From NCBI GenBank assembly GCA_016788705.1, contig JAEUSQ010000007.1, forward strand, positions 62,001 through 126,000: 64,000 nt of DNA. The letters run 5' to 3'. Position 1 is the stretch's first letter; the number at the start of each line of letters is the position of its first letter. The notes under the pieces were generated by a model. The model made no database searches and had not been told where the DNA came from. It was given only the letters and a program-made list of their open reading frames with translations. This document shows, in pieces, positions 1-64,000 of this stretch. This stretch comes from Bacteroidetes Order II. bacterium (GTDB lineage Bacteria > Bacteroidota > Rhodothermia > Rhodothermales > UBA2364). The translations under genes were made by a program, and so were the position numbers.

Positions 1-11
1 GGTGTAAAGAC

Positions 12-52
12 AAAAAAACCCTCTTCGCGAAGCCGTGTCGAGGGATTTTTTT
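12..52. terminator. Bidirectional intrinsic terminator
   Basis: CCCTC at 19-23 pairs with GAGGG at 40-44. A run of seven T follows on the plus strand and a run of seven A precedes it, so it can stop transcription from either side. It would end the leftward lipoprotein gene at 93-1091 and whatever gene lies left of the window. Confidence 0.6.
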
Positions 53-92
53 ATGTGATAACCGACGAATTGCCTAAATCTGTGTGGCTGTT

Positions 93-1091
93 TTATTTGG
101 AAAAGCATGCCGTTACCGGAAAGTGGTCGGTTACCTCCAAAGGATTATACGAATGAATAAACCCAATACTCCGTAGCCGACCATAAAGTGACTTAGAGAC
201 CAGCAGATGGTCAATAGCACTCAGTTCGTTTACCGTTGCAATATTGTCTTGGTTTTTGTCCCAAAGCGAGGTGAAGCGTAAGACTTGCGGTACATCTGCC
301 ATAATATTGTGCAAGTCGTCATCCGTAGTGGCTCTGCCAACGGCTTTTATGGTCTGCATCACATTGCTAATAGGACGGTTACCGTTACGGTCTAAGACCA
401 TATCGTCAAAATCGTTAAAATCTCCCGTTACAATAACAGCCCGGCCCATTTTGGTCTCGCGCTCTGCTATTCTTCGGATAACCTCTGCTTGGGCTTCGCG
501 TTGAGGTTTACGCTCGATATTGTCTGGTTGAGCCAGAAAATGCAGTCCAATAAGAGTGACCGGTTGATCGCCAATCGTAAAACGGGCATACAGGTTTTTT
601 GAAACGCCATATACACGATCTGTATCACCCACCTTCACTCGGTCGTTAGATCGGCCTGTTTCGGTGATGGGAATCCGGCTAATAACGGCTACGTCTTGTC
701 CTAAGAAGGAGTCTTCCCCTTGTACAAAATAGACTTTGTACCCTTTTTCGGGCATGGATTCTGCAATAAGAGCCTCTAAAACCTCGGCATTTTCTACCTC
801 GGCTAGGTGAATCACATCGGCATTTAGGCTTTTAAGTACCTCTCCCACCTTTTTTCGGTGTGCTGCTGCCTTAGTGGGATCGCCCTTCCAGTCAAAATCA
901 GCACCGCCTTCATCGCCCGTCCCATCAAATAAAAATTCGGTATTTAAATGTGCAACCCGAATCCCATCGCATGTCAATTCTACTACTGGCGTAGGCTTAA
1001 ACAAGGGGGATGAGGTCTCTGTCGTTTTGGTGCCAGAACAAGCCGAGAAGCCCAAAGCATACAACAAAAGGAGTGTAGAAAAGTATTTCAT
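93..1091 (-). CDS. Endonuclease/exonuclease/phosphatase (EEP) family lipoprotein
   Basis: This 332-residue protein has a lipoprotein signal (residues 1-18, ending FSAC) and then an EEP-fold hydrolase domain of the DNase I / metallophosphodiesterase type. Visible motifs are HLNTEF near 48, LAEVEN at 96-101 (metal-binding Glu), TGDFND in the middle and TDHFPV at 321-326 (catalytic Asp-His). The fold cleaves phosphodiester bonds in a Mg-dependent way; nuclease, phospholipase and phosphatase activity all remain possible. The lipid anchor suggests an exported, membrane-attached enzyme. It is a single gene with a terminator downstream and a divergent yebC upstream. The family call is firm and the substrate unknown. 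Confidence 0.85.
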   Translation of the reverse strand: MKYFSTLLLLYALGFSACSGTKTTETSSPLFKPTPVVELTCDGIRVAHLNTEFLFDGTGDEGGADFDWKGDPTKAAAHRKKVGEVLKSLNADVIHLAEVENAEVLEALIAESMPEKGYKVYFVQGEDSFLGQDVAVISRIPITETGRSNDRVKVGDTDRVYGVSKNLYARFTIGDQPVTLIGLHFLAQPDNIERKPQREAQAEVIRRIAERETKMGRAVIVTGDFNDFDDMVLDRNGNRPISNVMQTIKAVGRATTDDDLHNIMADVPQVLRFTSLWDKNQDNIATVNELSAIDHLLVSKSLYGRLRSIGFIHSYNPLEVTDHFPVTACFSK

Positions 1092-1282
1092 GTGTCTGTA
1101 TTTGAGGATGTTTTTTGGAAAGATACAAAAGGAAAGGGCTTTTTGGTAAATTAAGCCCTTGAGAATCTTTGAAACACCTTGTTTTGACCATAGGGATTGA
1201 AGTGTTTTTTACAAGAATGTCGTCATATTTGTCTTAAATTGAAAATTCCGTTTTTTATTAGAACTTTGAAAGCACATTCGAT

Positions 1283-2029
1283 ATGGCAGGACATAATAAG
1301 TGGTCTAAAGTAAAACGCATCAAAGCAGTAGCCGATGGGAAACGTTCCAAGGTATGGCAACGGATTACCCGCGAGATTATGGTGGCGGCAAGAGACGGAG
1401 GCGGAGATGCGGGCATGAATGCGAAATTGGCGGCAGCCTTGGAGCGTGCACGTGCCGAAAATATGCCCAAAGACAATATGCAACGGGCCATAAAACGGGG
1501 GACAGGCGAAATTGCCGGAGCCGACTATGAGGAACTGAACTACGAAGGGTATGCGCCCTTTGGTATTGCCGTTTTTGTCGAAACACTTACCGATAACCCC
1601 GTCAGAACGGTGGCCGATGTTCGTCATGCTTTTAGCAAACATGGTGGCAATATGGGAACCACAGGCTCGGTTGGCTATCTGTTTGATCATAAAGGGGTGA
1701 TTGAAGTGCCTTTGACTGCAATAGACTACGATGCATTGTTCGAATTGGTGGTAGATGCCGGTGCCGACGACTTGGAGGAGGATGCCGAAAGCTATACCAT
1801 TTCTACACCCGTAGAGGCATTTGGTGCGGTGCAACAAGCCCTTTCTCAGGCTGGAATTAAACCAGCAGAAGCAAACCTGGAACGGATCCCAACTACGACC
1901 AATAAGTTGAAGCCGGAAGAAGTAACGAAGGTGTTGAAACTCATAGATATGCTCGAGGAAAACGATGATGTGCAGGCAGTTTATCACACCCTCGAATTGG
2001 ATGATGAAACCTTAGAAGCCTTGGGGTGA
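1283..2029 (+). CDS. yebC: YebC/PmpR family protein (TACO1-type)
   Basis: At 248 residues this is the usual YebC length. It starts with the family signature MAGHNKWSKVKRIK and continues with the DGGGDAGMNAKLAAALERA and NMPKDNMQRAIKRGTG blocks that mark the N-terminal three-helix domain. The family was long annotated as DNA-binding regulators; more recent work ties members to translation of proline-rich stretches. It is first in a compact rightward group: GNAT starts 3 bases after its stop and ruvC follows. yebC next to ruvC is a common bacterial arrangement, which supports the call. Confidence 0.95.
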   Translation: MAGHNKWSKVKRIKAVADGKRSKVWQRITREIMVAARDGGGDAGMNAKLAAALERARAENMPKDNMQRAIKRGTGEIAGADYEELNYEGYAPFGIAVFVETLTDNPVRTVADVRHAFSKHGGNMGTTGSVGYLFDHKGVIEVPLTAIDYDALFELVVDAGADDLEEDAESYTISTPVEAFGAVQQALSQAGIKPAEANLERIPTTTNKLKPEEVTKVLKLIDMLEENDDVQAVYHTLELDDETLEALG

Positions 2030-2032
2030 GTC

Positions 2033-2542
2033 ATGAATACGGAATCCAATTTTAGCATTCGGTTTGCACACATACAGGATGTCCCTGTAATCCTCCGGTT
2101 TATTCAGGAACTGGCCGAATACGAAAAACTTGCCCACGAAGTGGTGGCAACAGAGGCGCGGTTGCAAGAAACCCTGTTTGGAGACCATCCCGCTGCCGAA
2201 GTGGTTATGGCGCTTGAACAACAAACGCCCGTTGGTTTTGCCTTGTTTTTTTTAAATTACTCCACGTTTTTGGCTCGACCGGGTATTTTTCTGGAAGACT
2301 TGTTTATTCAGCCTTCTCATCGTGGAAAAGGCTATGGCGAGGCCCTCTTACGCTATTTGGCGGCGTTGGCTGTGAAGCGGAAGTGTGGGCGACTGGAATG
2401 GTCGGTCTTGGATTGGAATCAGCCTGCCATCTCTTTTTACCGGAAAATGGGGGCCATACCTATGGATGAATGGACCACGTTCCGTGTGTCGGGCGAAGCC
2501 TTAATCGGACTTGCAGCTTCGGCGATTGTGAACCAGCCGTAG
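2033..2542 (+). CDS. GNAT family N-acetyltransferase
   Basis: The protein is 169 residues with the GNAT acetyl-CoA site QPSHRGKGYGEALL in its second half (Q/R-x-x-G-x-G/A motif) and the later NQPAISFYRKMGA segment typical of the last beta-alpha unit of the fold. It transfers an acetyl group from acetyl-CoA to an amine; the substrate cannot be read from sequence. The N-terminal half (IRFAHIQDVPVILRFI, ELAEYEKL) resembles the diamine/spermidine acetyltransferase-like branch, but this is weak. It lies between yebC and ruvC and is probably co-transcribed with them. Confidence 0.88.
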   Translation: MNTESNFSIRFAHIQDVPVILRFIQELAEYEKLAHEVVATEARLQETLFGDHPAAEVVMALEQQTPVGFALFFLNYSTFLARPGIFLEDLFIQPSHRGKGYGEALLRYLAALAVKRKCGRLEWSVLDWNQPAISFYRKMGAIPMDEWTTFRVSGEALIGLAASAIVNQP

Positions 2543-2574
2543 CGCATGTCATTATCCTTAAACCCTCGTTACCG

Positions 2575-3111
2575 TTGATCATTCTTGGCATTGACCCGGG
2601 CAGTAACTTTACTGGATATGGCGTTATTCGGGTAGAAGGACGCACCGAAACGGTTCTGGAATATGGTTTCTTGCAATTAGAAAAGCAGGAGGAGCACTTC
2701 GATCGCCTTAAAACCATCTATGATCGGATTGAGGCGGTAATTCGGCGAACTGGACCAACTGTATGTGCCATCGAGATGCCGGTCTATGGCCAAAATGCCC
2801 AATCTATGCTTAAGTTGGGCAGGGCACAAGCAGCGGCGGTGTTGGCGGCTTTAAATGCAGGCATTCCGGTGGTGCAATATACCCCTAAGGAGGTGAAAAA
2901 ATCGGTGACAGGCAATGGGAATGCCGCCAAAGAGCAGGTTTGGTTTATGATAAAGTCTCTTCTGAAAGTAGAAGACGATAAGGGTTTTGATGCTTCGGAT
3001 GCACTTGGCGTGGCGGTCTGCCATGCAAGCAGGGCACATTCTGGGTCTAATGGTCAGATAAAGAGTTGGGAACGGTTTGTGGCGGCTCATCCGGAAAGGG
3101 TAAAGCCTTAA
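2575..3111 (+). CDS. ruvC: Crossover junction endodeoxyribonuclease RuvC
   Basis: RuvC is the resolvase that nicks Holliday junctions during recombinational repair, working with RuvAB. I chose the TTG at 2575, which gives MIILGIDPGSNFTGYG at the N-terminus, exactly as in the family, and 178 residues. The open frame extends left to 2470 inside the GNAT gene, but that part has no family resemblance. Catalytic acidic residues are visible: Asp7 in GIDPG, the Glu in AIEMP, and the C-terminal pair in FDASDALGVAVCHA. ruvA and ruvB are not in the window. There is no clear ribosome-binding site ahead of the TTG. Confidence 0.95.
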   Translation: MIILGIDPGSNFTGYGVIRVEGRTETVLEYGFLQLEKQEEHFDRLKTIYDRIEAVIRRTGPTVCAIEMPVYGQNAQSMLKLGRAQAAAVLAALNAGIPVVQYTPKEVKKSVTGNGNAAKEQVWFMIKSLLKVEDDKGFDASDALGVAVCHASRAHSGSNGQIKSWERFVAAHPERVKP

Positions 3112-3143
3112 AAAAAGGCGACACCATTTAGCATGGAATCGCC
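3110..3143 (-). terminator. Intrinsic terminator for the leftward DUF4290-like gene
   Basis: On the minus strand GGCGA (3121-3117 side) pairs with TCGCC (3139-3143 side). An inner CCAT/ATGG helix (3124-3127 with 3133-3136) extends it, and seven T follow. It overlaps the ruvC stop codon, so the A-rich run is shared. Confidence 0.6.
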
Positions 3144-3170
3144 CCGAAACAGTTGGATAAAGGGGGAAGA

Positions 3171-3458
3171 TCAATCGTAGAAGATACCGCGTTCTTCGTC
3201 CCGAACACGTACCACCTGTGCGATCTCGTCGGAGTCTAAAGCGCCCTGACTCATCACGTGGATGATGTGCGCAACCTGATAGTCTTTGTGCGGCGCTTGG
3301 TTCCACTCCGGATGCGCCTGCTCCATAATACTGATCAGAATACGCAAATACGGGTATCTTCGTTCTTTGGTGTCTAATTTGGCAATGGATTGAGCGAACA
3401 ACTCTGCGTTGCGACCAACTTGCCTATCCACGATTTTGCTCTGTAATTGCATAACCAT
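3171..3458 (-). CDS. DUF4290-like small protein
   Basis: This 95-residue soluble, probably all-helical protein has no signal peptide or membrane segment. The spacing of QVGRNAELFAQSI, RRYPYLRILISIMEQAHPEW and a final DEERGIFYD recalls the start of the Bacteroidota DUF4290 family, which has a GRN motif followed by an ILxIMxxMNP-like helix. It is much shorter than full DUF4290 proteins of about 180-220 residues. The family link comes from memory of the pattern and is tentative. It is a single leftward gene with its own terminator; function unknown. Confidence 0.6.
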   Translation of the reverse strand: MVMQLQSKIVDRQVGRNAELFAQSIAKLDTKERRYPYLRILISIMEQAHPEWNQAPHKDYQVAHIIHVMSQGALDSDEIAQVVRVRDEERGIFYD

Positions 3459-3693
3459 ATACGGTTTGAGTGATCAGGGAAATGGTGGGATCCCGGATCA
3501 AAGCGATGAATACTGAAAGGGTTTACAACCTTGGGGGAGAGATGTGTAAGGTGTAACTGATAATATAAGGATTCTTATCGGTAAGTTTGAAACGACAGAT
3601 GTAAATTTATTTGGAAAAGGTATTTGTTTTTAACAACTTTATACTTTTTGTGCGTTGTAAACTAAAATTTCTCCATCAGCGAAAAAGAAAGCC

Positions 3694-3969
3694 TTGGAAA
3701 CGAGACCAAAAGCATCTATATACCGCTTAGACCTTTTAAAACCCGTTCCGCCCTTTTATTTGCGGGCACGGAGTGCTGCCTTATCGCCCGGTCAGCTGGT
3801 TTATTATGGGCCAATGCCCTCCTTTTATGGTATCGGCGAGGTGATCAAACAAGAAGATAAGTTTGTGATCGTAGATTTTAGGGGAACGGGCATGTATAGT
3901 GTACACTTGGAGGCGCTTTCGCCTGAATATCTGATTCCGATACCGCCAGAAACCTTGTATTTGCTCTGA
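3694..3969 (+). CDS. Small protein with a possible SH3/Tudor-like fold
   Basis: The 91-residue frame starts at TTG 3694; a later ATG (MPSFYGIGEV) would give a shorter product. The core reads LSPGQLVYYGPMP-FYGIGEVI-FVIVDFRGTGMYSVHL. This resembles the small beta-barrel often found at the C-terminus of UvrD/PcrA helicases (G-x-V-x-H, G-x-G-x-V, V-D-F-x-x-x-G). That comparison is inference. It sits 21 bases upstream of ilvA and may share its transcript. I do not recognise a named family. Confidence 0.55.
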   Translation: METRPKASIYRLDLLKPVPPFYLRARSAALSPGQLVYYGPMPSFYGIGEVIKQEDKFVIVDFRGTGMYSVHLEALSPEYLIPIPPETLYLL

Positions 3970-3990
3970 ACTTTTTTGAATACGTGTTTT

Positions 3991-5265
3991 ATGATTGCCC
4001 TTGCTGAGTCCATCTATATCCCCTCCGTAACCGATATTGAACGGGCGTATTTACGCCTTAGACATGTTGTAACGCATACCCCGCTAACGATCAGCGTAAA
4101 TCTTTCCCAACAGATGGCCGCTAATATTTGGCTGAAAAGGGAAGACCTACAGGTGGTGCGTTCCTATAAACTGCGTGGTGCCTACAACAAAATTAGCACA
4201 TTAGACAAAGAATCCCTTGCCAAAGGGGTGGTTTGCGCCAGTGCGGGAAACCATGCACAAGGGGTGGCCTACTCGTGCCAAAAAATGGGGATTCAAGGGA
4301 AAATATTTATGCCAACCCCAACGCCCAAGCAAAAGGTGCGACAGGTAAAATTGTTCGGGAAGGCGTTTGTGGAAGTCATCCTAACGGGTGACACCTTTGA
4401 TGATGCCTATAATGCGGCCATGGCCTATAGTGAAGTGGAACAAGTGCCCTTTATTCACCCTTTTGATGATGAAAAAGTGATCGAAGGGCAGGGAACGGTG
4501 GGTTTGGAAATCCTGAAAGACAGCGCAGATCGTATAGATTATTTGTTTGTACCAGTGGGCGGCGGTGGCTTGCTTGCGGGAATTTTGGCAGTCTTTAAAA
4601 ACCTGAGTGAAGACACTAAAATTATTGGGGTAGAAGCCGCAGGGGCTCCTGCAATGAAGGTTTCGCTGGAAAAAGGTGAAAATGTGACCTTGGCCCACAT
4701 TGATAAATTTGTAGATGGGGCAGCGGTAAAACATGTGGGAGACAAGGCATTCGATTTGTGCAGACACTTGCTTGATGACATGATTGTGGTGGACGAAGGG
4801 GCTGTCTGTACCACCATTCTTAAGTTGTATGACGAAGAAGGCATGGTGGTGGAGCCTGCTGGTGCACTCTCGGTGACTGCGTTGGGTCATCCAGCATATC
4901 GCGACCAGATTAACGGTAAAAACGTGGTGTGTGTGATCTCTGGTTCCAATAACGACATCACCCGGACCGAAGAAATACGGGAGCGGTCTTTGTTATACGA
5001 AAAACTAAAGCACTACTTTATCATCCGGTTTCCCCAACGGTCTGGTGCGTTGCGCAAGTTTGTAAGCAATGTATTGGGGCCGAATGATGATATCACCCAC
5101 TTTCAGTACCAGAAAAAAACAGACCGTGAACAAGGCCCAGCCATTGTGGGATTGGAACTTCAACGGGCCGAAGATTTTGCGCCATTGGTGGCCCGAATGG
5201 AAGCCCAAGGTTTTGTCTATGAGTATCTAAACGAAAAACCGGATTTGTTCCAGTTTCTAATCTAA
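3991..5265 (+). CDS. ilvA: Threonine ammonia-lyase (threonine dehydratase), biosynthetic type
   Basis: IlvA converts threonine to 2-oxobutyrate, the first step of isoleucine synthesis, with PLP. The Schiff-base lysine is in RSYKLRGAYNK, the substrate loop is SAGNHAQGVAYS, and the phosphate-binding glycine loop is VGGGGLLAGI. After the catalytic domain (to about residue 320) there is one ACT-like regulatory domain (FIIRFPQRSGALRKFV and following), so feedback control by isoleucine is likely. I prefer ATG 3991 (MIALAESIYIP, 424 residues) over the upstream TTG at 3976. The protein is shorter than the E. coli two-ACT form. The ATP-grasp gene follows 11 bases after its stop. Confidence 0.93.
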   Translation: MIALAESIYIPSVTDIERAYLRLRHVVTHTPLTISVNLSQQMAANIWLKREDLQVVRSYKLRGAYNKISTLDKESLAKGVVCASAGNHAQGVAYSCQKMGIQGKIFMPTPTPKQKVRQVKLFGKAFVEVILTGDTFDDAYNAAMAYSEVEQVPFIHPFDDEKVIEGQGTVGLEILKDSADRIDYLFVPVGGGGLLAGILAVFKNLSEDTKIIGVEAAGAPAMKVSLEKGENVTLAHIDKFVDGAAVKHVGDKAFDLCRHLLDDMIVVDEGAVCTTILKLYDEEGMVVEPAGALSVTALGHPAYRDQINGKNVVCVISGSNNDITRTEEIRERSLLYEKLKHYFIIRFPQRSGALRKFVSNVLGPNDDITHFQYQKKTDREQGPAIVGLELQRAEDFAPLVARMEAQGFVYEYLNEKPDLFQFLI

Positions 5266-5276
5266 GGGGTATATCG

Positions 5277-6266
5277 GTGCGTGTAGGACTAGTGTATGAT
5301 TTGTTCGAGCACTTTGATTGGCAGCCGGATGATCCAGAGGACGCCGATGCCGAATTGGAGCCGGAGGGAACCGTTGCTGCCCTCGAAGCGGCATTCAGGA
5401 TACTGGGGCATGAAGTCATACGAATCGGCCCTGTACGGCATTTTCTTGGACAAATGTCTTCTTTGCGTTTGGACGTGGCGATGAGTATTGCCGAAATTGG
5501 ACGTACCCGGAATCGCGAAGCCTATGCGCCCGTGTTGTTTGAACTGGCCGGCATTCCTCATCTTGGCTCGGATGCTCTCACACTTTCGCTTTCGGTAGAT
5601 AAGGTCTGGACAAAAGAATTGGTGGCATTGGCAGAGGTGCCCTGCCCACCACACTGGGTAGTCCGTTATGGCACTGATAAATTGCCAGATATTTTAGCGG
5701 AGGCTTTTCCGCTTTTTGTTAAACCACGATATGAAGGTACGGCAAAAGGGATTTTACCCTCTTCAAAGGTTTTTAATACCGTGCAATTGCGTACTGAAGT
5801 GGATCGGATTCACACGCTTTATCGTCAAGATGCGTTGATAGAGCCATTTATTTCCGGTGCTGAGTTTACTGTTGCGGTTGTAGGTAATCACCCCGCCAAG
5901 GCACTTCCGGTACTCCAGCGGGCGGTTGAGAAAGAAACTGGTATTGGGCTACACGTTCTGGAACGAAAAGGTGTTCCTCAAACCAATTGGGCGTATCAAC
6001 TTCCAGGCCTCCTCACACCAGAGTTGGAACAAAGATTGCAGGACTTGGCCATCCGAGCATACGAAACAATAGAGGCTAAAGACTTTGCACGGGTGGATTT
6101 TCGGGTGGACCATACCGGAAAATCTTGGTTTCTGGAAGTGAATACGTTGCCCACGTTTGCGCCGGATGGTTCTTTTGCCATTCTTGCGGAACTGATGGGT
6201 CTGTCATACGAAACGTGGCTGGCCGAGGTACTATTAGCGGGGCTTCAACGACTTGGGCTGTCCTGA
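5277..6266 (+). CDS. ATP-grasp protein related to D-alanine-D-alanine ligase
   Basis: The 329-residue protein starts at GTG (MRVGLVYDLFEHF). The N-terminal third is a Rossmann-like preATP-grasp domain. The ATP-grasp part shows PLFVKPRYEGTAKGI (ATP-binding lysine), EPFISGAEFTVAVVG, and the Mg-binding end ARVDFRVD-WFLEVNTLPTFAPDGSF, close to the EVNTLPG-T-S motif of Ddl ligases. The usual Ddl N-terminal GGxSxE pattern is missing, so I call it Ddl-related rather than Ddl. It joins a carboxylate to an amine with ATP; substrates are unknown. Its closeness to ilvA suggests co-transcription. Confidence 0.8.
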   Translation: MRVGLVYDLFEHFDWQPDDPEDADAELEPEGTVAALEAAFRILGHEVIRIGPVRHFLGQMSSLRLDVAMSIAEIGRTRNREAYAPVLFELAGIPHLGSDALTLSLSVDKVWTKELVALAEVPCPPHWVVRYGTDKLPDILAEAFPLFVKPRYEGTAKGILPSSKVFNTVQLRTEVDRIHTLYRQDALIEPFISGAEFTVAVVGNHPAKALPVLQRAVEKETGIGLHVLERKGVPQTNWAYQLPGLLTPELEQRLQDLAIRAYETIEAKDFARVDFRVDHTGKSWFLEVNTLPTFAPDGSFAILAELMGLSYETWLAEVLLAGLQRLGLS

Positions 6267-6302
6267 ATAAATGGCTGTTTTAATCCTTTAATTCATACAC
6301 TG

Positions 6303-6974
6303 ATGTCACATTATGCCTTGATTACAGGCGCTGCTGGCGCCTTGGGAACGGTAGTGAGCCAAGTTTTTGCCGCACATGGCTGGGAACTGTTCTTGTTTGA
6401 TGTTTCGGATGAGCGGCTCAAAACCAATTTCCCGATGGCACACACCCAGTCGGTTGACCTTACCAATTTTGCCGCAGTACAAGCGGCTGTTTCGGCTTTA
6501 CCACACCCACCGGATGCCGTTCTCAATCTTGCAGGCGGCTTTTCGATGCAAATAGCGGAAGAGGCCACACCAGAGGATGTGCAATATTTAATGGCGATAA
6601 ATTTCCACACCCTTTTTAATACGGTTACGGCGGTGCTTCCATATATGCTGGAACGAAAGTCCGGTTTCATTGCGGGGGTATCGGCGGGTGCGGGCCTGCA
6701 TGGTGGGGCCGGAATGGCCCTCTATAGTGCCTCGAAAGCTGCTGTATGGCTTTATTTGCGTTCGCTTGCCCAAGAGTTGAAACCGTCTGGGATTCGGGTA
6801 AGTACGATTTTTCCGATGGGGGCCATAGATACACCCGGTAACCGTGTGGCCATGCCCCGAACAGACCCCAAAACATGGATAGACCCGCACCGAATCGCCG
6901 AGACCCTACATTTCTTGGCGACCAGTGATTCCCGTGGACACATTCAGGAGGTTCAAATTGAGGTGACGGGCTAA
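6303..6974 (+). CDS. Short-chain dehydrogenase/reductase (SDR)
   Basis: At 223 residues it is a classical SDR. The NAD(P)-binding TGAAGALGTVV motif is at residues 8-18, NLAGG stands in the place of the NNAG motif, and the catalytic tetrad is represented by the GVSAGAG serine and YSASKAA (Tyr-x-x-x-Lys). The length and the GLHGGAGMALYSASK stretch resemble the dihydropteridine-reductase-like side of the family. It oxidises or reduces a small alcohol or ketone; substrate unknown. It is convergent with the di-heme gene, with 15 bases between. Confidence 0.88.
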   Translation: MSHYALITGAAGALGTVVSQVFAAHGWELFLFDVSDERLKTNFPMAHTQSVDLTNFAAVQAAVSALPHPPDAVLNLAGGFSMQIAEEATPEDVQYLMAINFHTLFNTVTAVLPYMLERKSGFIAGVSAGAGLHGGAGMALYSASKAAVWLYLRSLAQELKPSGIRVSTIFPMGAIDTPGNRVAMPRTDPKTWIDPHRIAETLHFLATSDSRGHIQEVQIEVTG

Positions 6975-6989
6975 CCCTCCGTGGGTGTC

Positions 6990-8363
6990 CTATAAAGAAT
7001 TTAGGAATTTAAGGATCAGATCCCGTTCTTTTTTATGGAGTTGCTTATACCGCATAACCGTTGCTTCGGCCTCACCTCCATGCCAAAGAATCGCTTCCTG
7101 AAGGTTTCGCGCACGTCCATCATGCAAAAAATGGGTATGACCACTCACCACTTGCGTAAGTCCGATTCCCCACAGTGGCGGCGTTCGCCATTCGCGTCCG
7201 GTGGCCAAGAAATCCGGGCGATGATCGGCCAGATCTTCCCCCATGTCGTGCAACAATAGGTCTGTATAGGGCCGTATTTTTTGATTGGCAAGAAACGCAA
7301 ACGGTGCTTGGCGAGCAGTGGTAAAACTTGATTTATGACAGTGCTCGCATCCGACCTTGAAAAACAAACGGCGCCCATTTTGAATCTCGGAATCTTCTTG
7401 GTTTCTTGCAGAAGGAACTGCGAGAGACTGGGTGTAATAGGTGGTCAAATAAAGGATCCGTTCATTTATTTCCGGATCATCAGCACGACCATCATGCTGG
7501 GGCTGGTCCGAGAACGACTCGGTACGGTACAACGGGGAAGTAATGCCCATATCATCGCGGTATGCGGCAGCATTTTGTTGCCGGAGTGTGGGCTGGTTGG
7601 CCTTCCAACCAAATCGTCCGAGCATGGATTGTCCATTTTCTATACTCCAAACATAATTGGGGCGTCCTGAGATACCGTCTTTATCAATATCTTTTTCATC
7701 CGCATTCCGCAGAATATCGGCTTCCGAAATAGCTTCTAACAACCCTAAACCAATGATGGGCGGTGCAATTCTGGGAGATATTCGAACATGCGAAGGCATC
7801 AGTGCATAGGGTTGGGTAAGGGTGTAAGAAGGTTTCCGCAAGCGGTAGGTTTCTCCATCCGGGAACTGACCTACGATTTCGGTAAATCCAATTTGTACGT
7901 TACCTTCGCGAACGTTCCCGAAAACAGATTTTGTCTGTAATTGGCCACCAAACCCTGGTACTTCTCTCGGTTCACCCACAGGGCCTGTTCCGTCCAAACT
8001 TAATCGAAACAATAGCCCGCCTAGGTCCTCGCCTGTTGGGAATGCTGCACGCCCGTTTTTGTTGTGGCACGATGAGCAGGCATTTTGGTTATAAATAGGC
8101 CCCAGGCCGCTATTCACCGTAGCGGGAGCCGTCACAAAAATGGACTCGAAGGCCACATCTGACAAACGGTGTTCCTCCACTTCTGCCGGATTTAGGTTGC
8201 CTGCGGGCAATTGGAAAGCATTGGAGAATACCGCATCTGCAGACGTGAGCCCCCCTAAATTGGCCCAATCACTTGCCGTCCCTTCGGGGGAGAGGAAGTC
8301 GCATCCCATCCAGCCAGCGAGTACCAAAAGGGTTGGAAGCTTTTTAATCAATCGCCACATCAT
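6990..8363 (-). CDS. Di-heme oxidoreductase-like lipoprotein (DUF1111 family)
   Basis: This 457-residue protein has a lipoprotein signal (Cys21 in GWMGCDF) and two CxxCH heme c sites, CSSCH at 96-100 and CEHCH around residue 340. It also has the C-terminal TPPLWGIGLTQVVSGHTHFLHDGRARN block of DUF1111 proteins (gluconate-inhibited thiol-oxidoreductase-like in old annotations). It is probably a periplasmic electron carrier or redox enzyme. It is the last gene of the leftward operon with porin, imelysin and heme oxygenase. In other bacteria DUF1111 and imelysin genes sit together and respond to iron, which fits here. Confidence 0.88.
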   Translation of the reverse strand: MMWRLIKKLPTLLVLAGWMGCDFLSPEGTASDWANLGGLTSADAVFSNAFQLPAGNLNPAEVEEHRLSDVAFESIFVTAPATVNSGLGPIYNQNACSSCHNKNGRAAFPTGEDLGGLLFRLSLDGTGPVGEPREVPGFGGQLQTKSVFGNVREGNVQIGFTEIVGQFPDGETYRLRKPSYTLTQPYALMPSHVRISPRIAPPIIGLGLLEAISEADILRNADEKDIDKDGISGRPNYVWSIENGQSMLGRFGWKANQPTLRQQNAAAYRDDMGITSPLYRTESFSDQPQHDGRADDPEINERILYLTTYYTQSLAVPSARNQEDSEIQNGRRLFFKVGCEHCHKSSFTTARQAPFAFLANQKIRPYTDLLLHDMGEDLADHRPDFLATGREWRTPPLWGIGLTQVVSGHTHFLHDGRARNLQEAILWHGGEAEATVMRYKQLHKKERDLILKFLNSL

Positions 8364-8427
8364 TTTGGATATCCTTTATAATGCGTATTAAATGGGCTGT
8401 CGTACTCATGTGAAAAGTGTGTTAAGG

Positions 8428-9024
8428 TCATACAGGGCGCGTGTTACCATGGTTTGCTTCTTTCTGCGGTTCTGTAATCCCCAAAAATGCACTCAGGTCT
8501 TGCATGATTCGTATAGTCCATTCAAATGCAACCTTAGCCTCCTCGCCTAAATCTGGTGTGAGCAAGGCGCGTATTTGGCCGCGAAGGGCTTCTGGTTGCG
8601 CAAACTGATAAAACTTTCCGGAACCAGGGACACGCTTGGCGATAATCTGGCCACCAAATAAATCGCCCATATGACGACAATATACGTGTGCACGAATCAG
8701 GTGCCTCCTGTGGTCATCGCTCATTAACTGCATCAAATAGTGGTGATACGCCAGCGTTGCGGGCAAAAAGATAAAGGCTTCTTGTTGATCCTCGGCCAGT
8801 TCAACGAAATCGTGGTAGATATGGCTACTCCGGTCTAATCCGGATAATTGTTGCATAAAACCAACTTCTCTTGCACCCGTTTCGATGGCGCTATAAACCA
8901 AGGCCATCTGATACAAATATTGTGCATATTGCTGTGGCGTAATTTTGCCGCTCACCAAGAGGCGCGAAAAAACAGTCCGTTCAGCGGCTCGATGCAGGTC
9001 ATGGGTTATTTCTTTGAGGGTCAT
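8428..9024 (-). CDS. Biliverdin-producing heme oxygenase
   Basis: The 198-residue all-helical protein matches bacterial heme oxygenases in length. The proximal heme ligand is very likely His11 in DLHRAAERTVF (family pattern L-H-x-x-A-E). The distal helix with its glycine kink is HMGDLFGGQIIAKRV. It opens heme to biliverdin, CO and free iron in the cytoplasm, needing an electron donor not seen nearby. It starts 17 bases after the imelysin stop and is clearly co-transcribed. The context makes iron recovery from heme the likely role. Confidence 0.92.
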   Translation of the reverse strand: MTLKEITHDLHRAAERTVFSRLLVSGKITPQQYAQYLYQMALVYSAIETGAREVGFMQQLSGLDRSSHIYHDFVELAEDQQEAFIFLPATLAYHHYLMQLMSDDHRRHLIRAHVYCRHMGDLFGGQIIAKRVPGSGKFYQFAQPEALRGQIRALLTPDLGEEAKVAFEWTIRIMQDLSAFLGITEPQKEANHGNTRPV

Positions 9025-9041
9025 CGGGGTTGTGTCAAGCG

Positions 9042-10091
9042 TTAGAAGGTGTCAAACAAGGGTTTAAGGGCGGCCTCTAAGGTCAGTTGAAGATCGCGAA
9101 CCTTGGTTTGGGCAAGTTGTACGGCACTTTTCTGCTGAAAGATAGCAGTGGTGAATGATCCTGGAATGGCCTCGATTGCGGCAATGGCCTCGGCGATTTG
9201 TTGTTTGATTTTAGCATCTAATGCTGCATCACGGGTTTTTACCAAATCGGATAAACTGATACCGGCAGCTACATTGTTCAAACCACCATTATAGATATGG
9301 GATACGCTCCGGATATTGTCTGCAAAGTCTGCTTTAGAATTGGCGCTAAACCGACTCTCTTCCAGTGTTACATCGGCATTCGTAAGAGGGTCATTTATTT
9401 TTCCATTGGCCACTTCATCGGTAATCGTAATTAGACCATCAATAAATTCTTGCAAGGCCGATTTTTGCGAGAGGTAAACCGTATTGCCATTTTTTCCCGC
9501 TTCCCGGACGGTTTGACCGAAGTTTTCTCCGGCTGGTTGCCAAGCATGGTATAATTGGGCGGTTGCTCCTTTTAAACTTTCGGCGCAAGCACGTAGGTAT
9601 TCAAACTGGCGGTTATTAAAATCACTAATGGCCTTGTTTCCAGAGGTACCAAATAGCAAAAATTCGATCGTATGAAACCCTTTTAAGGTGCCTTCCAAGC
9701 CGTCAATATAGGATTTGGTTAATGTATTTGGGCTGGCTAATACAGCATTAAGGTCCACTTCGTTCACGGGCCAAGAATCAATCGAGGGGTCAATTCCTTG
9801 TTGATCTACGGGGCCAAATAAAAAGCCTTCTGATTGCTCCCAAGGACGTCTGGCTTCTCGCCATGCACTCCGTGCTACTTCGAGGGCTGCAATCGTCCGG
9901 TTGTTTTCGAGTGCAGTGAGCGCTGCGACCAAAGTTGCTGTTTTGTCATCCAGATCTTTGTACGTTCGGATAATGACGTTGTTGACCGTGTTTTCCAAGA
10001 CCGCAGTATAGTCTTTTTGATCGTCTAAGGTGGTGTCGTCACAAGCAGTAAATAAGCCCAGAACAATGAAAAGTAACAATGTTTTTTTCAT
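9042..10091 (-). CDS. Imelysin-family iron-associated lipoprotein
   Basis: The protein is 349 residues with a lipoprotein signal (Cys17 in LFTACDD). It carries the GxHxxE motif of imelysin / EfeO-M75-like proteins as GFHTIEF at 138-144 and is otherwise helical. Imelysin proteins are surface or periplasmic, lack proven protease activity despite the old name, and take part in iron or heme uptake. It lies 9 bases after the porin stop and 17 bases before heme oxygenase, in a tight operon. Iron binding by the His-Glu motif is family knowledge and not shown here. Confidence 0.9.
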   Translation of the reverse strand: MKKTLLLFIVLGLFTACDDTTLDDQKDYTAVLENTVNNVIIRTYKDLDDKTATLVAALTALENNRTIAALEVARSAWREARRPWEQSEGFLFGPVDQQGIDPSIDSWPVNEVDLNAVLASPNTLTKSYIDGLEGTLKGFHTIEFLLFGTSGNKAISDFNNRQFEYLRACAESLKGATAQLYHAWQPAGENFGQTVREAGKNGNTVYLSQKSALQEFIDGLITITDEVANGKINDPLTNADVTLEESRFSANSKADFADNIRSVSHIYNGGLNNVAAGISLSDLVKTRDAALDAKIKQQIAEAIAAIEAIPGSFTTAIFQQKSAVQLAQTKVRDLQLTLEAALKPLFDTF

Positions 10092-10100
10092 GAGGTGTTT

Positions 10101-11321
10101 TTAGTTAAGGTGGAGACCGAAGCCCATCGAAAAGGTGTTTTGATACCGTTGCGTGGGAATGCCCAGTTTTTGGCGTGCAAATTGGGCTTTGAAAACAAGC
10201 CATGGGTGGGGGATTAGGTTCAGTCCCATCGTCCAAGTACTACGCTCCCATCTTGGGTTATTGAACACACTCCCCTGTGTGGCAAAGTGCGTGTCTATGT
10301 AGTCGTATCGTCCAAATACAGATAATTTGTCTTTCGGTAGGGTAGGAATAAGTTGGTCTGGACGAAGGGCAAGTTCGGCGCTGGCGCCAAGGGCTTGTTT
10401 TCCAACGGGGGTGCGTTTTACATTCAGGTTATTAGATAAATTGCGATTGGCGTTGCTGACTTGTTCTGAATTCTGTAATTGGCCCAACAAGCCAATGGCC
10501 TGAAACATCAGGGGCTTGGTATCCATAACCAGATGGGCTTCTAATAAGGTAAGGTAGGCATCCACTTGAAGGTCTGGTTTTGGACGGTTATTCCGGGTAT
10601 TGCCGATATATCCGGCGATGCCCACAAATTGATGCTTATCCCACCGGTAGTCTATCCGAGCCACGCCAGCCCAGTCGTTTGCATTTACGGACTCGAAGCG
10701 CTTTTGATTGCCACGTTTGATAAAATTTGCAGCGTTAAAGGCGGAGCCATCAAGCCCGTTAACCAAACCCGCTTGAACCTCCCATTTTTTTCTCAGATGT
10801 GCTTTCGCAACCACGCCATATTCACTCCAGTGCGTCGGTAAAAGGGTGTTTTCCATCTCTGAAAGATGTGTGGTGCGGTATTCGGTGGGTTCGTCGAAGA
10901 AGGTCATGAGGCCAAAAGGTACTTTCACCCTTCCAAATTGCAAGTTGAATGCGGGATTAGGGGAAAAGCGTAGATGAAATTGTTCGAACCAAATTTCACC
11001 CCCTTTTTCTACTTCATATTCAAACTCCCCAAACTCCTCCAAAGGATCAAATTCCAACGTAACACCTGTGCCGCCATGTTCTATCTCAAGTTCGGTGTGT
11101 AGAGTCCAGTTGGGATCTGCACGGAAAGAGGCTTCCAAAACCGCCCGCTCAAATTGAATGTCATTGCGTTTATTGGGTAAAATTTGCCAGTTGTACACAT
11201 TGTAGTGCATAACCCCATAGGCAGATGCGGTAAATCGGTCTTTTATCCGGTTTCCGCTTTCTTGGGCTAAGGCTACTTGGGTGAGCACGGTCAATACGAA
11301 AAACAATTTGGCAATTCTCAT
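10101..11321 (-). CDS. Outer-membrane porin, phosphate-selective porin O/P-like
   Basis: This 406-residue protein has a signal peptide (cut after ALAQ near residue 19) and then alternating amphipathic strands expected of a 16-strand beta-barrel. Family-like segments include FERAVLEASFRADPNWTLH, LRFSPNPAFNLQFGRVKVPFG and the final FSMGFGLHLN with a terminal aromatic pattern. Such proteins are passive channels in the outer membrane. As first gene of the iron/heme operon it may admit an iron or heme compound, but this is inference from position. Paired inverted repeats stand directly upstream. Confidence 0.83.
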   Translation of the reverse strand: MRIAKLFFVLTVLTQVALAQESGNRIKDRFTASAYGVMHYNVYNWQILPNKRNDIQFERAVLEASFRADPNWTLHTELEIEHGGTGVTLEFDPLEEFGEFEYEVEKGGEIWFEQFHLRFSPNPAFNLQFGRVKVPFGLMTFFDEPTEYRTTHLSEMENTLLPTHWSEYGVVAKAHLRKKWEVQAGLVNGLDGSAFNAANFIKRGNQKRFESVNANDWAGVARIDYRWDKHQFVGIAGYIGNTRNNRPKPDLQVDAYLTLLEAHLVMDTKPLMFQAIGLLGQLQNSEQVSNANRNLSNNLNVKRTPVGKQALGASAELALRPDQLIPTLPKDKLSVFGRYDYIDTHFATQGSVFNNPRWERSTWTMGLNLIPHPWLVFKAQFARQKLGIPTQRYQNTFSMGFGLHLN

Positions 11322-11329
11322 ATGTTTAT

Positions 11330-11386
11330 TTAGACTAATTCTAATTTAGAATTTCAATCTAATTCTTCTTGCGCACTATGTGCAAG
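11330..11386 (-). promoter_or_regulatory. Tandem inverted repeats upstream of the iron/heme operon (possible Fur-type operator)
   Basis: Two TTAGA/TCTAA inverted repeats lie side by side: 11330-11344 (5-base centre) and 11346-11362 (7-base centre). A third inverted repeat, CTTGCGCA-CTA-TGTGCAAG at 11368-11386, follows with one G-T pair. They sit 9-65 bases upstream of the porin start, where an operator would be. Iron control through Fur is expected for imelysin/heme-oxygenase operons, but the exact box of this organism is not known to me. Confidence 0.45.
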
Positions 11387-11545
11387 TTTTTCATTTGAAG
11401 GTTAGGTCAAAAGAAACAGCATAGGGAAATGCCGTCGGTTGCTTTTGGGCAAGATTACCCACCCAAACACCATAAAGCAGGGTGTTTTTTGGTGGGGAGA
11501 ATGAGGGTGGAGGGGTAAGCAAAAGGAGACGTATAACGAAATGGC

Positions 11546-12070
11546 CTATGTCTCACTTTCATCACGCCATTGCCGAAGCCGCCACGGCAGGGTTGTGCTT
11601 CTACGAGAGAGCAGGAAATTTATCCGCCCGCTCCCTCGGAAAACCTCCCCAGCTCCTAACGAAATGGTCAGGTTGAAGGAACGGATAATTTGTGCTGTTT
11701 TATGGTCGGGAGCCACCTCTTGTACCACAATTTGGTTCCAATCTAACCGAATCAGATCTGCACGCTGAAACATTTGGCGCGTGGACTCAATTTCTTGTGC
11801 ATATCCCCATTGGCGGTCTATTCCGGCCTCGAAATCTCGGTAAATAAATGTAAACGAAGAGTCTATGAGGGGTTGATAAATGGACATATCCCGCAATTCA
11901 TATCCATTTTTGAAATTAGTGAAAAAGCCATCTATGGTCGTTGGGTCGCCTAATAGGTGCTGATATGGGTTCCCTTCTTCGAGGGCTGGCGCAAACGGAT
12001 TACATCCGCCAAAAACAAAAGCGGTTGTGAATGATCCTAAGATTAAAATGGAACAGTAGGTACGGTTCAT
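11546..12070 (-). CDS. Hypothetical lipoprotein, NTF2/SnoaL-like
   Basis: This 174-residue protein has a lipoprotein signal ending FGGC near residue 23. The mature part looks like a single alpha+beta cone (NTF2-like): a helix with FFTNFKNGYELRDMSIYQPLID, then strands containing FTFIYRD, ADLIRLDWNQIVVQEV and PWRLRQWRDE. It resembles its upstream neighbour in layout, so the two are probably old tandem duplicates. No catalytic residues are obvious. It follows the neighbour after 7 bases, so they form one operon with phzF upstream. Function unknown. Confidence 0.68.
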   Translation of the reverse strand: MNRTYCSILILGSFTTAFVFGGCNPFAPALEEGNPYQHLLGDPTTIDGFFTNFKNGYELRDMSIYQPLIDSSFTFIYRDFEAGIDRQWGYAQEIESTRQMFQRADLIRLDWNQIVVQEVAPDHKTAQIIRSFNLTISLGAGEVFRGSGRINFLLSRRSTTLPWRLRQWRDESET

Positions 12071-12077
12071 AGCGGTA

Positions 12078-12671
12078 TTATTTTACAAAAGCGGCTTTTA
12101 GATCGCTCCATGAAGGCGTACTTCCTGTTCCCTGATCGGCCCAACGTTCTATCTGCCAGAGTCCGTTTGTCTGTTGTACCATGTTCCAGACCAATTTTCC
12201 GTTTGCCTCTATGGGAATGCCCTCGTTTGATCGGCTGTGTTGCATACGCAGGATATAGGTAGCTTGGAAGGAGATATGTCGGTTGTCCAGAATCACTTGC
12301 GAGGTCTCGATCAGCTGGAGGTTGTGGCCCGTAAATGGGGCTGAGGCGGTTGCTAAGCGGGCAAAATAAGTTTCTTCTTCGTTTGAACCCCATTTGGTCC
12401 AGAGTACAGGATCGCGGTTTTCAGCAGTAATGCTCGGTTGGAAAACAAGGTCAACCGCCAACGATTTGGCATAATGTTGTACATTTCGTTCGGCAATGGC
12501 ATTTTTTAGGTTTTCCACTACACGGTCTGGGGTATCCGGCTGAAGCCATGAACCCCCAGTCCCAATAGGACTTTCCGGTATTCGTGGCGCAAAAATGTCG
12601 CACCCAGCCCATATGAGTGCCATGAACAAGGCCACCATTACCCCATAATCGCGTGAAATCTTGCTATTCAT
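12078..12671 (-). CDS. Hypothetical lipoprotein, NTF2/SnoaL-like
   Basis: I start at the second ATG (MNSKISRDYGV), giving 197 residues. The lipoprotein signal ends at WAGCDIFAP. The mature protein has a DRVVENLKNAIAERNVQHYAKSL helix, a central FARLATASAPF segment, and strands ending in WNMVQQTNGLWQIERWAD, the pattern of NTF2-like proteins. Its start overlaps the end of phzF by 8 bases, so translation may be coupled. The function is not evident. The pair with the next gene suggests an exported ligand-binding or assembly role at the inner or outer membrane. Confidence 0.68.
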   Translation of the reverse strand: MNSKISRDYGVMVALFMALIWAGCDIFAPRIPESPIGTGGSWLQPDTPDRVVENLKNAIAERNVQHYAKSLAVDLVFQPSITAENRDPVLWTKWGSNEEETYFARLATASAPFTGHNLQLIETSQVILDNRHISFQATYILRMQHSRSNEGIPIEANGKLVWNMVQQTNGLWQIERWADQGTGSTPSWSDLKAAFVK

Positions 12672-13449
12672 ATACAAACGTTCCCGTTAAATACGTTTTG
12701 GCATATCCAGACATGCGCACCCGATCGCCCTCTAAGGTACACCAAAGGGTACCGCTCCGTTTAGAAAGCTGTTGTGCCATAAAGTTGGTTTTCCCCAACT
12801 TGTTTGCCCAGAAAGGAACCAAGACACAATGCGCTGATCCCGTAACCGGATCTTCATTGATGCCAGCCTTTGGCGCAAAAAACCGCGAAACAAAATCAAC
12901 ATCATTTCCCGGCGCTGTTACGATGATGCCCAGTGCCTCCACCGAGGCCAAAGCGGTAAAATCGGGGGAGAGCGCACGGATACAGGCTTCATCGGGTGCC
13001 TCTGCCAAAAGGTAATGTTTGGCCATACCCGTAAAAATCGGTTGTATGCCCAAACCATCAATTAGGGCTTGGGTCGGGCGAATTTTGGACAGGGCTTCTG
13101 CGGGCAAGTTTAGTTCTATGCGGCCTTCTTTTTGGGTAACTGTTAAAGGGCCGCTGGCTGAATGGAAAACAAGTTCTTGGTTTGTGATGCCCAAATGATC
13201 AAACAAGACGTGTGCGGTCGCAAGGGTGGCGTGGCCACAAAGAGGAACCTCTAATTCGGGGGTGAACCAACGCAAGTGGTAGGTTCCATCCGGATTTTGT
13301 ACAAAAAAGGCGGTCTCGGCCAAGTTGTTCTCGGCGGCAATGGCCAACATTACGGTATCGGGAAGCCATTTGGATAAAGGCACGACGGCAGCCGGATTGC
13401 CACCAAAAAGTTGGTTGCTAAACGCATCTACTTGGTATATCGGAAGCAT
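12664..13449 (-). CDS. PhzF family isomerase
   Basis: The 261-residue protein has the PhzF/YddE two-lobed diaminopimelate-epimerase-like fold. Signatures are YQVDAFSNQLFGGNPAAVVPL at the start, the catalytic Glu in NNLAETAFFV, LRWFTPELEVPLCGHATLA, and the C-terminal FAPKAGINEDPVTGSAHC. PhzF itself isomerises a phenazine precursor, but most genomes carry such a gene without phenazine synthesis, and no phz genes are seen here. The true substrate is unknown. It heads a leftward operon with the two NTF2-like lipoproteins. Confidence 0.9.
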   Translation of the reverse strand: MLPIYQVDAFSNQLFGGNPAAVVPLSKWLPDTVMLAIAAENNLAETAFFVQNPDGTYHLRWFTPELEVPLCGHATLATAHVLFDHLGITNQELVFHSASGPLTVTQKEGRIELNLPAEALSKIRPTQALIDGLGIQPIFTGMAKHYLLAEAPDEACIRALSPDFTALASVEALGIIVTAPGNDVDFVSRFFAPKAGINEDPVTGSAHCVLVPFWANKLGKTNFMAQQLSKRSGTLWCTLEGDRVRMSGYAKTYLTGTFVYE

Positions 13450-13601
13450 AGGAGGTGTTTTGGGGTGAAGAAAGAAGAATATACAACGTAATGACCGGAC
13501 ATGTTTTCATGGTGTACAAGAAGAAATTGTTTGAGATGCACTAGAATAAGTGTATTTTACCATCCCACCCTAAGTAACTGTTTCATATAGACATTATACA
13601 C

Positions 13602-13994
13602 ATGAAGTTGCTTTCTTGGGCCTGCCGAATTTCCGGTGGATTGTTGGTACTGGCCACCATCCCACATGCTACTGCAGGGCTTTCTGCGCAATTTGATGCC
13701 ATTGCTAAGGGCTATGTTACGGGGGAAGCCCGTGATGACCTGATCCTAATTTGGGTCTTTAGCAGCACGACGATGTTTCTCATGGGGGCATGGCTGCTGT
13801 TCTTGGGTACACAAATCAAAAAAGAAAACAGTGTATCCAACTGGATTCAAGCCCTATTGGTAAGTCTGGGTCTTGTCGGATTTGGTCTTTGGGGGGGATT
13901 TTATAGTGTAAATGGACAAGGAATGTTCGGATTTGCTGTGATGGGGCTATTGGTACTGATCCCGCTGCTGATTCATCCTCCGGGACAAGATTGA
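13602..13994 (+). CDS. Small integral membrane protein, four predicted helices
   Basis: This 130-residue protein has about four membrane segments: residues 5-27, 47-67 (LIWVFSSTTMFLMGAWLLFL), 82-102 and 107-124. The third carries a glycine-rich GLVGFGLWGGFYSVNGQG turn. It has no charged active-site motif. It stands alone between the phzF operon, which points away, and thrC, which converges on it. I do not recognise the family. Confidence 0.65.
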   Translation: MKLLSWACRISGGLLVLATIPHATAGLSAQFDAIAKGYVTGEARDDLILIWVFSSTTMFLMGAWLLFLGTQIKKENSVSNWIQALLVSLGLVGFGLWGGFYSVNGQGMFGFAVMGLLVLIPLLIHPPGQD

Positions 13995-14140
13995 ACCAAA
14001 ATGCTGAACCCAGATTTCCATGAGGATATAGACAGAAACCGGGGTTCAGTGTCGTTTTCTCGGTGCAGAACCAAGTAGGTGCAAAATGGTCACCGTAAAG
14101 ACCAACAAGGTAGGTCGAGTGGGCCTCACCTGATGACCGC

Positions 14141-15457
14141 TCATGTATCCAGTGATTTCGTCAGAAGCACTTCGCGCAGGGCGGATAGGGTTGGCGAGAG
14201 GGTATAGTGGGTAAATGTTCGAGATTTAAGCAACTCAAGCGTTTCTGCCCTTGGCGGCTCCACCTGCAAGGCTGCGCCCACGACCTCCGGAAATTTGGCC
14301 GGATGTGCGGTAGAGAGGACCACAATCGGGGTATGGTCGCTTGTTTCTTGGCGATAGCGGTGTACAGCCTCCAGCCCAACAGCGGTATGTGGACACGCCA
14401 TGTATCCTGTTTCGTGATATATCCGTTGCATGGTGGCAGTGGTTTCGGCATCGCTTATGCTGGTTCCCCACAACCGGTCGTTGAGTCCTTGAGGGGTGAA
14501 AAGTGATTGTAACCGCTCAAAATTACTCGGGACGCCCACATCCATTGCATTAGATAATGTTCGTACAGAAGGCTTATAGTCGGCTTCATGGGTTTCCAAA
14601 TAGGTTGGGAAAAAGTTGTTGGCATTGTGCGCTACAACAAACTGATTCACCGGAAGGCCACCTTCGCAAGCAAAAAGACCGCCCGTTAGGTTGCCCAAAT
14701 TACCACTGGGTACACAAAAATTGATGACGGGCTTATCCATTTGTAGATAAGCCCAAATGTAGTATAACGACTGTGGCAACAAGCGCCCAATGTTGATGGA
14801 ATTGGCCGAGGAAAGAGGCAAGTGCGCCAATGCTGGGTCCATAAAGGCTTCTTTTACCATGCGCTGGCAATCATCAAAGGTTCCTTCTACGGCAAATGAC
14901 CGCACACCGGGTCGGGAAACCGCCAATTGCATTTCCTGTACAGGGCTGACCTGGCCTTTTGGATACAATAAAACCACCTCAATGCCCTCTAAGCCAGAGA
15001 AACCATCTGCAACGGCGCTCCCTGTGTCTCCCGAAGTGGCCACCAAAATGGTGAGTTTACGGTCTTGTTTTGAAAGAAAATAGGCCATCAACCGGGCCAT
15101 GGTTCTGGCGCCAAAATCTTTAAAAGACAAGGTAGGTCCGTGGGTTAATTCCAGAACGGCTACCTGCGCACCGAGGTAGGGCGAGTCTGGTAGTTTTACG
15201 ATGGGAACAGGAAAGTTAAGGGCCTCTTTCACCAAAGGCGCCAAGGCTGCTTCTGGGAGTTCGTCGCCTAGCCAGTTGCGGAGAACCAACAGCCCCAAAT
15301 CGTCGAAGGCCGTTTGATCGCGCCAACCCGCAGGTAAATCAGGGATGGTTTCGGGGACAAAGAGGCCGCCATCTTCCGATAGGCCCTGAAGAAGCGCTTC
15401 TGAAAAGCGAAATGAGCGGGTATCGGTCCGGGTACTCTTGAAAGTTATGGGGTTCAT
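14141..15457 (-). CDS. thrC: Threonine synthase
   Basis: ThrC converts O-phosphohomoserine to threonine with PLP. The protein is 438 residues, normal for the short bacterial form. The PLP lysine is in LTHGPTLSFKDFGARTMARL. VATSGDTGSAVADGF and LPQSLYYIWAYLQ follow in family order, and SGNLGNLTGGLFA is the phosphate-binding loop. No thrA or thrB is adjacent. Together with ilvA at 3991-5265 the window covers the last step of threonine synthesis and the first step toward isoleucine, although the genes are not linked in one operon. Confidence 0.94.
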   Translation of the reverse strand: MNPITFKSTRTDTRSFRFSEALLQGLSEDGGLFVPETIPDLPAGWRDQTAFDDLGLLVLRNWLGDELPEAALAPLVKEALNFPVPIVKLPDSPYLGAQVAVLELTHGPTLSFKDFGARTMARLMAYFLSKQDRKLTILVATSGDTGSAVADGFSGLEGIEVVLLYPKGQVSPVQEMQLAVSRPGVRSFAVEGTFDDCQRMVKEAFMDPALAHLPLSSANSINIGRLLPQSLYYIWAYLQMDKPVINFCVPSGNLGNLTGGLFACEGGLPVNQFVVAHNANNFFPTYLETHEADYKPSVRTLSNAMDVGVPSNFERLQSLFTPQGLNDRLWGTSISDAETTATMQRIYHETGYMACPHTAVGLEAVHRYRQETSDHTPIVVLSTAHPAKFPEVVGAALQVEPPRAETLELLKSRTFTHYTLSPTLSALREVLLTKSLDT

Positions 15458-15591
15458 AAAACGTTGGCTTCGGATATAAAACTGAAAAATAGCAATAATC
15501 GTTTATATTATGCCTCGTCCGATTGGGTATTTCACGACCTTTTGACCCATGCACCAAGTGTATGTGGCTAAATAGAAGAAAAATATTGATC

Positions 15592-16377
15592 ATGTCTTTA
15601 AGATACAGAACAGAAACGCCTTCTTTGTATCGTCGGATGCTGGACGATGCGTTGTGGTTGGGGCGCCCCGAAGAACGAATTCATGCATGGGGAAAGGCCA
15701 ATATGGATGCCTACCAAGCGGCATTTGAGGAAGCCAGAAGGGCGCATCGAAGGCCACCAAGCGTAGTGGCGTATGTGATGCGTTGTCTGGGAAAGGTGCT
15801 GGAGGGACAAAAACATCTTTTGGCGGCCTCTTATGGAAACAAGTGGTTGATTCCGGAAAAGGTGGATATTGCATTGGTTATGGAAGCAAAGATGCCGGAT
15901 AATACCTGGTTACCTTGGTATTGGGTCTTTGAACGAATGGAGGAAAAAAGTGCACGGGTTATAGAAGATGAGTTAATTAGTGCCGCTAAAAAATTGCGTA
16001 AAAAGCCTGTAAAAATGCCGCCCGGAACACATGCCTTTTTGGCTTTACCACAGACTTTTAGGCGAATACTGCATAAGATATTTAGACCATTTTTTCGTAG
16101 GCGTTTTGCAGAAATGCAAACTAAAATAGGCATTACGTCGCTCACCCATGTGAGCAAACGAGATGGATACGGGCAGTCTCCAAGTTTATTTACTTTACAG
16201 GTGGTGATTGGGGTGTTACATAAACAGGATGGAAAATGGCAAATAAATATCAGTTTTTCCGCCAATCATCGTATTGTGGATGGGATTGCTTTTACGAAGC
16301 TCATGGAGTCTTTGGGAGATGAATTGGAAAGCGGACGTTGTTTAACAGAATTCTTGCCAAGCGATCAAAATAAATAA
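15592..16377 (+). CDS. Stand-alone 2-oxoacid dehydrogenase E2-type acyltransferase domain protein
   Basis: From ATG 15592 (MSLRYRTETPS) the protein has 261 residues and is only the CAT-like acyltransferase core: no lipoyl domain or E3-binding domain precedes it. Visible core features are SVVAYVMRCLGKVL, PEKVDIALVMEAK, and the active-site segment SANHRIVDGIAF with the H-x-x-x-D-G motif intact (the usual preceding Asp is Asn). True E2 subunits need a lipoyl arm, so this probably transfers an acyl group from CoA to a small substrate. It is convergent with the P450 gene. The open frame runs back to 15523 but without family similarity. Confidence 0.75.
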   Translation: MSLRYRTETPSLYRRMLDDALWLGRPEERIHAWGKANMDAYQAAFEEARRAHRRPPSVVAYVMRCLGKVLEGQKHLLAASYGNKWLIPEKVDIALVMEAKMPDNTWLPWYWVFERMEEKSARVIEDELISAAKKLRKKPVKMPPGTHAFLALPQTFRRILHKIFRPFFRRRFAEMQTKIGITSLTHVSKRDGYGQSPSLFTLQVVIGVLHKQDGKWQINISFSANHRIVDGIAFTKLMESLGDELESGRCLTEFLPSDQNK

Positions 16378-16464
16378 ATCAAGGTGAAATATAATAAAAC
16401 GTATTACAGGCATTCATTATATCCTAATACAAAGGTGAAAAGCCCTGATTAATACGCTTGAAAA

Positions 16465-17859
16465 TCAGGAATAAGCCGAGACCCTTACATGGATATCGGG
16501 GTGTGCTGCCAATGTAATCATTGCTTTGGGTTTAGGGTTTTTATGATTGGCATCCTCCACACGGTATGCTTTAATTACCCGCGCCACAATCATTTTTATT
16601 TCCAACAAAGCAAGGCGCTTCCCGATACAAGTATGGGGACCTGCACCAAACGGAATATAAGCGCCCATTACGTCTGGAAGGTTACGGTTAAGAAACCGAG
16701 TAGGGTCAAATTTTTCAGGATCGGGCCAATAGGACGGAAGGCGTTGCAGGGTGTACGGTGTAATGACGATGCTGGCCTTTTTGGGGATATCATAACCTAC
16801 AATGTTTACCTTCTCGAGTGGGGAGCGTAAAGAAACCCATGCAACTGGATAGAGCCTCAGCACTTCTTGAATGGTGGCTTCAAGGTAAGGTAGCGATGCT
16901 TGTGCCAATGTAGCCGCATCTGCATCAGGCGGGAGGGTGTATAATTCAGAACGAATGTTTTCCTGAATGTCGGGATGTTTAGACAGGAGATACCAAAGCC
17001 AACTCAGGGTGTGTCCCGTGGTATCAAATCCGGCAAGAAACAACGTGATTACCTCATCCTCCAACTGTCGTTCAGACATTTTCCCTTCTTCTTGGGCACG
17101 GACAAGTTGGGAAAACAGATCTACGTGGTTGTTAGGGTGGTTTTTTAATAAATCTATTTTTCGGGTAGTGATAAGGTCTCTAACATAGTGTTGAATGGTT
17201 GCTTTAGCTTCGTCATAGGCCTTTTTTTGCTTAGAAACAAGGAAGTCATATAAGGCCTTTCCTGTTTTTTTACCGAAAATAGCGCCTAATCCATTCCCGA
17301 CGGCCTCCCACAGAGAGATGGAAATTATGGTGTGTTGGATGGTCGCTAATGAATGATGTAGGACCTGGGCTTCAGGATGATGATGAATGTCGAATAAGGC
17401 TGCGAGAATGTTGTTCTGGGCCAAGATGAGCATGTCTTGGGTTATGTTCCGTTTTATTTGGCTGTCTGTCTTCAAGGACTGTTCCCATTCGCCCAGATAA
17501 CGCATAATTTGAATATCCATCGCATGGGCATATGGTGCAATCGCATGAGACCGGAAAGCGGGCTGTACCAGTTGGCGTTGGTTTCGCCATTGCTCGCCAT
17601 TGCTGGTTAATAGCCCATTCCCTAAAAAATCTCGTAGGTTATTGATCGCACTCCCTCGATAAAATTTCTTGGCCTCTGCCACCAAAATTTGATTGACTGC
17701 CTCCGGATGGTTGATGAGAAAAACCGGAAGGATTCCTGCACCAAGGCTGATGATCGGCTCCCCTTGCTGTGCCATTTCTACGATATAGGCCAAAGGGGAT
17801 CGCAGGATCGTAGGCAAACGACGGATGGTAAACCAGAATGGAAAAGACTTGGGACGCAT
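16465..17859 (-). CDS. Cytochrome P450
   Basis: The 464-residue heme monooxygenase shows the I-helix oxygen site LAGFDTTGHTLSW, the K-helix E-x-x-R in QEVLRLYPVAW, and the heme-binding loop PFGAGPHTCIGKRLALLEIK with the thiolate Cys. It has no signal anchor, so it is soluble. The pattern resembles the CYP102-like/CYP4-like class that hydroxylates fatty acids or terpenoids. Its redox partners are not in the window. It starts 24 bases downstream of the sbcC-like gene on the same strand, yet a functional link is unlikely. Confidence 0.93.
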   Translation of the reverse strand: MRPKSFPFWFTIRRLPTILRSPLAYIVEMAQQGEPIISLGAGILPVFLINHPEAVNQILVAEAKKFYRGSAINNLRDFLGNGLLTSNGEQWRNQRQLVQPAFRSHAIAPYAHAMDIQIMRYLGEWEQSLKTDSQIKRNITQDMLILAQNNILAALFDIHHHPEAQVLHHSLATIQHTIISISLWEAVGNGLGAIFGKKTGKALYDFLVSKQKKAYDEAKATIQHYVRDLITTRKIDLLKNHPNNHVDLFSQLVRAQEEGKMSERQLEDEVITLFLAGFDTTGHTLSWLWYLLSKHPDIQENIRSELYTLPPDADAATLAQASLPYLEATIQEVLRLYPVAWVSLRSPLEKVNIVGYDIPKKASIVITPYTLQRLPSYWPDPEKFDPTRFLNRNLPDVMGAYIPFGAGPHTCIGKRLALLEIKMIVARVIKAYRVEDANHKNPKPKAMITLAAHPDIHVRVSAYS

Positions 17860-17883
17860 CGTAGCGGTGTTTAAAATGGATAG

Positions 17884-20800
17884 TTAGCCTTCGTAATAAA
17901 CTTCGTATCGCGAGCCCTCTGGTTCTTTTCGGACTTCAATCCGTGCTGGAAAGGCATTCTTAAGCTCGTCTAAGTGTGTGATAATAATAATCTTCTCAAA
18001 GTCTTGTCGGATGGTTTGGATGGCTTCAATCATTTGTTGAATGCCTTGTTGGTCTTGGGTGCCAAACCCCTCGTCTATCACCAACGTGCGAATCCGCACG
18101 CCGGCACGCTCGGCCAGAAGTTGAGAAAGGGCAATCCGGAGGGCAAAGTCAATGCGGAATGCTTCGCCGCCCGAAAACGTTTCGTAGGGGCGGGGTTGGG
18201 CGAGTTCATCATTGATAATAATGTCTAAGGTGGATTTGCTTCCGCCGGACTTCATGTTCTTGACCGTTTCTAACCGAATGCTCATCCGCCCGTCGGTTAA
18301 TCGGGAGAGTAAATCATTTGCACGGTCTTGTAATGTTGGCAGGGTTTCTTCGATGATGATTGCAGGAATGCCTTCCGGCCCAAATGCCTTGGAGAGGTGC
18401 GTAAAGAGTTCGCGCTGGCGGATGGTTTCCCTGTTTTGGGTTTTGATGCGCTGTAATTCATCGCGATCCTTTTCCCCCATGTCAATCCTGGACTCCAGAC
18501 GCCCCAGTTGTTCGCGGCTTGCATCCAAACCTTGTTGGGCTTGGGCGATAGAATCCGCCACCTCGGCCCGTTTGCCCTCTAAGGAAGGCCGTACTGAGGT
18601 GGCTTCTCTCAACTGGTGAAGGCGTTGGCTTGCGGCCTCCTGTTGTTCTGATAGCGTCGCTTCCTGAGCAAAAAGGTCTTTCTGCTCTTCGGCATAACGG
18701 TTGGCGTTGATGATCGCATTCAAAAGGTTGGTGAATTGTTGCGGCACGTTTTTTAGTCGGCCTAGTGCCAGTCTGACCTCCTGATGCCGGGCACGGTCGT
18801 ACCCCACTTCGGCCAGTTTTTGTCGGATTGTGGCCTTTTTGGCTTCCAATTCTTGTGTAATAACGCCCGTTGCGAGATCACTTCTGAGCCGTTGTCTTTG
18901 GTGTTCGGCATGTTGAATTTTGATACGCAGGGATTCGGCCTTGCCACGTGCGGCTTCTATCGTTCGCTTTTCACGTTCTAATAGATCTTTTCGCGCAGCC
19001 AACTGGGCGAGTTGCGAGAAGGTCGTTTCGTTGAAAGCCAATTGCTGAAGGGATTCAGTAAGTTGTTGTTTTTCCACATCCAGCAATTTAATTCCTGCCC
19101 GTTTTTGAATATTCTGTTCGGTATCCGATAGTGATTTTTGTAGCACCAGAAAACGTTCTTCCGCTTGTTCTACACGCATAAAAGTGGCTTGTGCTGTTGC
19201 TAAACGCGAGCTGGAATCGGCCATTTGGTCACAAATTGTTTCTAATACTTTGTATTTTTGGCTTGTTTCCTGAATAAGTCGTCTTTTTTCGGTATAAAGT
19301 GCATCTTGCCGGATCTTTCGTTGTGCGGCTTCGGCTTCTTGTTCGGTGTATAGCCCTCGCATATGGTTACGGTGGGCCTCGGTGAGTTTGGTGCCACAAG
19401 TAGGACATGTTTCCGATGTGGCCTCTTCAACCAAGAACCTGTTTTGGCGAATTTGTTCAATCTCTTCTTCTATTTGTTGGGATTTGGCCTTTTCTACTTG
19501 CATTTCTGCCTTCTGAACTTGACCTATGGTACGAAGCTCATGGAGTGCCTCGGTGTGTTGGAGAAATAACTGGTGCGATTCTTGTGCCTGTGTTAAGGCG
19601 ATAAACAAAGATTCTTTGCGGAGCAAGACGTCCGCTAAGTCTTTCATTTCATTTGTTATGCGGGTCTTTTCGGCCTGGAGACCCCGTTCTTTTAACGTGA
19701 TTTCCTGAGAAACCCTTGCGAGGGCCTCGGTCAGGGATTGCACTTTTTCCTTCACCCCCTTCATCGCCTCCCATTCGGTGGCGGCTTTCAGGGATTCGTT
19801 GAGTGCCCGGAGGACTTCCGGTTCGCGAAGAATGCGGGCCTCTTCTTCGTTAAGTTGGGTGGTATAATGGAGAAAGGCTTGTTTAAGGCTGGCCAATTCT
19901 TGTTCGGTTGTGGCAATGCGTTTTTGGATTTCTTGTTCAATACGGCTCAGTTGATCCTCAAAACTTCGGGCCAGTTCGCTTTTGTGTTGTAGGGCATCTT
20001 GTTCGGCAGACAAACCCAGGAAAAGTTCGTTTTCGGCCCGGATACGGGCTTCTTCTTGCATCAGACCTGCCGCTTCGGTGATTAAACGGTCAAGGGTGGC
20101 GCATCGGTCTTGTGTAAAGGCGGTTTGTTCTAAGAGTTGTGCAAGATGTCTTTCCTCGGCACGAATTTCTTGTACCTTCAGGTCTAATGAAGCGAGTTCA
20201 TGTAATATCAGAAGTTCTTGTGATTTAAGTACTTGTAAGTCATTTTCCTGTGTATGTAGGGCCTGTTTTGCCTGATCACGCGCTACAATCCAGTGGGGTA
20301 AGTCGCGGGTTTGTTCTTCCAATTGCCGTAGCCGCATTTCGGCCACTTCTAAGGCATTTCGGGCTTCTTTGGCCTTTTCCAATGCCTTCTCCCGAAGTTG
20401 TTCGTAGCGCTGTAGGTTTAGAATATCTGCCAGAATGCGTTTGCGCTCTGTGGGGGCCTGTTTGGTGAATTGATCCGACCGGCCCTGTAACAGGAAAGAG
20501 GCGTTAATAAAGGTTTCGTACGTAAGACCCAGATGCTGATTCAACACGCTCTGGGTGTCCTTGATCCGTGCACCAGTCTGGGTGACAAATGCTTCCCGTG
20601 TGGGATCATATACCTGAAACTCTAGATTCGATTTTTGTGTTTTTCTAGATCCTGATTTGCCAAAATAGCGTTTTACCCGAAATCGCGTACCCTCTAGATC
20701 AAATACAAAAGTGACACTCATTTCCGACGCGCCACTTCGCATAAGTTGTTCATCCGGCTTTACAGTTCCTTGGCTTTTTCGGCCTTCTCCCCACAATGCC

Positions 20801-20943
20801 CACGTAATGGCATCTAACAAGGCGGACTTACCTTGGCCGTTCCCACCAGAAAGGCAGGCAACATCAAATCCTTCGAAGTTAAGCGGCTCTTCAGGTCTTC
20901 GATAGCTCAAGAAGTTTTCTAAAGACAAAGAAACGGGTATCAC
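17884..20943 (-). CDS. SbcC/Rad50-like SMC-family ATPase
   Basis: I start at GTG 20943, which gives MIPVSLSLENFLSYRRPEEP, the normal SbcC N-terminus, and 1019 residues. The parts in order are Walker A GGNGQGKSALLDAI near 40, long coiled coils, a zinc hook ETCPTCGTKL near the middle, a second coiled coil, the ABC signature TFSGGEAFRIDFALRIALS, and Walker B LVIDEGFGTQD. Such proteins form the ATPase arm of the Mre11-Rad50 (SbcDC) nuclease that trims DNA hairpins and breaks. No SbcD/Mre11 nuclease gene is adjacent on either side, which is unusual. Confidence 0.9.
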   Translation of the reverse strand: MIPVSLSLENFLSYRRPEEPLNFEGFDVACLSGGNGQGKSALLDAITWALWGEGRKSQGTVKPDEQLMRSGASEMSVTFVFDLEGTRFRVKRYFGKSGSRKTQKSNLEFQVYDPTREAFVTQTGARIKDTQSVLNQHLGLTYETFINASFLLQGRSDQFTKQAPTERKRILADILNLQRYEQLREKALEKAKEARNALEVAEMRLRQLEEQTRDLPHWIVARDQAKQALHTQENDLQVLKSQELLILHELASLDLKVQEIRAEERHLAQLLEQTAFTQDRCATLDRLITEAAGLMQEEARIRAENELFLGLSAEQDALQHKSELARSFEDQLSRIEQEIQKRIATTEQELASLKQAFLHYTTQLNEEEARILREPEVLRALNESLKAATEWEAMKGVKEKVQSLTEALARVSQEITLKERGLQAEKTRITNEMKDLADVLLRKESLFIALTQAQESHQLFLQHTEALHELRTIGQVQKAEMQVEKAKSQQIEEEIEQIRQNRFLVEEATSETCPTCGTKLTEAHRNHMRGLYTEQEAEAAQRKIRQDALYTEKRRLIQETSQKYKVLETICDQMADSSSRLATAQATFMRVEQAEERFLVLQKSLSDTEQNIQKRAGIKLLDVEKQQLTESLQQLAFNETTFSQLAQLAARKDLLEREKRTIEAARGKAESLRIKIQHAEHQRQRLRSDLATGVITQELEAKKATIRQKLAEVGYDRARHQEVRLALGRLKNVPQQFTNLLNAIINANRYAEEQKDLFAQEATLSEQQEAASQRLHQLREATSVRPSLEGKRAEVADSIAQAQQGLDASREQLGRLESRIDMGEKDRDELQRIKTQNRETIRQRELFTHLSKAFGPEGIPAIIIEETLPTLQDRANDLLSRLTDGRMSIRLETVKNMKSGGSKSTLDIIINDELAQPRPYETFSGGEAFRIDFALRIALSQLLAERAGVRIRTLVIDEGFGTQDQQGIQQMIEAIQTIRQDFEKIIIITHLDELKNAFPARIEVRKEPEGSRYEVYYEG

Positions 20944-21003
20944 AAAGTGCCTCCGAGCATGTAGCCAACACCATCTTCCCAATTTAGATAAACCAAATCG
21001 GAC

Positions 21004-21534
21004 TTATTTGTTGATACTGGCTTCAAATTTATTGGTGATGCCCTCTGCCTGTGGCCAGACCATCCCAACATACTTTAACATTTTTTTTGAAAAGTTGGTG
21101 GTATCGGCATAAAGCGAGGATCGGTCGCGGGTGTTTTTACTTGGAATGTCTATGCTCGATGAGATAATCAGGATCATACTGGCCAGAAAAAACCCCTTGA
21201 GCGCACCAACCACCATCCCCACCAATTGGTTGACCAATGAAATGGAACCACTCACCACATCTTCCAAAAAATCCAACACTTTCCGATATCCCCATACGGC
21301 AATAACAATAATGATTGCAAAGGACAACAGCGAAGCCAGCATGACGCTAAAACCAAGCAACTTCACAAATACGACTTCTCCTAGTTGACGCATCAAAAAA
21401 ATGGCACCAAAAAAAGTGACCACCCAATACACCAAAGGAATGATGGTCTTTACCGCCCCTTTTGTATAACCTTTATAACCTTGGTAGATGCAAAAAAGTA
21501 GGATGGCAATGTCGAGAATGTTGAGATGAATCAT
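21004..21534 (-). CDS. CvpA family membrane protein
   Basis: The 176-residue protein starts MIHLNILDIAILLFCIYQGYKGYTKG, the classical CvpA beginning, with four membrane segments (about 6-24, 28-50, 62-84, 104-126) and a short soluble tail. CvpA proteins affect colicin V export in E. coli and, more widely, envelope integrity; the mechanism is not established. It lies 60 bases upstream of the sbcC-like gene on the same strand, so the two may be co-transcribed. Confidence 0.87.
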   Translation of the reverse strand: MIHLNILDIAILLFCIYQGYKGYTKGAVKTIIPLVYWVVTFFGAIFLMRQLGEVVFVKLLGFSVMLASLLSFAIIIVIAVWGYRKVLDFLEDVVSGSISLVNQLVGMVVGALKGFFLASMILIISSSIDIPSKNTRDRSSLYADTTNFSKKMLKYVGMVWPQAEGITNKFEASINK

Positions 21535-21722
21535 TTTTTGTGGGTTTTGGGATCATGATTCTGATGGTACAAGATAGGGAAATGACGTATTAAATGCTAT
21601 TAGGTTGCGATTGGAATTTGGCTAAAAAAGAAAGGGCCTGTTGTCCGCTGTCGAACAATAGACCCACTTTTCCCATAATGGGAACCCCAATTGCTTTTGA
21701 TAAAGGTGTTGCTCTTTGCTCC

Positions 21723-22697
21723 TTATCCCGTCTGCCCACCCTCAGTACGAATGGGCACATACGACCCTCTGCTCAGTTCAAAAACCCCGCTCTTGGTGCC
21801 AGAAACAGGCTTACGGTCTTCGGCCAGTGGCAGGGAGTCGCCAATGGGAGGAATGGCAACACCGCGAGACGCATTTAGACGGGCTAAAAACTCTTTGCTA
21901 AAGGCCCAATAGGCACGGGCACCAGCACTGGAGCCGTCGTATTCTAACACACTGCGGCCCGACTCTGGCGCCTCGGCCAAGCGCACATTCATCTTGATCT
22001 CGGTCTCGAATACTTCCTCGCCATAACTGTCTTCAAGGCGTTGTAAAATCTTTCGGGCATGATTCGAGCGGGTATCTACCATAGTACGCAAAATGCCCAA
22101 TCGTTTGGTTTGAATGTGGTACTTGGCCCGCCAAGTTTCTAATTCTTTAAAGAAGGTCTTCATTGCTTCAAACGCTAGTGCATTCGGAGAAAGGGGAACC
22201 ACATAGGCATCTGCCGCCATAAAAGCATTGAGCATCACCAGTGAAAGTGCGGGCGGACAATCCAATAAAATGAAATCATAACTGCCCCGAACATGATCAA
22301 GTACTTTCTGTAATAAAAACACATGATTCCGCGCATTGGCAATATAGGCGTCAAATTTGGCAAGATCCACATGGGCGGGCAATACCGTCAGGCCAGGTAT
22401 CGAGGTGCTACGAATTGCGCGCCCAAAGGGTGCATAATTCATCATCACATCCAGAACTGAAGGGGTCTGCTGGCGCCTTCCGATTCCCAGAGAAAGCGAA
22501 GCAGAGGCCTGACTGTCTAAATCTACCAATAAAACGCGGTAGCGGATGGCCAGCGCAGCAGCCAGATTAACGGCTGTCGTGGTCTTTCCGACTCCTCCCT
22601 TCAGGTTGGCTATGGCCACAATGGTTGCACCAGCATGCTGTCGGACATAAAGAGGACCATCTGCAAAAGTGGATGCAAGAGGCGTGTTTTTGTTCAT
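21723..22697 (-). CDS. ParA/Soj-type ATPase without ParB
   Basis: At 324 residues it has a deviant Walker A (LKGGVGKTTTAVNLAAALA), a signature-lysine type active site, Walker A' VDLDSQASASLSLG, and Walker B FILLDCPPALSLVML. ParA ATPases coat the nucleoid or polar scaffolds and position cargo such as chromosomes, plasmids, chemoreceptors or enzyme complexes. The end of the protein (after about 270) is a low-similarity tail. No parB or parS-like site lies next to it, so it is either an orphan positioning ATPase or its partner is elsewhere. It is divergent from sufB. Confidence 0.86.
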   Translation of the reverse strand: MNKNTPLASTFADGPLYVRQHAGATIVAIANLKGGVGKTTTAVNLAAALAIRYRVLLVDLDSQASASLSLGIGRRQQTPSVLDVMMNYAPFGRAIRSTSIPGLTVLPAHVDLAKFDAYIANARNHVFLLQKVLDHVRGSYDFILLDCPPALSLVMLNAFMAADAYVVPLSPNALAFEAMKTFFKELETWRAKYHIQTKRLGILRTMVDTRSNHARKILQRLEDSYGEEVFETEIKMNVRLAEAPESGRSVLEYDGSSAGARAYWAFSKEFLARLNASRGVAIPPIGDSLPLAEDRKPVSGTKSGVFELSRGSYVPIRTEGGQTG

Positions 22698-22973
22698 GGG
22701 GCACAGGTCTGGTAAAGGTAGTAGGTAATGTTGTGATTAACACGACCTCAATATTTATACCAATCTCGTGTAATGTGGATAATAATTTCATGTTGATATT
22801 GAAATAGATCACCGTTTTTGGCGGATATTGGAGAAAGGAAGAGGGGTGTAGGGGATTTGCCTACAAAGAACTTCAACTTTTTCCTATTCTTCATGGAACG
22901 AAACAAATTCTGGTCTGTTATTTTAGACTGAATATAAATAAGCATTCCATTCCTTGCCCATACAACGAGCATT

Positions 22974-24437
22974 ATGACAAGTGATACCGCCATCCTCCAC
23001 GAAGTTGCCGACCGGGACTATGAGTGGGGTTTTGTAACCGAGATTGATTCTGAGACAGCCCCCGTTGGACTCACCGAAGACACGGTAAGGTTGATTTCCT
23101 CGAAAAAAGATGAACCTGCGTGGCTTTTGGAGTGGCGCCTGAAAGCATTTCGCCATTTTGTCTCCCTCTTGGAAAAACAAGAAGAAAAATATCCTACTTG
23201 GACCCTCTTAAACTATAAACTGCCAGATTTTCAGGCGATAAGCTACTACTCGGCCCCGCAAAGCAAGCCTAAGTATAATAGTTTAGACGAAGTGGACCCC
23301 GAACTGCTCCGAACCTTCGAGCGGTTGGGCATCCCGCTTATGGAACAAGAGCGGTTGGTGGGGGTTGCGGTGGATGTGGTCATGGACTCGGTCTCGGTGC
23401 ATACCACATTTAAAGAAAAACTAAGCGAACTTGGTATTATTTTTTGCTCCTTCGGCGAGGCGGTAGAAAAATATCCCGAACTTGTCCAGAAGTACATCGG
23501 GTCTGTGGTTCCTTATACCGATAACTTTTATGCGGCGTTGAACTCGGCGGTTTTCTCGGATGGCTCTTTCTGCTACATTCCCAGAGGGGTGCGCTGTCCG
23601 ATGGAACTCTCCACGTATTTTCGGATCAATCAAGCGGGAACGGGGCAGTTTGAACGAACCCTCATTGTTGCAGAAGAAGGCGCGTATGTTTCTTATTTGG
23701 AAGGATGTACGGCGCCTCAGCGCGACGAAAACCAACTCCATGCAGCGGTGGTGGAAATTATCGCCAAGAAAAATGCCGAAGTAAAATATTCTACCATCCA
23801 AAATTGGTATCCCGGAGACAAAGAAGGGAAAGGCGGAATCTATAATTTTGTGACCAAACGTGGAATCTGCGACGGCGACCATGCCAAAATTTCGTGGACG
23901 CAGTTGGAAACCGGATCCGCCATTACGTGGAAATACCCTTCCGTAATCCTGAAAGGTGATAGCAGCGTAGGGGAATTTTATTCGGTGGCATTTACCAAGG
24001 GGTACCAGCAAGCCGATACGGGAACCAAAATGATTCACTTAGGCAAAAATACATCTTCCACCATTATCTCTAAAGGCATATCTGCCGGAAGAAGCCAGAA
24101 TGCCTATCGGGGCTTGGTGCGTATTGGGAAAAATGCCGAAAATGCCCGGAATTTCTCTCAGTGCGACTCCATGTTACTCGGCGATCGTTGTGGCGCACAC
24201 ACCTTCCCCTATATCGAAATCCTGAACAATACCGGAAAAGTAGAACACGAGGCCACGACTTCTAAAGTGGGAGAAGACCAAATCTTCTATTGCCAACAAC
24301 GTGGACTGAGTGAAGAAGCGGCCATTAAGCTTATTGTAAATGGGTTTGTAAAAGAAATTCTCGCCAAACTGCCAATGGAGTTTGCGGTAGAAGCCCAAAA
24401 ACTACTAGCCATTGAACTCGAAGGCTCGGTGGGTTGA
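22974..24437 (+). CDS. sufB: Fe-S cluster assembly scaffold protein SufB
   Basis: SufB (487 residues) is the core scaffold of the SufBCD complex that builds Fe-S clusters. Family blocks seen are [56 protein letters not shown], and the C-terminal region with [20 protein letters not shown] and [12 protein letters not shown]. It starts the rightward suf operon and stands 276 bases from the divergent parA start, so the promoter lies between them. Confidence 0.97.
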
Positions 24438-24448
24438 TAAGGAGCGCT

Positions 24449-24994
24449 ATGGCCAACGTACATCCAGAAATTACCCCGGCCCTCCAAGCTTTTATCGAGG
24501 CACAACCGATGTTTTTTGTGGCCTCTGCGCCAAATGCTACCGAAGGGCACATTAATCTTTCTCCGAAGGGCTTAGACAGTTTTCGGGTCTTGGCAAAAAA
24601 CCGTGTAGTGTATGCCGATGTAACCGGAAGTGGAAACGAAACGGCGGCGCATCTTGCAGAAAATGGACGGCTTACCATCATGTTCTGTGCCTTTCAAGGC
24701 CCGCCCAATATTCTCCGGCTCTATGGCCAGGGGAAAATCGTTAAACTGGATGACCCAGAGGCGTTGCTTATTACACCACTTTTTTATCCTCTACCGGGAT
24801 TGCGGCAGTATGTCCTCTTAGAGGTGGAACGGGTGCAAACTTCGTGTGGATTTGGGGTGCCGGAGATGGCCTTCCAAAACCATCGTGATACCTTGTTGCG
24901 TTGGGCCACTGCAAAAGGAGAAGCGGGATTAGAAGCCTATCGGGCTGAAAAAAATGCACACAGTATAGACGGATTGCCCAGTTCTTTTGCCTGA
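24449..24994 (+). CDS. Pyridoxamine 5'-phosphate oxidase-family protein
   Basis: I choose ATG 24449 (MANVHPEITPALQ), preceded by AAGGAG; the frame opens at 24434 in the sufB stop. The 181-residue protein has the PNPOx split-barrel pattern (IEAQPMFFVASAPNATEGHINLSPKG, then GSGNETAAHLAENGRLTIMFCAF). Proteins of this fold bind FMN, F420 or heme and many act as reductases. It sits between sufB and sufC, which is not standard for a suf operon, and may therefore have a part in Fe-S assembly or oxidative stress. That link is positional inference. Confidence 0.85.
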   Translation: MANVHPEITPALQAFIEAQPMFFVASAPNATEGHINLSPKGLDSFRVLAKNRVVYADVTGSGNETAAHLAENGRLTIMFCAFQGPPNILRLYGQGKIVKLDDPEALLITPLFYPLPGLRQYVLLEVERVQTSCGFGVPEMAFQNHRDTLLRWATAKGEAGLEAYRAEKNAHSIDGLPSSFA

Positions 24995-25027
24995 AACATT
25001 CTGAAATAATCCATAACTGAAATAAAC

Positions 25028-25789
25028 ATGTTAACAATCAAAAACCTTCATGCCGCTGTAGAGGGGCACGAGATCTTACGAGGGGTAAACCTGACCGTCC
25101 GTCCGGGCGAGGTACACGCCATTATGGGGCCAAATGGCTCCGGAAAAAGCACATTGGCTTCGGTTCTGGCTGGCCGTGAAGAATATGAAGTGACGGAGGG
25201 GGAAATCTTTTTCGATGGACAGGCGTTGCTGGAGATGGAACCAGATGAACGGGCATGTGAAGGACTGTTCTTGGCCTTCCAGTACCCAGTCGAGTTACCG
25301 GGTGTCAATATGACCACCTTTCTTCGGGAATCGGTGAATAGCGTTCGCAAATACCGAGGCTTAGAACCGCTTTCGGGTGCCGCCTTTCTTAAACTTATCA
25401 AGGAAAAGCAAGCCTTGGTAGAAATGAAAGAAAGCCTCACCAACCGATCGGTGAACGAGGGGTTTTCTGGTGGTGAGAAAAAACGTAACGAAATCTTTCA
25501 AATGGCGTTATTGGAACCGAAACTCGCCGTGCTTGATGAAACGGATTCGGGATTGGATATAGATGCCTTGCGCATTGTTTCCAATGGCGTCAACGCCCTG
25601 AGAAATGCCAATCGTTCCTTTCTCGTGATTACGCACTATCAGCGGTTGTTGGATTATATCGTGCCGGATTTTGTACATGTATTGGTAAATGGACGGATCG
25701 TCAAATCTGGAACAAAAGAATTGGCGTTGGAACTAGAAGAGAAAGGCTACGATTGGATCAAAGAAGAACTCACCTTGGAAGCCGCCTAA
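25028..25789 (+). CDS. sufC: Fe-S cluster assembly ATPase SufC
   Basis: SufC is the ABC ATPase of the SufBCD scaffold. At 253 residues it has Walker [18 protein letters not shown], a Q-loop in [15 protein letters not shown], the ABC signature [14 protein letters not shown], and Walker [17 protein letters not shown], where the SGLD form is typical of SufC. The gene follows the PPOX-like gene by 33 bases and precedes sufD, so one operon is likely. Confidence 0.97.
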
Positions 25790-25818
25790 GGGCTGTTCCG
25801 GTCAAAATCATAAACAGT

Positions 25819-27129
25819 ATGACGCAAACCCAAACCGAAACAGCGCCCATCCCCACGCTGGAACAACGATTAATGGATCGGTTCGTGGATGAAACCCGAC
25901 CCTTGCCCATGCCGGAAAGGCAGCGTCGCGCCCTTGAATCGTTTTTAGGTCTCGGATTTCCGAAAACAAAATCCGAAAAATATAAATATTCCCCTTTTCG
26001 CAATTTTACGCTTGCGCACGACTTGGTTAGGCAAACCGTACCCACGCTGACGGTTGCAGATATTGAAGCCTTGGCCTTGCCGGAAATGGATGGCTTGGTT
26101 GTGGTGATGGTCAATGGATGTTGGGTTCCCACTCTGTCTAACATGGATCAGCTCCCAAAGGGACTGCATATTCAGCGGCTCAATGAAGCCCTAGCATCCA
26201 GACACGAAGCGGCGCTGCGTCATTTTGACCAAGTGGCAAACTCGGAGGAAGATGCCTTTGTGGCCCTTAATACAGCCTTTCTCTCGGATGGTTTGTTTAT
26301 ACATGTGACTGCCGGAAAAATGATTCAGCCGGTGTTACACATCATAAGCCTGACACAAACCGAAGCCGATGCTACCATTCAGCCGCGTTTGTTGGTGGTT
26401 GCTGAATCGGGGGCTTCTATTCGCATCGTGGAAAGCCGCTTATCGCTCGGAGGACCAGCCGTCTTCTCGAATGTGGTATCAGAGTGGTATGTCGCAGCAA
26501 AGGCAAATGTGTCGTATCACTTGTTGCAAGACAGTGGCGAAGCCTCTACCGAACACCATACATTATCAAGTATTCAAGAAGCCGATTCGGTGTTTACTAC
26601 TCATGTCCTCACGTTGTCGGGTCATGCGGTGCGTAACAACCAAAACTATTTGCCCAATGCCGAGTTTTGTGAAACCAATCTTAACGCGGTGGTAGTTGCA
26701 AATGGTCATATGCATGTAGATAATGCTACTTTTGTGGACCACGCCTTGCCAAATGGTACCTCGAATGAGTCCTACAAACATATCTTGGGCGGGAAATCTA
26801 CCGGAGTATTTAATGGTAAAATTATGGTCCGACAAGATGCCCAAAAAACGAATGCTTATCAGTCTAATAAAACCATTTTAACCTCCGATGAAGCCCGTAT
26901 TTATACAAAGCCAGAATTGGAAATCTATGCCGATGACGTGAAATGTTCGCATGGCGCCGCTACTGGGAAAATGGACGAGGAAGCCTTATTTTACCTTCGG
27001 GCCAGAGGACTTAGCGCATCCGCTGCCCGAAAAATGTTGCTGATTGCATTTGCCGGAGATGTCACCGGAAAAATATCGCTCGATGCCCTCCGAAAAGACT
27101 GGAATGAACGAATTACTGAGCGGCTATAA
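25819..27129 (+). CDS. sufD: Fe-S cluster assembly protein SufD
   Basis: SufD pairs with SufB on the SufC dimer and helps iron entry. From ATG 25819 (MTQTQTETAPIPTL) it has 436 residues. It has the SufD N-terminal helical part (FLGLGFPKTKSEKYKYSPFRNF) and the shared SufB/D beta-helix, with NGTSNESYKHILGGKSTGVFNGKIMV and the C-terminal DDVKCSHGAATGKMDEEALFYLRARG. The frame opens further left inside sufC but without similarity. sufS and sufE, often next in line, are absent; a terminator follows. Confidence 0.95.
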   Translation: MTQTQTETAPIPTLEQRLMDRFVDETRPLPMPERQRRALESFLGLGFPKTKSEKYKYSPFRNFTLAHDLVRQTVPTLTVADIEALALPEMDGLVVVMVNGCWVPTLSNMDQLPKGLHIQRLNEALASRHEAALRHFDQVANSEEDAFVALNTAFLSDGLFIHVTAGKMIQPVLHIISLTQTEADATIQPRLLVVAESGASIRIVESRLSLGGPAVFSNVVSEWYVAAKANVSYHLLQDSGEASTEHHTLSSIQEADSVFTTHVLTLSGHAVRNNQNYLPNAEFCETNLNAVVVANGHMHVDNATFVDHALPNGTSNESYKHILGGKSTGVFNGKIMVRQDAQKTNAYQSNKTILTSDEARIYTKPELEIYADDVKCSHGAATGKMDEEALFYLRARGLSASAARKMLLIAFAGDVTGKISLDALRKDWNERITERL

Positions 27130-27151
27130 ATTCTTTTCCCTCCCTTACCCC

Positions 27152-27186
27152 AAAACCCTGCGACCACTGTGCTTCAGGGTTTTTTT
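27152..27186 (+). terminator. Intrinsic terminator of the suf operon
   Basis: AACCCTG at 27154-27160 pairs with CAGGGTT at 27175-27181 around a 14-base loop, and a run of T continues to 27186. It lies 23 bases after the sufD stop and so ends the sufB-PPOX-sufC-sufD transcript. Confidence 0.8.
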
Positions 27187-27631
27187 ACGGATAAAAAGTA
27201 TGATTGTAGATGCGAGAAGCCGCGCCTGAGGTCCCTCAACATGATGCCGTATGTAAACCATATCGGTCACCAGATACATTAAAACGAAATCAAATACTGG
27301 GTAGGAGTGGTTTTATTTCTCCAAAATATGCTTTGAGCAGTATAGGAATACGAACTGTTATTAAAAGAGATGGGAAGATGCCGTATTTTGGGGTATGTTA
27401 CCAAACTGCATACAACATTAATCGAAGGATTGACAGCCCATGTATCGCATGGAGGGGTATCTTTCAAGAATCTATCAGCTATGTGTATGAAAGAAAATAG
27501 CCTTTTGCCTTTGAAAAGAGTGGGGCAAAGGGCCTTATTCCATCTAAAAACCTCCCCAAGCAATTAAATAAAAGCCATTCATTTTGTGTATGACTGTTCC
27601 CTAAAGCACCATCAGTAAACATTCTTAAAAG
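27187..27631. other. Intergenic region without a convincing gene
   Basis: Between the suf terminator and the thioesterase there are about 440 bases. A 96-codon frame at 27210-27500 is open on the plus strand, but it shows no domain pattern or conserved-looking core. It may hold the promoter of the thioesterase near its right end. I see no other structure. Confidence 0.4.
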
Positions 27632-28060
27632 ATGGACAAAACAAAATTAGGGTTAGAAAAATTCCCGTTGAAAACCTTCGATAAAATCCGATACAACGAT
27701 ACCGATCGGCAAGGACACGTAAACAATGCAACGTTTTCCACCTTTTTAGAAACGGGCCGTGTAGAGGTTTTGTACAACCCGCAATTTCCGATCCTTCTGG
27801 AGGGTGCCAGTTTTGTGATTGCGGCACTACGATTAAATTTTAAACAGGAAATCAAATGGCCCGGACAGGTAGAAATCGGGACAGGCTTGCGGAAGATTGG
27901 CAATAGCTCGATGGTGTTATATCAGGAGCTGTTTCAGCGAAATGAGTGTGTGGCCAATGCCGAAACGGTGATCGTGCAGGTGGATGCCCAAACTGGGGCC
28001 AGCCAGCCCCTCAGTGCCGAATCAAGGACAATCCTTGCTACTTGGCTTTTACAGGAATGA
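27632..28060 (+). CDS. Acyl-CoA thioesterase, 4HBT/FadM-like hot-dog fold
   Basis: This 142-residue protein begins with FDKIRYNDTDRQGHVNNATFSTFLETGR, the 4-hydroxybenzoyl-CoA thioesterase signature (the Asp of the D-x-x-G-H-V-N-N pattern is the catalytic residue). The central long helix and five strands of a hot-dog fold follow. It hydrolyses acyl-CoA thioesters in the cytoplasm; chain-length preference cannot be read. It is a single gene between the suf operon and the convergent rpoD. Confidence 0.9.
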   Translation: MDKTKLGLEKFPLKTFDKIRYNDTDRQGHVNNATFSTFLETGRVEVLYNPQFPILLEGASFVIAALRLNFKQEIKWPGQVEIGTGLRKIGNSSMVLYQELFQRNECVANAETVIVQVDAQTGASQPLSAESRTILATWLLQE

Positions 28061-28093
28061 ACTGGAAGGACATTTGTTCGTTCGTGCATATGC

Positions 28094-28123
28094 AAAAAGA
28101 CCCGCCTCAAACCGAGACGGGCC
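28094..28123 (-). terminator. Intrinsic terminator of rpoD
   Basis: Read on the minus strand, GCCCGTCTCGG and the mate GAGGCGGGTC form a stem with one C-A mismatch and a short loop, followed by five T (28098-28094). It lies 30 bases downstream of the rpoD stop. Confidence 0.6.
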
Positions 28124-28152
28124 TTCTGAAAAGGTACTAAACACCCTAAAAA

Positions 28153-28992
28153 TCAGCCGATGTGCATCTGAAGTTCTTCGCGGCGGTGCTTTTGACGCAA
28201 TTTGCGCAAGGCTTTCTCCTTAATCTGGCGTACCCGTTCGCGGGTCAGATTAAACCGTTGGCCAATTTCTTCTAAAGTGAGGGGATGCTCGCGTCCTATG
28301 CCAAAATAGAGGCGGGTAATTTCGGCTTCGCGGGGGTGCAACATACTCAGGGCACGCTCAATATCAATTTTCAGCGACTCGTCCATGAGGGTCTCGTCTG
28401 GCGAGAGGCTATCTTCATGGGGCAGGACATCCAATAAACTGTTTTCGTCGTCGTCATTGAAGGGTGCATCCATCGAGAGGTGACGTCCCGTGTGTTGCAT
28501 GGCCTCACGAATTTTCTCTACATCCACTCCCAATTCCATCGCCAATTCCTCAAAGTTGGGAGCACGTTCATGGATTTGGGCGAGTTTAGCACTTGTTTTG
28601 CGGATTTTAGAGATGGTCCCAATGCGGTTGAGGGGTAGGCGAACCACACGGCTTTGTTCTGCAAGAGCCTGTAGAATGGCCTGACGAATCCACCAAACGG
28701 CATAAGATATAAATTTAAACCCCCTGGTTTCGTCGAATCGTTGGGCTGCTTTGATCAAGCCGTAGTTCCCTTCGTTGATCAGATCGGCAAGAGAAAGACC
28801 TTGCCCTTGATATTTTTTTGCAACAGAAACCACAAAGCGTAAATTGGCACGGGTCAATTCATGCAGGGCTTTGCGATCTCCCTCCTTAATCCGTCGTGCA
28901 AGCTCAACCTCTTTTTCGGGGGAGAGTAGCGGGATTTGGCCAATTTCCTGAAGGTATTGATCCAACATCCGCTGCTGTCGTGGAACGTACAT
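28153..28992 (-). CDS. rpoD: Primary RNA polymerase sigma factor (RpoD/SigA type)
   Basis: The 279-residue protein is the short primary sigma typical of Bacteroidota and relatives, lacking the large N-terminal region of E. coli RpoD. Region 1.2 ([23 protein letters not shown]), region 2 ([43 protein letters not shown]), region 3 and region 4.2 ([29 protein letters not shown]) are complete. It directs core polymerase to housekeeping promoters, which in this phylum have TTG and TAnnTTTG elements. It is monocistronic with its own terminator. Confidence 0.95.
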
Positions 28993-29293
28993 AATGGGTT
29001 GTTCTGAACTGTTTAGTGGGTGTAACGGTGATTTCGGCGGTTTGTCATTTTGCAGATAATCCGTGTTTGCGGGATCTATGGTTGGGGTGAATGCAAGTCT
29101 GCTAATTTAAGGAATTTAATGCACCGTTACAAAAAAGATGAAATCGCATTCATCAAAAAATGAGTGACTTCATTGACGCCAGACGCGGTGCTAAGTTCCG
29201 CCTTCTACCTAAAAACTTTTGTAAATACGTGACTTTGGCGCGGTTTTCTTTCTAACGTTTGTATGTGGTGTGTAGGATGCGCTGTTTAACCAA
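28993..29293. promoter_or_regulatory. Divergent promoter region between rpoD and folP
   Basis: This 301-base gap serves two outward genes. A GATGAA/TTCATC inverted repeat is at 29137-29154 with a 6-base centre. I see no gene and cannot fix promoter boxes with confidence. Confidence 0.4.
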
Positions 29294-30199
29294 ATGTTTA
29301 ATAACATGGATACTCAAAATAAATTCTTGAAGCTACGGACTTCCAAGGCTGGATTATGCTTGGGCATGACAGACAAGCCAAGCGTGGTGGGTATTTTAAA
29401 CGTAACCCCAGATTCTTTTTCGGATGGCGGTCGGTATCAAGAGGTGTCGGCGGCGCTGTTTCGAGTGGAGCAAATGCTCACCGAAGGGGCGGCGATTATT
29501 GACATTGGGGCTGCGTCGTCCCGACCCAAAGGTATTGTGTATGGGAAAGGAGCGCTTTTAATCACGTCGGAAGAAGAAAAAAGGCGGTTGCTGCCCGTAG
29601 TCGAGGCCATTGTGCTGCGTTTTCCGGAAGCTGTTTTGTCTATTGATACGTTTCGCTCGGACGTGGCAAGCGCGGCAATGGAAGTTGGCGCGGATATCCT
29701 GAATGATATTACCGCTTTGCGATTTGATCCAGAAATGGCTTCGGTTGCTGCCCGATATGAGGCCCCCTTAATACTCATGCACTCGGTGGGTTTGCCTGGC
29801 GAAATGCCACATGCTGGCGAAACCCCCCATGTGGTAGAGGATGTTTGTTCCGCATTGGGTCTGGCCATCGTACAGGCCCGAAAAGCAGGTGTTACCGAAA
29901 TTATTACCGATCCAGGTTTTGGATTTGGGAAAAGCCATTCCGAGAATTTGGCGCTTATCAAAGGAATTCCCTCGCTCTTGGCGTTGGGAACACCAGTAAT
30001 GGTTGGGGTTTCGCGCAAGAGTACCATTGGTGCATTGCTGAATCCGGGTGGGCCACCCCTTTCACCTGAAAAGCGGCTGTTTGGAACATTGGGCGTGACA
30101 GCGGTTGCCGTCTATCAGGGTGCCAGATTGGTCCGGACCCATGATGTTGGCGAAACCGTGCAATTTATAGAGCTGATGTATGCCACACGGTCTGCATAA
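29294..30199 (+). CDS. folP: Dihydropteroate synthase
   Basis: FolP condenses p-aminobenzoate with hydroxymethyl-dihydropterin diphosphate in folate synthesis and is the sulfonamide target. The 301-residue TIM barrel shows GILNVTPDSFSDGGRYQ (diphosphate loop), IDIGAASSRPKG, DILNDITAL, EIITDPGFGFGKSHSEN and VGVSRKSTIGAL in correct order. I use ATG 29294; about 20 residues before the conserved core form a short extension. It is monocistronic, with a terminator at 30311-30334. Confidence 0.95.
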   Translation: MFNNMDTQNKFLKLRTSKAGLCLGMTDKPSVVGILNVTPDSFSDGGRYQEVSAALFRVEQMLTEGAAIIDIGAASSRPKGIVYGKGALLITSEEEKRRLLPVVEAIVLRFPEAVLSIDTFRSDVASAAMEVGADILNDITALRFDPEMASVAARYEAPLILMHSVGLPGEMPHAGETPHVVEDVCSALGLAIVQARKAGVTEIITDPGFGFGKSHSENLALIKGIPSLLALGTPVMVGVSRKSTIGALLNPGGPPLSPEKRLFGTLGVTAVAVYQGARLVRTHDVGETVQFIELMYATRSA

Positions 30200-30310
30200 T
30201 GGTCATTCAAAGGGCTTCTTTCTTGGCATTTTTTTAGTTTAAATCCCAATATCCAAAAGTTCTGACATTGTGACAAACAATGTTAAAAAAATGAGATCAA
30301 AAATGATATT

Positions 30311-30334
30311 GTGTGGTATCCCACGCTTTTTTTT
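30311..30334 (+). terminator. Intrinsic terminator of folP
   Basis: GTGTGG at 30311-30316 pairs with CCACGC at 30321-30326 (one G-T pair), followed by eight T to 30334. It lies 111 bases after the folP stop. Confidence 0.65.
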
Positions 30335-30339
30335 GTTAT

Positions 30340-30500
30340 ATTGGAAACGAGACCACGGGGAGCCACATCACCAGAACCACGGTCTCCGGAGACCTCTCTT
30401 TTAGTTCCTTTCTCGAACAACATAATGGTGGGATTGGACAGGTACAACTTCCTGTCTCAGAAACTAAGGCTTTCTCGATTCTACGGGAAAGCCTTAGTTT
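30340..30500. other. Hairpin-rich intergenic segment, possible structured RNA
   Basis: Three successive inverted repeats lie in about 120 bases. They are the 14-base palindrome GGTCTCCGGAGACC at 30381-30394, GACAGG/CCTGTC at about 30437-30456, and a perfect 14-base stem at 30461-30474 with 30487-30500 (arm AAACTAAGGCTTTC). The segment is between two convergent genes and beyond the folP terminator. It is not a known RNA that I recognise. Part of it could be a second terminator for either gene. Confidence 0.35.
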
Positions 30501-30734
30501 GTTCAGTCAGCCCCTTATTTAAAGACGTGCTAGTTCTGCACACCATATGCGAAGGGCTACATTGCCCAAATGGTTTTTAAGGCGCTTGGAAGTCTAAAGG
30601 GTGCATTTTGAAATCCCAAGTGATAGGAATCTCTTAAAGATAAAAACACCCCCTCCCCCCGAATAACGAGTGACAGCGGTGGGTCCATAGTGGCATAAAG
30701 CCATCTATAAATCTTTGATATCGCAAGCAAATAA

Positions 30735-31430
30735 CTACTTAATTCCAAACTTTACATAGATTGAAATTTGGATTTTGATTTTGTTGAACTGAATTTCATC
30801 TTCGCCTCCGGCGGCATCCATCACACCCGCAATGGTTTCATTGATGCGGTGTTGAACATTGCTTATGGGCATGGGGCCAAAGGCATCGCGCTCCTGCACC
30901 ACCAGTGGTTTGCCAGTCTGTTCACCAATGGCCGCAAGAAGGTAGTCGGCCTTTTCTTTGGCGGCTATAATGGCTTGAATGCGTACTTCGCGGCGAAGTT
31001 CATCCATTTTGGAGTGGTGAACCCGCGAGACTGCTGCGTCGGTAATGGCGATTTGGTCTAACGCCTCAAAGAGCTTGCCCAATGTGGTGGCATCACTCAG
31101 TTTTAATTCATAGTCTTTCCGGGTGATAACGTCCTTGGCTTTTCGGCTCACCCGTATATAGCCCGCATTCGCACCTGCCACCGAAAGTTGATCGAGGCCA
31201 ATGTTTAGCCGACGGAGGGTGTCTTTGAGTTTTTCTTCTTGTGCCTCAATCGGGATTTTGGTTTTGCCTTCATATCGTTCGCGAAGGGTAATGGAGAGAT
31301 AAATTTCGTCCGGAATCACTTCTTTTTCAGCGGTTCCTGTTACGTCAATATAGGGAAGTTCTTCCGGCTTGGATTGGCCAAAGGCGGGTAAAGCGATAAT
31401 AGCAAAGAAAAAAAAGAATACACTTTTCAT
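30735..31430 (-). CDS. SIMPL domain protein (DUF541)
   Basis: The 231-residue protein has a signal peptide (MKSVFFFFFAIIALPAFGQ) and then the SIMPL domain, seen in YIDVTGTAEKEVIPDEIYLSI, AEEKADYLLAAIGEQ-like repeats and the closing IKIQISIYVKF strand. SIMPL proteins are periplasmic or outer-membrane associated; several form oligomeric rings, and their cellular role is not well defined. It is a single leftward gene. The 400 bases after it hold hairpins but no gene. Confidence 0.87.
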   Translation of the reverse strand: MKSVFFFFFAIIALPAFGQSKPEELPYIDVTGTAEKEVIPDEIYLSITLRERYEGKTKIPIEAQEEKLKDTLRRLNIGLDQLSVAGANAGYIRVSRKAKDVITRKDYELKLSDATTLGKLFEALDQIAITDAAVSRVHHSKMDELRREVRIQAIIAAKEKADYLLAAIGEQTGKPLVVQERDAFGPMPISNVQHRINETIAGVMDAAGGEDEIQFNKIKIQISIYVKFGIK

Positions 31431-31571
31431 GATTGTTCAGGCTAAGATGAAAGAATGTGGTAACAAGTATGTGCTTAAAATACAACGTGCGAAGGCAAAA
31501 GGTATTGTATGTATTTGCAGATTGTGTATTTTGCTTTGGAGAGGCCATAGCAAAAATTTGGGCAAAAATGT

Positions 31572-33062
31572 ATGATCAGACCATTCATCCAATATATCAT
31601 CTTAGCAGCGCTTGTGCTCACAGGGGTTTCATGTTCCGGAAAAGCCGCACGAAAACGGACCCGTTTGCCCAATATTATTTACATCATGGCAGATGATCTG
31701 GGCTATGGGAGTTTGGGAAGCTATGGCCAAAAGTTAATTCGGACGCCGCACTTAGACCAAATGGCAAGGGAAGGCATTCGGTTTACGCAGTTTTATGCCG
31801 GAAGTACGGTTTGTGCGCCTTCACGGAGTACATTGCTCACGGGGCTTTCAACCGCGCAATCGGTTGTGCGGGGCAATCAAGAGTATGGCGGTTTTCGTGA
31901 CGAGGAGGAGCGCGGACAATTTCCGCTACCGCCCAATACCGAAACCATAGCCCGTTTCCTAAAACAATATGGCTATGCAACTGGTTTGATTGGAAAATGG
32001 GGTCTGGGTGGACCACAAACCACAGGCATTCCGAATCTACATGGTTTTGACTTCTTTTATGGGTATTTAGACCAAAAACAAGCGCATAATTTTTATCCCT
32101 CCCACTTCTGGCGAAACCAAACTTGGGAAGCAACCCGAAATGCCTACTTTAGTCCGCACCAAAAGTTACAAGGAAATCCTGCGGATCCGACTGCTTATGC
32201 TACCTTCAAAGGCTCGGACTATGCCACCGATTTATTTGGAGAGGAGGCTTTGCGGTTCATTGAGGCGCATCAGCATCAGCCGTTTTTTCTCTATCTGCCA
32301 TACACCGCTCCACATTTGGCCCTGCAAGCACCAGATGAAGCCATTGCGGAGTACGAAGACCTTTTTGAAGAAGTACCCTACATCGGCGATAAAGGATATT
32401 TGCCGCATCCCAAGCCCAAAGCAGCCTATGCGGCCATGATTTCCCGAATGGATCAGCAAATTGGGAGGATGCTGCAACTCCTTAAAAAGCTATACTTAGA
32501 CGAAAATACCTTGGTCATATTTACCAGCGATAACGGTGCGAGCTTCAAAATGGGTGGTTTTGATCCTGACTTCTTTCGAGCCAATGGCCCATTGCGTGGG
32601 TATAAGCAAGACCTGCTTGAAGGCGGTATTCGGGTTCCGTTTATTGCCCGATGGCCGGGTGTCATTGCGCCCAATACGACCTCGGACCATGTAGGCGCAA
32701 ACTGGGACGTATTTGCAACGGTGGCAGCACTGATCCAAAAGCCATTACGCAATGTACAAGAAGGCGTTTCGTTCTTGCCTTCCCTCACAGGCAAAGGCAT
32801 ACAACAGCGACACGAATGGCTATACTGGGAGTTTCCGGAAGTCAAAAATGGGATTCAGGCGGTGCGGTGGGGCCATTGGAAAGGTATCCGTACGGGGTGG
32901 ATGAAAAACCCTGATGCACCGATTGCGCTCTACAATCTGGATACCGATCTGGCCGAGTTACACGACGTGGCTGCTCAACACCCCGATGTGGTGGAATTTC
33001 TAAAAACGCTCTTTTCCAAACGAAAAACAGCTATTTTATCCAATTGGAATCCTTCTTATTGA
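31572..33062 (+). CDS. Sulfatase lipoprotein, formylglycine-dependent (arylsulfatase type)
   Basis: This 496-residue type I sulfatase has a lipoprotein signal (Cys21 in LTGVSCSG). The metal ligands Asp41-Asp42 are in IMADDLGYGSLG, and the active-site Cys81 is in CAPSRSTLLTG, the C-x-P-S-R motif that a maturase converts to formylglycine. A later TSDNGASFKMGG gives further metal ligands. It removes sulfate from a carbohydrate or aryl ester at the cell surface. No maturase gene of the catalytic kind is seen. It is convergent with a small membrane protein and close to a fucosidase. Confidence 0.93.
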   Translation: MIRPFIQYIILAALVLTGVSCSGKAARKRTRLPNIIYIMADDLGYGSLGSYGQKLIRTPHLDQMAREGIRFTQFYAGSTVCAPSRSTLLTGLSTAQSVVRGNQEYGGFRDEEERGQFPLPPNTETIARFLKQYGYATGLIGKWGLGGPQTTGIPNLHGFDFFYGYLDQKQAHNFYPSHFWRNQTWEATRNAYFSPHQKLQGNPADPTAYATFKGSDYATDLFGEEALRFIEAHQHQPFFLYLPYTAPHLALQAPDEAIAEYEDLFEEVPYIGDKGYLPHPKPKAAYAAMISRMDQQIGRMLQLLKKLYLDENTLVIFTSDNGASFKMGGFDPDFFRANGPLRGYKQDLLEGGIRVPFIARWPGVIAPNTTSDHVGANWDVFATVAALIQKPLRNVQEGVSFLPSLTGKGIQQRHEWLYWEFPEVKNGIQAVRWGHWKGIRTGWMKNPDAPIALYNLDTDLAELHDVAAQHPDVVEFLKTLFSKRKTAILSNWNPSY

Positions 33063-33274
33063 TCCGCTTTCCGGCTATTGTCCTTTTTTAGGGCTTTGTC
33101 GCGGAGGTATCGCCGGAAGGCCAGTAAGCTCGCAACCACGGCACCTACAATGAAGTCTTGGCTATTGAGTGGGCGGCCCCGCATCACAACTCCCAGAATA
33201 CTGGAGAGTGCCAAGAAGATGACATAAACCACAACAAAGTGGATGATCAGGGTTTTTAGGGAAGATTTAGGCAT
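33056..33274 (-). CDS. Small membrane protein
   Basis: I start at ATG 33274 (MPKSSLKTLIIHF), giving 72 residues with two membrane segments: residues 6-28 and about 38-55. A basic tail follows (RRYLRDKALKKDNSRK). Its stop overlaps the sulfatase stop by 7 bases on the other strand. It is downstream of the fucosidase start but on the same strand, transcribed after it would end, so it is independent. No family is recognised. Confidence 0.5.
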   Translation of the reverse strand: MPKSSLKTLIIHFVVVYVIFLALSSILGVVMRGRPLNSQDFIVGAVVASLLAFRRYLRDKALKKDNSRKADQ

Positions 33275-33340
33275 GAGCAGCAAGTTGGAGTCGGGAATAC
33301 AACGCCAAGATAACCATCCTTCGAGGGGCATTTTGTAAAT

Positions 33341-34684
33341 TTACTCCAATAAACCCATTTTGTCTTCGCGGTGTAGCCGGATAGGCTCCTTAAATTCGAT
33401 CGCAACGACGGTTAGGTATGGATCGAAGCGGGTAGATTCTGGCAGGTCTATGGTGATAAATCCTGGCTTCTCGCTCCACCACGGTTTGCCTTTCATGCGC
33501 CATCCATAAAGTTTTTGCCCGCTTCCCAAAACCCGAATAAAGGCAATCTTGCTTTCGATCCCGCGCAGCATCACTTGTCCAGAAGCGGGGCGACCCTGAA
33601 GAAATAAGTAAAGTTTTTTGTGGTCTTTAGAGACCGTTGTGACGCCCTGAAAATGTCCCGAAGGCAAACCCGCTCGCGTGCCATAAATTGCCTCCTCATT
33701 CCGTTTTGTCCAATGCCCCAATTCCTGCATTAGGTTCAGGTCTTGTGGACGAAACGTTCCGTCTTCTTTTGGGCCAAAGGCAAGGAGTAAATTGCCTCCG
33801 AGGCCAATTACCTCACTAAAAATCTGAATGATTTCTGCCGGTGTCTTATAATTTTCGTCTGTTCCTTGATAGCCCCACGAGTCGTTTGCAGTAAGGCAAA
33901 GTTCCCAATAAGGCGATTTTGGCTTCACAATGGGAATGCCTTGCTCCGGCGTTTCATAATCACCATGCCCGGCCAAGCGGCTATTTAAGACCACATTGGG
34001 GTTATGTGCAAAAAGTTTGGCCCGCACTTTCTCACTTTCCCAAGCCTCGGCGGGGTGCTCCCAATCGCCATCGAACCAAAATAAATCCGGTTTAAATTGG
34101 GTGGATAGTTCAAAAAGTTGACCTTGGTAGAAGTCCCTGAACCGTTGCCACCGTTGTGGGTCTTTGGTGCGGTCGTATCGTACTTCGTTTTTTCGGAAGG
34201 CGGGATAATCGGGATGGGCCCAATCTATCAGAGAGAAATATAAGCCCGCTCTTAGATTTTCTGCGCGTAGGGCACTTACAAATGGCGTCACCAAATCTCG
34301 TTTGGCAGGCGTTTGTTGTACCACATTTTCTGTCCCCAAGCGTGAACCCCATAGGGCCATGCCATCGTGGTGTTTAGCCGTGAGGACGGCATATCGGGCA
34401 CCCGCTTCTCGGAAAAGTTTGGCCCATGCAACGGGGTCGTATTTATTGGCCGTAAAGCGGTTGCGCTGGGCGCTGTATGTTTCAAACGGCAAATAATGGT
34501 TATAGAAAGACCAAGATTCGTCCACACCATCCACACTATAAATGCCCCAATGGACAAAAATGCCCAGTTTGGCATCTTTGAACCAGGCCATTCGTAGGCT
34601 GTCTGGCCGGCTTGGGGCTTGCGCTGCCAGAAAGACAGGTACTACCAGAAAGCTGTATAAACAAACAAAAAAGAGACGTTTCAT
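33341..34684 (-). CDS. Secreted alpha-L-fucosidase (GH29)
   Basis: The 447-residue enzyme has a signal peptide (to about AAQA, residue 23). The GH29 barrel shows WFKDAKLGIFVHWGIYSV, YAVLTAKHHDGMALW and the nucleophile Asp205 in LFWFDGDWEHP. It removes alpha-L-fucose from glycans. Its neighbour across the gap is a sulfatase, so the two may attack a sulfated fucose-containing polymer such as fucoidan; this is inference from context. No SusC/SusD pair is present. Confidence 0.93.
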   Translation of the reverse strand: MKRLFFVCLYSFLVVPVFLAAQAPSRPDSLRMAWFKDAKLGIFVHWGIYSVDGVDESWSFYNHYLPFETYSAQRNRFTANKYDPVAWAKLFREAGARYAVLTAKHHDGMALWGSRLGTENVVQQTPAKRDLVTPFVSALRAENLRAGLYFSLIDWAHPDYPAFRKNEVRYDRTKDPQRWQRFRDFYQGQLFELSTQFKPDLFWFDGDWEHPAEAWESEKVRAKLFAHNPNVVLNSRLAGHGDYETPEQGIPIVKPKSPYWELCLTANDSWGYQGTDENYKTPAEIIQIFSEVIGLGGNLLLAFGPKEDGTFRPQDLNLMQELGHWTKRNEEAIYGTRAGLPSGHFQGVTTVSKDHKKLYLFLQGRPASGQVMLRGIESKIAFIRVLGSGQKLYGWRMKGKPWWSEKPGFITIDLPESTRFDPYLTVVAIEFKEPIRLHREDKMGLLE

Positions 34685-34873
34685 TGTTTAAATATGGGTT
34701 TGTGTGTAATTATTTGTGGAGAGCCTTTCTCAAACCCAAAAGGAATCTCGAAAAACCCAAAAAGAAGCATAAAAACCGGAATAAGAAGGCTTACTTTAGC
34801 AATCCAAAGAGTGCTTTGGAAGGCGGGTGCGTAGCCCTTTTCTCCCATAAAACATTGCTGTAAAGACCATTTT

Positions 34874-35680
34874 ATGATCCAGCGACTACAAGAAACCCTT
34901 GCCCAATGCCGCAAGACTGGCGAAAAAGCCATGGGAATTTTCATCACGAATGGTTTCCCGGAACCAGCCGCAACCCACGATTTATTGCGGGCGGTGGATG
35001 AAAACGGCGCCGACTTTATCGAACTTGGGATGCCATTTAGCGATCCTTTGGCCGAGGGCTTGCCCATCCAACGTTCCAGCGAACGGGCCTTGCGGCATGG
35101 AACCAAAATGGTGGATGCTTTTCGGGTGGCCGAGTCCTTTCGAAAATCTTCTGAAACGCCCTTGTTGCTCATGGGTTATGTAAATCCCATTATGCGTTAT
35201 GGGCTTGCGGCATTTTGTCGCGACGCCGCCCAAAGTGGCGTAGATGGCCTAATTTTGCCGGATTTACCGCCGTATGAGGCCGATCAACTGCGGGCTGCTG
35301 CCGACGAAAACGGCTTGGCTTGGGTAAACCTGATTGCGCCCAACACGTCGGACGAACGGGTTCGTTATATTGATGAACAAACCAACGGCTTTGTTTATGC
35401 CGTCTCGGTAACAGGATTAACGGGGACGAATATCTCGACCCATGCCGTTTCTGCTTATTTAGAACGGGTTCGACCCCTTGTTAACAAAAATCCATTATTG
35501 GTTGGCTTTGGTATTCGAAATCACCAAGATGCCATGCAACTTGCGGCACAGACCGATGGTTTTATTGTAGGTTCTGCCCTCATTAACCGCTTAGAGGCGC
35601 TATGGGATGCGCCATTGAGTGCCGAGGAGCGGCTACAGCAGGTAGGGGATTTTATTCGCGGCTTAAAATATGGTGCATAA
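34874..35680 (+). CDS. trpA: Tryptophan synthase alpha subunit
   Basis: TrpA cleaves indole-3-glycerol phosphate to indole and glyceraldehyde 3-phosphate. The 268-residue TIM barrel has the catalytic Glu50 in [15 protein letters not shown] and Asp57, [24 protein letters not shown], and the phosphate site [11 protein letters not shown]. The stop codon TAA overlaps the next start ATG by one base. trpB and the other trp genes are not in the window, so the pathway genes are scattered or the alpha gene is displaced. Confidence 0.95.
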
Positions 35681-36054
35681 TGTCAAATGCGAGCAGTCTC
35701 CTTTACTTTATTATCGGGTTTGGGCTATTCGTTATGGTGATGGGCTGCGGGAAAACTGTTGAACCACCCCATCAACCCCTACCCAAAGAAAAACTCATCG
35801 CCCTGTTGGTGGACTTGGAATTGGCCGAGGCCCGTTTGATGACGTTGCGCGACGTGAGGCCCGCCATGCGCGACTCCCTTCTCAAAGACCATCGCATTGC
35901 ACCACCCGTTTTCGAGGCTTGGATGACCTATTATGCCGGAAATCCAACGTTGTTTTTGCCCCTTCGCGAGGAAGTGAGCCGACAGTTGGAGCGCGAAGCG
36001 CCGCAAGTGCCCACGGTCTCGCCCACACCCATAGACCGCCTAACGGGACGCTAA
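35680..36054 (+). CDS. DUF4296-like lipoprotein
   Basis: From ATG 35680 the protein has 124 residues, with a lipoprotein signal ending VMGCGKT near residue 23. The mature part starts with LPKEKLIALLVDLELAEARL and continues helically to FEAWMTYYAGNPTLFLPL, the DUF4296 layout found across Bacteroidota. It overlaps the trpA stop by one base, so translation is probably coupled. It is convergent with the AraC gene (4-base overlap). Function unknown. Confidence 0.75.
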   Translation: MSNASSLLYFIIGFGLFVMVMGCGKTVEPPHQPLPKEKLIALLVDLELAEARLMTLRDVRPAMRDSLLKDHRIAPPVFEAWMTYYAGNPTLFLPLREEVSRQLEREAPQVPTVSPTPIDRLTGR

Positions 36055-36980
36055 GCTAAGGGATTTAGGGAACGATGTCGGTAGGCAGTAGGGGATTGGC
36101 CTGTTGCGCGTCGGAAAACATTGTTGAAGTAAGAAATACTGTTGAATCCACAGGCATAGCAAATTTCGGTAATCCGTTGGTGTTGGTTTTTTAAGAGTTT
36201 TTTAGCCAATTTAATCCTTTCAGCGTTGATAAAATCAATGGGCGAAAGACCCAACTCCAACTTAAAACAGCGGTGAAAATGTGTTTGGCTCATACATGCT
36301 TTCTCGCTCAACGTTTGAACGGTAAGGGGTTCGTGCAAATGTTCCCGAATGTACTTTACCACATATGCCAGCCGTGACGTTTGGTGGAGGGCATCGGCAC
36401 TTTCTAATAAAATATGACGGGCCTCGGTCTGCATCAGGCGGAGGATTAATTCCTTCAGCATGAAATCCGCAAAAATGTCTTTAGAAGGATGGTTTTCGGT
36501 GAAAAGGAAGATCATCCGTGCAATAATCTGGTTAACGGCGGTATCGTTTGTGAAGTGGAAGTTGCGCTCGGTGAATGTCCACTGGGCAAACGCATCGGCC
36601 TTTGGATGCCGTTCATTCAGATAGGAAGTCATTTCCAGAATAGACTCATTGGCCAAGGTTAAGGCCAAGCATTGCGTGGGGTTTTCTACCGTCGCTTCAG
36701 GAAAATCAATCTGCATTTCCTCGCCGGGTGGCAAAACGACCGACTCGCCCGGGACAAAAACAAAACTGCTATCGCGCAGGTGCATCACTTTTTTGCCCCT
36801 CAACATGCTCACCAAAACAGGGTGATCGAAGGTTAGCTCTACCTTATCGGCAAACATGTGGGTTTCATACACATTTAGCTCGGCCCGGTCTAACGAATAC
36901 ACCGTCCGGTTTTCCACATGGGCTTCCAATTTGCGACGATCATAATAGCCCGAAGAAAGTTGCATGTTCATAGGATACAA
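36051..36980 (-). CDS. AraC family transcriptional regulator
   Basis: The 309-residue protein has an AraC_N-like sensor (PF06719 pattern: FDHPVLVSMLRGKKVMHL, FVFVPGESVVLPPGEEMQIDFP). Two helix-turn-helix units are at the C-terminus: EPLTVQTLSEKACMSQTHFHRCFKLELG and RITEICYACGFNSISYFNNVFRR. It is divergent from the aldehyde dehydrogenase gene with 224 bases between, so it is likely to control that gene. The inducer is unknown. Confidence 0.92.
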   Translation of the reverse strand: MYPMNMQLSSGYYDRRKLEAHVENRTVYSLDRAELNVYETHMFADKVELTFDHPVLVSMLRGKKVMHLRDSSFVFVPGESVVLPPGEEMQIDFPEATVENPTQCLALTLANESILEMTSYLNERHPKADAFAQWTFTERNFHFTNDTAVNQIIARMIFLFTENHPSKDIFADFMLKELILRLMQTEARHILLESADALHQTSRLAYVVKYIREHLHEPLTVQTLSEKACMSQTHFHRCFKLELGLSPIDFINAERIKLAKKLLKNQHQRITEICYACGFNSISYFNNVFRRATGQSPTAYRHRSLNPLA

Positions 36981-36997
36981 AGGAAAAGGATTGTTTT

Positions 36998-37118
36998 TGA
37001 AAGCGTTTACATCCTGTGGGTTAAATTACATCAACAAATGGATAAATAAAACCATCCATTTAGAAGATGTTGGAATAGTTCAACTCTTTGGCAGGATTGT
37101 GCAAACATGAAAGCGTTT
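36998..37118. promoter_or_regulatory. Repeated operator-like sites between the AraC regulator and aldehyde dehydrogenase
   Basis: The 11-base TGAAAGCGTTT occurs twice as a direct repeat, at 36998-37008 and 37108-37118. The first copy continues to TGAAAGCGTTTACA, the catabolite-type LacI-family operator pattern (TGWNANCGNTNWCA). Between them a perfect 8-base inverted repeat AAATGGAT/ATCCATTT is at 37036-37043 and 37054-37061. Paired direct repeats suit AraC binding and DNA looping; which protein binds is unknown. Confidence 0.45.
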
Positions 37119-37204
37119 TTTTGTATTAGTTTTTAATGCAAGTCCTGCCATAAACGGGAAATCTTAAACTCTTTTGAACTTTCAACTTTTAATCGGTACT
37201 TCTT

Positions 37205-38716
37205 ATGTCTGATGTCTCTGTTTCCCTCGCCCCGCCAACCTTTAAAGACCACTACGATAATTTTATTGGTGGTCAGTGGGTAGCCCCTGTAAAAGGCGCC
37301 TATTTTGATAATATTTCTCCGGTGGATGGCAAGGTGTTCACCCGTGTGGCACGTTCTACCGCCGAAGACATTGAGTTGGCGCTGGATGCTGCCCATGCCG
37401 CCGCGCCGATGTGGAACAACAGTTCTGCCACCGAACGCAGCAATATGCTACTCAAAATTGCCGATGTAATGGAGGCCAATCTGGAGTTATTGGCCCGTGT
37501 AGAAACCTGGGACAATGGCAAGCCTCTCCGCGAAACCCGTGCCGCCGATTTGCCGCTGGCGATTGATCATTTTCGCTATTTTGCCGGGGTAATCCGTGCA
37601 GAAGAAGGTTCTGTGGCCGAGTTGGATGCCACCACCGTTTCTATGAATATTCCGGAGCCGTTGGGGGTTGTGGGGCAAATTATCCCGTGGAACTTCCCGC
37701 TTCTGATGGCCTCGTGGAAAGTGGCTCCGGCGTTGGCCGCCGGAAACTGTGTGGTATTGAAGCCTGCCGAACAAACACCCTCGGGCATTTTGGTGTTGAT
37801 GGAACTGATCCAACACCTCTTGCCCGCAGGGGTGCTGAATGTGGTGAATGGCTTTGGTATCGAAGCCGGAAAACCGCTTGCCTCCAGCCCGCGTGTGGCA
37901 AAAGTGGCGTTTACGGGTGAAACTACCACGGGACGACTCATTATGCAGTATGCCTCGCAAAACATCATCCCGGTGACGTTGGAATTGGGGGGGAAATCGC
38001 CGAATATCTTCTTTAAAAGCATTATGGATGCCGATGACGACTTCTTCGACAAGTGCTTGGAAGGGGCGGTGATGTTTGCCTTAAACCAAGGTGAGGTTTG
38101 TACGTGTCCGTCGCGGATCTTGGTGGAAGAAAGTATTTATGATGCCTTTATGGAGCGGGTGGTGGCGCGTGCAAAAGCCGTTAAAATGGGTCATCCATTA
38201 GACCCCTCTACCATGATGGGGGCACAAGCCTCGAACGATCAGTACGAGAAAATCCTGAATTACATCCAGATTGGGAAAGACGAAGGCGCGGAAGTATTGT
38301 GTGGGGGTAGTGCCGTAAAGCACGAAAATTTGGAGGAAGGGTATTATATTCAACCCACGATCCTGAAAGGCCACAACAAAATGCGGGTTTTCCAAGAAGA
38401 AATCTTTGGTCCGGTGGTCTGTGTCACCACGTTTAAAGACGAGGCCGAGGCATTGGAAATTGCCAATGACACCTTGTATGGCTTGGGTGCTGGGGTTTGG
38501 ACCCGCGACATGCACCAAGCATACCAGATGGCGCGGCACATTAAAGCCGGACGGGTTTGGGTGAACTGCTACCATGCGTATCCTGCCCATGCACCCTTTG
38601 GTGGCTACAAAAAATCGGGCATCGGGCGTGAAACCCACAAAATGATGTTGGCACACTACCGCCAAACCAAGAACATGCTGATTTCGTACAGCAAAAACCC
38701 ATTGGGCTTCTTTTGA
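37205..38716 (+). CDS. NAD(P)-dependent aldehyde dehydrogenase
   Basis: This 503-residue ALDH has the cofactor site [21 protein letters not shown], the general-base motif [12 protein letters not shown], and the catalytic Cys region [14 protein letters not shown]. The sequence around it resembles the acetaldehyde dehydrogenase II (AldB/ExaC) type. It oxidises a short aldehyde to the acid. DUF779 follows 19 bases later, a pairing seen in many bacteria with acetaldehyde dehydrogenases, and an AraC regulator is divergent upstream, often as part of alcohol or aldehyde catabolism. Confidence 0.93.
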
Positions 38717-38735
38717 TCCATAAATTCAGAACCTT

Positions 38736-39110
38736 ATGATCCCCAGAGTTGTTGCCAGTCAAGCAGCGGCAGATGTTATTGAGACGCTAAAAGCCGCGCA
38801 TGGCCCGCTGATGTTCCACCAAAGTGGTGGATGTTGCGATGGCTCGGCGCCGATGTGCTATGCCGCCGGAGAATTGCTCATTGGCGATCAGGATGTGTTG
38901 CTGGGCCAAATTCAAGGGTGCGATTTTTATATGTCGGCCTTTCAATTTGAATATTGGCAACACACGCAATTGGAAATAGACGTTACACCGGGCCGAGGAG
39001 CCAGTTTCTCTTTAGAAATTCCGCTCGGCCTTCGGTTTGTGGTGAAATCGCGTCTTTTTGAGGAGGAAGAATGGGAACATCTTAGCCCCATCCGCATGGG
39101 AGAGGGGTAA
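38736..39110 (+). CDS. DUF779 protein, partner of the aldehyde dehydrogenase
   Basis: The 124-residue protein has the family's Cys-rich SGGCCDGSAPMCYAAGE segment (residues 29-45) and the FDFYMSAFQFEYWQHTQLEIDVTPG-like core. The clustered cysteines suggest a metal or redox site. DUF779 genes almost always follow acetaldehyde dehydrogenase genes; the biochemical function is not settled to my knowledge. The stop is directly next to the convergent rsmB end (zero bases apart). Confidence 0.88.
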   Translation: MIPRVVASQAAADVIETLKAAHGPLMFHQSGGCCDGSAPMCYAAGELLIGDQDVLLGQIQGCDFYMSAFQFEYWQHTQLEIDVTPGRGASFSLEIPLGLRFVVKSRLFEEEEWEHLSPIRMGEG

Positions 39111-40424
39111 TCAGGGCGCTGTTTTGCGCAGCCGGACGGCATAGGCCCCATCCATCCCTCTTTTAAAGGGCAGGCTCTGGTAGGCCCCTTGTGCATTTCG
39201 TAATTCGGGCGGGAGGTCAGGAATGGCTTCCCGTTTGAAATTTGGGTGACGTTGTAAAAAAGCCGTTATTTGGCCTTCGTTCTCTTCGTGTTCGATGGAG
39301 CAAGTGCTATAAACCAAAAGCCCGCCTGTCTGGACGGTTTGGGTGGCCGCATCCAAGAGCCTTTGTTGGCGTTGTAGCAAGTCTTGTAGGTCTTTTTCTT
39401 CGCGCTGCCAGCGGGCATCCGCCCGTTTCGCCAAAACGCCCGTTCCCGAGCAAGGCACATCCAATAATACGCGGTCTGCCAGAACACCCGACGTAGCCGC
39501 CCATTCCTCGAAATCGGCAGTAAGGGCCTCGATGGTGGAAATGCCCTGTTTTTGGGCCGCATCTTGTATCAAACGGGTACGTTGTGGATGCTGGTCTATG
39601 GCCAAAACACGTCCGGTGTGTTGCATCCGCATGGCGGCATGGGTGCTTTTTCCTCCGGGCGCGGCGCAGGCATCCACCACCACTTCATTTGGTTGCGGGT
39701 CTAAGACCGCCACCACCCATCCGGCGGCCTCGTCCTGAACGGCACACCATCCTTTTTCTATCCATCCGGCTTCTAAAATGGGTTGAAGGTGCGTCGTTTT
39801 TCTGAAATACGGCAGGTATTGCCCCGCTTCGGTGGTGATACCTTCTTTTTGGAGCGCTTCATCGAAGGCTTCGGGCGTGGTTTTGAGGAGGTTAACGCGC
39901 AAGCCATGCACCGGACGGGCATTGTTCCATTGCAAGAGGTCTTCCAAACGTTCGCCAAACGCCTTGTGCCAGCGACGCACCAGCCAATCGGGGTGCGAAT
40001 GCCACACGGCCAGATCATGCAGTCTTTTGCCCGAATCCGGCTTGGGTAATTGGTTTATATCCCGCAAAAAAGCCCGTAGAATGCCATTGACCAAGGGGCC
40101 GGCTTTGGGGCGGATATGCTTTTTGGCCACGCTCACGGCTTCGTTCAAGACGGCATAGGGCGGGTGGTCGGTCTCGGTGAGTTCATACATGGCCAAGCGG
40201 AGGAGTTGCCGAAGTGGGGCTTCCATCTTTTCTAATTTGCCCGTATAATACCGTCCCAACCAAAAATCCAAGCGCCGCCGGAGCCGCGTTACCCCGCCAA
40301 TGTAGTCCGAAATTTGTCGGCGTGCCCCTGCCGATGCGGTCTCTAAGGGCAAACGGGCGGTATAAGCGCCTTCTTGTTCGATGCGGAGGAGGTGCTTGAC
40401 GGCTACCCAACGGTTCTCTGGCAT
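39111..40424 (-). CDS. rsmB: 16S rRNA cytosine-967 C5-methyltransferase RsmB
   Basis: I start at ATG 40424 (MPENRWVAVKHLLRI), giving 437 residues. An N-terminal NusB-like RNA-binding domain (to about 150) is followed by the SAM-dependent domain with EVVVDACAAPGGKSTH, the DVPCSGTGVLAKRADARW motif and the catalytic YSTCSIEHEEN. The order of the two cysteine motifs is normal for m5C methyltransferases. It is the last ordinary housekeeping gene before the repeat-flanked cassette. Confidence 0.92.
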   Translation of the reverse strand: MPENRWVAVKHLLRIEQEGAYTARLPLETASAGARRQISDYIGGVTRLRRRLDFWLGRYYTGKLEKMEAPLRQLLRLAMYELTETDHPPYAVLNEAVSVAKKHIRPKAGPLVNGILRAFLRDINQLPKPDSGKRLHDLAVWHSHPDWLVRRWHKAFGERLEDLLQWNNARPVHGLRVNLLKTTPEAFDEALQKEGITTEAGQYLPYFRKTTHLQPILEAGWIEKGWCAVQDEAAGWVVAVLDPQPNEVVVDACAAPGGKSTHAAMRMQHTGRVLAIDQHPQRTRLIQDAAQKQGISTIEALTADFEEWAATSGVLADRVLLDVPCSGTGVLAKRADARWQREEKDLQDLLQRQQRLLDAATQTVQTGGLLVYSTCSIEHEENEGQITAFLQRHPNFKREAIPDLPPELRNAQGAYQSLPFKRGMDGAYAVRLRKTAP

Positions 40425-40522
40425 GTGTATGGTGGTTCTTAGAAAAAGAAGCACAAATTACGGCAAGCGCGGGCAAGTAAATATGGAATTCCGGTGGTAA
40501 ATGAATGCCTCCTCGCCGAACG

Positions 40523-40595
40523 AACCCTTCGCGTTCGCCGAACCAGGCGTTATGTTGCTAAAGGTTACGGCGCAACCCTTCGGAATTAACGTTTG
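40523..40595. repeat. Left flanking repeat of the caspase cassette
   Basis: The core 40523-40556 runs AACCCTTCG, GTTCGCCGAAC (an inner GTTC/GAAC hairpin) and GGCGTTATGTT. It matches the right flank at 42867-42904 at most positions, in the same orientation. A second AACCCTTCGG lies at 40574-40583, and AATTAACGTTTG at 40584-40595 is close to AATGAACGTTTG at about 42798. The segment stands between the housekeeping rsmB gene and the first cassette gene. Confidence 0.55.
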
Positions 40596-40666
40596 TTTTT
40601 GAAACGAATCGAAAAACGTTGCGTAGGTTTTTTATATTCCTTTGCAACCTAAAACAAATTAAGATC

Positions 40667-41077
40667 ATGACGAAAACATTTGAACTTCACTTTAAAGCCG
40701 AAGATAAAACTGCCTTGGCAGAGGCTTTAAGAAGTAGCTTTTCCATAGAAGATGGAGTAAAAGCCGAGGTTTTATTGGTGGACAAAAGCCCTCATACCAA
40801 AGGCTTAGACCCCCATCTGGTAGATGTTGTGATGTATATCGTGGTGGAATGGGGGCAAGATATTGCTCAAGACATGGCAAAGGGTGCGATAGCAGGACTT
40901 TTGTTGAAAAAGGTTAAACATTATTGGGAAGAGTACAAAATCAAGAAAGTGGCGATTAAAGACCAAAGCGATCCTGAACGCCCTCTCCGAAAAATAAACC
41001 CTGCCACAGAAGAAGAGGTTTTGGAAGAGTGGATGCGCAAAGGGAAGGAGCATGAACAAAAGCAGGGAAATAACTAA
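40667..41077 (+). CDS. Small partner protein of the caspase-lectin gene
   Basis: From ATG 40667 (MTKTFELHFKAEDKT) the protein has 136 residues. The N-terminal half suggests strand-helix-strand (FELHFKA, TALAEALRSSF, VKAEVLLVD). Residues 49-60 (PHLVDVVMYIVV) and 70-84 are hydrophobic and helical, with a charged tail after 100. It has no signal peptide. The layout is like the short constant components (EACC1-like) described next to caspase and trypsin effectors in conflict systems; this likeness is by architecture only. It precedes the caspase gene by 56 bases on the same strand. Function unknown. Confidence 0.65.
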   Translation: MTKTFELHFKAEDKTALAEALRSSFSIEDGVKAEVLLVDKSPHTKGLDPHLVDVVMYIVVEWGQDIAQDMAKGAIAGLLLKKVKHYWEEYKIKKVAIKDQSDPERPLRKINPATEEEVLEEWMRKGKEHEQKQGNN

Positions 41078-41133
41078 ATACCTACGGACTCGATTCGTCT
41101 GTATAAACCAAGCACCAAACTACACCGTACAAA

Positions 41134-42744
41134 ATGCCTAAAAAAGTTGCCTTAGTTATTGGAAACTCAGAATATAAACACCTGAAAGGTATCCCGCCTG
41201 CGGTAAGAGATGCAGAAGCGATAGCGGGTTTTTTGAGGGAAGTTGGTTTTCATGTGATGCAAAATACGTTTGGGAAAGAAAACATGCCCTATACGCTTAA
41301 TATGGGGCGGAAGGAAATGAGGATGCTGATGTATGAGTTTAAAGAATTGGTTCGTGAAGCAGAGCTGGCTTTTTTCTATTTTTCAGGGCATGGGGTTCAG
41401 CACGAGGGTCGAGGGTATTTATTGCCATCGGATATTGAAGACTTGGATGATCCTGAAAACCTTCCTGAATGTAGTTTTTCCCTTTCCCAATTCATTACCA
41501 GTATGGTAAATGTGGGGGATGCGAGTAAGATTTTTATTTTAGATGCCTGTCGAGATAACCCTTTTAGCCTGATGGAGACAAATCGTAAAGGGTTAGCAGA
41601 GGTGCAAGTTGCCCGAAGAAAAGGAAAACTGGCAGATACTATGATCTTTTATGCGGCGGATGTAAATCAAGCAGCTTATTTCGATCCCAGGGCACCATAT
41701 AGTTATTTTACAGAGGCTTTGCTGGAAAGTATAAAAGAGCCTTTAGAGCTAGGGTCTATCTTTAGGCAAGTGAGGCGAAAAGTAGTTGAGCGTACAAAAG
41801 CCGCCAAACTTCAAGATGTGCAACATCCTTGGTTAATGGATTCCAGCATTCGGGATATTTATTTGATTTCGCCGAAGCCACAAACTACGCCGCGCCCTGT
41901 GCCGTCTGAAATTTTGCCCCGCGCCGGCGAGCGCCAGGTGCTGACGATTAAAGGGGTGGACTTTGCGTTCCGTTACTGCCCGCCGGGTCGTTTTAGGATG
42001 GGGGATGATAGTAGCTCTGCGGATTGGGAAAAGCCTGCGCATGATGTGGAGATTCCGTCAGGGTTTTGGATGGGTGAAACACCTGTTACGCAGGCTCAGT
42101 TTAGGGTTTTTGTGGAGGCTACAGGATACAAAACCACCGCAGAGACGGCTGAGCAGCGGGGTGTTCATGTTTGGAATGGTAACGAATGGAAGTGGGACAA
42201 GGGGGCTTTGTGGTCTAATGTATTTGTGGGTGCTAATCGTCCAGTGGTTGGTGTTTCGTGGTTGGATACGGTGGCCTATACAAAATGGCTGAATGGTTTG
42301 GGTCTGGGGTCTTTCCGTTTGCCTTTTGAAGAGGAATGGGAATATGCCTGCCTTGCGGGGAGCAGGGGGCAGTATTGTTTTGGGGATGATGAAAGCGAGT
42401 TAGGGAAGTATGCGTGGTATGATGCCAATAGCAAGCATGAAACGCATCCTGTAGGGGAGAAACTGCCGAATGCTTGGGGGTTAAGGGATGTACACGGAAA
42501 CGTATGGGAATGGACGAATAGCGAATGGACTGGCAATTATGAAGCCTTTAGGGGCAAGGTGAGGGTGTCTAAGTACAGTCAAGCGCACTTTGATAAATTA
42601 ACACAAAATTCAAATACGGACCGTGTGTTACGTGGTGGTTCGTGGAGCAACATACCACAGAACCTGCGTGCTGCCAACCGCTACTTCAGCTTTCCTACCA
42701 ATCGTCACGTCAGCGTAGGCTTCCGTCTCGCCAAGACTTTATAA
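41134..42744 (+). CDS. Caspase-like protease fused to an FGE-type C-type-lectin domain, with a DGR-like variable end
   Basis: This 536-residue fusion has no signal peptide. Residues 1-245 are a caspase/metacaspase (peptidase C14) domain: VALVIGNSEYKH, catalytic His86 in YFSGHGVQH and Cys139 in FILDACRDNPF. A proline-rich linker (247-262) leads to a formylglycine-generating-enzyme/SUMF1-like domain (270-536): FRMGDDS, ETPVTQAQFRVF, RLPFEEEWEYAC, DVHGNVWEWT, RVLRGGSW. The Cys pair used by catalytic FGE is absent, so this is a binding fold. The end carries substitutions at the classical DGR variable sites. I infer that the lectin part recognises a ligand and the protease is the effector. It ends near repeats and has a more AT-rich first half than its neighbours. 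Confidence 0.88.
   Translation: MPKKVALVIGNSEYKHLKGIPPAVRDAEAIAGFLREVGFHVMQNTFGKENMPYTLNMGRKEMRMLMYEFKELVREAELAFFYFSGHGVQHEGRGYLLPSDIEDLDDPENLPECSFSLSQFITSMVNVGDASKIFILDACRDNPFSLMETNRKGLAEVQVARRKGKLADTMIFYAADVNQAAYFDPRAPYSYFTEALLESIKEPLELGSIFRQVRRKVVERTKAAKLQDVQHPWLMDSSIRDIYLISPKPQTTPRPVPSEILPRAGERQVLTIKGVDFAFRYCPPGRFRMGDDSSSADWEKPAHDVEIPSGFWMGETPVTQAQFRVFVEATGYKTTAETAEQRGVHVWNGNEWKWDKGALWSNVFVGANRPVVGVSWLDTVAYTKWLNGLGLGSFRLPFEEEWEYACLAGSRGQYCFGDDESELGKYAWYDANSKHETHPVGEKLPNAWGLRDVHGNVWEWTNSEWTGNYEAFRGKVRVSKYSQAHFDKLTQNSNTDRVLRGGSWSNIPQNLRAANRYFSFPTNRHVSVGFRLAKTL
42622..42735 (+). other. Probable DGR variable region (VR) at the 3' end of the caspase-lectin gene
   Basis: Codons 497-534 follow the known DGR target pattern RVLRGGSW-xx-NLRxANR-xxxx-P-NR-xxx-VGFR. 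At the expected variable positions the codons are AGC (42646), TAC, TTC, AGC, TTT (42682-42693) and CAC, GTC, AGC (42706-42714). Each can come from AAC or AAT by changing adenines only. ATA at 42652 would need an AAA template. Invariant positions between them use ordinary family residues. The matching template repeat and reverse transcriptase are not in this window. Confidence 0.7.
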
Positions 42745-42777
42745 TATGAATATTTTATTATTTTTAATTTTGTCTTG
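42732..42777. repeat. Inverted repeat spanning the caspase-lectin stop codon
   Basis: CAAGAC at 42732-42737 is complemented by GTCTTG at 42772-42777 with an AT-rich 34-base loop that includes a small AATAT/ATATT palindrome. In some DGRs a hairpin or cruciform lies just after the VR and helps homing. It could equally be a weak terminator, though no T-run follows. Confidence 0.35.
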
Positions 42778-42795
42778 ACTTGTAATGGTGTATTT

Positions 42796-42935
42796 GAATG
42801 AACGTTTGCATCCTTACGTCGCCGTAGGCGGCGCATTGTTCCGCGCTCCGCACGGCGATTTTTTTAAACCCTTCGGCGTTCGCAGAACCCGAAGGCGTTA
42901 TATTTAACGCAGTGGCGCTCCGCGCGGCGAAATGA
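42796..42935. repeat. Right flanking repeat block of the caspase cassette
   Basis: The block holds AACCCTTCGG-CGTTCGCAGAAC-CCGAAGG-CGTTATATTT at 42867-42904, which matches the left flank. Its arms CCTTCGG/CCGAAGG (42869-42875, 42889-42895) and GTTC/GAAC fold into one long hairpin. A 16-base unit GCGCTCCGCACGGCGA at 42843-42858 recurs at 42915-42930 with one mismatch. GGCGTTATATTTAACGC is itself nearly palindromic. No gene overlaps it; it lies between the caspase gene and the amidase. Confidence 0.55.
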
Positions 42936-43014
42936 TGGTCTTGCGGAACCGAAAACCGCTCTCCTTCGTTTGGCCATAAACGCCTCTTGTTACACCCCCA
43001 ATCCTTTTCGCCAT

Positions 43015-44094
43015 ATGCCCAACTATGCCCCTCGCTTTGCCACCTTAGCCACCGATTACAAGACCTTCATCATGGAGTATCCGCAATTGCGTGCGGTTTC
43101 CTTGGCCCAATGGATATTGGAGTCTGGTAGGGGTTTTTCGCAGCTTTCGCAACAATATTTCAACTATGCGGGCCTGAAGTTCCGGAACGAGATGCAGGGT
43201 TTTGCGGTTCCTGTCTTTTATATGGCCAGTGATGGCGGCGATTATTACTGTGGCTTTGCGGATAACTTGTCATTTATCCGAGGTTTTTGGCGGTTTATGG
43301 ACCGTGCGCCGTACTTTGGTTGGCGAGAACATGCTCGTTCGGCAGAAACCTACCTCAGCTTCATTGCGCCTCGGTATTCCACCAATCCGGCCTATGTGGA
43401 TAAAGTCCTGAATCTTTTGCCCGAGGCCCATCAGTTGCTTGGCATGGTTTCGCAGCCCACCACGCCTACACCGCCCGACGACCACGCGGGGCCGGGGACC
43501 TCGGAGCCTTATACCAAACCCCTTGTCTCTGGCTTTTTTGAAAGCCCTAATGCCGAGTCGCGCAATGGATCTGTCATTTCCCGCATCATCCTGCATTGCT
43601 CCGATAACCCCAATCTGGCACAAGTCATTGCCCAATACCAAAACCCTAAGACCCAGCGCTCGGCCCATTATTTGGTAAACAAAGACGGTAAAATTTACCA
43701 GATGGTGCGCGATTCCGACCGTGCGTGGCATTGTCGGGGGGCCAATGCCAACTCATTGGGCATTGAACTGATGGCAGCACGCAACGAAGTGATGACCGCA
43801 GCCCAGCAAACGTCCACCATCGCCCTGATCCGTTGGATGCTCAGCACGTACCGCATCCGTCCAGACCAGATTGCGGGGCATCGTCATGCGCCCGGCTATA
43901 CCGGCGGGGTGAATGGGACGTTTTGTCCGGGGCGCTTGTTTGGAGATACCACCGAGGCCGCCTTGAAGCGCTGGGTAAACCAAAACTTCTGGTCTAACCC
44001 ACCCGCCAATCCGAATCCACCTGTGGTCACGAATCCCAATACCACTTGGGTACCAACACCGCCAACCGATCCGAACCGCCGTTGGGATTTTTGA
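43015..44094 (+). CDS. Peptidoglycan hydrolase: glucosaminidase plus N-acetylmuramoyl-L-alanine amidase
   Basis: I prefer ATG 43015 (MPNYAPRFATLATDY, 359 residues) to the TTG at 42970. The N-terminal part is a GH73-type glucosaminidase (LAQWILESGRGFSQLSQQYFNYAGLKF with the catalytic Glu). A proline-rich linker leads to an amidase_2 domain with Zn ligands in IILHCSDNP, and AGHRHAPGYTGGVNGTFCPG. The C-terminus is proline- and asparagine-rich. It has no obvious signal peptide, so release may need another route or lysis. Both domains cut peptidoglycan, so it may be a phage- or toxin-like lysin or a cell-wall recycling enzyme. Its start lies just after the cassette repeats. Confidence 0.88.
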   Translation: MPNYAPRFATLATDYKTFIMEYPQLRAVSLAQWILESGRGFSQLSQQYFNYAGLKFRNEMQGFAVPVFYMASDGGDYYCGFADNLSFIRGFWRFMDRAPYFGWREHARSAETYLSFIAPRYSTNPAYVDKVLNLLPEAHQLLGMVSQPTTPTPPDDHAGPGTSEPYTKPLVSGFFESPNAESRNGSVISRIILHCSDNPNLAQVIAQYQNPKTQRSAHYLVNKDGKIYQMVRDSDRAWHCRGANANSLGIELMAARNEVMTAAQQTSTIALIRWMLSTYRIRPDQIAGHRHAPGYTGGVNGTFCPGRLFGDTTEAALKRWVNQNFWSNPPANPNPPVVTNPNTTWVPTPPTDPNRRWDF

Positions 44095-44119
44095 TGAGTC
44101 CGCTTTTCTTTTACGTATC

Positions 44120-44178
44120 AGGCGTTTAACCGGAAGAGCCTTGTTGTATCTTTAGGGTTCTCCACTAAACGCCTTTTT
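44120..44178 (+). terminator. Intrinsic terminator of the amidase gene
   Basis: AGGCGTTTA at 44120-44128 pairs perfectly with TAAACGCCT at 44166-44174, and T continues to 44178. The loop of about 37 bases is long for an intrinsic terminator, so efficiency is uncertain. Confidence 0.5.
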
Positions 44179-44201
44179 CTTTTCCTTAACTCCGAATACC
44201 C

Positions 44202-45947
44202 ATGAACGTTCATCATAAAAAAATCTTCGTTTTCTGTAGCTTCCTGCTGCCTATGATGGCTTGGGCACAAAGCCGCCCAACGCTGAATGCCAGTGTGACC
44301 ACCTTAGACCTAGGCGATTGTACCTTTAGCACCACCTGCAACAAAACCTTTACCTTGTCTAATCCGGGAAGTGATCCTGTAACCGTAGAAAAAATAAGTA
44401 TTTATGATCCCCATTTTACGGTTTCGCCGGCCACCCCGTTTACCCTCTCGGCGTCCGGAAATCAGGTGGTGACGGTCTCTTTTTCCTCGGCGGAGAACCT
44501 GACGTATAAAGATGTGCTCACCGCCGAAGCACAAAACGGCGTTGAAGTGGTGGAGGTGGCGCTCTCGGCCCGTGCAGTATATAACGAGGACTACGGGAGC
44601 AAAACCGATTATTACGTTGCCACCCAAGACCTTTGGGGAGAAGCCCTGAAGACAGCGCTGAACAACATCATCAAAAACAATACCAACAATAGCTATGATA
44701 CCTCTCGGAATGCCATGTTTGGTCCTTCGGTGGATGCCCTGAATAACGGTAATGGAACCAAGACACTGGAGTGCATCTATACCGGACGCTTGGTCACGAT
44801 GTCCACGAGTACCCAACGACCCAGTGCCTCCTCACCCGAATATATGAATACCGAGCATACCTGGCCACAATCCTTTTTTAACGAGAACAATCCGATGGTC
44901 TCGGACATTCACCACCTCTATCCCACCGATGTGGATGCCAATAACGAGCGCTCAAACTTTCCATTTGGGAATGTAAACCGCACGGGAAGCGGGGTAAGGT
45001 GCCACGACAAAGACATCCCCTCGCAAAACGGAACGTGTGCGAATGCGGGTTCGGGGGATTGGAGCTATTTATTGGGCAATGTGTATGAGCCACGAGACGT
45101 ACAGAAAGGCAATACCGCCCGTTCGTTGTTCTACTTTATGGTGCGGTATGGCAACCTTGGCAACTTTTTTACCGCCGCCCAAGAAACCGCAATCCGTGCA
45201 TGGCATACCAACGACTTGCCCGATGCCAAAGAAAAGGCCCGCAATACAGGCATCATGAACTTCCAGAACAACCGCAATCCATTTGTAGATCATCCCGAAT
45301 TTGTCAACCGGATTTCCTCGTTCTTCGGTACGGCTACGGGCGCACCCAGCAATGCACTTCCCCACAGTGTGCCCACCGCCGAAGACTTTGGCGAAATTGG
45401 CCTGACACAAACCTTAGAAGCGGAAATCAATGTGATCAATCGGGGGAATGCTGCTTTCACTTATACCACTTCCCTCTCTGGTACGGGCTTTCAGGTGGTT
45501 TCGGGCAGCAGCGGATCCGTTCCGGCTTATGGCTATGCGCCTGTTCGGGTGCGGTTTGCCCCGTCGTCTATTGCTGCCTATAATGGCCTGCTCACCATCA
45601 CACCCTCGGCGGGCAGTGCGCTCAATGTGAGTCTTTCCGGTACGGGAAATTCTGCTACCGCACGGGAAACAGACCAAACACAACCCACTGTTTTTGTGGT
45701 AGATAAGCCTTATCCAAACCCGTTTACCACCACTTCTACACTACGGTTTGCCACCGGAAAAGCCGCACATGTAATGCTGACCTTGCACGATGTACTGGGC
45801 AGAACGGTGCAAACCGTTTTGGATGAACAACGCGGAAATGGACAGCATGAAGTGAACATCAATGCTGCCTGGCTGCCTGCGGGTGTGTATATCTATCGCC
45901 TTTCGGTGGATGGCCAAGTTCAGACAGGCAAACTTATTCGTCAATAA
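44202..45947 (+). CDS. Secreted endonuclease I family nuclease with T9SS sorting domain
   Basis: The 581-residue protein has a signal peptide (cut near AWAQ, residue 23), an N-terminal choice-of-anchor-D beta-sandwich (27-125), and the endonuclease I / NucM domain with NTEHTWPQSFF and DIHHLYPTDVDANNERSNFPFG. A second beta-sandwich (about 395-485) follows, and then a type A T9SS C-terminal domain (VDKPYPNPFTTTSTLRF to GVYIYRLSVDGQVQTGKLIRQ). It is exported through the type IX system to the surface and degrades nucleic acid for food or biofilm use. A terminator follows. Confidence 0.93.
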   Translation: MNVHHKKIFVFCSFLLPMMAWAQSRPTLNASVTTLDLGDCTFSTTCNKTFTLSNPGSDPVTVEKISIYDPHFTVSPATPFTLSASGNQVVTVSFSSAENLTYKDVLTAEAQNGVEVVEVALSARAVYNEDYGSKTDYYVATQDLWGEALKTALNNIIKNNTNNSYDTSRNAMFGPSVDALNNGNGTKTLECIYTGRLVTMSTSTQRPSASSPEYMNTEHTWPQSFFNENNPMVSDIHHLYPTDVDANNERSNFPFGNVNRTGSGVRCHDKDIPSQNGTCANAGSGDWSYLLGNVYEPRDVQKGNTARSLFYFMVRYGNLGNFFTAAQETAIRAWHTNDLPDAKEKARNTGIMNFQNNRNPFVDHPEFVNRISSFFGTATGAPSNALPHSVPTAEDFGEIGLTQTLEAEINVINRGNAAFTYTTSLSGTGFQVVSGSSGSVPAYGYAPVRVRFAPSSIAAYNGLLTITPSAGSALNVSLSGTGNSATARETDQTQPTVFVVDKPYPNPFTTTSTLRFATGKAAHVMLTLHDVLGRTVQTVLDEQRGNGQHEVNINAAWLPAGVYIYRLSVDGQVQTGKLIRQ

Positions 45948-45967
45948 ATGGTTTATTTTAAAGAATT

Positions 45968-45996
45968 AAGCCCGGTATTATTATCGGGCTTTTTTT
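45968..45996 (+). terminator. Intrinsic terminator of the nuclease gene
   Basis: AAGCCCG at 45968-45974 pairs with CGGGCT(T) at 45985-45991 around a 10-base loop, followed by a T run to 45996. It lies 20 bases after the stop. Confidence 0.85.
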
Positions 45997-46149
45997 ATGG
46001 ATCACCCGTAAAATGAATTTGGGGAATCTTTTTTTTGCTGTATGAATAAAATAATGTTAGCAACATTCTTCAATAAAATATCATATTAATGAATAGGGGA
46101 TGGGCTATTATGTTTTTAACTTTTGTTAAAGTTATCAATATTATTGTTC

Positions 46150-46539
46150 ATGCAAACAACCCGCGAATTTCTTACGCCTACTCTCCTGCTCTTGTTGGTC
46201 ATACAAGGGTTGGTTCCGTTATGGGTGCAATTAGACTTTTCGCGGCGTCAGGATTATATTCGTAAGGTGCTGTGCATCAACCGGGCCAATCCGGAGAAAC
46301 AATGTAATGGCAAATGTTACTTGAAGAAGCGCCTTATTAAAACAGATCAAGAGCAACAAAAACAACAACAAGGCACGACCGAGCACCAAATGGTCGGCCT
46401 TGTTTATGTAGCGCCCCAGAATGGGGAACTACCGGAAATGGGGGACATGCTTCCGGCTTCCCGCCATGTGCAAGCCGAGGAGCATCCGCTTGAGGGCATC
46501 CCCGTAGAAATTACACATCCGCCCAATCAACATGCCTAA
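46150..46539 (+). CDS. Small membrane-anchored protein with a Cys motif, in the copper-linked cluster
   Basis: From ATG 46150 (MQTTREFLTPTLLLL) the protein has 129 residues: a membrane helix at 9-27, then the motif VLCINRANPEKQCNGKCYLKK with three Cys. Proteins with the pattern C-x-N-x10-C-N-G-K-C-x-L-K-K are common hypothetical proteins of Bacteroidota, often near copper or TonB genes. The cysteines could bind a metal. The Gln-rich rest looks disordered. It stands ahead of mbnP and mbnH on the same strand, with 220 bases between. Function unknown. Confidence 0.65.
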   Translation: MQTTREFLTPTLLLLLVIQGLVPLWVQLDFSRRQDYIRKVLCINRANPEKQCNGKCYLKKRLIKTDQEQQKQQQGTTEHQMVGLVYVAPQNGELPEMGDMLPASRHVQAEEHPLEGIPVEITHPPNQHA

Positions 46540-46761
46540 GCTGATTTAGGCCCACTCCTTCATCCAACCCAATGACCTGCCAGTGCCCTGTTCCAAGGTA
46601 TGGACGTATGCTTTATCGCGTATGAGATAATTCCAACGCCCTGCTATTGGCTGTGTATTGCTAAGGGATTTATCATGGTGTTTTTAAAACATCCATTTGG
46701 GTTTTTATTGCCTCAAAAAATAAATAATTTATCCAATTAATTATCTCAAAAAACATTCCCT

Positions 46762-47586
46762 ATGAAACTCCAATATTTATTGTTTGCCTGCTTTTTATTC
46801 GCCGGTTCTGGTTGCGACCTGTTTGAAAGCGATGGCTTTAATGTAGATGACAAAGGAACCCTGAAAATTGCCTTCGACAACGTTGTAGGAGACAAAGACC
46901 TTGTCCTGAACACCGGAAGCTATGCGAATGCCGCAGGGGAAACCTTTAATGTGACCACCTTAAAGTATTTTGTGAGCAACATCAAGCTCACCACCGAAGA
47001 AGGCAAAGTGGTGGTTTATCCGCAAGAATCTTCTTATTTCTTGTTAGACGAAACCGATCCGACGAGCCTGACCCTCACCTTGACCGACGTTCCAGCAGGG
47101 AACTATAAATCCCTTACATACATGATTGGTGTGGACAGCTTGCGCAATACGATGGATGTCTCTAAGCGAACCGGAAACTTGGACATTGCCGGAAAAGCAA
47201 AAGGCATGTACTGGTCTTGGAATTCCGGATACATCTTCTTCAAGATGGAGGGACAATCCCCGCAAGCCAAACCTGCCGCCGATGGAACCACCAATTATCG
47301 TTACCACATTGGTCAATATGGAGGTGGTTTTGGAACCCCACCCGTGAAAACCATCAACAACCTGAAAAACAATACGCTGACCTTTGGAACCGATATGCTG
47401 AAGGTACGCAAAAACAAAACGCCTCAGGTAGAGGTGAAAATGGATGTCTTGAAGGTGTTTACCGGACAGTACACCATGAGGTTGGCCGAAAACCCAGTCA
47501 TCATGGTGAATCCATTAGGCGCCAATGTCTCTGCAAATTATGCCCAAGCATATGCACTGGTAAGCATGAAAAACAACGCACCCTAA
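46762..47586 (+). CDS. mbnP: MbnP family copper-associated lipoprotein
   Basis: This 274-residue lipoprotein (signal ending AGSGCDLF, Cys near 18) shows the MbnP signature GTLKIAFDNVVGD, GETFNVTTLKYFVSNIKL, GMYWSWNSGYIFFKMEG and the final VMVNPLG-like region. MbnP works with the di-heme enzyme MbnH, which in methanotrophs converts a Trp of MbnP to kynurenine and gives a copper-binding site; homologous pairs occur in many Gram-negative bacteria. The mbnH gene follows after 11 bases, which supports the call. A copper role here is family inference. Confidence 0.85.
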   Translation: MKLQYLLFACFLFAGSGCDLFESDGFNVDDKGTLKIAFDNVVGDKDLVLNTGSYANAAGETFNVTTLKYFVSNIKLTTEEGKVVVYPQESSYFLLDETDPTSLTLTLTDVPAGNYKSLTYMIGVDSLRNTMDVSKRTGNLDIAGKAKGMYWSWNSGYIFFKMEGQSPQAKPAADGTTNYRYHIGQYGGGFGTPPVKTINNLKNNTLTFGTDMLKVRKNKTPQVEVKMDVLKVFTGQYTMRLAENPVIMVNPLGANVSANYAQAYALVSMKNNAP

Positions 47587-47597
47587 CGGATAATGAC

Positions 47598-48623
47598 ATG
47601 AAACGCGTCTGGATGCTCCTCTTGATCGCGGGTTGCTCGACTGTGGACCCGAAGTTGGAAACACCGACAGAATACACCTTTAAGGTACCGGAAGGTTTTC
47701 CGGCTACGGCCTATCGGTTCGAGAACACCCCGATCACCCAAGCCGGATTTGAATTGGGCCGATCCCTCTTCTACGACGGCAAACTTTCGCGCGATGGCTC
47801 CATTAGTTGTGCCGATTGCCACCAGCAGGAGGCCGCATTCTCGCACTTTGACCACGATGTGAGTCATGGGATAGACGACCGATTGGGGACGCGCAATGCA
47901 CCGGCTTTGTTCAATTTGGCTTGGCATTCCGATTTCTTCTGGGATGGTGGGGTACATGATTTGGACTTGCAGCCGCCGAGTGCCATCATGAATGCAAACG
48001 AAATGGACGAATCTTTAGATCGGATTCTGGAAAAACTGCGCAAGGACCATAAATACCCGGCCCTATTTCGGGCGGCGTATGGAACCGAAGAGGTGACAAC
48101 CGCCCGTTTCCTTAAATCCCTCTCGCAGTTTATGCTGTTGATGATCTCGTCCAATAGTAAATATGACCGTTATATGCGTAAAGAAGCGGGTGTAACCTTT
48201 ACCGCAGATGAGCAAGAAGGTTTGCGGGTCTTTAACCTAAAATGCGCCACATGCCATCCCGCACCGCTGTTTACGGACCTGAACTTCCGAAACAATGGCC
48301 TAAAACCAACCCCCAACCCCGATTTAGGACGGGCGCTTATCACATTGCGCGACGAAGATCGGTTGAAGTTTAAGGTTCCTTCTCTACGCAACATCACCGA
48401 ATCACCTCCTTATATGCACGACGGACGGTTTTCCTCGTTGGAGCGCGTGTTGGAACACTATAACAGTGGCGTGCAAGCAACCGAAAATTTAGATCCGTTG
48501 CTCAATCAGAACGGACGTAGAGGGATTGCCCTTTCCGATACCGAAAAGCGTGTCTTGATCGCCTTCATGAAAACCCTGAAAGACGATACGTTCCTTTCGG
48601 ATAAACGTTTTTCTCATCCTTAA
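47598..48623 (+). CDS. mbnH: MbnH-like di-heme cytochrome c peroxidase-family enzyme
   Basis: From ATG 47598 (MKRVWMLLLIAGCST) the protein has 341 residues: a lipoprotein signal (Cys13), and two heme c sites, CADCHQQE and CATCHPAP, in the di-heme peroxidase fold (FELGRSLFYDGKLSRDGSISC, SLRNITESPPYMHDGRF). A longer open frame runs back to 47217 through mbnP in another reading frame and I reject it. It follows mbnP at 11 bases, the known MbnP/MbnH order. The MbnH class oxidises a protein Trp rather than peroxide. Confidence 0.88.
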   Translation: MKRVWMLLLIAGCSTVDPKLETPTEYTFKVPEGFPATAYRFENTPITQAGFELGRSLFYDGKLSRDGSISCADCHQQEAAFSHFDHDVSHGIDDRLGTRNAPALFNLAWHSDFFWDGGVHDLDLQPPSAIMNANEMDESLDRILEKLRKDHKYPALFRAAYGTEEVTTARFLKSLSQFMLLMISSNSKYDRYMRKEAGVTFTADEQEGLRVFNLKCATCHPAPLFTDLNFRNNGLKPTPNPDLGRALITLRDEDRLKFKVPSLRNITESPPYMHDGRFSSLERVLEHYNSGVQATENLDPLLNQNGRRGIALSDTEKRVLIAFMKTLKDDTFLSDKRFSHP

Positions 48624-48644
48624 CCTAAAATAAAATAGATGTTT

Positions 48645-49094
48645 ATGAAAAAAATAGTATTCGTTGCGGTATGTTTGTTTTCGGGCACGGCTGCGTTTGC
48701 CCAACACAAGAGACACGACATGGCGCACCCCAATCATATTGGTGGGGGCATCATGAAAACCATTGGAGGCGAGGGCTGGATGTATCATGTCCATTATTTA
48801 CGCTTCCTCCGGGGAACGGGGGATAAATTGGGCGTAGGTCTTGGGTTTGTTGGCATGACCGATCACGAACAAAAAGGGATATCGCTGCCGTTGGTCTATA
48901 AACTGACGCCAAAATTACACGTTGGTGCGGATCCGATGTATCTGAAGCATCATGACGAATGGGAATTGGGTGCAGGGCTGAACGTACACTACCACATTCC
49001 TGTTGGTCCGATTCACGTAAGTCCTACGGTTGGCTACATGATTGGGCATGAAAACCACCTCATGGCAGGGCTACATGTAGGGCTTGGCTTCTAA
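48645..49094 (+). CDS. Histidine-rich exported protein downstream of mbnH
   Basis: I use ATG 48645 (MKKIVFVAVCLFSG), giving 149 residues with a signal peptide cut near AFAQ. The mature part of about 130 residues has 16 His (HKRHDMAHPNH, MYHVHYLRF, KHHDEWELG, NVHYHIPVGPIH, GHENHLMAGLH), dispersed through repeated short amphipathic strands that suggest a small outer-membrane beta-barrel. It follows mbnH by 21 bases and a terminator follows, so it is the third gene of the copper-linked operon. Metal binding is likely but not proven. Confidence 0.75.
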   Translation: MKKIVFVAVCLFSGTAAFAQHKRHDMAHPNHIGGGIMKTIGGEGWMYHVHYLRFLRGTGDKLGVGLGFVGMTDHEQKGISLPLVYKLTPKLHVGADPMYLKHHDEWELGAGLNVHYHIPVGPIHVSPTVGYMIGHENHLMAGLHVGLGF

Positions 49095-49126
49095 TGCCTC
49101 AAAGATAACTGTTTGGTGAAACAGGG

Positions 49127-49168
49127 CCGCCCGGCGCCGTACTTGCAATGGTGTTGGGCGGTTTTTTT
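49127..49168 (+). terminator. Intrinsic terminator of the MbnPH operon
   Basis: CCGCCC at 49127-49132 pairs with GGGCGG at 49156-49161, followed by seven T to 49168. The loop is 23 bases long. Confidence 0.7.
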
Positions 49169-49331
49169 ATACAATACTTGTATGAAGCAGGTGTTGATCC
49201 TTTGGCTCAAAGTAGCTCGCAAGACGGTTGAACTTCCCATGGAGCCGCTAATTAAGGCCCTTTCTCGTAGGTAGCGCATAGACCTTTTTAAATCTTGCGT
49301 TAGCCTTCATAAAATCTTAGATTATCACCCG

Positions 49332-49544
49332 TCAACGTACGCAATCAGCAAAACCATTATGTTTGTCTTGGTAGTCTATGCGAAATCCAAGGATTGTACT
49401 TAATGGCCGATGATGGTCTTTGAGATTGTCCTGATGAGGACTAAAGCCATAATAGAAAAACGTTTTGGTATAAATCATATCTGAAGCGTACCGTGCGTGG
49501 CGTCCAGAACCCACGTTAAAAAACGGGGCGTATTCCGAAAAGCC
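49332..49544 (-). pseudogene. Possible decayed gene fragment between the mbn operon and aquaporin
   Basis: The minus frame is open without a start from 49544 to the stop at 49332. Its residue mix, with segments such as RYASDMIYTKTFFYYGFSP and ILGFRIDYQDKHNGF, reads like a real protein end rather than a shadow. It is bounded upstream by a stop codon and has no good start, so it looks like the tail of a lost gene. I cannot name the family. Confidence 0.3.
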
Positions 49545-49570
49545 TTACGAGTAGGAACATATAAATAAAA

Positions 49571-49580
49571 AGGAGAAGGA
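49571..49580 (+). promoter_or_regulatory. Strong ribosome-binding site of aqpZ
   Basis: AGGAGAAGGA ends two bases before the ATG at 49583. It fixes the start and is a stronger Shine-Dalgarno site than at most genes in this window. Confidence 0.55.
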
Positions 49581-49582
49581 AA

Positions 49583-50260
49583 ATGAAAAAAAATGTAGCA
49601 GAGTTTATCGGTACCTTTTGGCTGGTATTTGGTGGTTGTGGGAGTGCATTGTTGGCTGCTGGCTTCCCCGATGTAGGCATCGGATTGGTGGGAGTATCAT
49701 TTGCATTTGGTCTGACCGTGGTTACGATGGCTTATTCTATTGGACATATCTCCGGCGCACACCTGAATCCGGCCGTTACCATCGGTTTATGGGTGGGTGG
49801 AAGAATAACCGCAAAGGACATTTTGCCATACGTGGTTTCTCAGGTATTGGGCGGAATAGCCGCCGCCGCAGTTCTTTTTGTGATTGTCACAGGGAATGGG
49901 AGTGAGATTGGTTCGTTTGCAGCAAATGGGTATGGAGAGCACTCACCTGGCGGGTACAGTTTGGTTGCTGCCCTTGTTACCGAATTGGTGATGACGTTTA
50001 TGTTCTTGTTCATCATTTTGGGGGCAACGGATGAAAAAGCACCGAGTGGCTTTGCAGGCTTGGCCATTGGTCTTGCCCTAACCCTGATTCACTTGGTCAG
50101 TATTCCAGTAACCAATACATCCGTTAATCCAGCGAGAAGCATTAGCCAAGCCATTTTTGTGGGCGATTGGGCTCTTGCGCAAGTATGGCTATTTATTTTG
50201 GCTCCTATCGTTGGTGCCGCATTGGCTGGTATGGCCTATAAATACCTAAAGTCAGAATGA
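49583..50260 (+). CDS. aqpZ: Aquaporin Z-type water channel
   Basis: The 225-residue protein has six membrane helices and two NPA loops: [14 protein letters not shown] in the first half and [15 protein letters not shown] in the second. The N-terminal [27 protein letters not shown] and the second NPAR match AqpZ. It passes water through the inner membrane. A strong RBS precedes it, and it is monocistronic. Confidence 0.96.
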
Positions 50261-50364
50261 TGCAGACAAGGGGGCATTTGTTACAACGTCCTTTGAGGAC
50301 GAAATATGGAAAATGCGCCTTTGTGATGTTTTGTTTTAGGACATCGTCCTGTATATCGAAAACA

Positions 50365-50392
50365 CCTCCCGTTTCCCAAAAAGAGCGGGAGG
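50365..50392. repeat. Inverted repeat downstream of aquaporin
   Basis: CCTCCCG at 50365-50371 pairs perfectly with CGGGAGG at 50386-50392 around a 14-base loop. It lies about 100 bases after the aqpZ stop. It may end that transcript, but no clear T-run follows on the plus strand. Confidence 0.4.
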
Positions 50393-50482
50393 TTCGTGTA
50401 TGACCCGTTCAGCGCAAAAACAAAACAAAAAAACAAAGTAATAAAACAAATAGTTTTCGTACCTTGCCCCAAAAATTTGAAA

Positions 50483-50793
50483 ATGAACTTAGAACTCAAG
50501 ATAAACGGGGCTACGGTCAAGAAAAAAGCCCCTTCAAGCATCTCCACGTTAGATAGACCTAAAAAGTTAATTGCTTTTGGTTGGTAAAATCACTTTATGA
50601 ACAAACGGGTATTGAAATCGCAATTTTGGATTGTTTAGGGTTTGGAAGACATTTTCTGCACTTTTTTCACAGGTACAGAATAAATTTTCTCGACAATTAT
50701 CAGGATTTAGTTATGAAAGAGCCTAACAGTTCTGTAGGGCAACCACTCAAAGAAGCCTTTCTGATATTGAGAAAGCAAGCGGAAAGCAATTGA
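50483..50793 (+). pseudogene. Possible frameshifted small gene
   Basis: An ATG at 50483 opens a 34-codon frame that stops at 50587. A second frame is open from 50563 to 50793 and runs on after it (LVKSLYEQTGIEIAILDCLG to LKEAFLILRKQAESN). A single-base shift near 50575 would join them into one protein of about 100 residues. Upstream TACCTTGC looks like a Bacteroidota promoter box. No family is recognised, and chance frames are possible. Confidence 0.3.
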
Positions 50794-50848
50794 AGTAAAT
50801 GCGTGGGACAATGCATCTGCGACTATTTGCGGCAAACTCTAACGCTCA

Positions 50849-50870
50849 TCCCGATAACTAACTATCGGGA
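50849..50870. repeat. Perfect 8-base palindrome TCCCGATA/TATCGGGA
   Basis: The arms at 50849-50856 and 50863-50870 have a 6-base centre. Very similar CCCGATAG-type palindromes are frequent in Bacteroidota intergenic DNA, to my knowledge, so this could be a member of a dispersed repeat family. It marks the right end of the roughly 660-base gap after aqpZ. Confidence 0.45.
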
Positions 50871-50924
50871 CAACGCAGCCGGAAACAGCGTATATGCCAC
50901 CGTCAGGCCCTGTATCTGGGCGGA

Positions 50925-51299
50925 TCAAATATGCTGATCTATCAGGATTGTATTTCCGTCGGGGTCTTTCAATACAAAATGTGCTGGACCATTTCCTGAT
51001 TCATCGGCCTCGATTTCTAAAGAAATACCGTTTGCTTTCAGGTGTTTTTGGATGTCACGCACATCGTCAAATGTGGAAATCGGCTGTGCAGACTCGTCCC
51101 ATCCGGGGGTAAAGGTAAGCAGATTGCCTTCAAACATGCCTTCAAAGAGACCAATCAAGGCATTTTCGTTTTTCATGACCAAATATTTTTGGTCTAAACT
51201 TCCGCCCAAGACGGAGAAACCTAAGTACTCGTAAAAGGCTTTGGAAACCGATAAATCTTTTACACTCAGGCTCATAGAGAAAGCACCTAAACGCATCAT
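50925..51299 (-). CDS. VOC/glyoxalase family protein
   Basis: I start at ATG 51299 (MMRLGAFSMSLSV); the frame is open further but without similarity. The protein of 124 residues contains the paired beta-alpha-beta-beta-beta units of the vicinal-oxygen-chelate fold (KDLSVSKAFYEYLGFSVLGG, and C-terminal GPAHFVLKDPDGNTILIDQH). The SxxFYEYLGF and DPDGN patterns are typical of glyoxalase/bleomycin-resistance-like proteins. Metal ligands are not all obvious. Substrate unknown. Confidence 0.82.
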   Translation of the reverse strand: MMRLGAFSMSLSVKDLSVSKAFYEYLGFSVLGGSLDQKYLVMKNENALIGLFEGMFEGNLLTFTPGWDESAQPISTFDDVRDIQKHLKANGISLEIEADESGNGPAHFVLKDPDGNTILIDQHI

Positions 51300-51387
51300 G
51301 AATATGTAGTTAGAGGGTAGAAAGTGGTTTGTATCAACCAATAACGTAAACGGCAAGATAAGGGTGAAGAGGGTGTTTTTGAAAAAT

Positions 51388-51981
51388 CTATTGCGGGTTT
51401 CTGGAGGTGAGTCGTGTCTCAGATTCCTGTAAAGCAATCGAAAAGCCATAGAATAACGTAGAAGAGGCTGTGAGGTCAATTTCCCAGCGAACAATGCCCG
51501 TATCTTTACGAAAGGTAATCCGTCCGGTGGTATCGTGGATGTTTCCCAACGTTACCTCGTTCGGGATATAGGTTTTTAGTCGGACATCATAAGGGCCATA
51601 GCTTAAATGGTCTTGATTTGAGATGGTCAATTGGCCATTTAGGGTGGTAAAAACCCATTTTTTGGTAAAGGTCGCAGGACTTTCGGTAGCGGGAGAGGTG
51701 GAACCGATTAGCCGGACCAAACGCTGTCCTTCAAACGACTCCGTTATTTGGCAGGTGCGGCCTTCTTCCTGATTTGTACATGTCTCCACCCTAAATACCG
51801 AAACACCTTTGTATTGCACTTCTTGCCCATTACTCGGAAAACGGCTGGTTCGGTCGTAGGTCCATGTGTTCCCTGGCGCAATCAAGAAGTAAAGGGTTTC
51901 TTCTACACTGTCGCAGGCCGGAAACACCAAGGCCATAATCACTGTAAAACAGGTGGATATATAAAAAGGAGAAGCAAACAT
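51388..51981 (-). CDS. Hypothetical lipoprotein
   Basis: The 197-residue protein has a lipoprotein signal ending FPACDSV (Cys23). The mature part has short beta strands typical of a soluble beta-sandwich or DUF-type lipoprotein (PGNTWTYDRTSRF, KWVFTTLNGQLTISNQD, GRITFRKDTGIVRWEID). No motif identifies it. It sits on the same strand as the VOC gene, 88 bases away. Confidence 0.6.
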   Translation of the reverse strand: MFASPFYISTCFTVIMALVFPACDSVEETLYFLIAPGNTWTYDRTSRFPSNGQEVQYKGVSVFRVETCTNQEEGRTCQITESFEGQRLVRLIGSTSPATESPATFTKKWVFTTLNGQLTISNQDHLSYGPYDVRLKTYIPNEVTLGNIHDTTGRITFRKDTGIVRWEIDLTASSTLFYGFSIALQESETRLTSRNPQ

Positions 51982-52056
51982 ATGGATAGAAGCTAAAGGG
52001 TTCGTGGAATGGCTTTATTGGTTAAACGCAAAAAGCAAGCGACAAGGAGCAAGGGT

Positions 52057-53250
52057 TTATGACCCTGAATGGCTTGTACGTCGTTTGCCTTCCATCATGT
52101 AGTGCATCGAATACGGATAACCACCAGCCTGCCAAATGGCATCAAAACATGGCTTAAGGATATGATCCACCTCGTCTTCAATACTTTCCAATAACACTTC
52201 CTGTACCATCAATACATCGCGGTCTATGGTGTGCCCCGGCAATATTTTGCGGCTGTTGAGGGCAATATAATGCCCACGGACACCCATCAAAGACAACATC
52301 ACAACAAATGGAGGCGCTGTATTTAAGCCTTCATAAAGGGTTAGGCTATCGGTTGCTGCCCGGAGAATGGCTTCTTCAAAAACCTGGGTGTCTAAAAAAG
52401 GTTTTTCGTTCAATGCTTGGGTCAATAATACCGCATCGGTGTATTCGATGGCGCCATTTCGGAAAAATTGTGTATAAGCCCCTGTTTCTTGCTCGGCATT
52501 TCGGGGGGCATAAACCAAAAAACCATCAAAATTATACCGATATTTAGGGTTTCCTCCTAACAATAGGTTGAGTTTGTCTCGTACCAATCCAGAATGTTGG
52601 CCCAAATCCACTTGTGATGATGGATCAAAGGCATTTAAGGGCAATAAATGAAGGACTACTTTAGGTTGATCGAAGAGCCGAACGGGGGTTTCATTGGCCA
52701 TGATCCGGCTAATGCGTTCCATACGAAATTGCCTTAATTGATGGATAATACCTTCCGAAAGGGCAAAAAGGGCCCGTAAGTCTGTAACATCCAATGGGTA
52801 TTTCCCGGAAGCATTGCGGGCATAAAACCGAAACGAACCCGTGTGGGTGACGGCATGAGGTAGTGCCCAACTGCGTGGAATTTGTATCACGGCTGCCACT
52901 CGGCCATTGGAGAGTGGAATCGGGTGGCACCGAATGCCCGTAATGCGTGGTTGTATCGCATCCCTGATCATGCTCTCAAGGCCATTTACCCATACTTCTA
53001 CGTCTGGAATGTCCATACCTATCACAGCTTTGGCGATGCCTCCTTCCTCCGACATCCCAAACACCAGAAATCCACCCGAAGCATTGGCAAACGAGACCAC
53101 ATCCGCCAAGAATTCTTTTTTTTCACTGTCCGTCACGATGTGCAGGTCTTGTTTAAAGTCTAATTCGCGGCTTTCTCGAACCCCGTCCCGTATAAGATCT
53201 AAGAGGTCTGTTTCGGTAAGGGCCTCAACCGACTTTCCTACGAGTGCCAT
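52057..53250 (-). CDS. AlbA_2 (Schlafen-type) domain protein
   Basis: The 397-residue protein starts with the AlbA_2 pattern: ESRELDFKQDL at 28-38 and VVSFANASGGFLVFGMSEEGG at 51-71. AlbA_2 domains bind nucleic acid or nucleotides and occur with ATPase or HTH modules in regulators and in defence islands. Beyond about 150 there is a domain I cannot assign (LFALSEGIIHQLRQFRMERI onward). It has no signal peptide. It lies directly left of tmRNA, a common integration spot, but no integrase is seen. Confidence 0.75.
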   Translation of the reverse strand: MALVGKSVEALTETDLLDLIRDGVRESRELDFKQDLHIVTDSEKKEFLADVVSFANASGGFLVFGMSEEGGIAKAVIGMDIPDVEVWVNGLESMIRDAIQPRITGIRCHPIPLSNGRVAAVIQIPRSWALPHAVTHTGSFRFYARNASGKYPLDVTDLRALFALSEGIIHQLRQFRMERISRIMANETPVRLFDQPKVVLHLLPLNAFDPSSQVDLGQHSGLVRDKLNLLLGGNPKYRYNFDGFLVYAPRNAEQETGAYTQFFRNGAIEYTDAVLLTQALNEKPFLDTQVFEEAILRAATDSLTLYEGLNTAPPFVVMLSLMGVRGHYIALNSRKILPGHTIDRDVLMVQEVLLESIEDEVDHILKPCFDAIWQAGGYPYSMHYMMEGKRRTSHSGS

Positions 53251-53457
53251 ATAATCTTTGGTTTTTAGTGAAGATACAACTTTCCGCCTTTGGGGAATAG
53301 TAAAAACCGACGGTTACAAAAACATAACCCACCTCGCCATAAGAGGGAGTATATGAAGTTTGTTTAAAAAAAGAAGGATTTGAGGTCTTCTGCGGTTTTT
53401 TTGAAACAAAAACCCAATTACCGACGTTATGCGGATCCAATTGTTCTTTGTATGTAT

Positions 53458-53840
53458 GGGGATGACTTGGTTTCGACGGGTGAGAAAAACAACAAGCTGC
53501 GTGTCGAGTTACCCAGTGGCCTACGTTAAAAACGCTGGGAAACAATAATCGCCAACGATTATTCTTACGCGATGGCTGCCTAACCTTAGTTGTTAGCATA
53601 GTTCCATCTGTCGGTCGGTTTACCTGCTCATCGGTAGATCGAATCGGCATCATATTTTGATGGGCCGTGTGCAAGGGTGCAGATCGAACCTGCGACACAC
53701 GTATCAACCGATCTGGCTTCCGGCCCGGCTTAGTCGGCTGGCTAAGACTGGAAGTGAGATTTAAATAAGCCGGATACACATGTAGAGGCTTGGATTGTTG
53801 GCTCATTCGGACCCGGGTTCAACTCCCGGCATCTCCACCA
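53458..53840 (+). ncRNA. ssrA: Transfer-messenger RNA (tmRNA)
   Basis: The 383-base RNA starts GGGGATGACTTGGTTTCGACGGG and ends with CATCTCCACCA, so the tRNA-like acceptor stem closes and CCA is encoded. The tag frame is at 53551-53583 and reads ANDYSYAMAA then TAA, close to the E. coli tag ANDENYALAA. It rescues stalled ribosomes and marks the peptide for proteolysis. A possible promoter precedes it; a terminator follows. Confidence 0.95.
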
Positions 53841-53848
53841 AACATATT

Positions 53849-53886
53849 ACACAACCTGTTTTCCTAAGGAGGGCAGGTTTTTGTGT
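53849..53886 (+). terminator. Intrinsic terminator of tmRNA
   Basis: AACCTG (53853-53858) pairs with CAGGTT (53874-53879), with flanking ACA/TGT pairs and an inner CCT/AGG. A short T run follows. Confidence 0.65.
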
Positions 53887-53989
53887 ATCATCCCGCACGC
53901 TGTTCCTTATGGGTTATCCTACGGGCACTTTTTTTTGTATATTGGGTATGTAAAAGACAAAAGCATGATCGTTGATTGGTAAAACAGCC

Positions 53990-54679
53990 ATGTATAAATA
54001 TTTATTATTGCTATTTGTATTGCCCGCTGGGCTACAAGCCCAAGATTGCACGGAGCCGGAGTGGTTCCGGACGACGCCTAAAATGGAGGGTTGGCTGATA
54101 GAGCCGGGTATGGGAGAATCCAAAGATCCGCATTGGGCGAAAGATCGTGCGGTTGGTCGTGCCCGTACCGAGATTGCCCAAACGGTGAACCTGTGGGTGG
54201 AAGCAGTAGAGCGCGAGGTCTTTACGGACGACCCCAAAAGCAACGAAGTACGGAGCGTCTTTAAATCAGTTTCGGAGCAATACACTTCCACGGCGCTTAA
54301 CGAAACGCAAATTCTCAAAGCCACATTGCCTTGTACAATGGGCGGCCATTATCGGGTATATGCTTTGGTAGCCTATCCACATAAGATCAATTTTCTTAAA
54401 GACTTGGGTTATAACGTGGAGCGCAACGATCAGGACTTGTGGAATCGCCTGCAAGTGGAACGCCCACTCCCACGGGTTGCACCACCAGCGGTTGCTAAGC
54501 CCTTGTATCAGGTTCGCGAACCCAAAAACAACAAGGTGAAGCCTAACCAACGGAATGTGAGTGGTCCGGCCAGACGTACCTCGGCGCTCCGACAAATCCG
54601 TCAATCGCCTGCGGTCAAACGTATTGTGATGGAAGTAGATGGCATCCGCACAAGTGATCTCAAATTCCAATCGAACTAA
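53990..54679 (+). CDS. Exported LPP20-like hypothetical protein
   Basis: From ATG 53990 (MYKYLLLLFVLPAG) the protein has 229 residues with a signal peptide cut near LQAQ. The mature N-terminal part contains GWLIEPGMGESKDPHWAKDRAVGRARTEIAQTV, the LPP20 lipoprotein-family layout (GxG then AxxxARxEIA). After about 160 the protein is basic and proline-rich and probably unstructured. The family assignment is tentative and the cellular role unknown. Confidence 0.65.
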   Translation: MYKYLLLLFVLPAGLQAQDCTEPEWFRTTPKMEGWLIEPGMGESKDPHWAKDRAVGRARTEIAQTVNLWVEAVEREVFTDDPKSNEVRSVFKSVSEQYTSTALNETQILKATLPCTMGGHYRVYALVAYPHKINFLKDLGYNVERNDQDLWNRLQVERPLPRVAPPAVAKPLYQVREPKNNKVKPNQRNVSGPARRTSALRQIRQSPAVKRIVMEVDGIRTSDLKFQSN

Positions 54680-54863
54680 GGCCCCTACAGATACCTCGGT
54701 TCATAATTACCTTCTTTGTACATTACTTGGCCCGTCTCGGATGCCATTTTGTCTGGTTTTGAGGGTAGGTGTGTTGAACTTCGCTTGATGATGCCTAAAA
54801 GAAACCATTTTATAATTGATGTAAATTCTTTTATCTCAATAACTTATCTATAATAATTATTCT

Positions 54864-55487
54864 ATGAAGTTCTTCAACACAGTTGCGACCTTCCTTACGG
54901 GCAGTTTGCTTTCGGGTTGTATGTTTCTCAGTACATTTCAGGGGCCTTATGGGCTTGAAAAAGGCGAAACGGCATTAGGCTTTGGTGCATCCGGATTGGG
55001 TGTTTCGAACACAACGGGTGAAAATAATGGCGCATTTGGATTGCCGGAAGCCCAAATTCAGCATGGGGTTTCAGACCGTTTGCAATTGGGTGCACGGCTT
55101 GGTATTGGAGTTTTGGGGGCGGATGCGCGGTATCGTGTATGGTCCGGAAAAAAAGTGGGTGCTGCAGTTGGCGCAACGGCGGCGTTTGCGGCGGGGGGGT
55201 TCAGTTTTAGCGAATCGGACCAAGAAGCATATGTTTTTGGTTCGTTTATCCCTTATTTTTCCGTGGGTACTTCCCGGATTTGGGGAGGGGTACGCGGATT
55301 TACCTTCTTTGCGGGCAAGCCCGAAGATTTGGAAAATGCCAATTTGGGGGCGGGTGTTTTCCTGAGCGGCGAATTAGGGCGTGGCCGATTTCGCTTTATC
55401 CCAGAAATTGCTTTTCATAACAATACAGAAAGTAATGAAACCCTCACCACTTTTGGTATTTTGATGCGTTATCGTCTTGGTCGTTAA
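54864..55487 (+). CDS. Hypothetical outer-membrane beta-barrel lipoprotein
   Basis: This 207-residue protein has a lipoprotein signal (LLSGCMF, Cys19). After this, alternating Gly/Ala-rich strands suggest a small beta-barrel (GETALGFGASGLGV, GARLGIGVLGADARYRVW, FIPEIAFHNNTES, MRYRLGR end). It resembles no enzyme. It is convergent with the next gene, 14 bases away. Confidence 0.62.
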   Translation: MKFFNTVATFLTGSLLSGCMFLSTFQGPYGLEKGETALGFGASGLGVSNTTGENNGAFGLPEAQIQHGVSDRLQLGARLGIGVLGADARYRVWSGKKVGAAVGATAAFAAGGFSFSESDQEAYVFGSFIPYFSVGTSRIWGGVRGFTFFAGKPEDLENANLGAGVFLSGELGRGRFRFIPEIAFHNNTESNETLTTFGILMRYRLGR

Positions 55488-55501
55488 GGGCTACAAGCGT
55501 A

Positions 55502-56209
55502 TCAGATCGCGTCTTCTTCGCGTTTTTGTTGTTGGCGGCGTTCCACCTTGGTCCGGTCATCCCGCAAACGTCGTTGCATAACTCCAGTGGGATTGATGTT
55601 AAAGCGTACACCAACAGTTAGGGTATTTTGTGTCCCTTTCAAATCCCACCCCGTCCGGTCGTTTAGATGTCCAAAAAGTTTTAGGGTGTTTAGCGCACGT
55701 CGCTCGCCCCGAAGGACAAGGGAAAGGTTGCCGCCTTCTTCTTTTACGAGGGGAATTTTTAGTTCTGCGCCTAGTCCGGCATAGACCTGTAGATGATTCA
55801 GATATCCAGAAAGGCCAGGTCCACTTGCCCCTGCGGTTCCCAAAATAGACCAGTACTTTCGATTATAGGCTACTTCTAAATTATTGTTGCCCCCATAGCC
55901 ATACGCGAGGTATTTAATAATACTTTTATTACCGACCAATGCCGGATTGTGGGTCTGGAAAAAATATCGAAATCCATAACCGATAGAGAACCGCTTGCCT
56001 GCTAGGCCAACAGTAATGCCGGGAACTTCGATAGCCCGCATGATGAGGTGTTTGTCACGGTGTTCGGTTTTTTGGATGTCGCAACATTCCACTTCCCGCC
56101 GATCAAAGAGGGATGAACGTCCACTAGATATGGTGACGTTTACACTTTGTGCCATAGTTGCAATAGGCATAAAAGCACATACTACTATAAAGAGAAGATA
56201 TTTTTGCAT
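55502..56209 (-). CDS. Hypothetical outer-membrane protein
   Basis: I start at ATG 56209 (MQKYLLFIVVCAFMP), giving 235 residues with a signal peptide cut near ATMAQ. The mature protein has aromatic-rich strands typical of a porin-like barrel (RFSIGYGFRYFF, NLEVAYNRKYWSI, LQVYAGLGAELKIPL), ending with a charged tail RTKVERRQQQKREE. The function is not recognised. Confidence 0.62.
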   Translation of the reverse strand: MQKYLLFIVVCAFMPIATMAQSVNVTISSGRSSLFDRREVECCDIQKTEHRDKHLIMRAIEVPGITVGLAGKRFSIGYGFRYFFQTHNPALVGNKSIIKYLAYGYGGNNNLEVAYNRKYWSILGTAGASGPGLSGYLNHLQVYAGLGAELKIPLVKEEGGNLSLVLRGERRALNTLKLFGHLNDRTGWDLKGTQNTLTVGVRFNINPTGVMQRRLRDDRTKVERRQQQKREEDAI

Positions 56210-56404
56210 GTTGGGAATTGGGAGGTGAAACAAAACAAACAATATACGCACATTTATCGGAACGGGATAGAATCGTGCCGAATTTAATCTCATGGTTAAA
56301 GGTAAAAACTGTAATACGTTTGTTGGTGGGATAGCCTTCAAACCAAGAGTAGCCCAGTAGGCAAAGAAGCCTTCCGGGCCATTTTGAAAGACGGTCAGGT
56401 CAAA

Positions 56405-56929
56405 TTAGAGTTTAAACCCCAACGTAATACCCAACGTAGAGAATTCGTAGTCGTCTTTATAACGTTGCAACAAGCCTCTGGCCCCAATGGCCCAATCGTG
56501 GCCCAAACGTCTTTCATAAGCGATCATAAAATTGCGGCCTTTTTTGTATTCGTCAAGGTCCACGTTGATTTCGCTATTAGAAGGATTTTGGTCGTAACGC
56601 CGTGAAAAGCCATACGCAAGTTTGATGGATCGCTTCCAGGTTCGAATAGGCGCCCAATAAAAATTGAGGTTGGCGGAAACATGATCAGGGCGCTTGAAAG
56701 AAGCAAAGTTCTGGTCTTGAACCGCCAGTTGAATAGAAGGAGCGATCCCCAATTTTCGGGTAAGGGGTCTGTCATACTCCACCAAATAAAGTCTTCCGTC
56801 TAATTGATCGCCATCTTCGCGCCATCCAGCAGCGCCTATTTTAAACTGACTGGCCCCTCTGAATTGTGCAAACGCCACACCCGAAAGAAGGGTTAATAAG
56901 AACAATGTGGTAGGGAAAATACGTTTCAT
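56405..56929 (-). CDS. Hypothetical outer-membrane beta-barrel protein
   Basis: The 174-residue protein has a signal peptide (to LSGVAFA, about residue 21) and then alternating hydrophobic/aromatic strands (GRLYLVEYDRPLT, SANLNFYWAPIRTW, KLAYGFSRRYDQN, FSTLGITLGFKL). The end in Leu-Gly-Phe-Lys-Leu resembles outer-membrane barrel C-termini. No specific family is recognised. It is on the same strand as the previous gene but 195 bases away. Confidence 0.62.
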   Translation of the reverse strand: MKRIFPTTLFLLTLLSGVAFAQFRGASQFKIGAAGWREDGDQLDGRLYLVEYDRPLTRKLGIAPSIQLAVQDQNFASFKRPDHVSANLNFYWAPIRTWKRSIKLAYGFSRRYDQNPSNSEINVDLDEYKKGRNFMIAYERRLGHDWAIGARGLLQRYKDDYEFSTLGITLGFKL

Positions 56930-57107
56930 GGTACTCCTGCTCGTTGTATTTAGGGTTTCTTAACGTTGAATGAGGGTGCAGATAAAAACAAAACGAAACA
57001 GTTTTCAAAAAGGTTACAAACACCAAACGAAAAGTGAAGGATGGCTTGCACTTCACGGTTTGGTTGCGTAAACTAAATTTTTAACTTCAATAATCCTTGG
57101 ATAATAG

Positions 57108-58088
57108 ATGCGTGTAAACTTTCAAGAAATCGAACAAGCCGCCGAAAGACTTCGCGGATTTGCGCATAAGACTCCTGTTCAGATGTCCCGAACGGTCAAC
57201 CGAAAGACCGGTTGCGAAGTTTATTTTAAATGTGAAAACTTTCAACGGACGGGGTCTTTTAAGTTTCGGGGTGCTTTTAATGCCCTGTCTGCTCTTCCAG
57301 AAGAAGCGCGCGAAAAAGGAGTATTGACCTATTCCTCTGGTAACCATGCCCAGGCATTGGCGAGTGCAGGTCAGATTTTGGGCATTCCGGTCACCGTGAT
57401 TATGCCTTCGGATGCTCCTGTAGTAAAAATGGAGGCCACACGTGGCTATGGTGCCGAAGTGATTGTCTATGACCGCTCCGAGCAGACCCGCGAAGCTTTG
57501 GCGAAAAGCCTACAACAAGAAACAGGTCGTATGTTGATTCCGCCCTTTGATCATCCCCATGTGGTTGCTGGTCAAGGAACAGCTACACGGGAATTGATCG
57601 AAGACGTAGGGCTTCTGGATGTACTCATCGTTTGTACGGGTGGTGGCGGCCTCTTGTCTGGAAGTGCTCTTGCGGCAAAAACAATGAATCCGCAGTGTCG
57701 TGTAGTGGGGATAGAGCCTGCTGCTGGAGACGATGTAACCCGTTCTTTTGAAACAGGGACCATCCAGTCTGTCCATAATCCGAATACCATTGCAGATGGT
57801 GCACGAACCCATTCACCTTCGGCGTTGACGTTTGGTCTCATTCAGTCTTATGTGGACGATATGCGTGTCGTATCTGATGAAGCCCTGGCTCGTACCATGT
57901 TTTTTATGTGGGAGCGCCTTAAATTGGTGGTAGAGCCAACGGGTGCTTTGGCAACTGCGGGTTTGTTCCATGCCGAGGTGGTGCGTCCTGGCCAGCGCGT
58001 TGGGGTAATCATTTCTGGCGGGAATGTGGCGCTTCAGGAGGTGCCATACTTATGGAAAGTGGCAGGATATGCCTTTGATGGGGCATAA
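57108..58088 (+). CDS. PLP-dependent threonine/serine dehydratase (IlvA paralogue without ACT)
   Basis: The 326-residue PLP enzyme has the lysine in GSFKFRGAFNA, SSGNHAQALASA, and the glycine loop CTGGGGLLSGSALA. It lacks the ACT domain found on the other IlvA in this window (3991-5265). It resembles catabolic threonine dehydratases, serine racemases and hydroxyaspartate ammonia-lyases; sequence alone does not decide among them. It starts a group with ubiA and a Moco protein, but the intergenic spaces (66 and 40 bases) do not prove an operon. Confidence 0.9.
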   Translation: MRVNFQEIEQAAERLRGFAHKTPVQMSRTVNRKTGCEVYFKCENFQRTGSFKFRGAFNALSALPEEAREKGVLTYSSGNHAQALASAGQILGIPVTVIMPSDAPVVKMEATRGYGAEVIVYDRSEQTREALAKSLQQETGRMLIPPFDHPHVVAGQGTATRELIEDVGLLDVLIVCTGGGGLLSGSALAAKTMNPQCRVVGIEPAAGDDVTRSFETGTIQSVHNPNTIADGARTHSPSALTFGLIQSYVDDMRVVSDEALARTMFFMWERLKLVVEPTGALATAGLFHAEVVRPGQRVGVIISGGNVALQEVPYLWKVAGYAFDGA

Positions 58089-58153
58089 ATGTATTTCTTC
58101 TAATTCGTAGCACGTCACAGGGATGTTGTTACGATTAATTATGAAACAGCCTG

Positions 58154-59002
58154 ATGAAAACAAAACTACGAGGAATGATTAAGCTATGCCGTCCCTTAAA
58201 TATGCTGATGTTTTGGTTCAGTGTATGGATTGGGGCGTGGCTGGAAGGGGGACACGCGATCCTACAAGCATCGAGTAGTCTAAATATTCTTTGGGCGGCA
58301 TGTTCTGCAACCGCAATTGGTGCAGGTTCGAATGCGATCAACGACTATTTTGATATGGAGATTGACCAAATTAATCGGCCTGACCGTCCGCTGCCATCAG
58401 GCGTTTTGTCACGCCGCGAGGCTTGGTGGATTTGGGCAGGACTTTCTTTACTAGGAGCGGGCATGGCCGTAGTATTGTCTGCGGTACATCTTGTGGTTGC
58501 TGTACTCTGTGTGGGCTTGCTGTATGCTTATAGCCGTTGGTTTAAGAAAACGCCGTTCTTGGGAAATTTGATGGTTGCGGGCATTGGATCGCTCGGTATT
58601 GGGTATGGGGCACTGGTCATGGGGGGCGTACAACGGGTGATGTGGGCTTTGTTGTACGCTTTTTGGGCAACCTTGGCACGGGAGTTGGTGAAAGACATAC
58701 AAGATATGCCGGGTGACCAAGCCGCCGGCGCACGAACCCTGCCCATCGTCTGGGGAGAACCTCCAACCCGTGTCTTGGCTGGTTTTTGTATAGGGATAAC
58801 GGTTCTCATTACACCAATGCCTTATTTATGGGCACAGTATAATGGCATATACCTGATAATCGTCGGATTGACGAATGCGGTCTTTCTCTATGCGGCGTAT
58901 GGCTTGGCGCAACAAGAGGAACAACAGGCTGCACTTACCAGTTCGTTGCTAAAGGGTGGTATGATGCTTGGAATGCTGGCCTTGGCAACCCAGCCTTTCT
59001 AG
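58154..59002 (+). CDS. UbiA family prenyltransferase
   Basis: The 282-residue membrane protein has about eight helices and two Asp-rich motifs: NDYFDMEIDQINRPDRPLPSG (residues 57-77, Mg-prenyl diphosphate site) and KDIQDMPGDQAAGARTLP. Such enzymes attach a prenyl chain to an aromatic ring or to glycerol phosphate (for example in quinone synthesis, or geranylgeranylglycerol phosphate in Bacteroidota-type genomes). The acceptor is unknown. Confidence 0.92.
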   Translation: MKTKLRGMIKLCRPLNMLMFWFSVWIGAWLEGGHAILQASSSLNILWAACSATAIGAGSNAINDYFDMEIDQINRPDRPLPSGVLSRREAWWIWAGLSLLGAGMAVVLSAVHLVVAVLCVGLLYAYSRWFKKTPFLGNLMVAGIGSLGIGYGALVMGGVQRVMWALLYAFWATLARELVKDIQDMPGDQAAGARTLPIVWGEPPTRVLAGFCIGITVLITPMPYLWAQYNGIYLIIVGLTNAVFLYAAYGLAQQEEQQAALTSSLLKGGMMLGMLALATQPF

Positions 59003-59042
59003 CCCTTTGCACAATTTTATCATTTCCAGTAAAAGAAAATTA

Positions 59043-59627
59043 ATGAAAAGTAAAACCCTTCCCGCAGAAATTGCCCGTAGAATTCCTCCCGGTCAATTCC
59101 TTACGCAGAAGTTTCCGGTTTTGACCTACGGAAGTACACCCAAGATTAAAACCGAAGACTGGAAATTGCGCATTTTTGGTGCGGTGGCTTCAGAAATAAT
59201 ATTGACATGGGATGGTCTGATGTCGCTTCCGCAGACAGAATTGAAAACGGACTTTCACTGTGTGACCACTTGGAGTCAATTAGACAATGTATGGAAGGGC
59301 GTTCACATTCGGGAAGTCTTACAGCAGATCAAGATATTGCCGGAAGCCTGTTACGTGATGGCCCATGCATACGGCGGTTATACTACCAATATGCCACTGG
59401 AAGTCCTCGATGACGACGACGTATTATTGGCATATGGGCACAATGGTGAGTATCTGACCCCCGATCATGGCTTCCCCATGCGGTTGGTTATACCCAAAAA
59501 ATATGCGTGGAAAAGCGCAAAATGGTTGAGCGGCCTTGAATTCATGCTACAAGACCGACCAGGTTTTTGGGAACGGAATGGCTATAGCATGAGTGCCGAT
59601 CCTTGGCGCGAAGAGCGTTATTGGTAG
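59043..59627 (+). CDS. Sulfite-oxidase-fold molybdopterin oxidoreductase
   Basis: From ATG 59043 (MKSKTLPAEIARRIPPG) the 194-residue protein has only the Moco-binding domain: LRIFGAVASEIILTWD, the Cys ligand Cys73 in KTDFHCVTTWSQLDNVWKGV, and AYGGYTTNMPLE and MRLVIPKKYAWKSAKW. No signal peptide and no heme or dimerisation domain are seen, similar to YedY-like or YuiH-like short proteins. It reduces or oxidises an oxo-compound; substrate unknown. Confidence 0.88.
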   Translation: MKSKTLPAEIARRIPPGQFLTQKFPVLTYGSTPKIKTEDWKLRIFGAVASEIILTWDGLMSLPQTELKTDFHCVTTWSQLDNVWKGVHIREVLQQIKILPEACYVMAHAYGGYTTNMPLEVLDDDDVLLAYGHNGEYLTPDHGFPMRLVIPKKYAWKSAKWLSGLEFMLQDRPGFWERNGYSMSADPWREERYW

Positions 59628-59672
59628 GTCAGACCTCATTGGTCTTCGTTTTATTCCGTTTGTACTGCACCC

Positions 59673-60230
59673 ATGATCAATCCATTTCCTCCCGAACTCA
59701 TAGAACAGGCCAAAACTGGTAACCAAACCGCCAATAACCTGATTTTTTCCCGGCTTCGCCCACTGCTGCATGGTTATTTTGTGCGCCAAATCGGGATGAA
59801 AGACCACGTGGAAGACCTCGTGCAGAACACCTTGGTTCGGGTTCATCGAAGCCTCCCAGATTTGCAACAGGCGGATCGTTTTAAGGCATTTGCCATGAAG
59901 GCCGCATTATTTGAATTACAGGACTTATACCGAGGGCGGTATGGTATTCGTGAAATGGTTTTTGATCCCGAAGAGATGCCGGATCGCGCCACCATGCCCG
60001 AAGACGTTGGATTACAAATGGATCTTCAAAAAGTCTTAGAGGAGTTAACGCCCAAAGCGCGACAGATTATTGAACTCAAACAACTGGGTTATCCATACGA
60101 GGAAATTGCCCAAATACTGGGCACCACCGAGGCCGCCATCAAAATGCAGGTAAAGCGGGCGTTTGACCGCCTCCGAGTCTTATTAACCCAAACTTTAGGC
60201 GTTTTTCTGTTACTCTTTTTACCCAATTAA
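59673..60230 (+). CDS. ECF-type RNA polymerase sigma factor
   Basis: The 185-residue sigma factor has region 2 (GMKDHVEDLVQNTLVRVHRSL, with the -10 recognition helix) and region 4 (LEELTPKARQIIELKQLGYPYEEIAQILGTTEAAIKMQVKRAFDRL). The C-terminal tail is hydrophobic (LLTQTLGVFLLLFLPN), which is odd for a cytoplasmic sigma and could bind the membrane. It is followed by a FecR anti-sigma and a TonB receptor, the usual FecI/FecR/FecA order. Confidence 0.92.
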   Translation: MINPFPPELIEQAKTGNQTANNLIFSRLRPLLHGYFVRQIGMKDHVEDLVQNTLVRVHRSLPDLQQADRFKAFAMKAALFELQDLYRGRYGIREMVFDPEEMPDRATMPEDVGLQMDLQKVLEELTPKARQIIELKQLGYPYEEIAQILGTTEAAIKMQVKRAFDRLRVLLTQTLGVFLLLFLPN

Positions 60231-60268
60231 CGGCTTTCATTCCGATCGTCTCCTTTATCAGCATTGTT

Positions 60269-61462
60269 ATGGACGCACTGTTACAACATATCCCGCTCTG
60301 GGATGAGCTATCCCATGAAGAACGAGAAAAGTGGTTAAAAGCCGCACAAGCATCACCAGACTTGGCTGCTGCTGCCAAGGACTGGGATGATTTTACCCGC
60401 CGTTTGCATGATCACTTGATGGCCCATATACCTGACGGAGAGGTGTTGGTGCTACATGCGCTGGAATTAGAAGCACCGGAAAGCTTAACACCTGAGGATC
60501 GCGAAAAGCTATCCCAAAATCGGCCGCATTTGGAGGTAGCCTTTCGTGAAATTGCGGCCTTACCTTTATTGATTAATCGCATTCGCACCGAAATAGTGGA
60601 TTTTGATTCCGAATGGATGGCCCAAACCATCGCGCTTCCTGCGAATTTTGAAGCCCACCAAGCCCCATCGGTGCCACAAAATTGGTTTTCTCGTCACCCA
60701 ATAACAAAGTGGGCGGGTGGGATCACCTTAGCCGTTGGGCTACTCATGCTGGGAATCTGGGCACTGATAACCGTCTCCTCCTACACAACGAACTCTACGG
60801 CGGACAATTATGCGACCGTTTTGCCCAATCCGTACAATGTAGAAACCATCCAAAATAAAAGTACCGAGGTCCAAGTAGTCGAATTGCCAGATGGGAGTAT
60901 GGTCACGTTATATCCATTATCTCAGATTCAATATTCACGCAATGATTTTAGTCGCAGGATTCGGGTTGCTGGGAAATTCTTCTTCGATATACAAAAGGAG
61001 GAGCAATTATTCACCATCGAGAGCAAAAATGCAGTAACCACCGTCGTCGGAACAAGTTTTGCGCTGAATACCACCCCATCTCGGACAGAAGTGGTGCTGG
61101 TGGAAGGTGAAGTGATGTTGGCTTCTCGTCGTGAACAAGCCCAGTTTGTTAGGCTGGTTCCTGGCGAAATGAGCCGTGTGGATGGGCAGGATACACCAAG
61201 TGTCCCACAAAAAGCCGATTTAGGGCAGTCGCTTGAATGGACTGGAAAATTTTTCTTTCGGGGTACGACCATTCCAGATGCCGTTCTTCAACTCGAAAAA
61301 GCCTACAACGTGCGCATCCAAATAGCCGATGACCTCCACCTCGAAACCATCGAAGGAACCTTTAGCCGCCACGAAAAACTGGGTGACATTCTGGATAAAA
61401 TAGCCCTCGCCCTGCAACGCCGGGTCACGCAAAAGTCGGAAACTGTTTTTGAATTTAAATAG
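60269..61462 (+). CDS. FecR-type anti-sigma factor
   Basis: The 397-residue protein has a cytoplasmic N-terminal part (to about 147), one membrane helix (148-170), then a periplasmic FecR domain (about 200-300; EVQVVELPDGSMVTLYPLSQ, FTIESKNAVTTVVGTSFALN) and a C-terminal DUF4974 domain (GTTIPDAVLQLEKAYNVRIQI). It would hold the ECF sigma until the outer-membrane receptor signals. The N-terminal part is longer than in classical FecR. Confidence 0.92.
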   Translation: MDALLQHIPLWDELSHEEREKWLKAAQASPDLAAAAKDWDDFTRRLHDHLMAHIPDGEVLVLHALELEAPESLTPEDREKLSQNRPHLEVAFREIAALPLLINRIRTEIVDFDSEWMAQTIALPANFEAHQAPSVPQNWFSRHPITKWAGGITLAVGLLMLGIWALITVSSYTTNSTADNYATVLPNPYNVETIQNKSTEVQVVELPDGSMVTLYPLSQIQYSRNDFSRRIRVAGKFFFDIQKEEQLFTIESKNAVTTVVGTSFALNTTPSRTEVVLVEGEVMLASRREQAQFVRLVPGEMSRVDGQDTPSVPQKADLGQSLEWTGKFFFRGTTIPDAVLQLEKAYNVRIQIADDLHLETIEGTFSRHEKLGDILDKIALALQRRVTQKSETVFEFK

Positions 61463-61652
61463 GCTGTGAACCATTCGACACATTTTTTTGCCCAATCAGC
61501 CATAATTAGTTGAAAGAACCTTGATTTTTCTCTATCATCCGGATACTATCTTTCATCATGTTAAACCGTATCCGGAAGGTTTCTCGAAATACGGTTGATA
61601 AGCTTGCTAAATCGCTTTTAATCGTTTGCAGACTCCCTCCTTATATCGCAAC

Positions 61653-64000
61653 ATGATCCTTGGTCTGGTCTTCCTAATGACCCCAGTTCTGTTATGGAGT
61701 CAACAACAAACGCCTTCCCGTTCCTTGGCGGATGCACTTCGCGTCCTCCGCTCCAAAACTGGTTTAGATCTGGTTTTTTCGACCGGATTACTGGCGGGCA
61801 AAAGTACTGCATGTCAGATTGAAGGGCTTTCACCGGAGAGTGCGCTTCGTTGTATTCTGCAAGGAACGGGTCTTGTTGCAAAAAGCACGGGTTCCGCCCG
61901 ACAGTGGGTGATTGTGCCAGCTCCGATTCCTCCACCCGTTCAACCGCTTCCTCAACTTGCAGTCCCGCCTCAATATGAAGCCAACGGAACGGTTCGGGAT
62001 GCCTTTACAGGGGAAACACTGATGGGTGCGAGTATCATAATCGAACCAGCGCAACGTGGCACAACGACTGATCGGGAGGGGCGGTTTAAAATTAATCAGA
62101 TTACCAATAAAAATATCGGATTGCGGGCGTCTTATGTGGGTTATGAGCCAGTCATTCTTGAGGTTCATCTAACCGGAAAACCCATAGACATCAGGCTGTC
62201 CCCATCCAATACTTCTTTGGCCCAACTTGTGGTGGATGGACACCGGGCGGAAGGGCTTTCGGAAAATGCCACTCCCGGTGTCTTGACCCTCTCGTCGCGT
62301 CAGTTGGAGCAAGCTGGCGCTTTCCGTGGACAAGAGGATTTGTTTCAGGTGTTGGACGGATTAGCCAGTGTAGGGCGTTCATCTGAGGTAAATGGGGATC
62401 TGGTTGTACGGGGGGCAGATGAGGGGCAGGTCCGGTATGTGGTGGATGATATTCCCCTTTTTACACCGGGCCGTACTTTTGGTGGTTTTTCCACCCCGCA
62501 AACCGATTTGTTGCAAGGCGTTACGCTCTATAGAGGATTGATTCCTGCCGAATTTGGTGGGCGTTTAGCTTCCGTGTTAACCACCAGCCTTAAAGATGGG
62601 ATGGGTAACAAGCCATCTTATTCGGTGGGATTAAGCCAGAGCAGTGGCCGTATAAGTGCAGAATTACCCCTTTCGGCTCGCTTATCTGGTATGTTGGCAC
62701 TTCGGCACTCGGTTCAGGACGTATTGCGTCAACAGCAAACCCTATACATCCAACAAAAAAACCGATTGCAAAATATTTCCGCCCAATATGGCTATGGAGA
62801 TGCCACCGCAAAGCTTACCTTCCGACCGTCTCGGTATCATCAGGTATCAATCAACCTCTATCAAGGTTCTGATGCACTGTTGGCGGAAGGAAATGAGTCA
62901 CTTTTTCCACAGCTAAAGAAAAATCCCGAATATGCCACAGGGTTTAGTGCAGGCTTGACGTATGGGTGGCGGAGCCATCAGGCTGGTGTCCGCTATCAGT
63001 TTTTACCTTCCAACCAAATCATTCTTTCTGCTGCCTTGTATCATTCTGGTTATAAAATGACGGAGATGAACAGAGTAGGGGTGGTTACAACAACCGGAAG
63101 TGCAGTAGAGGCGTTTCAGTATTTTCAGCGGGCATCATACGAAAACAAACAGTCCGAGGCGGGGATCAAGGTACGGGCGGATGTACAGCATGGGCGTCAT
63201 ACGGCAAGGGTTGGGGTGGCGTTGATCCGGCACGAGTTGGGAAGTGTATTACAAGGTATGCCTAACAATACAGGGGCTGTAACAAATGGCTCACCTCAAG
63301 GGGGGGGCATGCCCGGAGCGTCCAAAGAACAACCACTTTTTGCAGCCAATAAAGAGCTATCGCCCTATCAGACGGCCCAACAGGCCACAGAGACCTTTGT
63401 TTTTGCCGAAGAGGTGTGGCAGTTGGGACGTTTGCAAGTAACACCTGCTGTTCGGTTAGGGGCTTTTGATCGCCATACTTTTTTTTCTCCTCAACTAGCT
63501 GCTAAATTATCTCCTACCGAAAACCTAGCACTAAAGGCGGGAATCGGCGCACAAGCCCAGCATTTGCATACCCTACGAGACCGACTTGGGTGCGCCTATA
63601 GTGTAGAGTCAGGAGCATGTACCAACCTTGGGCGCTTGTTTATAAGACCCAGTCATGGCCGTCAGGCCAACGCTGGTGCCGACTGGATGCTACGCCCCGC
63701 CCTTCGGTTAGAGATAGAGGCTTATTGGCGAAAGTCAGACAATTTGCTCATCGCCGATCGACCTTACAGGGTACGGGACGGCTTGGAAGAACCCCTGATT
63801 GAAGCTGGTCAGCAGGTGGAAAGATATATTCCCGGACAAAATCTGGCCTTTGGTCTGGAATCAACGGGATATTGGAATTTGAACAACCATTATTCAGCCA
63901 CCTTTGGCTATGTGTATGGACGTTCCTATTATCAATTTCAAGAGGGGAACCAGACGCTGGCAATTCCTGCCCGTTATGATGCCCCGCATAGTACTTATGC
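61653..64000 (+). CDS. TonB-dependent receptor with STN signalling domain (incomplete at the window edge)
   Basis: The frame starts at ATG 61653 (MILGLVFLMTPVLLWSQ, signal peptide) and stays open for 782 codons to the window end. It has an STN domain (about 20-90, SLADALRVLRSKTGLDLVF), a carboxypeptidase-regulatory-like domain (about 105-185, GTVRDAFTGETLMGASIII), a plug (RGQEDLFQVLDGLASVGRSSEV, RGADEGQVRYVVDDIPLF) and the start of the barrel. With the sigma and FecR upstream it forms a trans-envelope uptake and signalling set. The substrate could be an iron complex or a carbohydrate; this is not decided by the sequence. Confidence 0.93.
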   Translation, partial: MILGLVFLMTPVLLWSQQQTPSRSLADALRVLRSKTGLDLVFSTGLLAGKSTACQIEGLSPESALRCILQGTGLVAKSTGSARQWVIVPAPIPPPVQPLPQLAVPPQYEANGTVRDAFTGETLMGASIIIEPAQRGTTTDREGRFKINQITNKNIGLRASYVGYEPVILEVHLTGKPIDIRLSPSNTSLAQLVVDGHRAEGLSENATPGVLTLSSRQLEQAGAFRGQEDLFQVLDGLASVGRSSEVNGDLVVRGADEGQVRYVVDDIPLFTPGRTFGGFSTPQTDLLQGVTLYRGLIPAEFGGRLASVLTTSLKDGMGNKPSYSVGLSQSSGRISAELPLSARLSGMLALRHSVQDVLRQQQTLYIQQKNRLQNISAQYGYGDATAKLTFRPSRYHQVSINLYQGSDALLAEGNESLFPQLKKNPEYATGFSAGLTYGWRSHQAGVRYQFLPSNQIILSAALYHSGYKMTEMNRVGVVTTTGSAVEAFQYFQRASYENKQSEAGIKVRADVQHGRHTARVGVALIRHELGSVLQGMPNNTGAVTNGSPQGGGMPGASKEQPLFAANKELSPYQTAQQATETFVFAEEVWQLGRLQVTPAVRLGAFDRHTFFSPQLAAKLSPTENLALKAGIGAQAQHLHTLRDRLGCAYSVESGACTNLGRLFIRPSHGRQANAGADWMLRPALRLEIEAYWRKSDNLLIADRPYRVRDGLEEPLIEAGQQVERYIPGQNLAFGLESTGYWNLNNHYSATFGYVYGRSYYQFQEGNQTLAIPARYDAPHSTY

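Follow-up and report, generated by a model that had tools for sequence, protein, structure and literature searches.

Most of what is known about high-affinity iron uptake at the outer membrane concerns TonB receptors. Imelysins of the GxHxxE type are encoded together with di-heme DUF1111 proteins in the iron-responsive PA4370-PA4373 genes of P. aeruginosa and in the iron-responsive LruB operon of Leptospira (PMC3143127, PMC13066512, PMC7567364). The imelysin/di-haem operon of Leptospira was reported to be induced by the chelator dipyridyl (PMC13066512), and imelysin and DUF1111 have been described as both iron- and peroxide-responsive in this genus (PMC13066512, PMC7567364, PMC8638851). Iron limitation was reported to raise expression 62.7- to 323.7-fold at a B. 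thetaiotaomicron locus that encodes a porin, a thiol oxidoreductase, and an M75 protein (PMC10434189). The EfeUOB and EfeUOB-M systems, which function in iron uptake, also combine a protein with an M75 domain and a heme protein, and EfeM, which consists of an M75 domain only, binds metals (PMC9174327). With regard to heme, S. aureus FepA and FepB, a pair of the EfeO/EfeB type, reportedly drive the use of heme as an iron source in E. coli (PMC3577903); the label EfeB varies between sources, with a DyP-type protein in PMC3577903 and a DUF1111 protein in PMC3143127. In the literature searched, which covered papers that name both proteins as well as PMC9478572 and PMC13192842, we found no report of a heme oxygenase encoded in an imelysin operon.

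Here we describe a locus from a Bacteroidetes Order II. bacterium, located in a window of 64,000 nucleotides (positions 62,001 to 126,000 of contig JAEUSQ010000007.1), in which a porin, an imelysin, a heme oxygenase (HO), and a di-heme DUF1111 protein (DHOR) are encoded next to each other (Table 1). The first-pass annotation of this DNA had described these genes as one tight operon, and the four genes and their order are confirmed; they are tightly packed on one strand, with gaps of 9, 17, and 64 nt between porin, imelysin, HO, and DHOR. Predicted promoter-like and terminator-like sites numbered 3 and 7, respectively, as compared to 6.3 and 5.7 in shuffled sequences.

Table 1. Features of the four-gene cluster, with positions in the window
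Feature	Position	Strand	Basis
Outer-membrane porin	10101-11321	(-)	AlphaFold barrel, Foldseek porin matches, imelysin-linked family
Imelysin (Peptidase_M75), predicted lipoprotein	9042-10091	(-)	PF09375, GxHxxE, lipobox-like start
Heme oxygenase (HO)	8428-9024	(-)	PF01126, His and GDLFGG segments, no signal peptide seen
DUF1111/DHOR di-heme putative peroxidase, predicted lipoprotein	6990-8363	(-)	PF06537, two CxxCH, lipobox-like start
Operator-like palindrome (5-5-5 dyad)	11330-11344	(-)	Ends 8 nt before porin start codon; 15 bases and spacing identical in G106

The His and the GDLFGG segment of HO (66 bits; cut-off 23) can be aligned with the corresponding segments of heme oxygenases of known structure; the proximal His and the Gly-rich distal helix are presumably the catalytic residues, and the putative activity would be the conversion of heme to biliverdin and iron. 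The only PHROGs match for HO was to one unnamed family. Scores against the respective Pfam families were 228.6 bits (cut-off 23.5) for the imelysin, which carries its motif as GFHTIE at residue 138, and 338.2 bits (cut-off 22) for DHOR, with CSSCH at residue 96 and CEHCH at residue 339; the imelysin-DUF1111 pair named in the first-pass annotation is thus present, and it is a pair that was already known (PMC3143127). Since imelysin and DHOR have lipoprotein-like starts and HO does not, the former two are, as read from sequence, expected in the envelope and HO in the cytosol. The AlphaFold model of DHOR, built from 13 sequences, had a mean pLDDT of 66 and yielded no Foldseek matches at E ≤0.001; a sequence search of the PDB with DHOR found no useful relative (best E 0.44).

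The cluster resembles the systems described above but differs from each of them. As compared to PA4370-PA4373 and the LruB operon, it starts with a dedicated porin, has a single imelysin, and carries HO as an insertion. The B. thetaiotaomicron locus (BT2473-BT2482, with BT2477 as the porin), which is likened to it by its published description, also includes CcsA and fimbrillin genes, and "heme oxygenase" does not occur in PMC10434189. In contrast to EfeUOB, a porin is found instead of the EfeU permease and the cupredoxin domain is absent; neither EfeU nor this domain was found among the cluster genes, and the NCBIfam EfeO model, at 19.5 bits against a cut-off of 270, stayed below threshold. 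HO belongs to the same Pfam family as heme oxygenases of the HmuO/HO-1 type and retains the putative catalytic segments, but it is encoded in a porin-imelysin module, in a cluster without heme receptor or heme ABC transporter; a scan of the nine genes at 5277-13449 found neither a heme receptor nor an inner-membrane heme ABC transporter. As previously noted for this DNA, no TonB receptor is encoded within the interval 6990-11386. We favor, with a probability of roughly 0.5, slightly better than even, the reading that these genes represent an iron-starvation operon that has a widespread three-gene outer-membrane module at its core, with FbpABC serving the inner membrane and HO adding heme-derived iron.

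The four-gene order was also found in a second species of the genus (genome G106), where the gaps measure 13, 19, and 75 nt and the cluster is flanked by the same genes on both sides; this recurrence indicates that the arrangement did not arise by chance. Comparison of the source genome (G000) with G106 gave dN/dS values of 0.09 for the porin, 0.07 for the imelysin, 0.12 for HO, and 0.10 for DHOR; all four genes are under purifying selection between these two genomes. The order is thus not unique to one genome, but it recurs narrowly, as the third genome of the genus (G107) had no match for imelysin, HO, DHOR, or porin. Of 114 genomes of the order, 2 had a match for HO, 17 for imelysin, and 20 for DHOR, and among 394 genomes sampled from the phylum, HO was found in 43 (42 above cut-off) and imelysin in 89. 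A comparison of these tables by eye identified 14 phylum genomes with both HO and imelysin, including G118, whose HO match is below the cut-off. In 4 of these 14 (G000, G106, G360, and G368), HO and imelysin are located on the same contig and no more than 10 kb apart. In G368, the distance is approx. 5 kb, while in G360, which represents another family, HO is located immediately upstream of the imelysin, in a different cluster that encodes a DUF4856 protein, an HTTM protein, and a TonB receptor; this adjacency suggests that the pairing probably arose twice.

Module loci were defined as the best 80 of 405 relatives identified by a contig scan with the porin alignment alone, with genes called as stop-to-stop frames that were searched with HMM profiles; the porin alignment had been built from porins picked beside imelysins, and 3 of the 80 loci had themselves contributed to it. 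All of these best 80 of 405 loci encode an imelysin, and in 78 of them the imelysin frame follows the porin within 300 nt, the exceptions being L195, with the order imelysin-DHOR-porin, and L226, with a gap of 727 nt. DHOR was found in 76 of the same 80; L161, L168, and L205 end soon after the imelysin, and L196 extends 4.3 kb beyond it with no DHOR match. By contrast, a search with an HO profile built from 28 sequences, including the HO of the source genome, found HO in none of the best 80 of 405 loci. Together, these counts indicate that porin, imelysin, and DHOR form a widespread module, which does without HO, and that HO is a local addition. By record titles, these 80 best loci come from Bacteroidota, Poribacteria, Latescibacteria, Calditrichaeota, and Gemmatimonadetes as well as from several Gammaproteobacteria, Myxococcales, Bdellovibrionales, and others; Tenacibaculum aiptasiae and Moheibacter sediminis are among the named species with the three-gene module. 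At least 11 of the best 80 of 405 loci also carry a TonB-receptor-like frame, a lower bound since the profiles were grown from two queries, and the module is therefore not always receptor-free; in L157, L166, L178, L183, and L193, this frame follows closely behind DHOR on the same strand. In the phylum sample, 81 of 394 genomes matched the porin, and by eye all 12 matches above 300 bits adjoin an imelysin; as 8 of these 12 are part of the query alignment, the independent evidence amounts to 4 of 4 (G046, G423, G426, and G463). Weaker porin matches were near an imelysin in G308, G436, G119, and G231, while most weak matches were not. In the neighborhoods of 47 imelysin loci examined, the porin is present at 16 and an HTTM protein at 12 others.

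These data bear on the proposal, made in the first-pass annotation, of a complete heme path, in which heme would enter through the porin, be bound by the imelysin, be handled by DHOR, be carried inside, and be opened by HO. In two species, HO is flanked by module genes downstream of a single operator-like box, which fits this proposal, as do the HO-imelysin adjacency in G360 and the heme-iron use reported for FepA/FepB of S. aureus (PMC3577903). However, the module usually runs without HO, which makes a dedicated heme pathway unlikely, and an inner-membrane heme transporter that would connect entry with the cytosol is absent from the cluster. Heme would also be a bulky substrate for a porin of 16 strands. 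Furthermore, no specific heme binding was observed for two imelysins tested (PMC3143127), and the box described below ties the operon to a ferric-iron transporter. The earlier interpretation was half right; we read the cluster as outer-membrane iron handling combined with cytosolic release of heme iron. Alternatively, HO could merely co-respond to starvation and recycle the cell's own heme, with no pathway link to the outer-membrane genes. HO lacks a signal peptide, while its neighbors encode envelope proteins; it is also rare, being found in 2 of 114 order genomes and at none of the other 80 module loci, and among the 76 of the best 80 of 405 loci where the imelysin-DHOR gap could be measured, the only case besides the HO insertion with a gap above 300 nt was L224, as the result of a transposase insertion. 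The intra-operon position of HO, which is conserved between two diverged species, is consistent with co-regulation and does not discriminate between this alternative, which we regard as distinctly unlikely, and the iron-starvation operon that we favor. HO was also considered as a supplier of phytochrome chromophore, which is unlikely since the PHY domain was found in 0 of 3 genus genomes.

Iron control of the four-gene operon is supported indirectly, through a candidate operator. The dyad pattern of the palindrome upstream of the porin also precedes fbpABC, which encodes a ferric-iron transporter, in all 3 genus genomes (by 27 nt in G000, 33 nt in G106, and 25 nt in G107); the first fbpABC product (FbpA) of G000 matches ferric-binding proteins at E 1.1e-93. 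In G107, a second box site is located upstream of a TonB receptor that adjoins fbpABC, while other genomes have a box site before an FbpA-like gene that is followed by a porin paralogue (G433) and before another porin paralogue (G118). The designation as an iron operon in the first-pass annotation gains from the box shared with fbpABC, but the box is not enriched genome-wide; sites in the genome and in a reversed control numbered 6 and 4 in G000, 6 and 6 in G106, and 5 and 11 in G107, and five other genomes had 2-6 sites as compared to 0-21 in the control. In addition, no more than 6 of 77 upstream regions of module loci carry a looser form of the box, as compared to 0.58 expected by shuffling; the 77 regions represent the best 80 of 405 loci minus 3 with less than 150 nt upstream. 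Of the box sites in G000 other than those before the porin and fbpABC, a third site, described below, does not adjoin an uptake gene, and the remaining three are located within genes or at gene ends, where no link to iron uptake was seen. A shorter operator core gave 16 sites versus 43 in the reversed control and was uninformative. The genome encodes one DtxR-type repressor with a FeoA domain (L282, 2042-2710); it adjoins a metal ABC transporter, one permease frame of which ends in a matching metal-binding domain.

The proposal of an iron-starvation operon builds on gene content, conservation, purifying selection, the common box, and a barrel model of the porin; in this proposal, iron would be the ligand and transport would be inward. 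The porin would pass iron ions or small iron complexes across the outer membrane; imelysin and DHOR, as predicted lipoproteins, would bind iron and shift its redox state at the membrane; and FbpABC, which bears the same operator-like box, would probably carry iron across the inner membrane. Cytosolic HO, under the same control, would most likely supply iron from heme that the cell either synthesizes or takes up through another system. That the module does not serve uptake at all, but envelope peroxide defense or outward electron transfer similar to that of porin-cytochrome systems, appears improbable. While the two CxxCH sites in DHOR and a third box site, kept in 3 of 3 genus genomes between a multi-heme cytochrome gene, which it precedes, and a malic enzyme gene, are consistent with such a role, and the Leptospira imelysin operon was reported to be peroxide-induced too (PMC7567364), the box is shared with fbpABC, porin paralogues adjoin FbpA, and related loci are induced by iron limitation (PMC10434189, PMC13066512). 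The HO insertion appears to be new, while the underlying porin-imelysin-DHOR iron module is widespread and partly known; the insertion illustrates how such a module can be extended.

The porin represents a more interesting lead than the HO insertion. Its AlphaFold model is a barrel (mean pLDDT 91) with 16 strands as counted on the model, with a hairpin within a loop set aside; low pLDDT was mainly found in residues 81-110 (block values of 57-69) and in the first 30 residues, which are likely a signal peptide. A Foldseek search of the PDB with this model matched many porins, with a chitoporin ranked first, OprP third, and OprO eighth (14% identity for OprP/OprO). The earlier label as an O/P-type porin is only loosely right, as the sequence had no Pfam match to PF07396 (phosphate-selective porin O/P), the sole match being a sub-threshold one to BBP2 (E 0.006); a sequence search of the PDB found no useful relative. 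In an alignment of 53 sequences, at least 90% of the sequences carry an acidic residue at each of 13 positions within residues 77-113; at 12 of these 13, Glu occurs in at least 45 sequences, and His82 is conserved in 51 of the 53. Since short turns alternate with long loops in the model, this acidic, Glu-rich loop probably faces outside, where it perhaps captures or attracts iron. A more specific and tentative proposal is that porin, imelysin, and DHOR form a device for the intake of iron ions that can work without a TonB receptor of its own, in which the Glu-rich loop would collect iron, the lipoproteins would bind and convert it, and FbpABC would import it, with HO extending the range to heme iron in this genus. 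If true, imelysins, the function of which is unsettled, would gain a partner and a task that can be tested, as part of a widely conserved module that combines them with an acidic-loop porin and a di-heme protein and that seems to act together with a ferric transporter. Weaker porin paralogues that adjoin an FbpA-like gene were found in three genomes (L256, L258, and L261); the loop is much shorter in these paralogues, and the one in L256, which is distant, has a match to PF07396 (E 1.1e-5).

In each of the three genomes of the genus, the operator-like palindrome (box) known from upstream of the porin gene of the window operon also occurs in an interval flanked by genes for a multi-heme cytochrome and a malic enzyme, and the regulon may therefore include respiration. 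In congener G107, which carries no porin-imelysin-di-heme DUF1111 protein (DHOR) module, the ferric-iron transporter operon fbpABC adjoins a TonB receptor gene and the box is present at both, an arrangement that possibly reflects an exchange between module and receptor as the outer-membrane route. In three other genomes, a paralogue of the window porin with a shorter loop adjoins a gene for an FbpA-like ferric-binding protein. Two open reading frames (ORFs) upstream of the window operon have lipoprotein-like starts and are both kept in congener G106; a Pfam search with these two ORFs gave no match.

Locations of the features discussed
Feature	Location
Two ORFs, one strand, upstream of porin-imelysin-heme oxygenase-DHOR operon	window 11546-12677
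Box, multi-heme cytochrome gene/malic enzyme gene interval	L119 1412-1721; L247 2109-2440; L249 1888-2221
TonB receptor and fbpABC adjoining, each with box	L248 2568-8836 (G107)
Porin paralogue and FbpA-like gene	L256 5780-8065; L258 4865-7158; L261 3978-6342
Heme oxygenase relatives	L041 1504-2028; L050 1363-1881
Heme oxygenase outside window genus, three genomes of one other family	L079 7732-8334; L080 13320-13928; L081 8581-9204
HTTM-type imelysin clusters, larger loci	L079 2351-7708; L080; L084; L086; L087
HTTM-type imelysin clusters, further loci	L013-L018; L020-L023; L077; L078

Among the proteins compared, the nearest relative of the window heme oxygenase (29% identity) is encoded at locus L041 and resembles the one at L050; both match PF01126 and, as judged by eye, both lack the distal Gly-Asp pair, and these proteins may therefore be inactive as heme oxygenases.

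An HTTM protein marks a second type of imelysin cluster, found at 12 of 47 imelysin loci, and none of these 12 has the porin; a literature search for HTTM together with imelysin found no papers. Each of the five larger loci of this type includes a TonB-receptor frame, and the HTTM protein of L079 carries a vitamin K-dependent gamma-carboxylase lumenal domain. The three heme oxygenase genes of the other family have the same upstream gene nearby (MaoC-like in L081), and that of L079 lies within a DUF4856-imelysin-HTTM-TonB receptor cluster.
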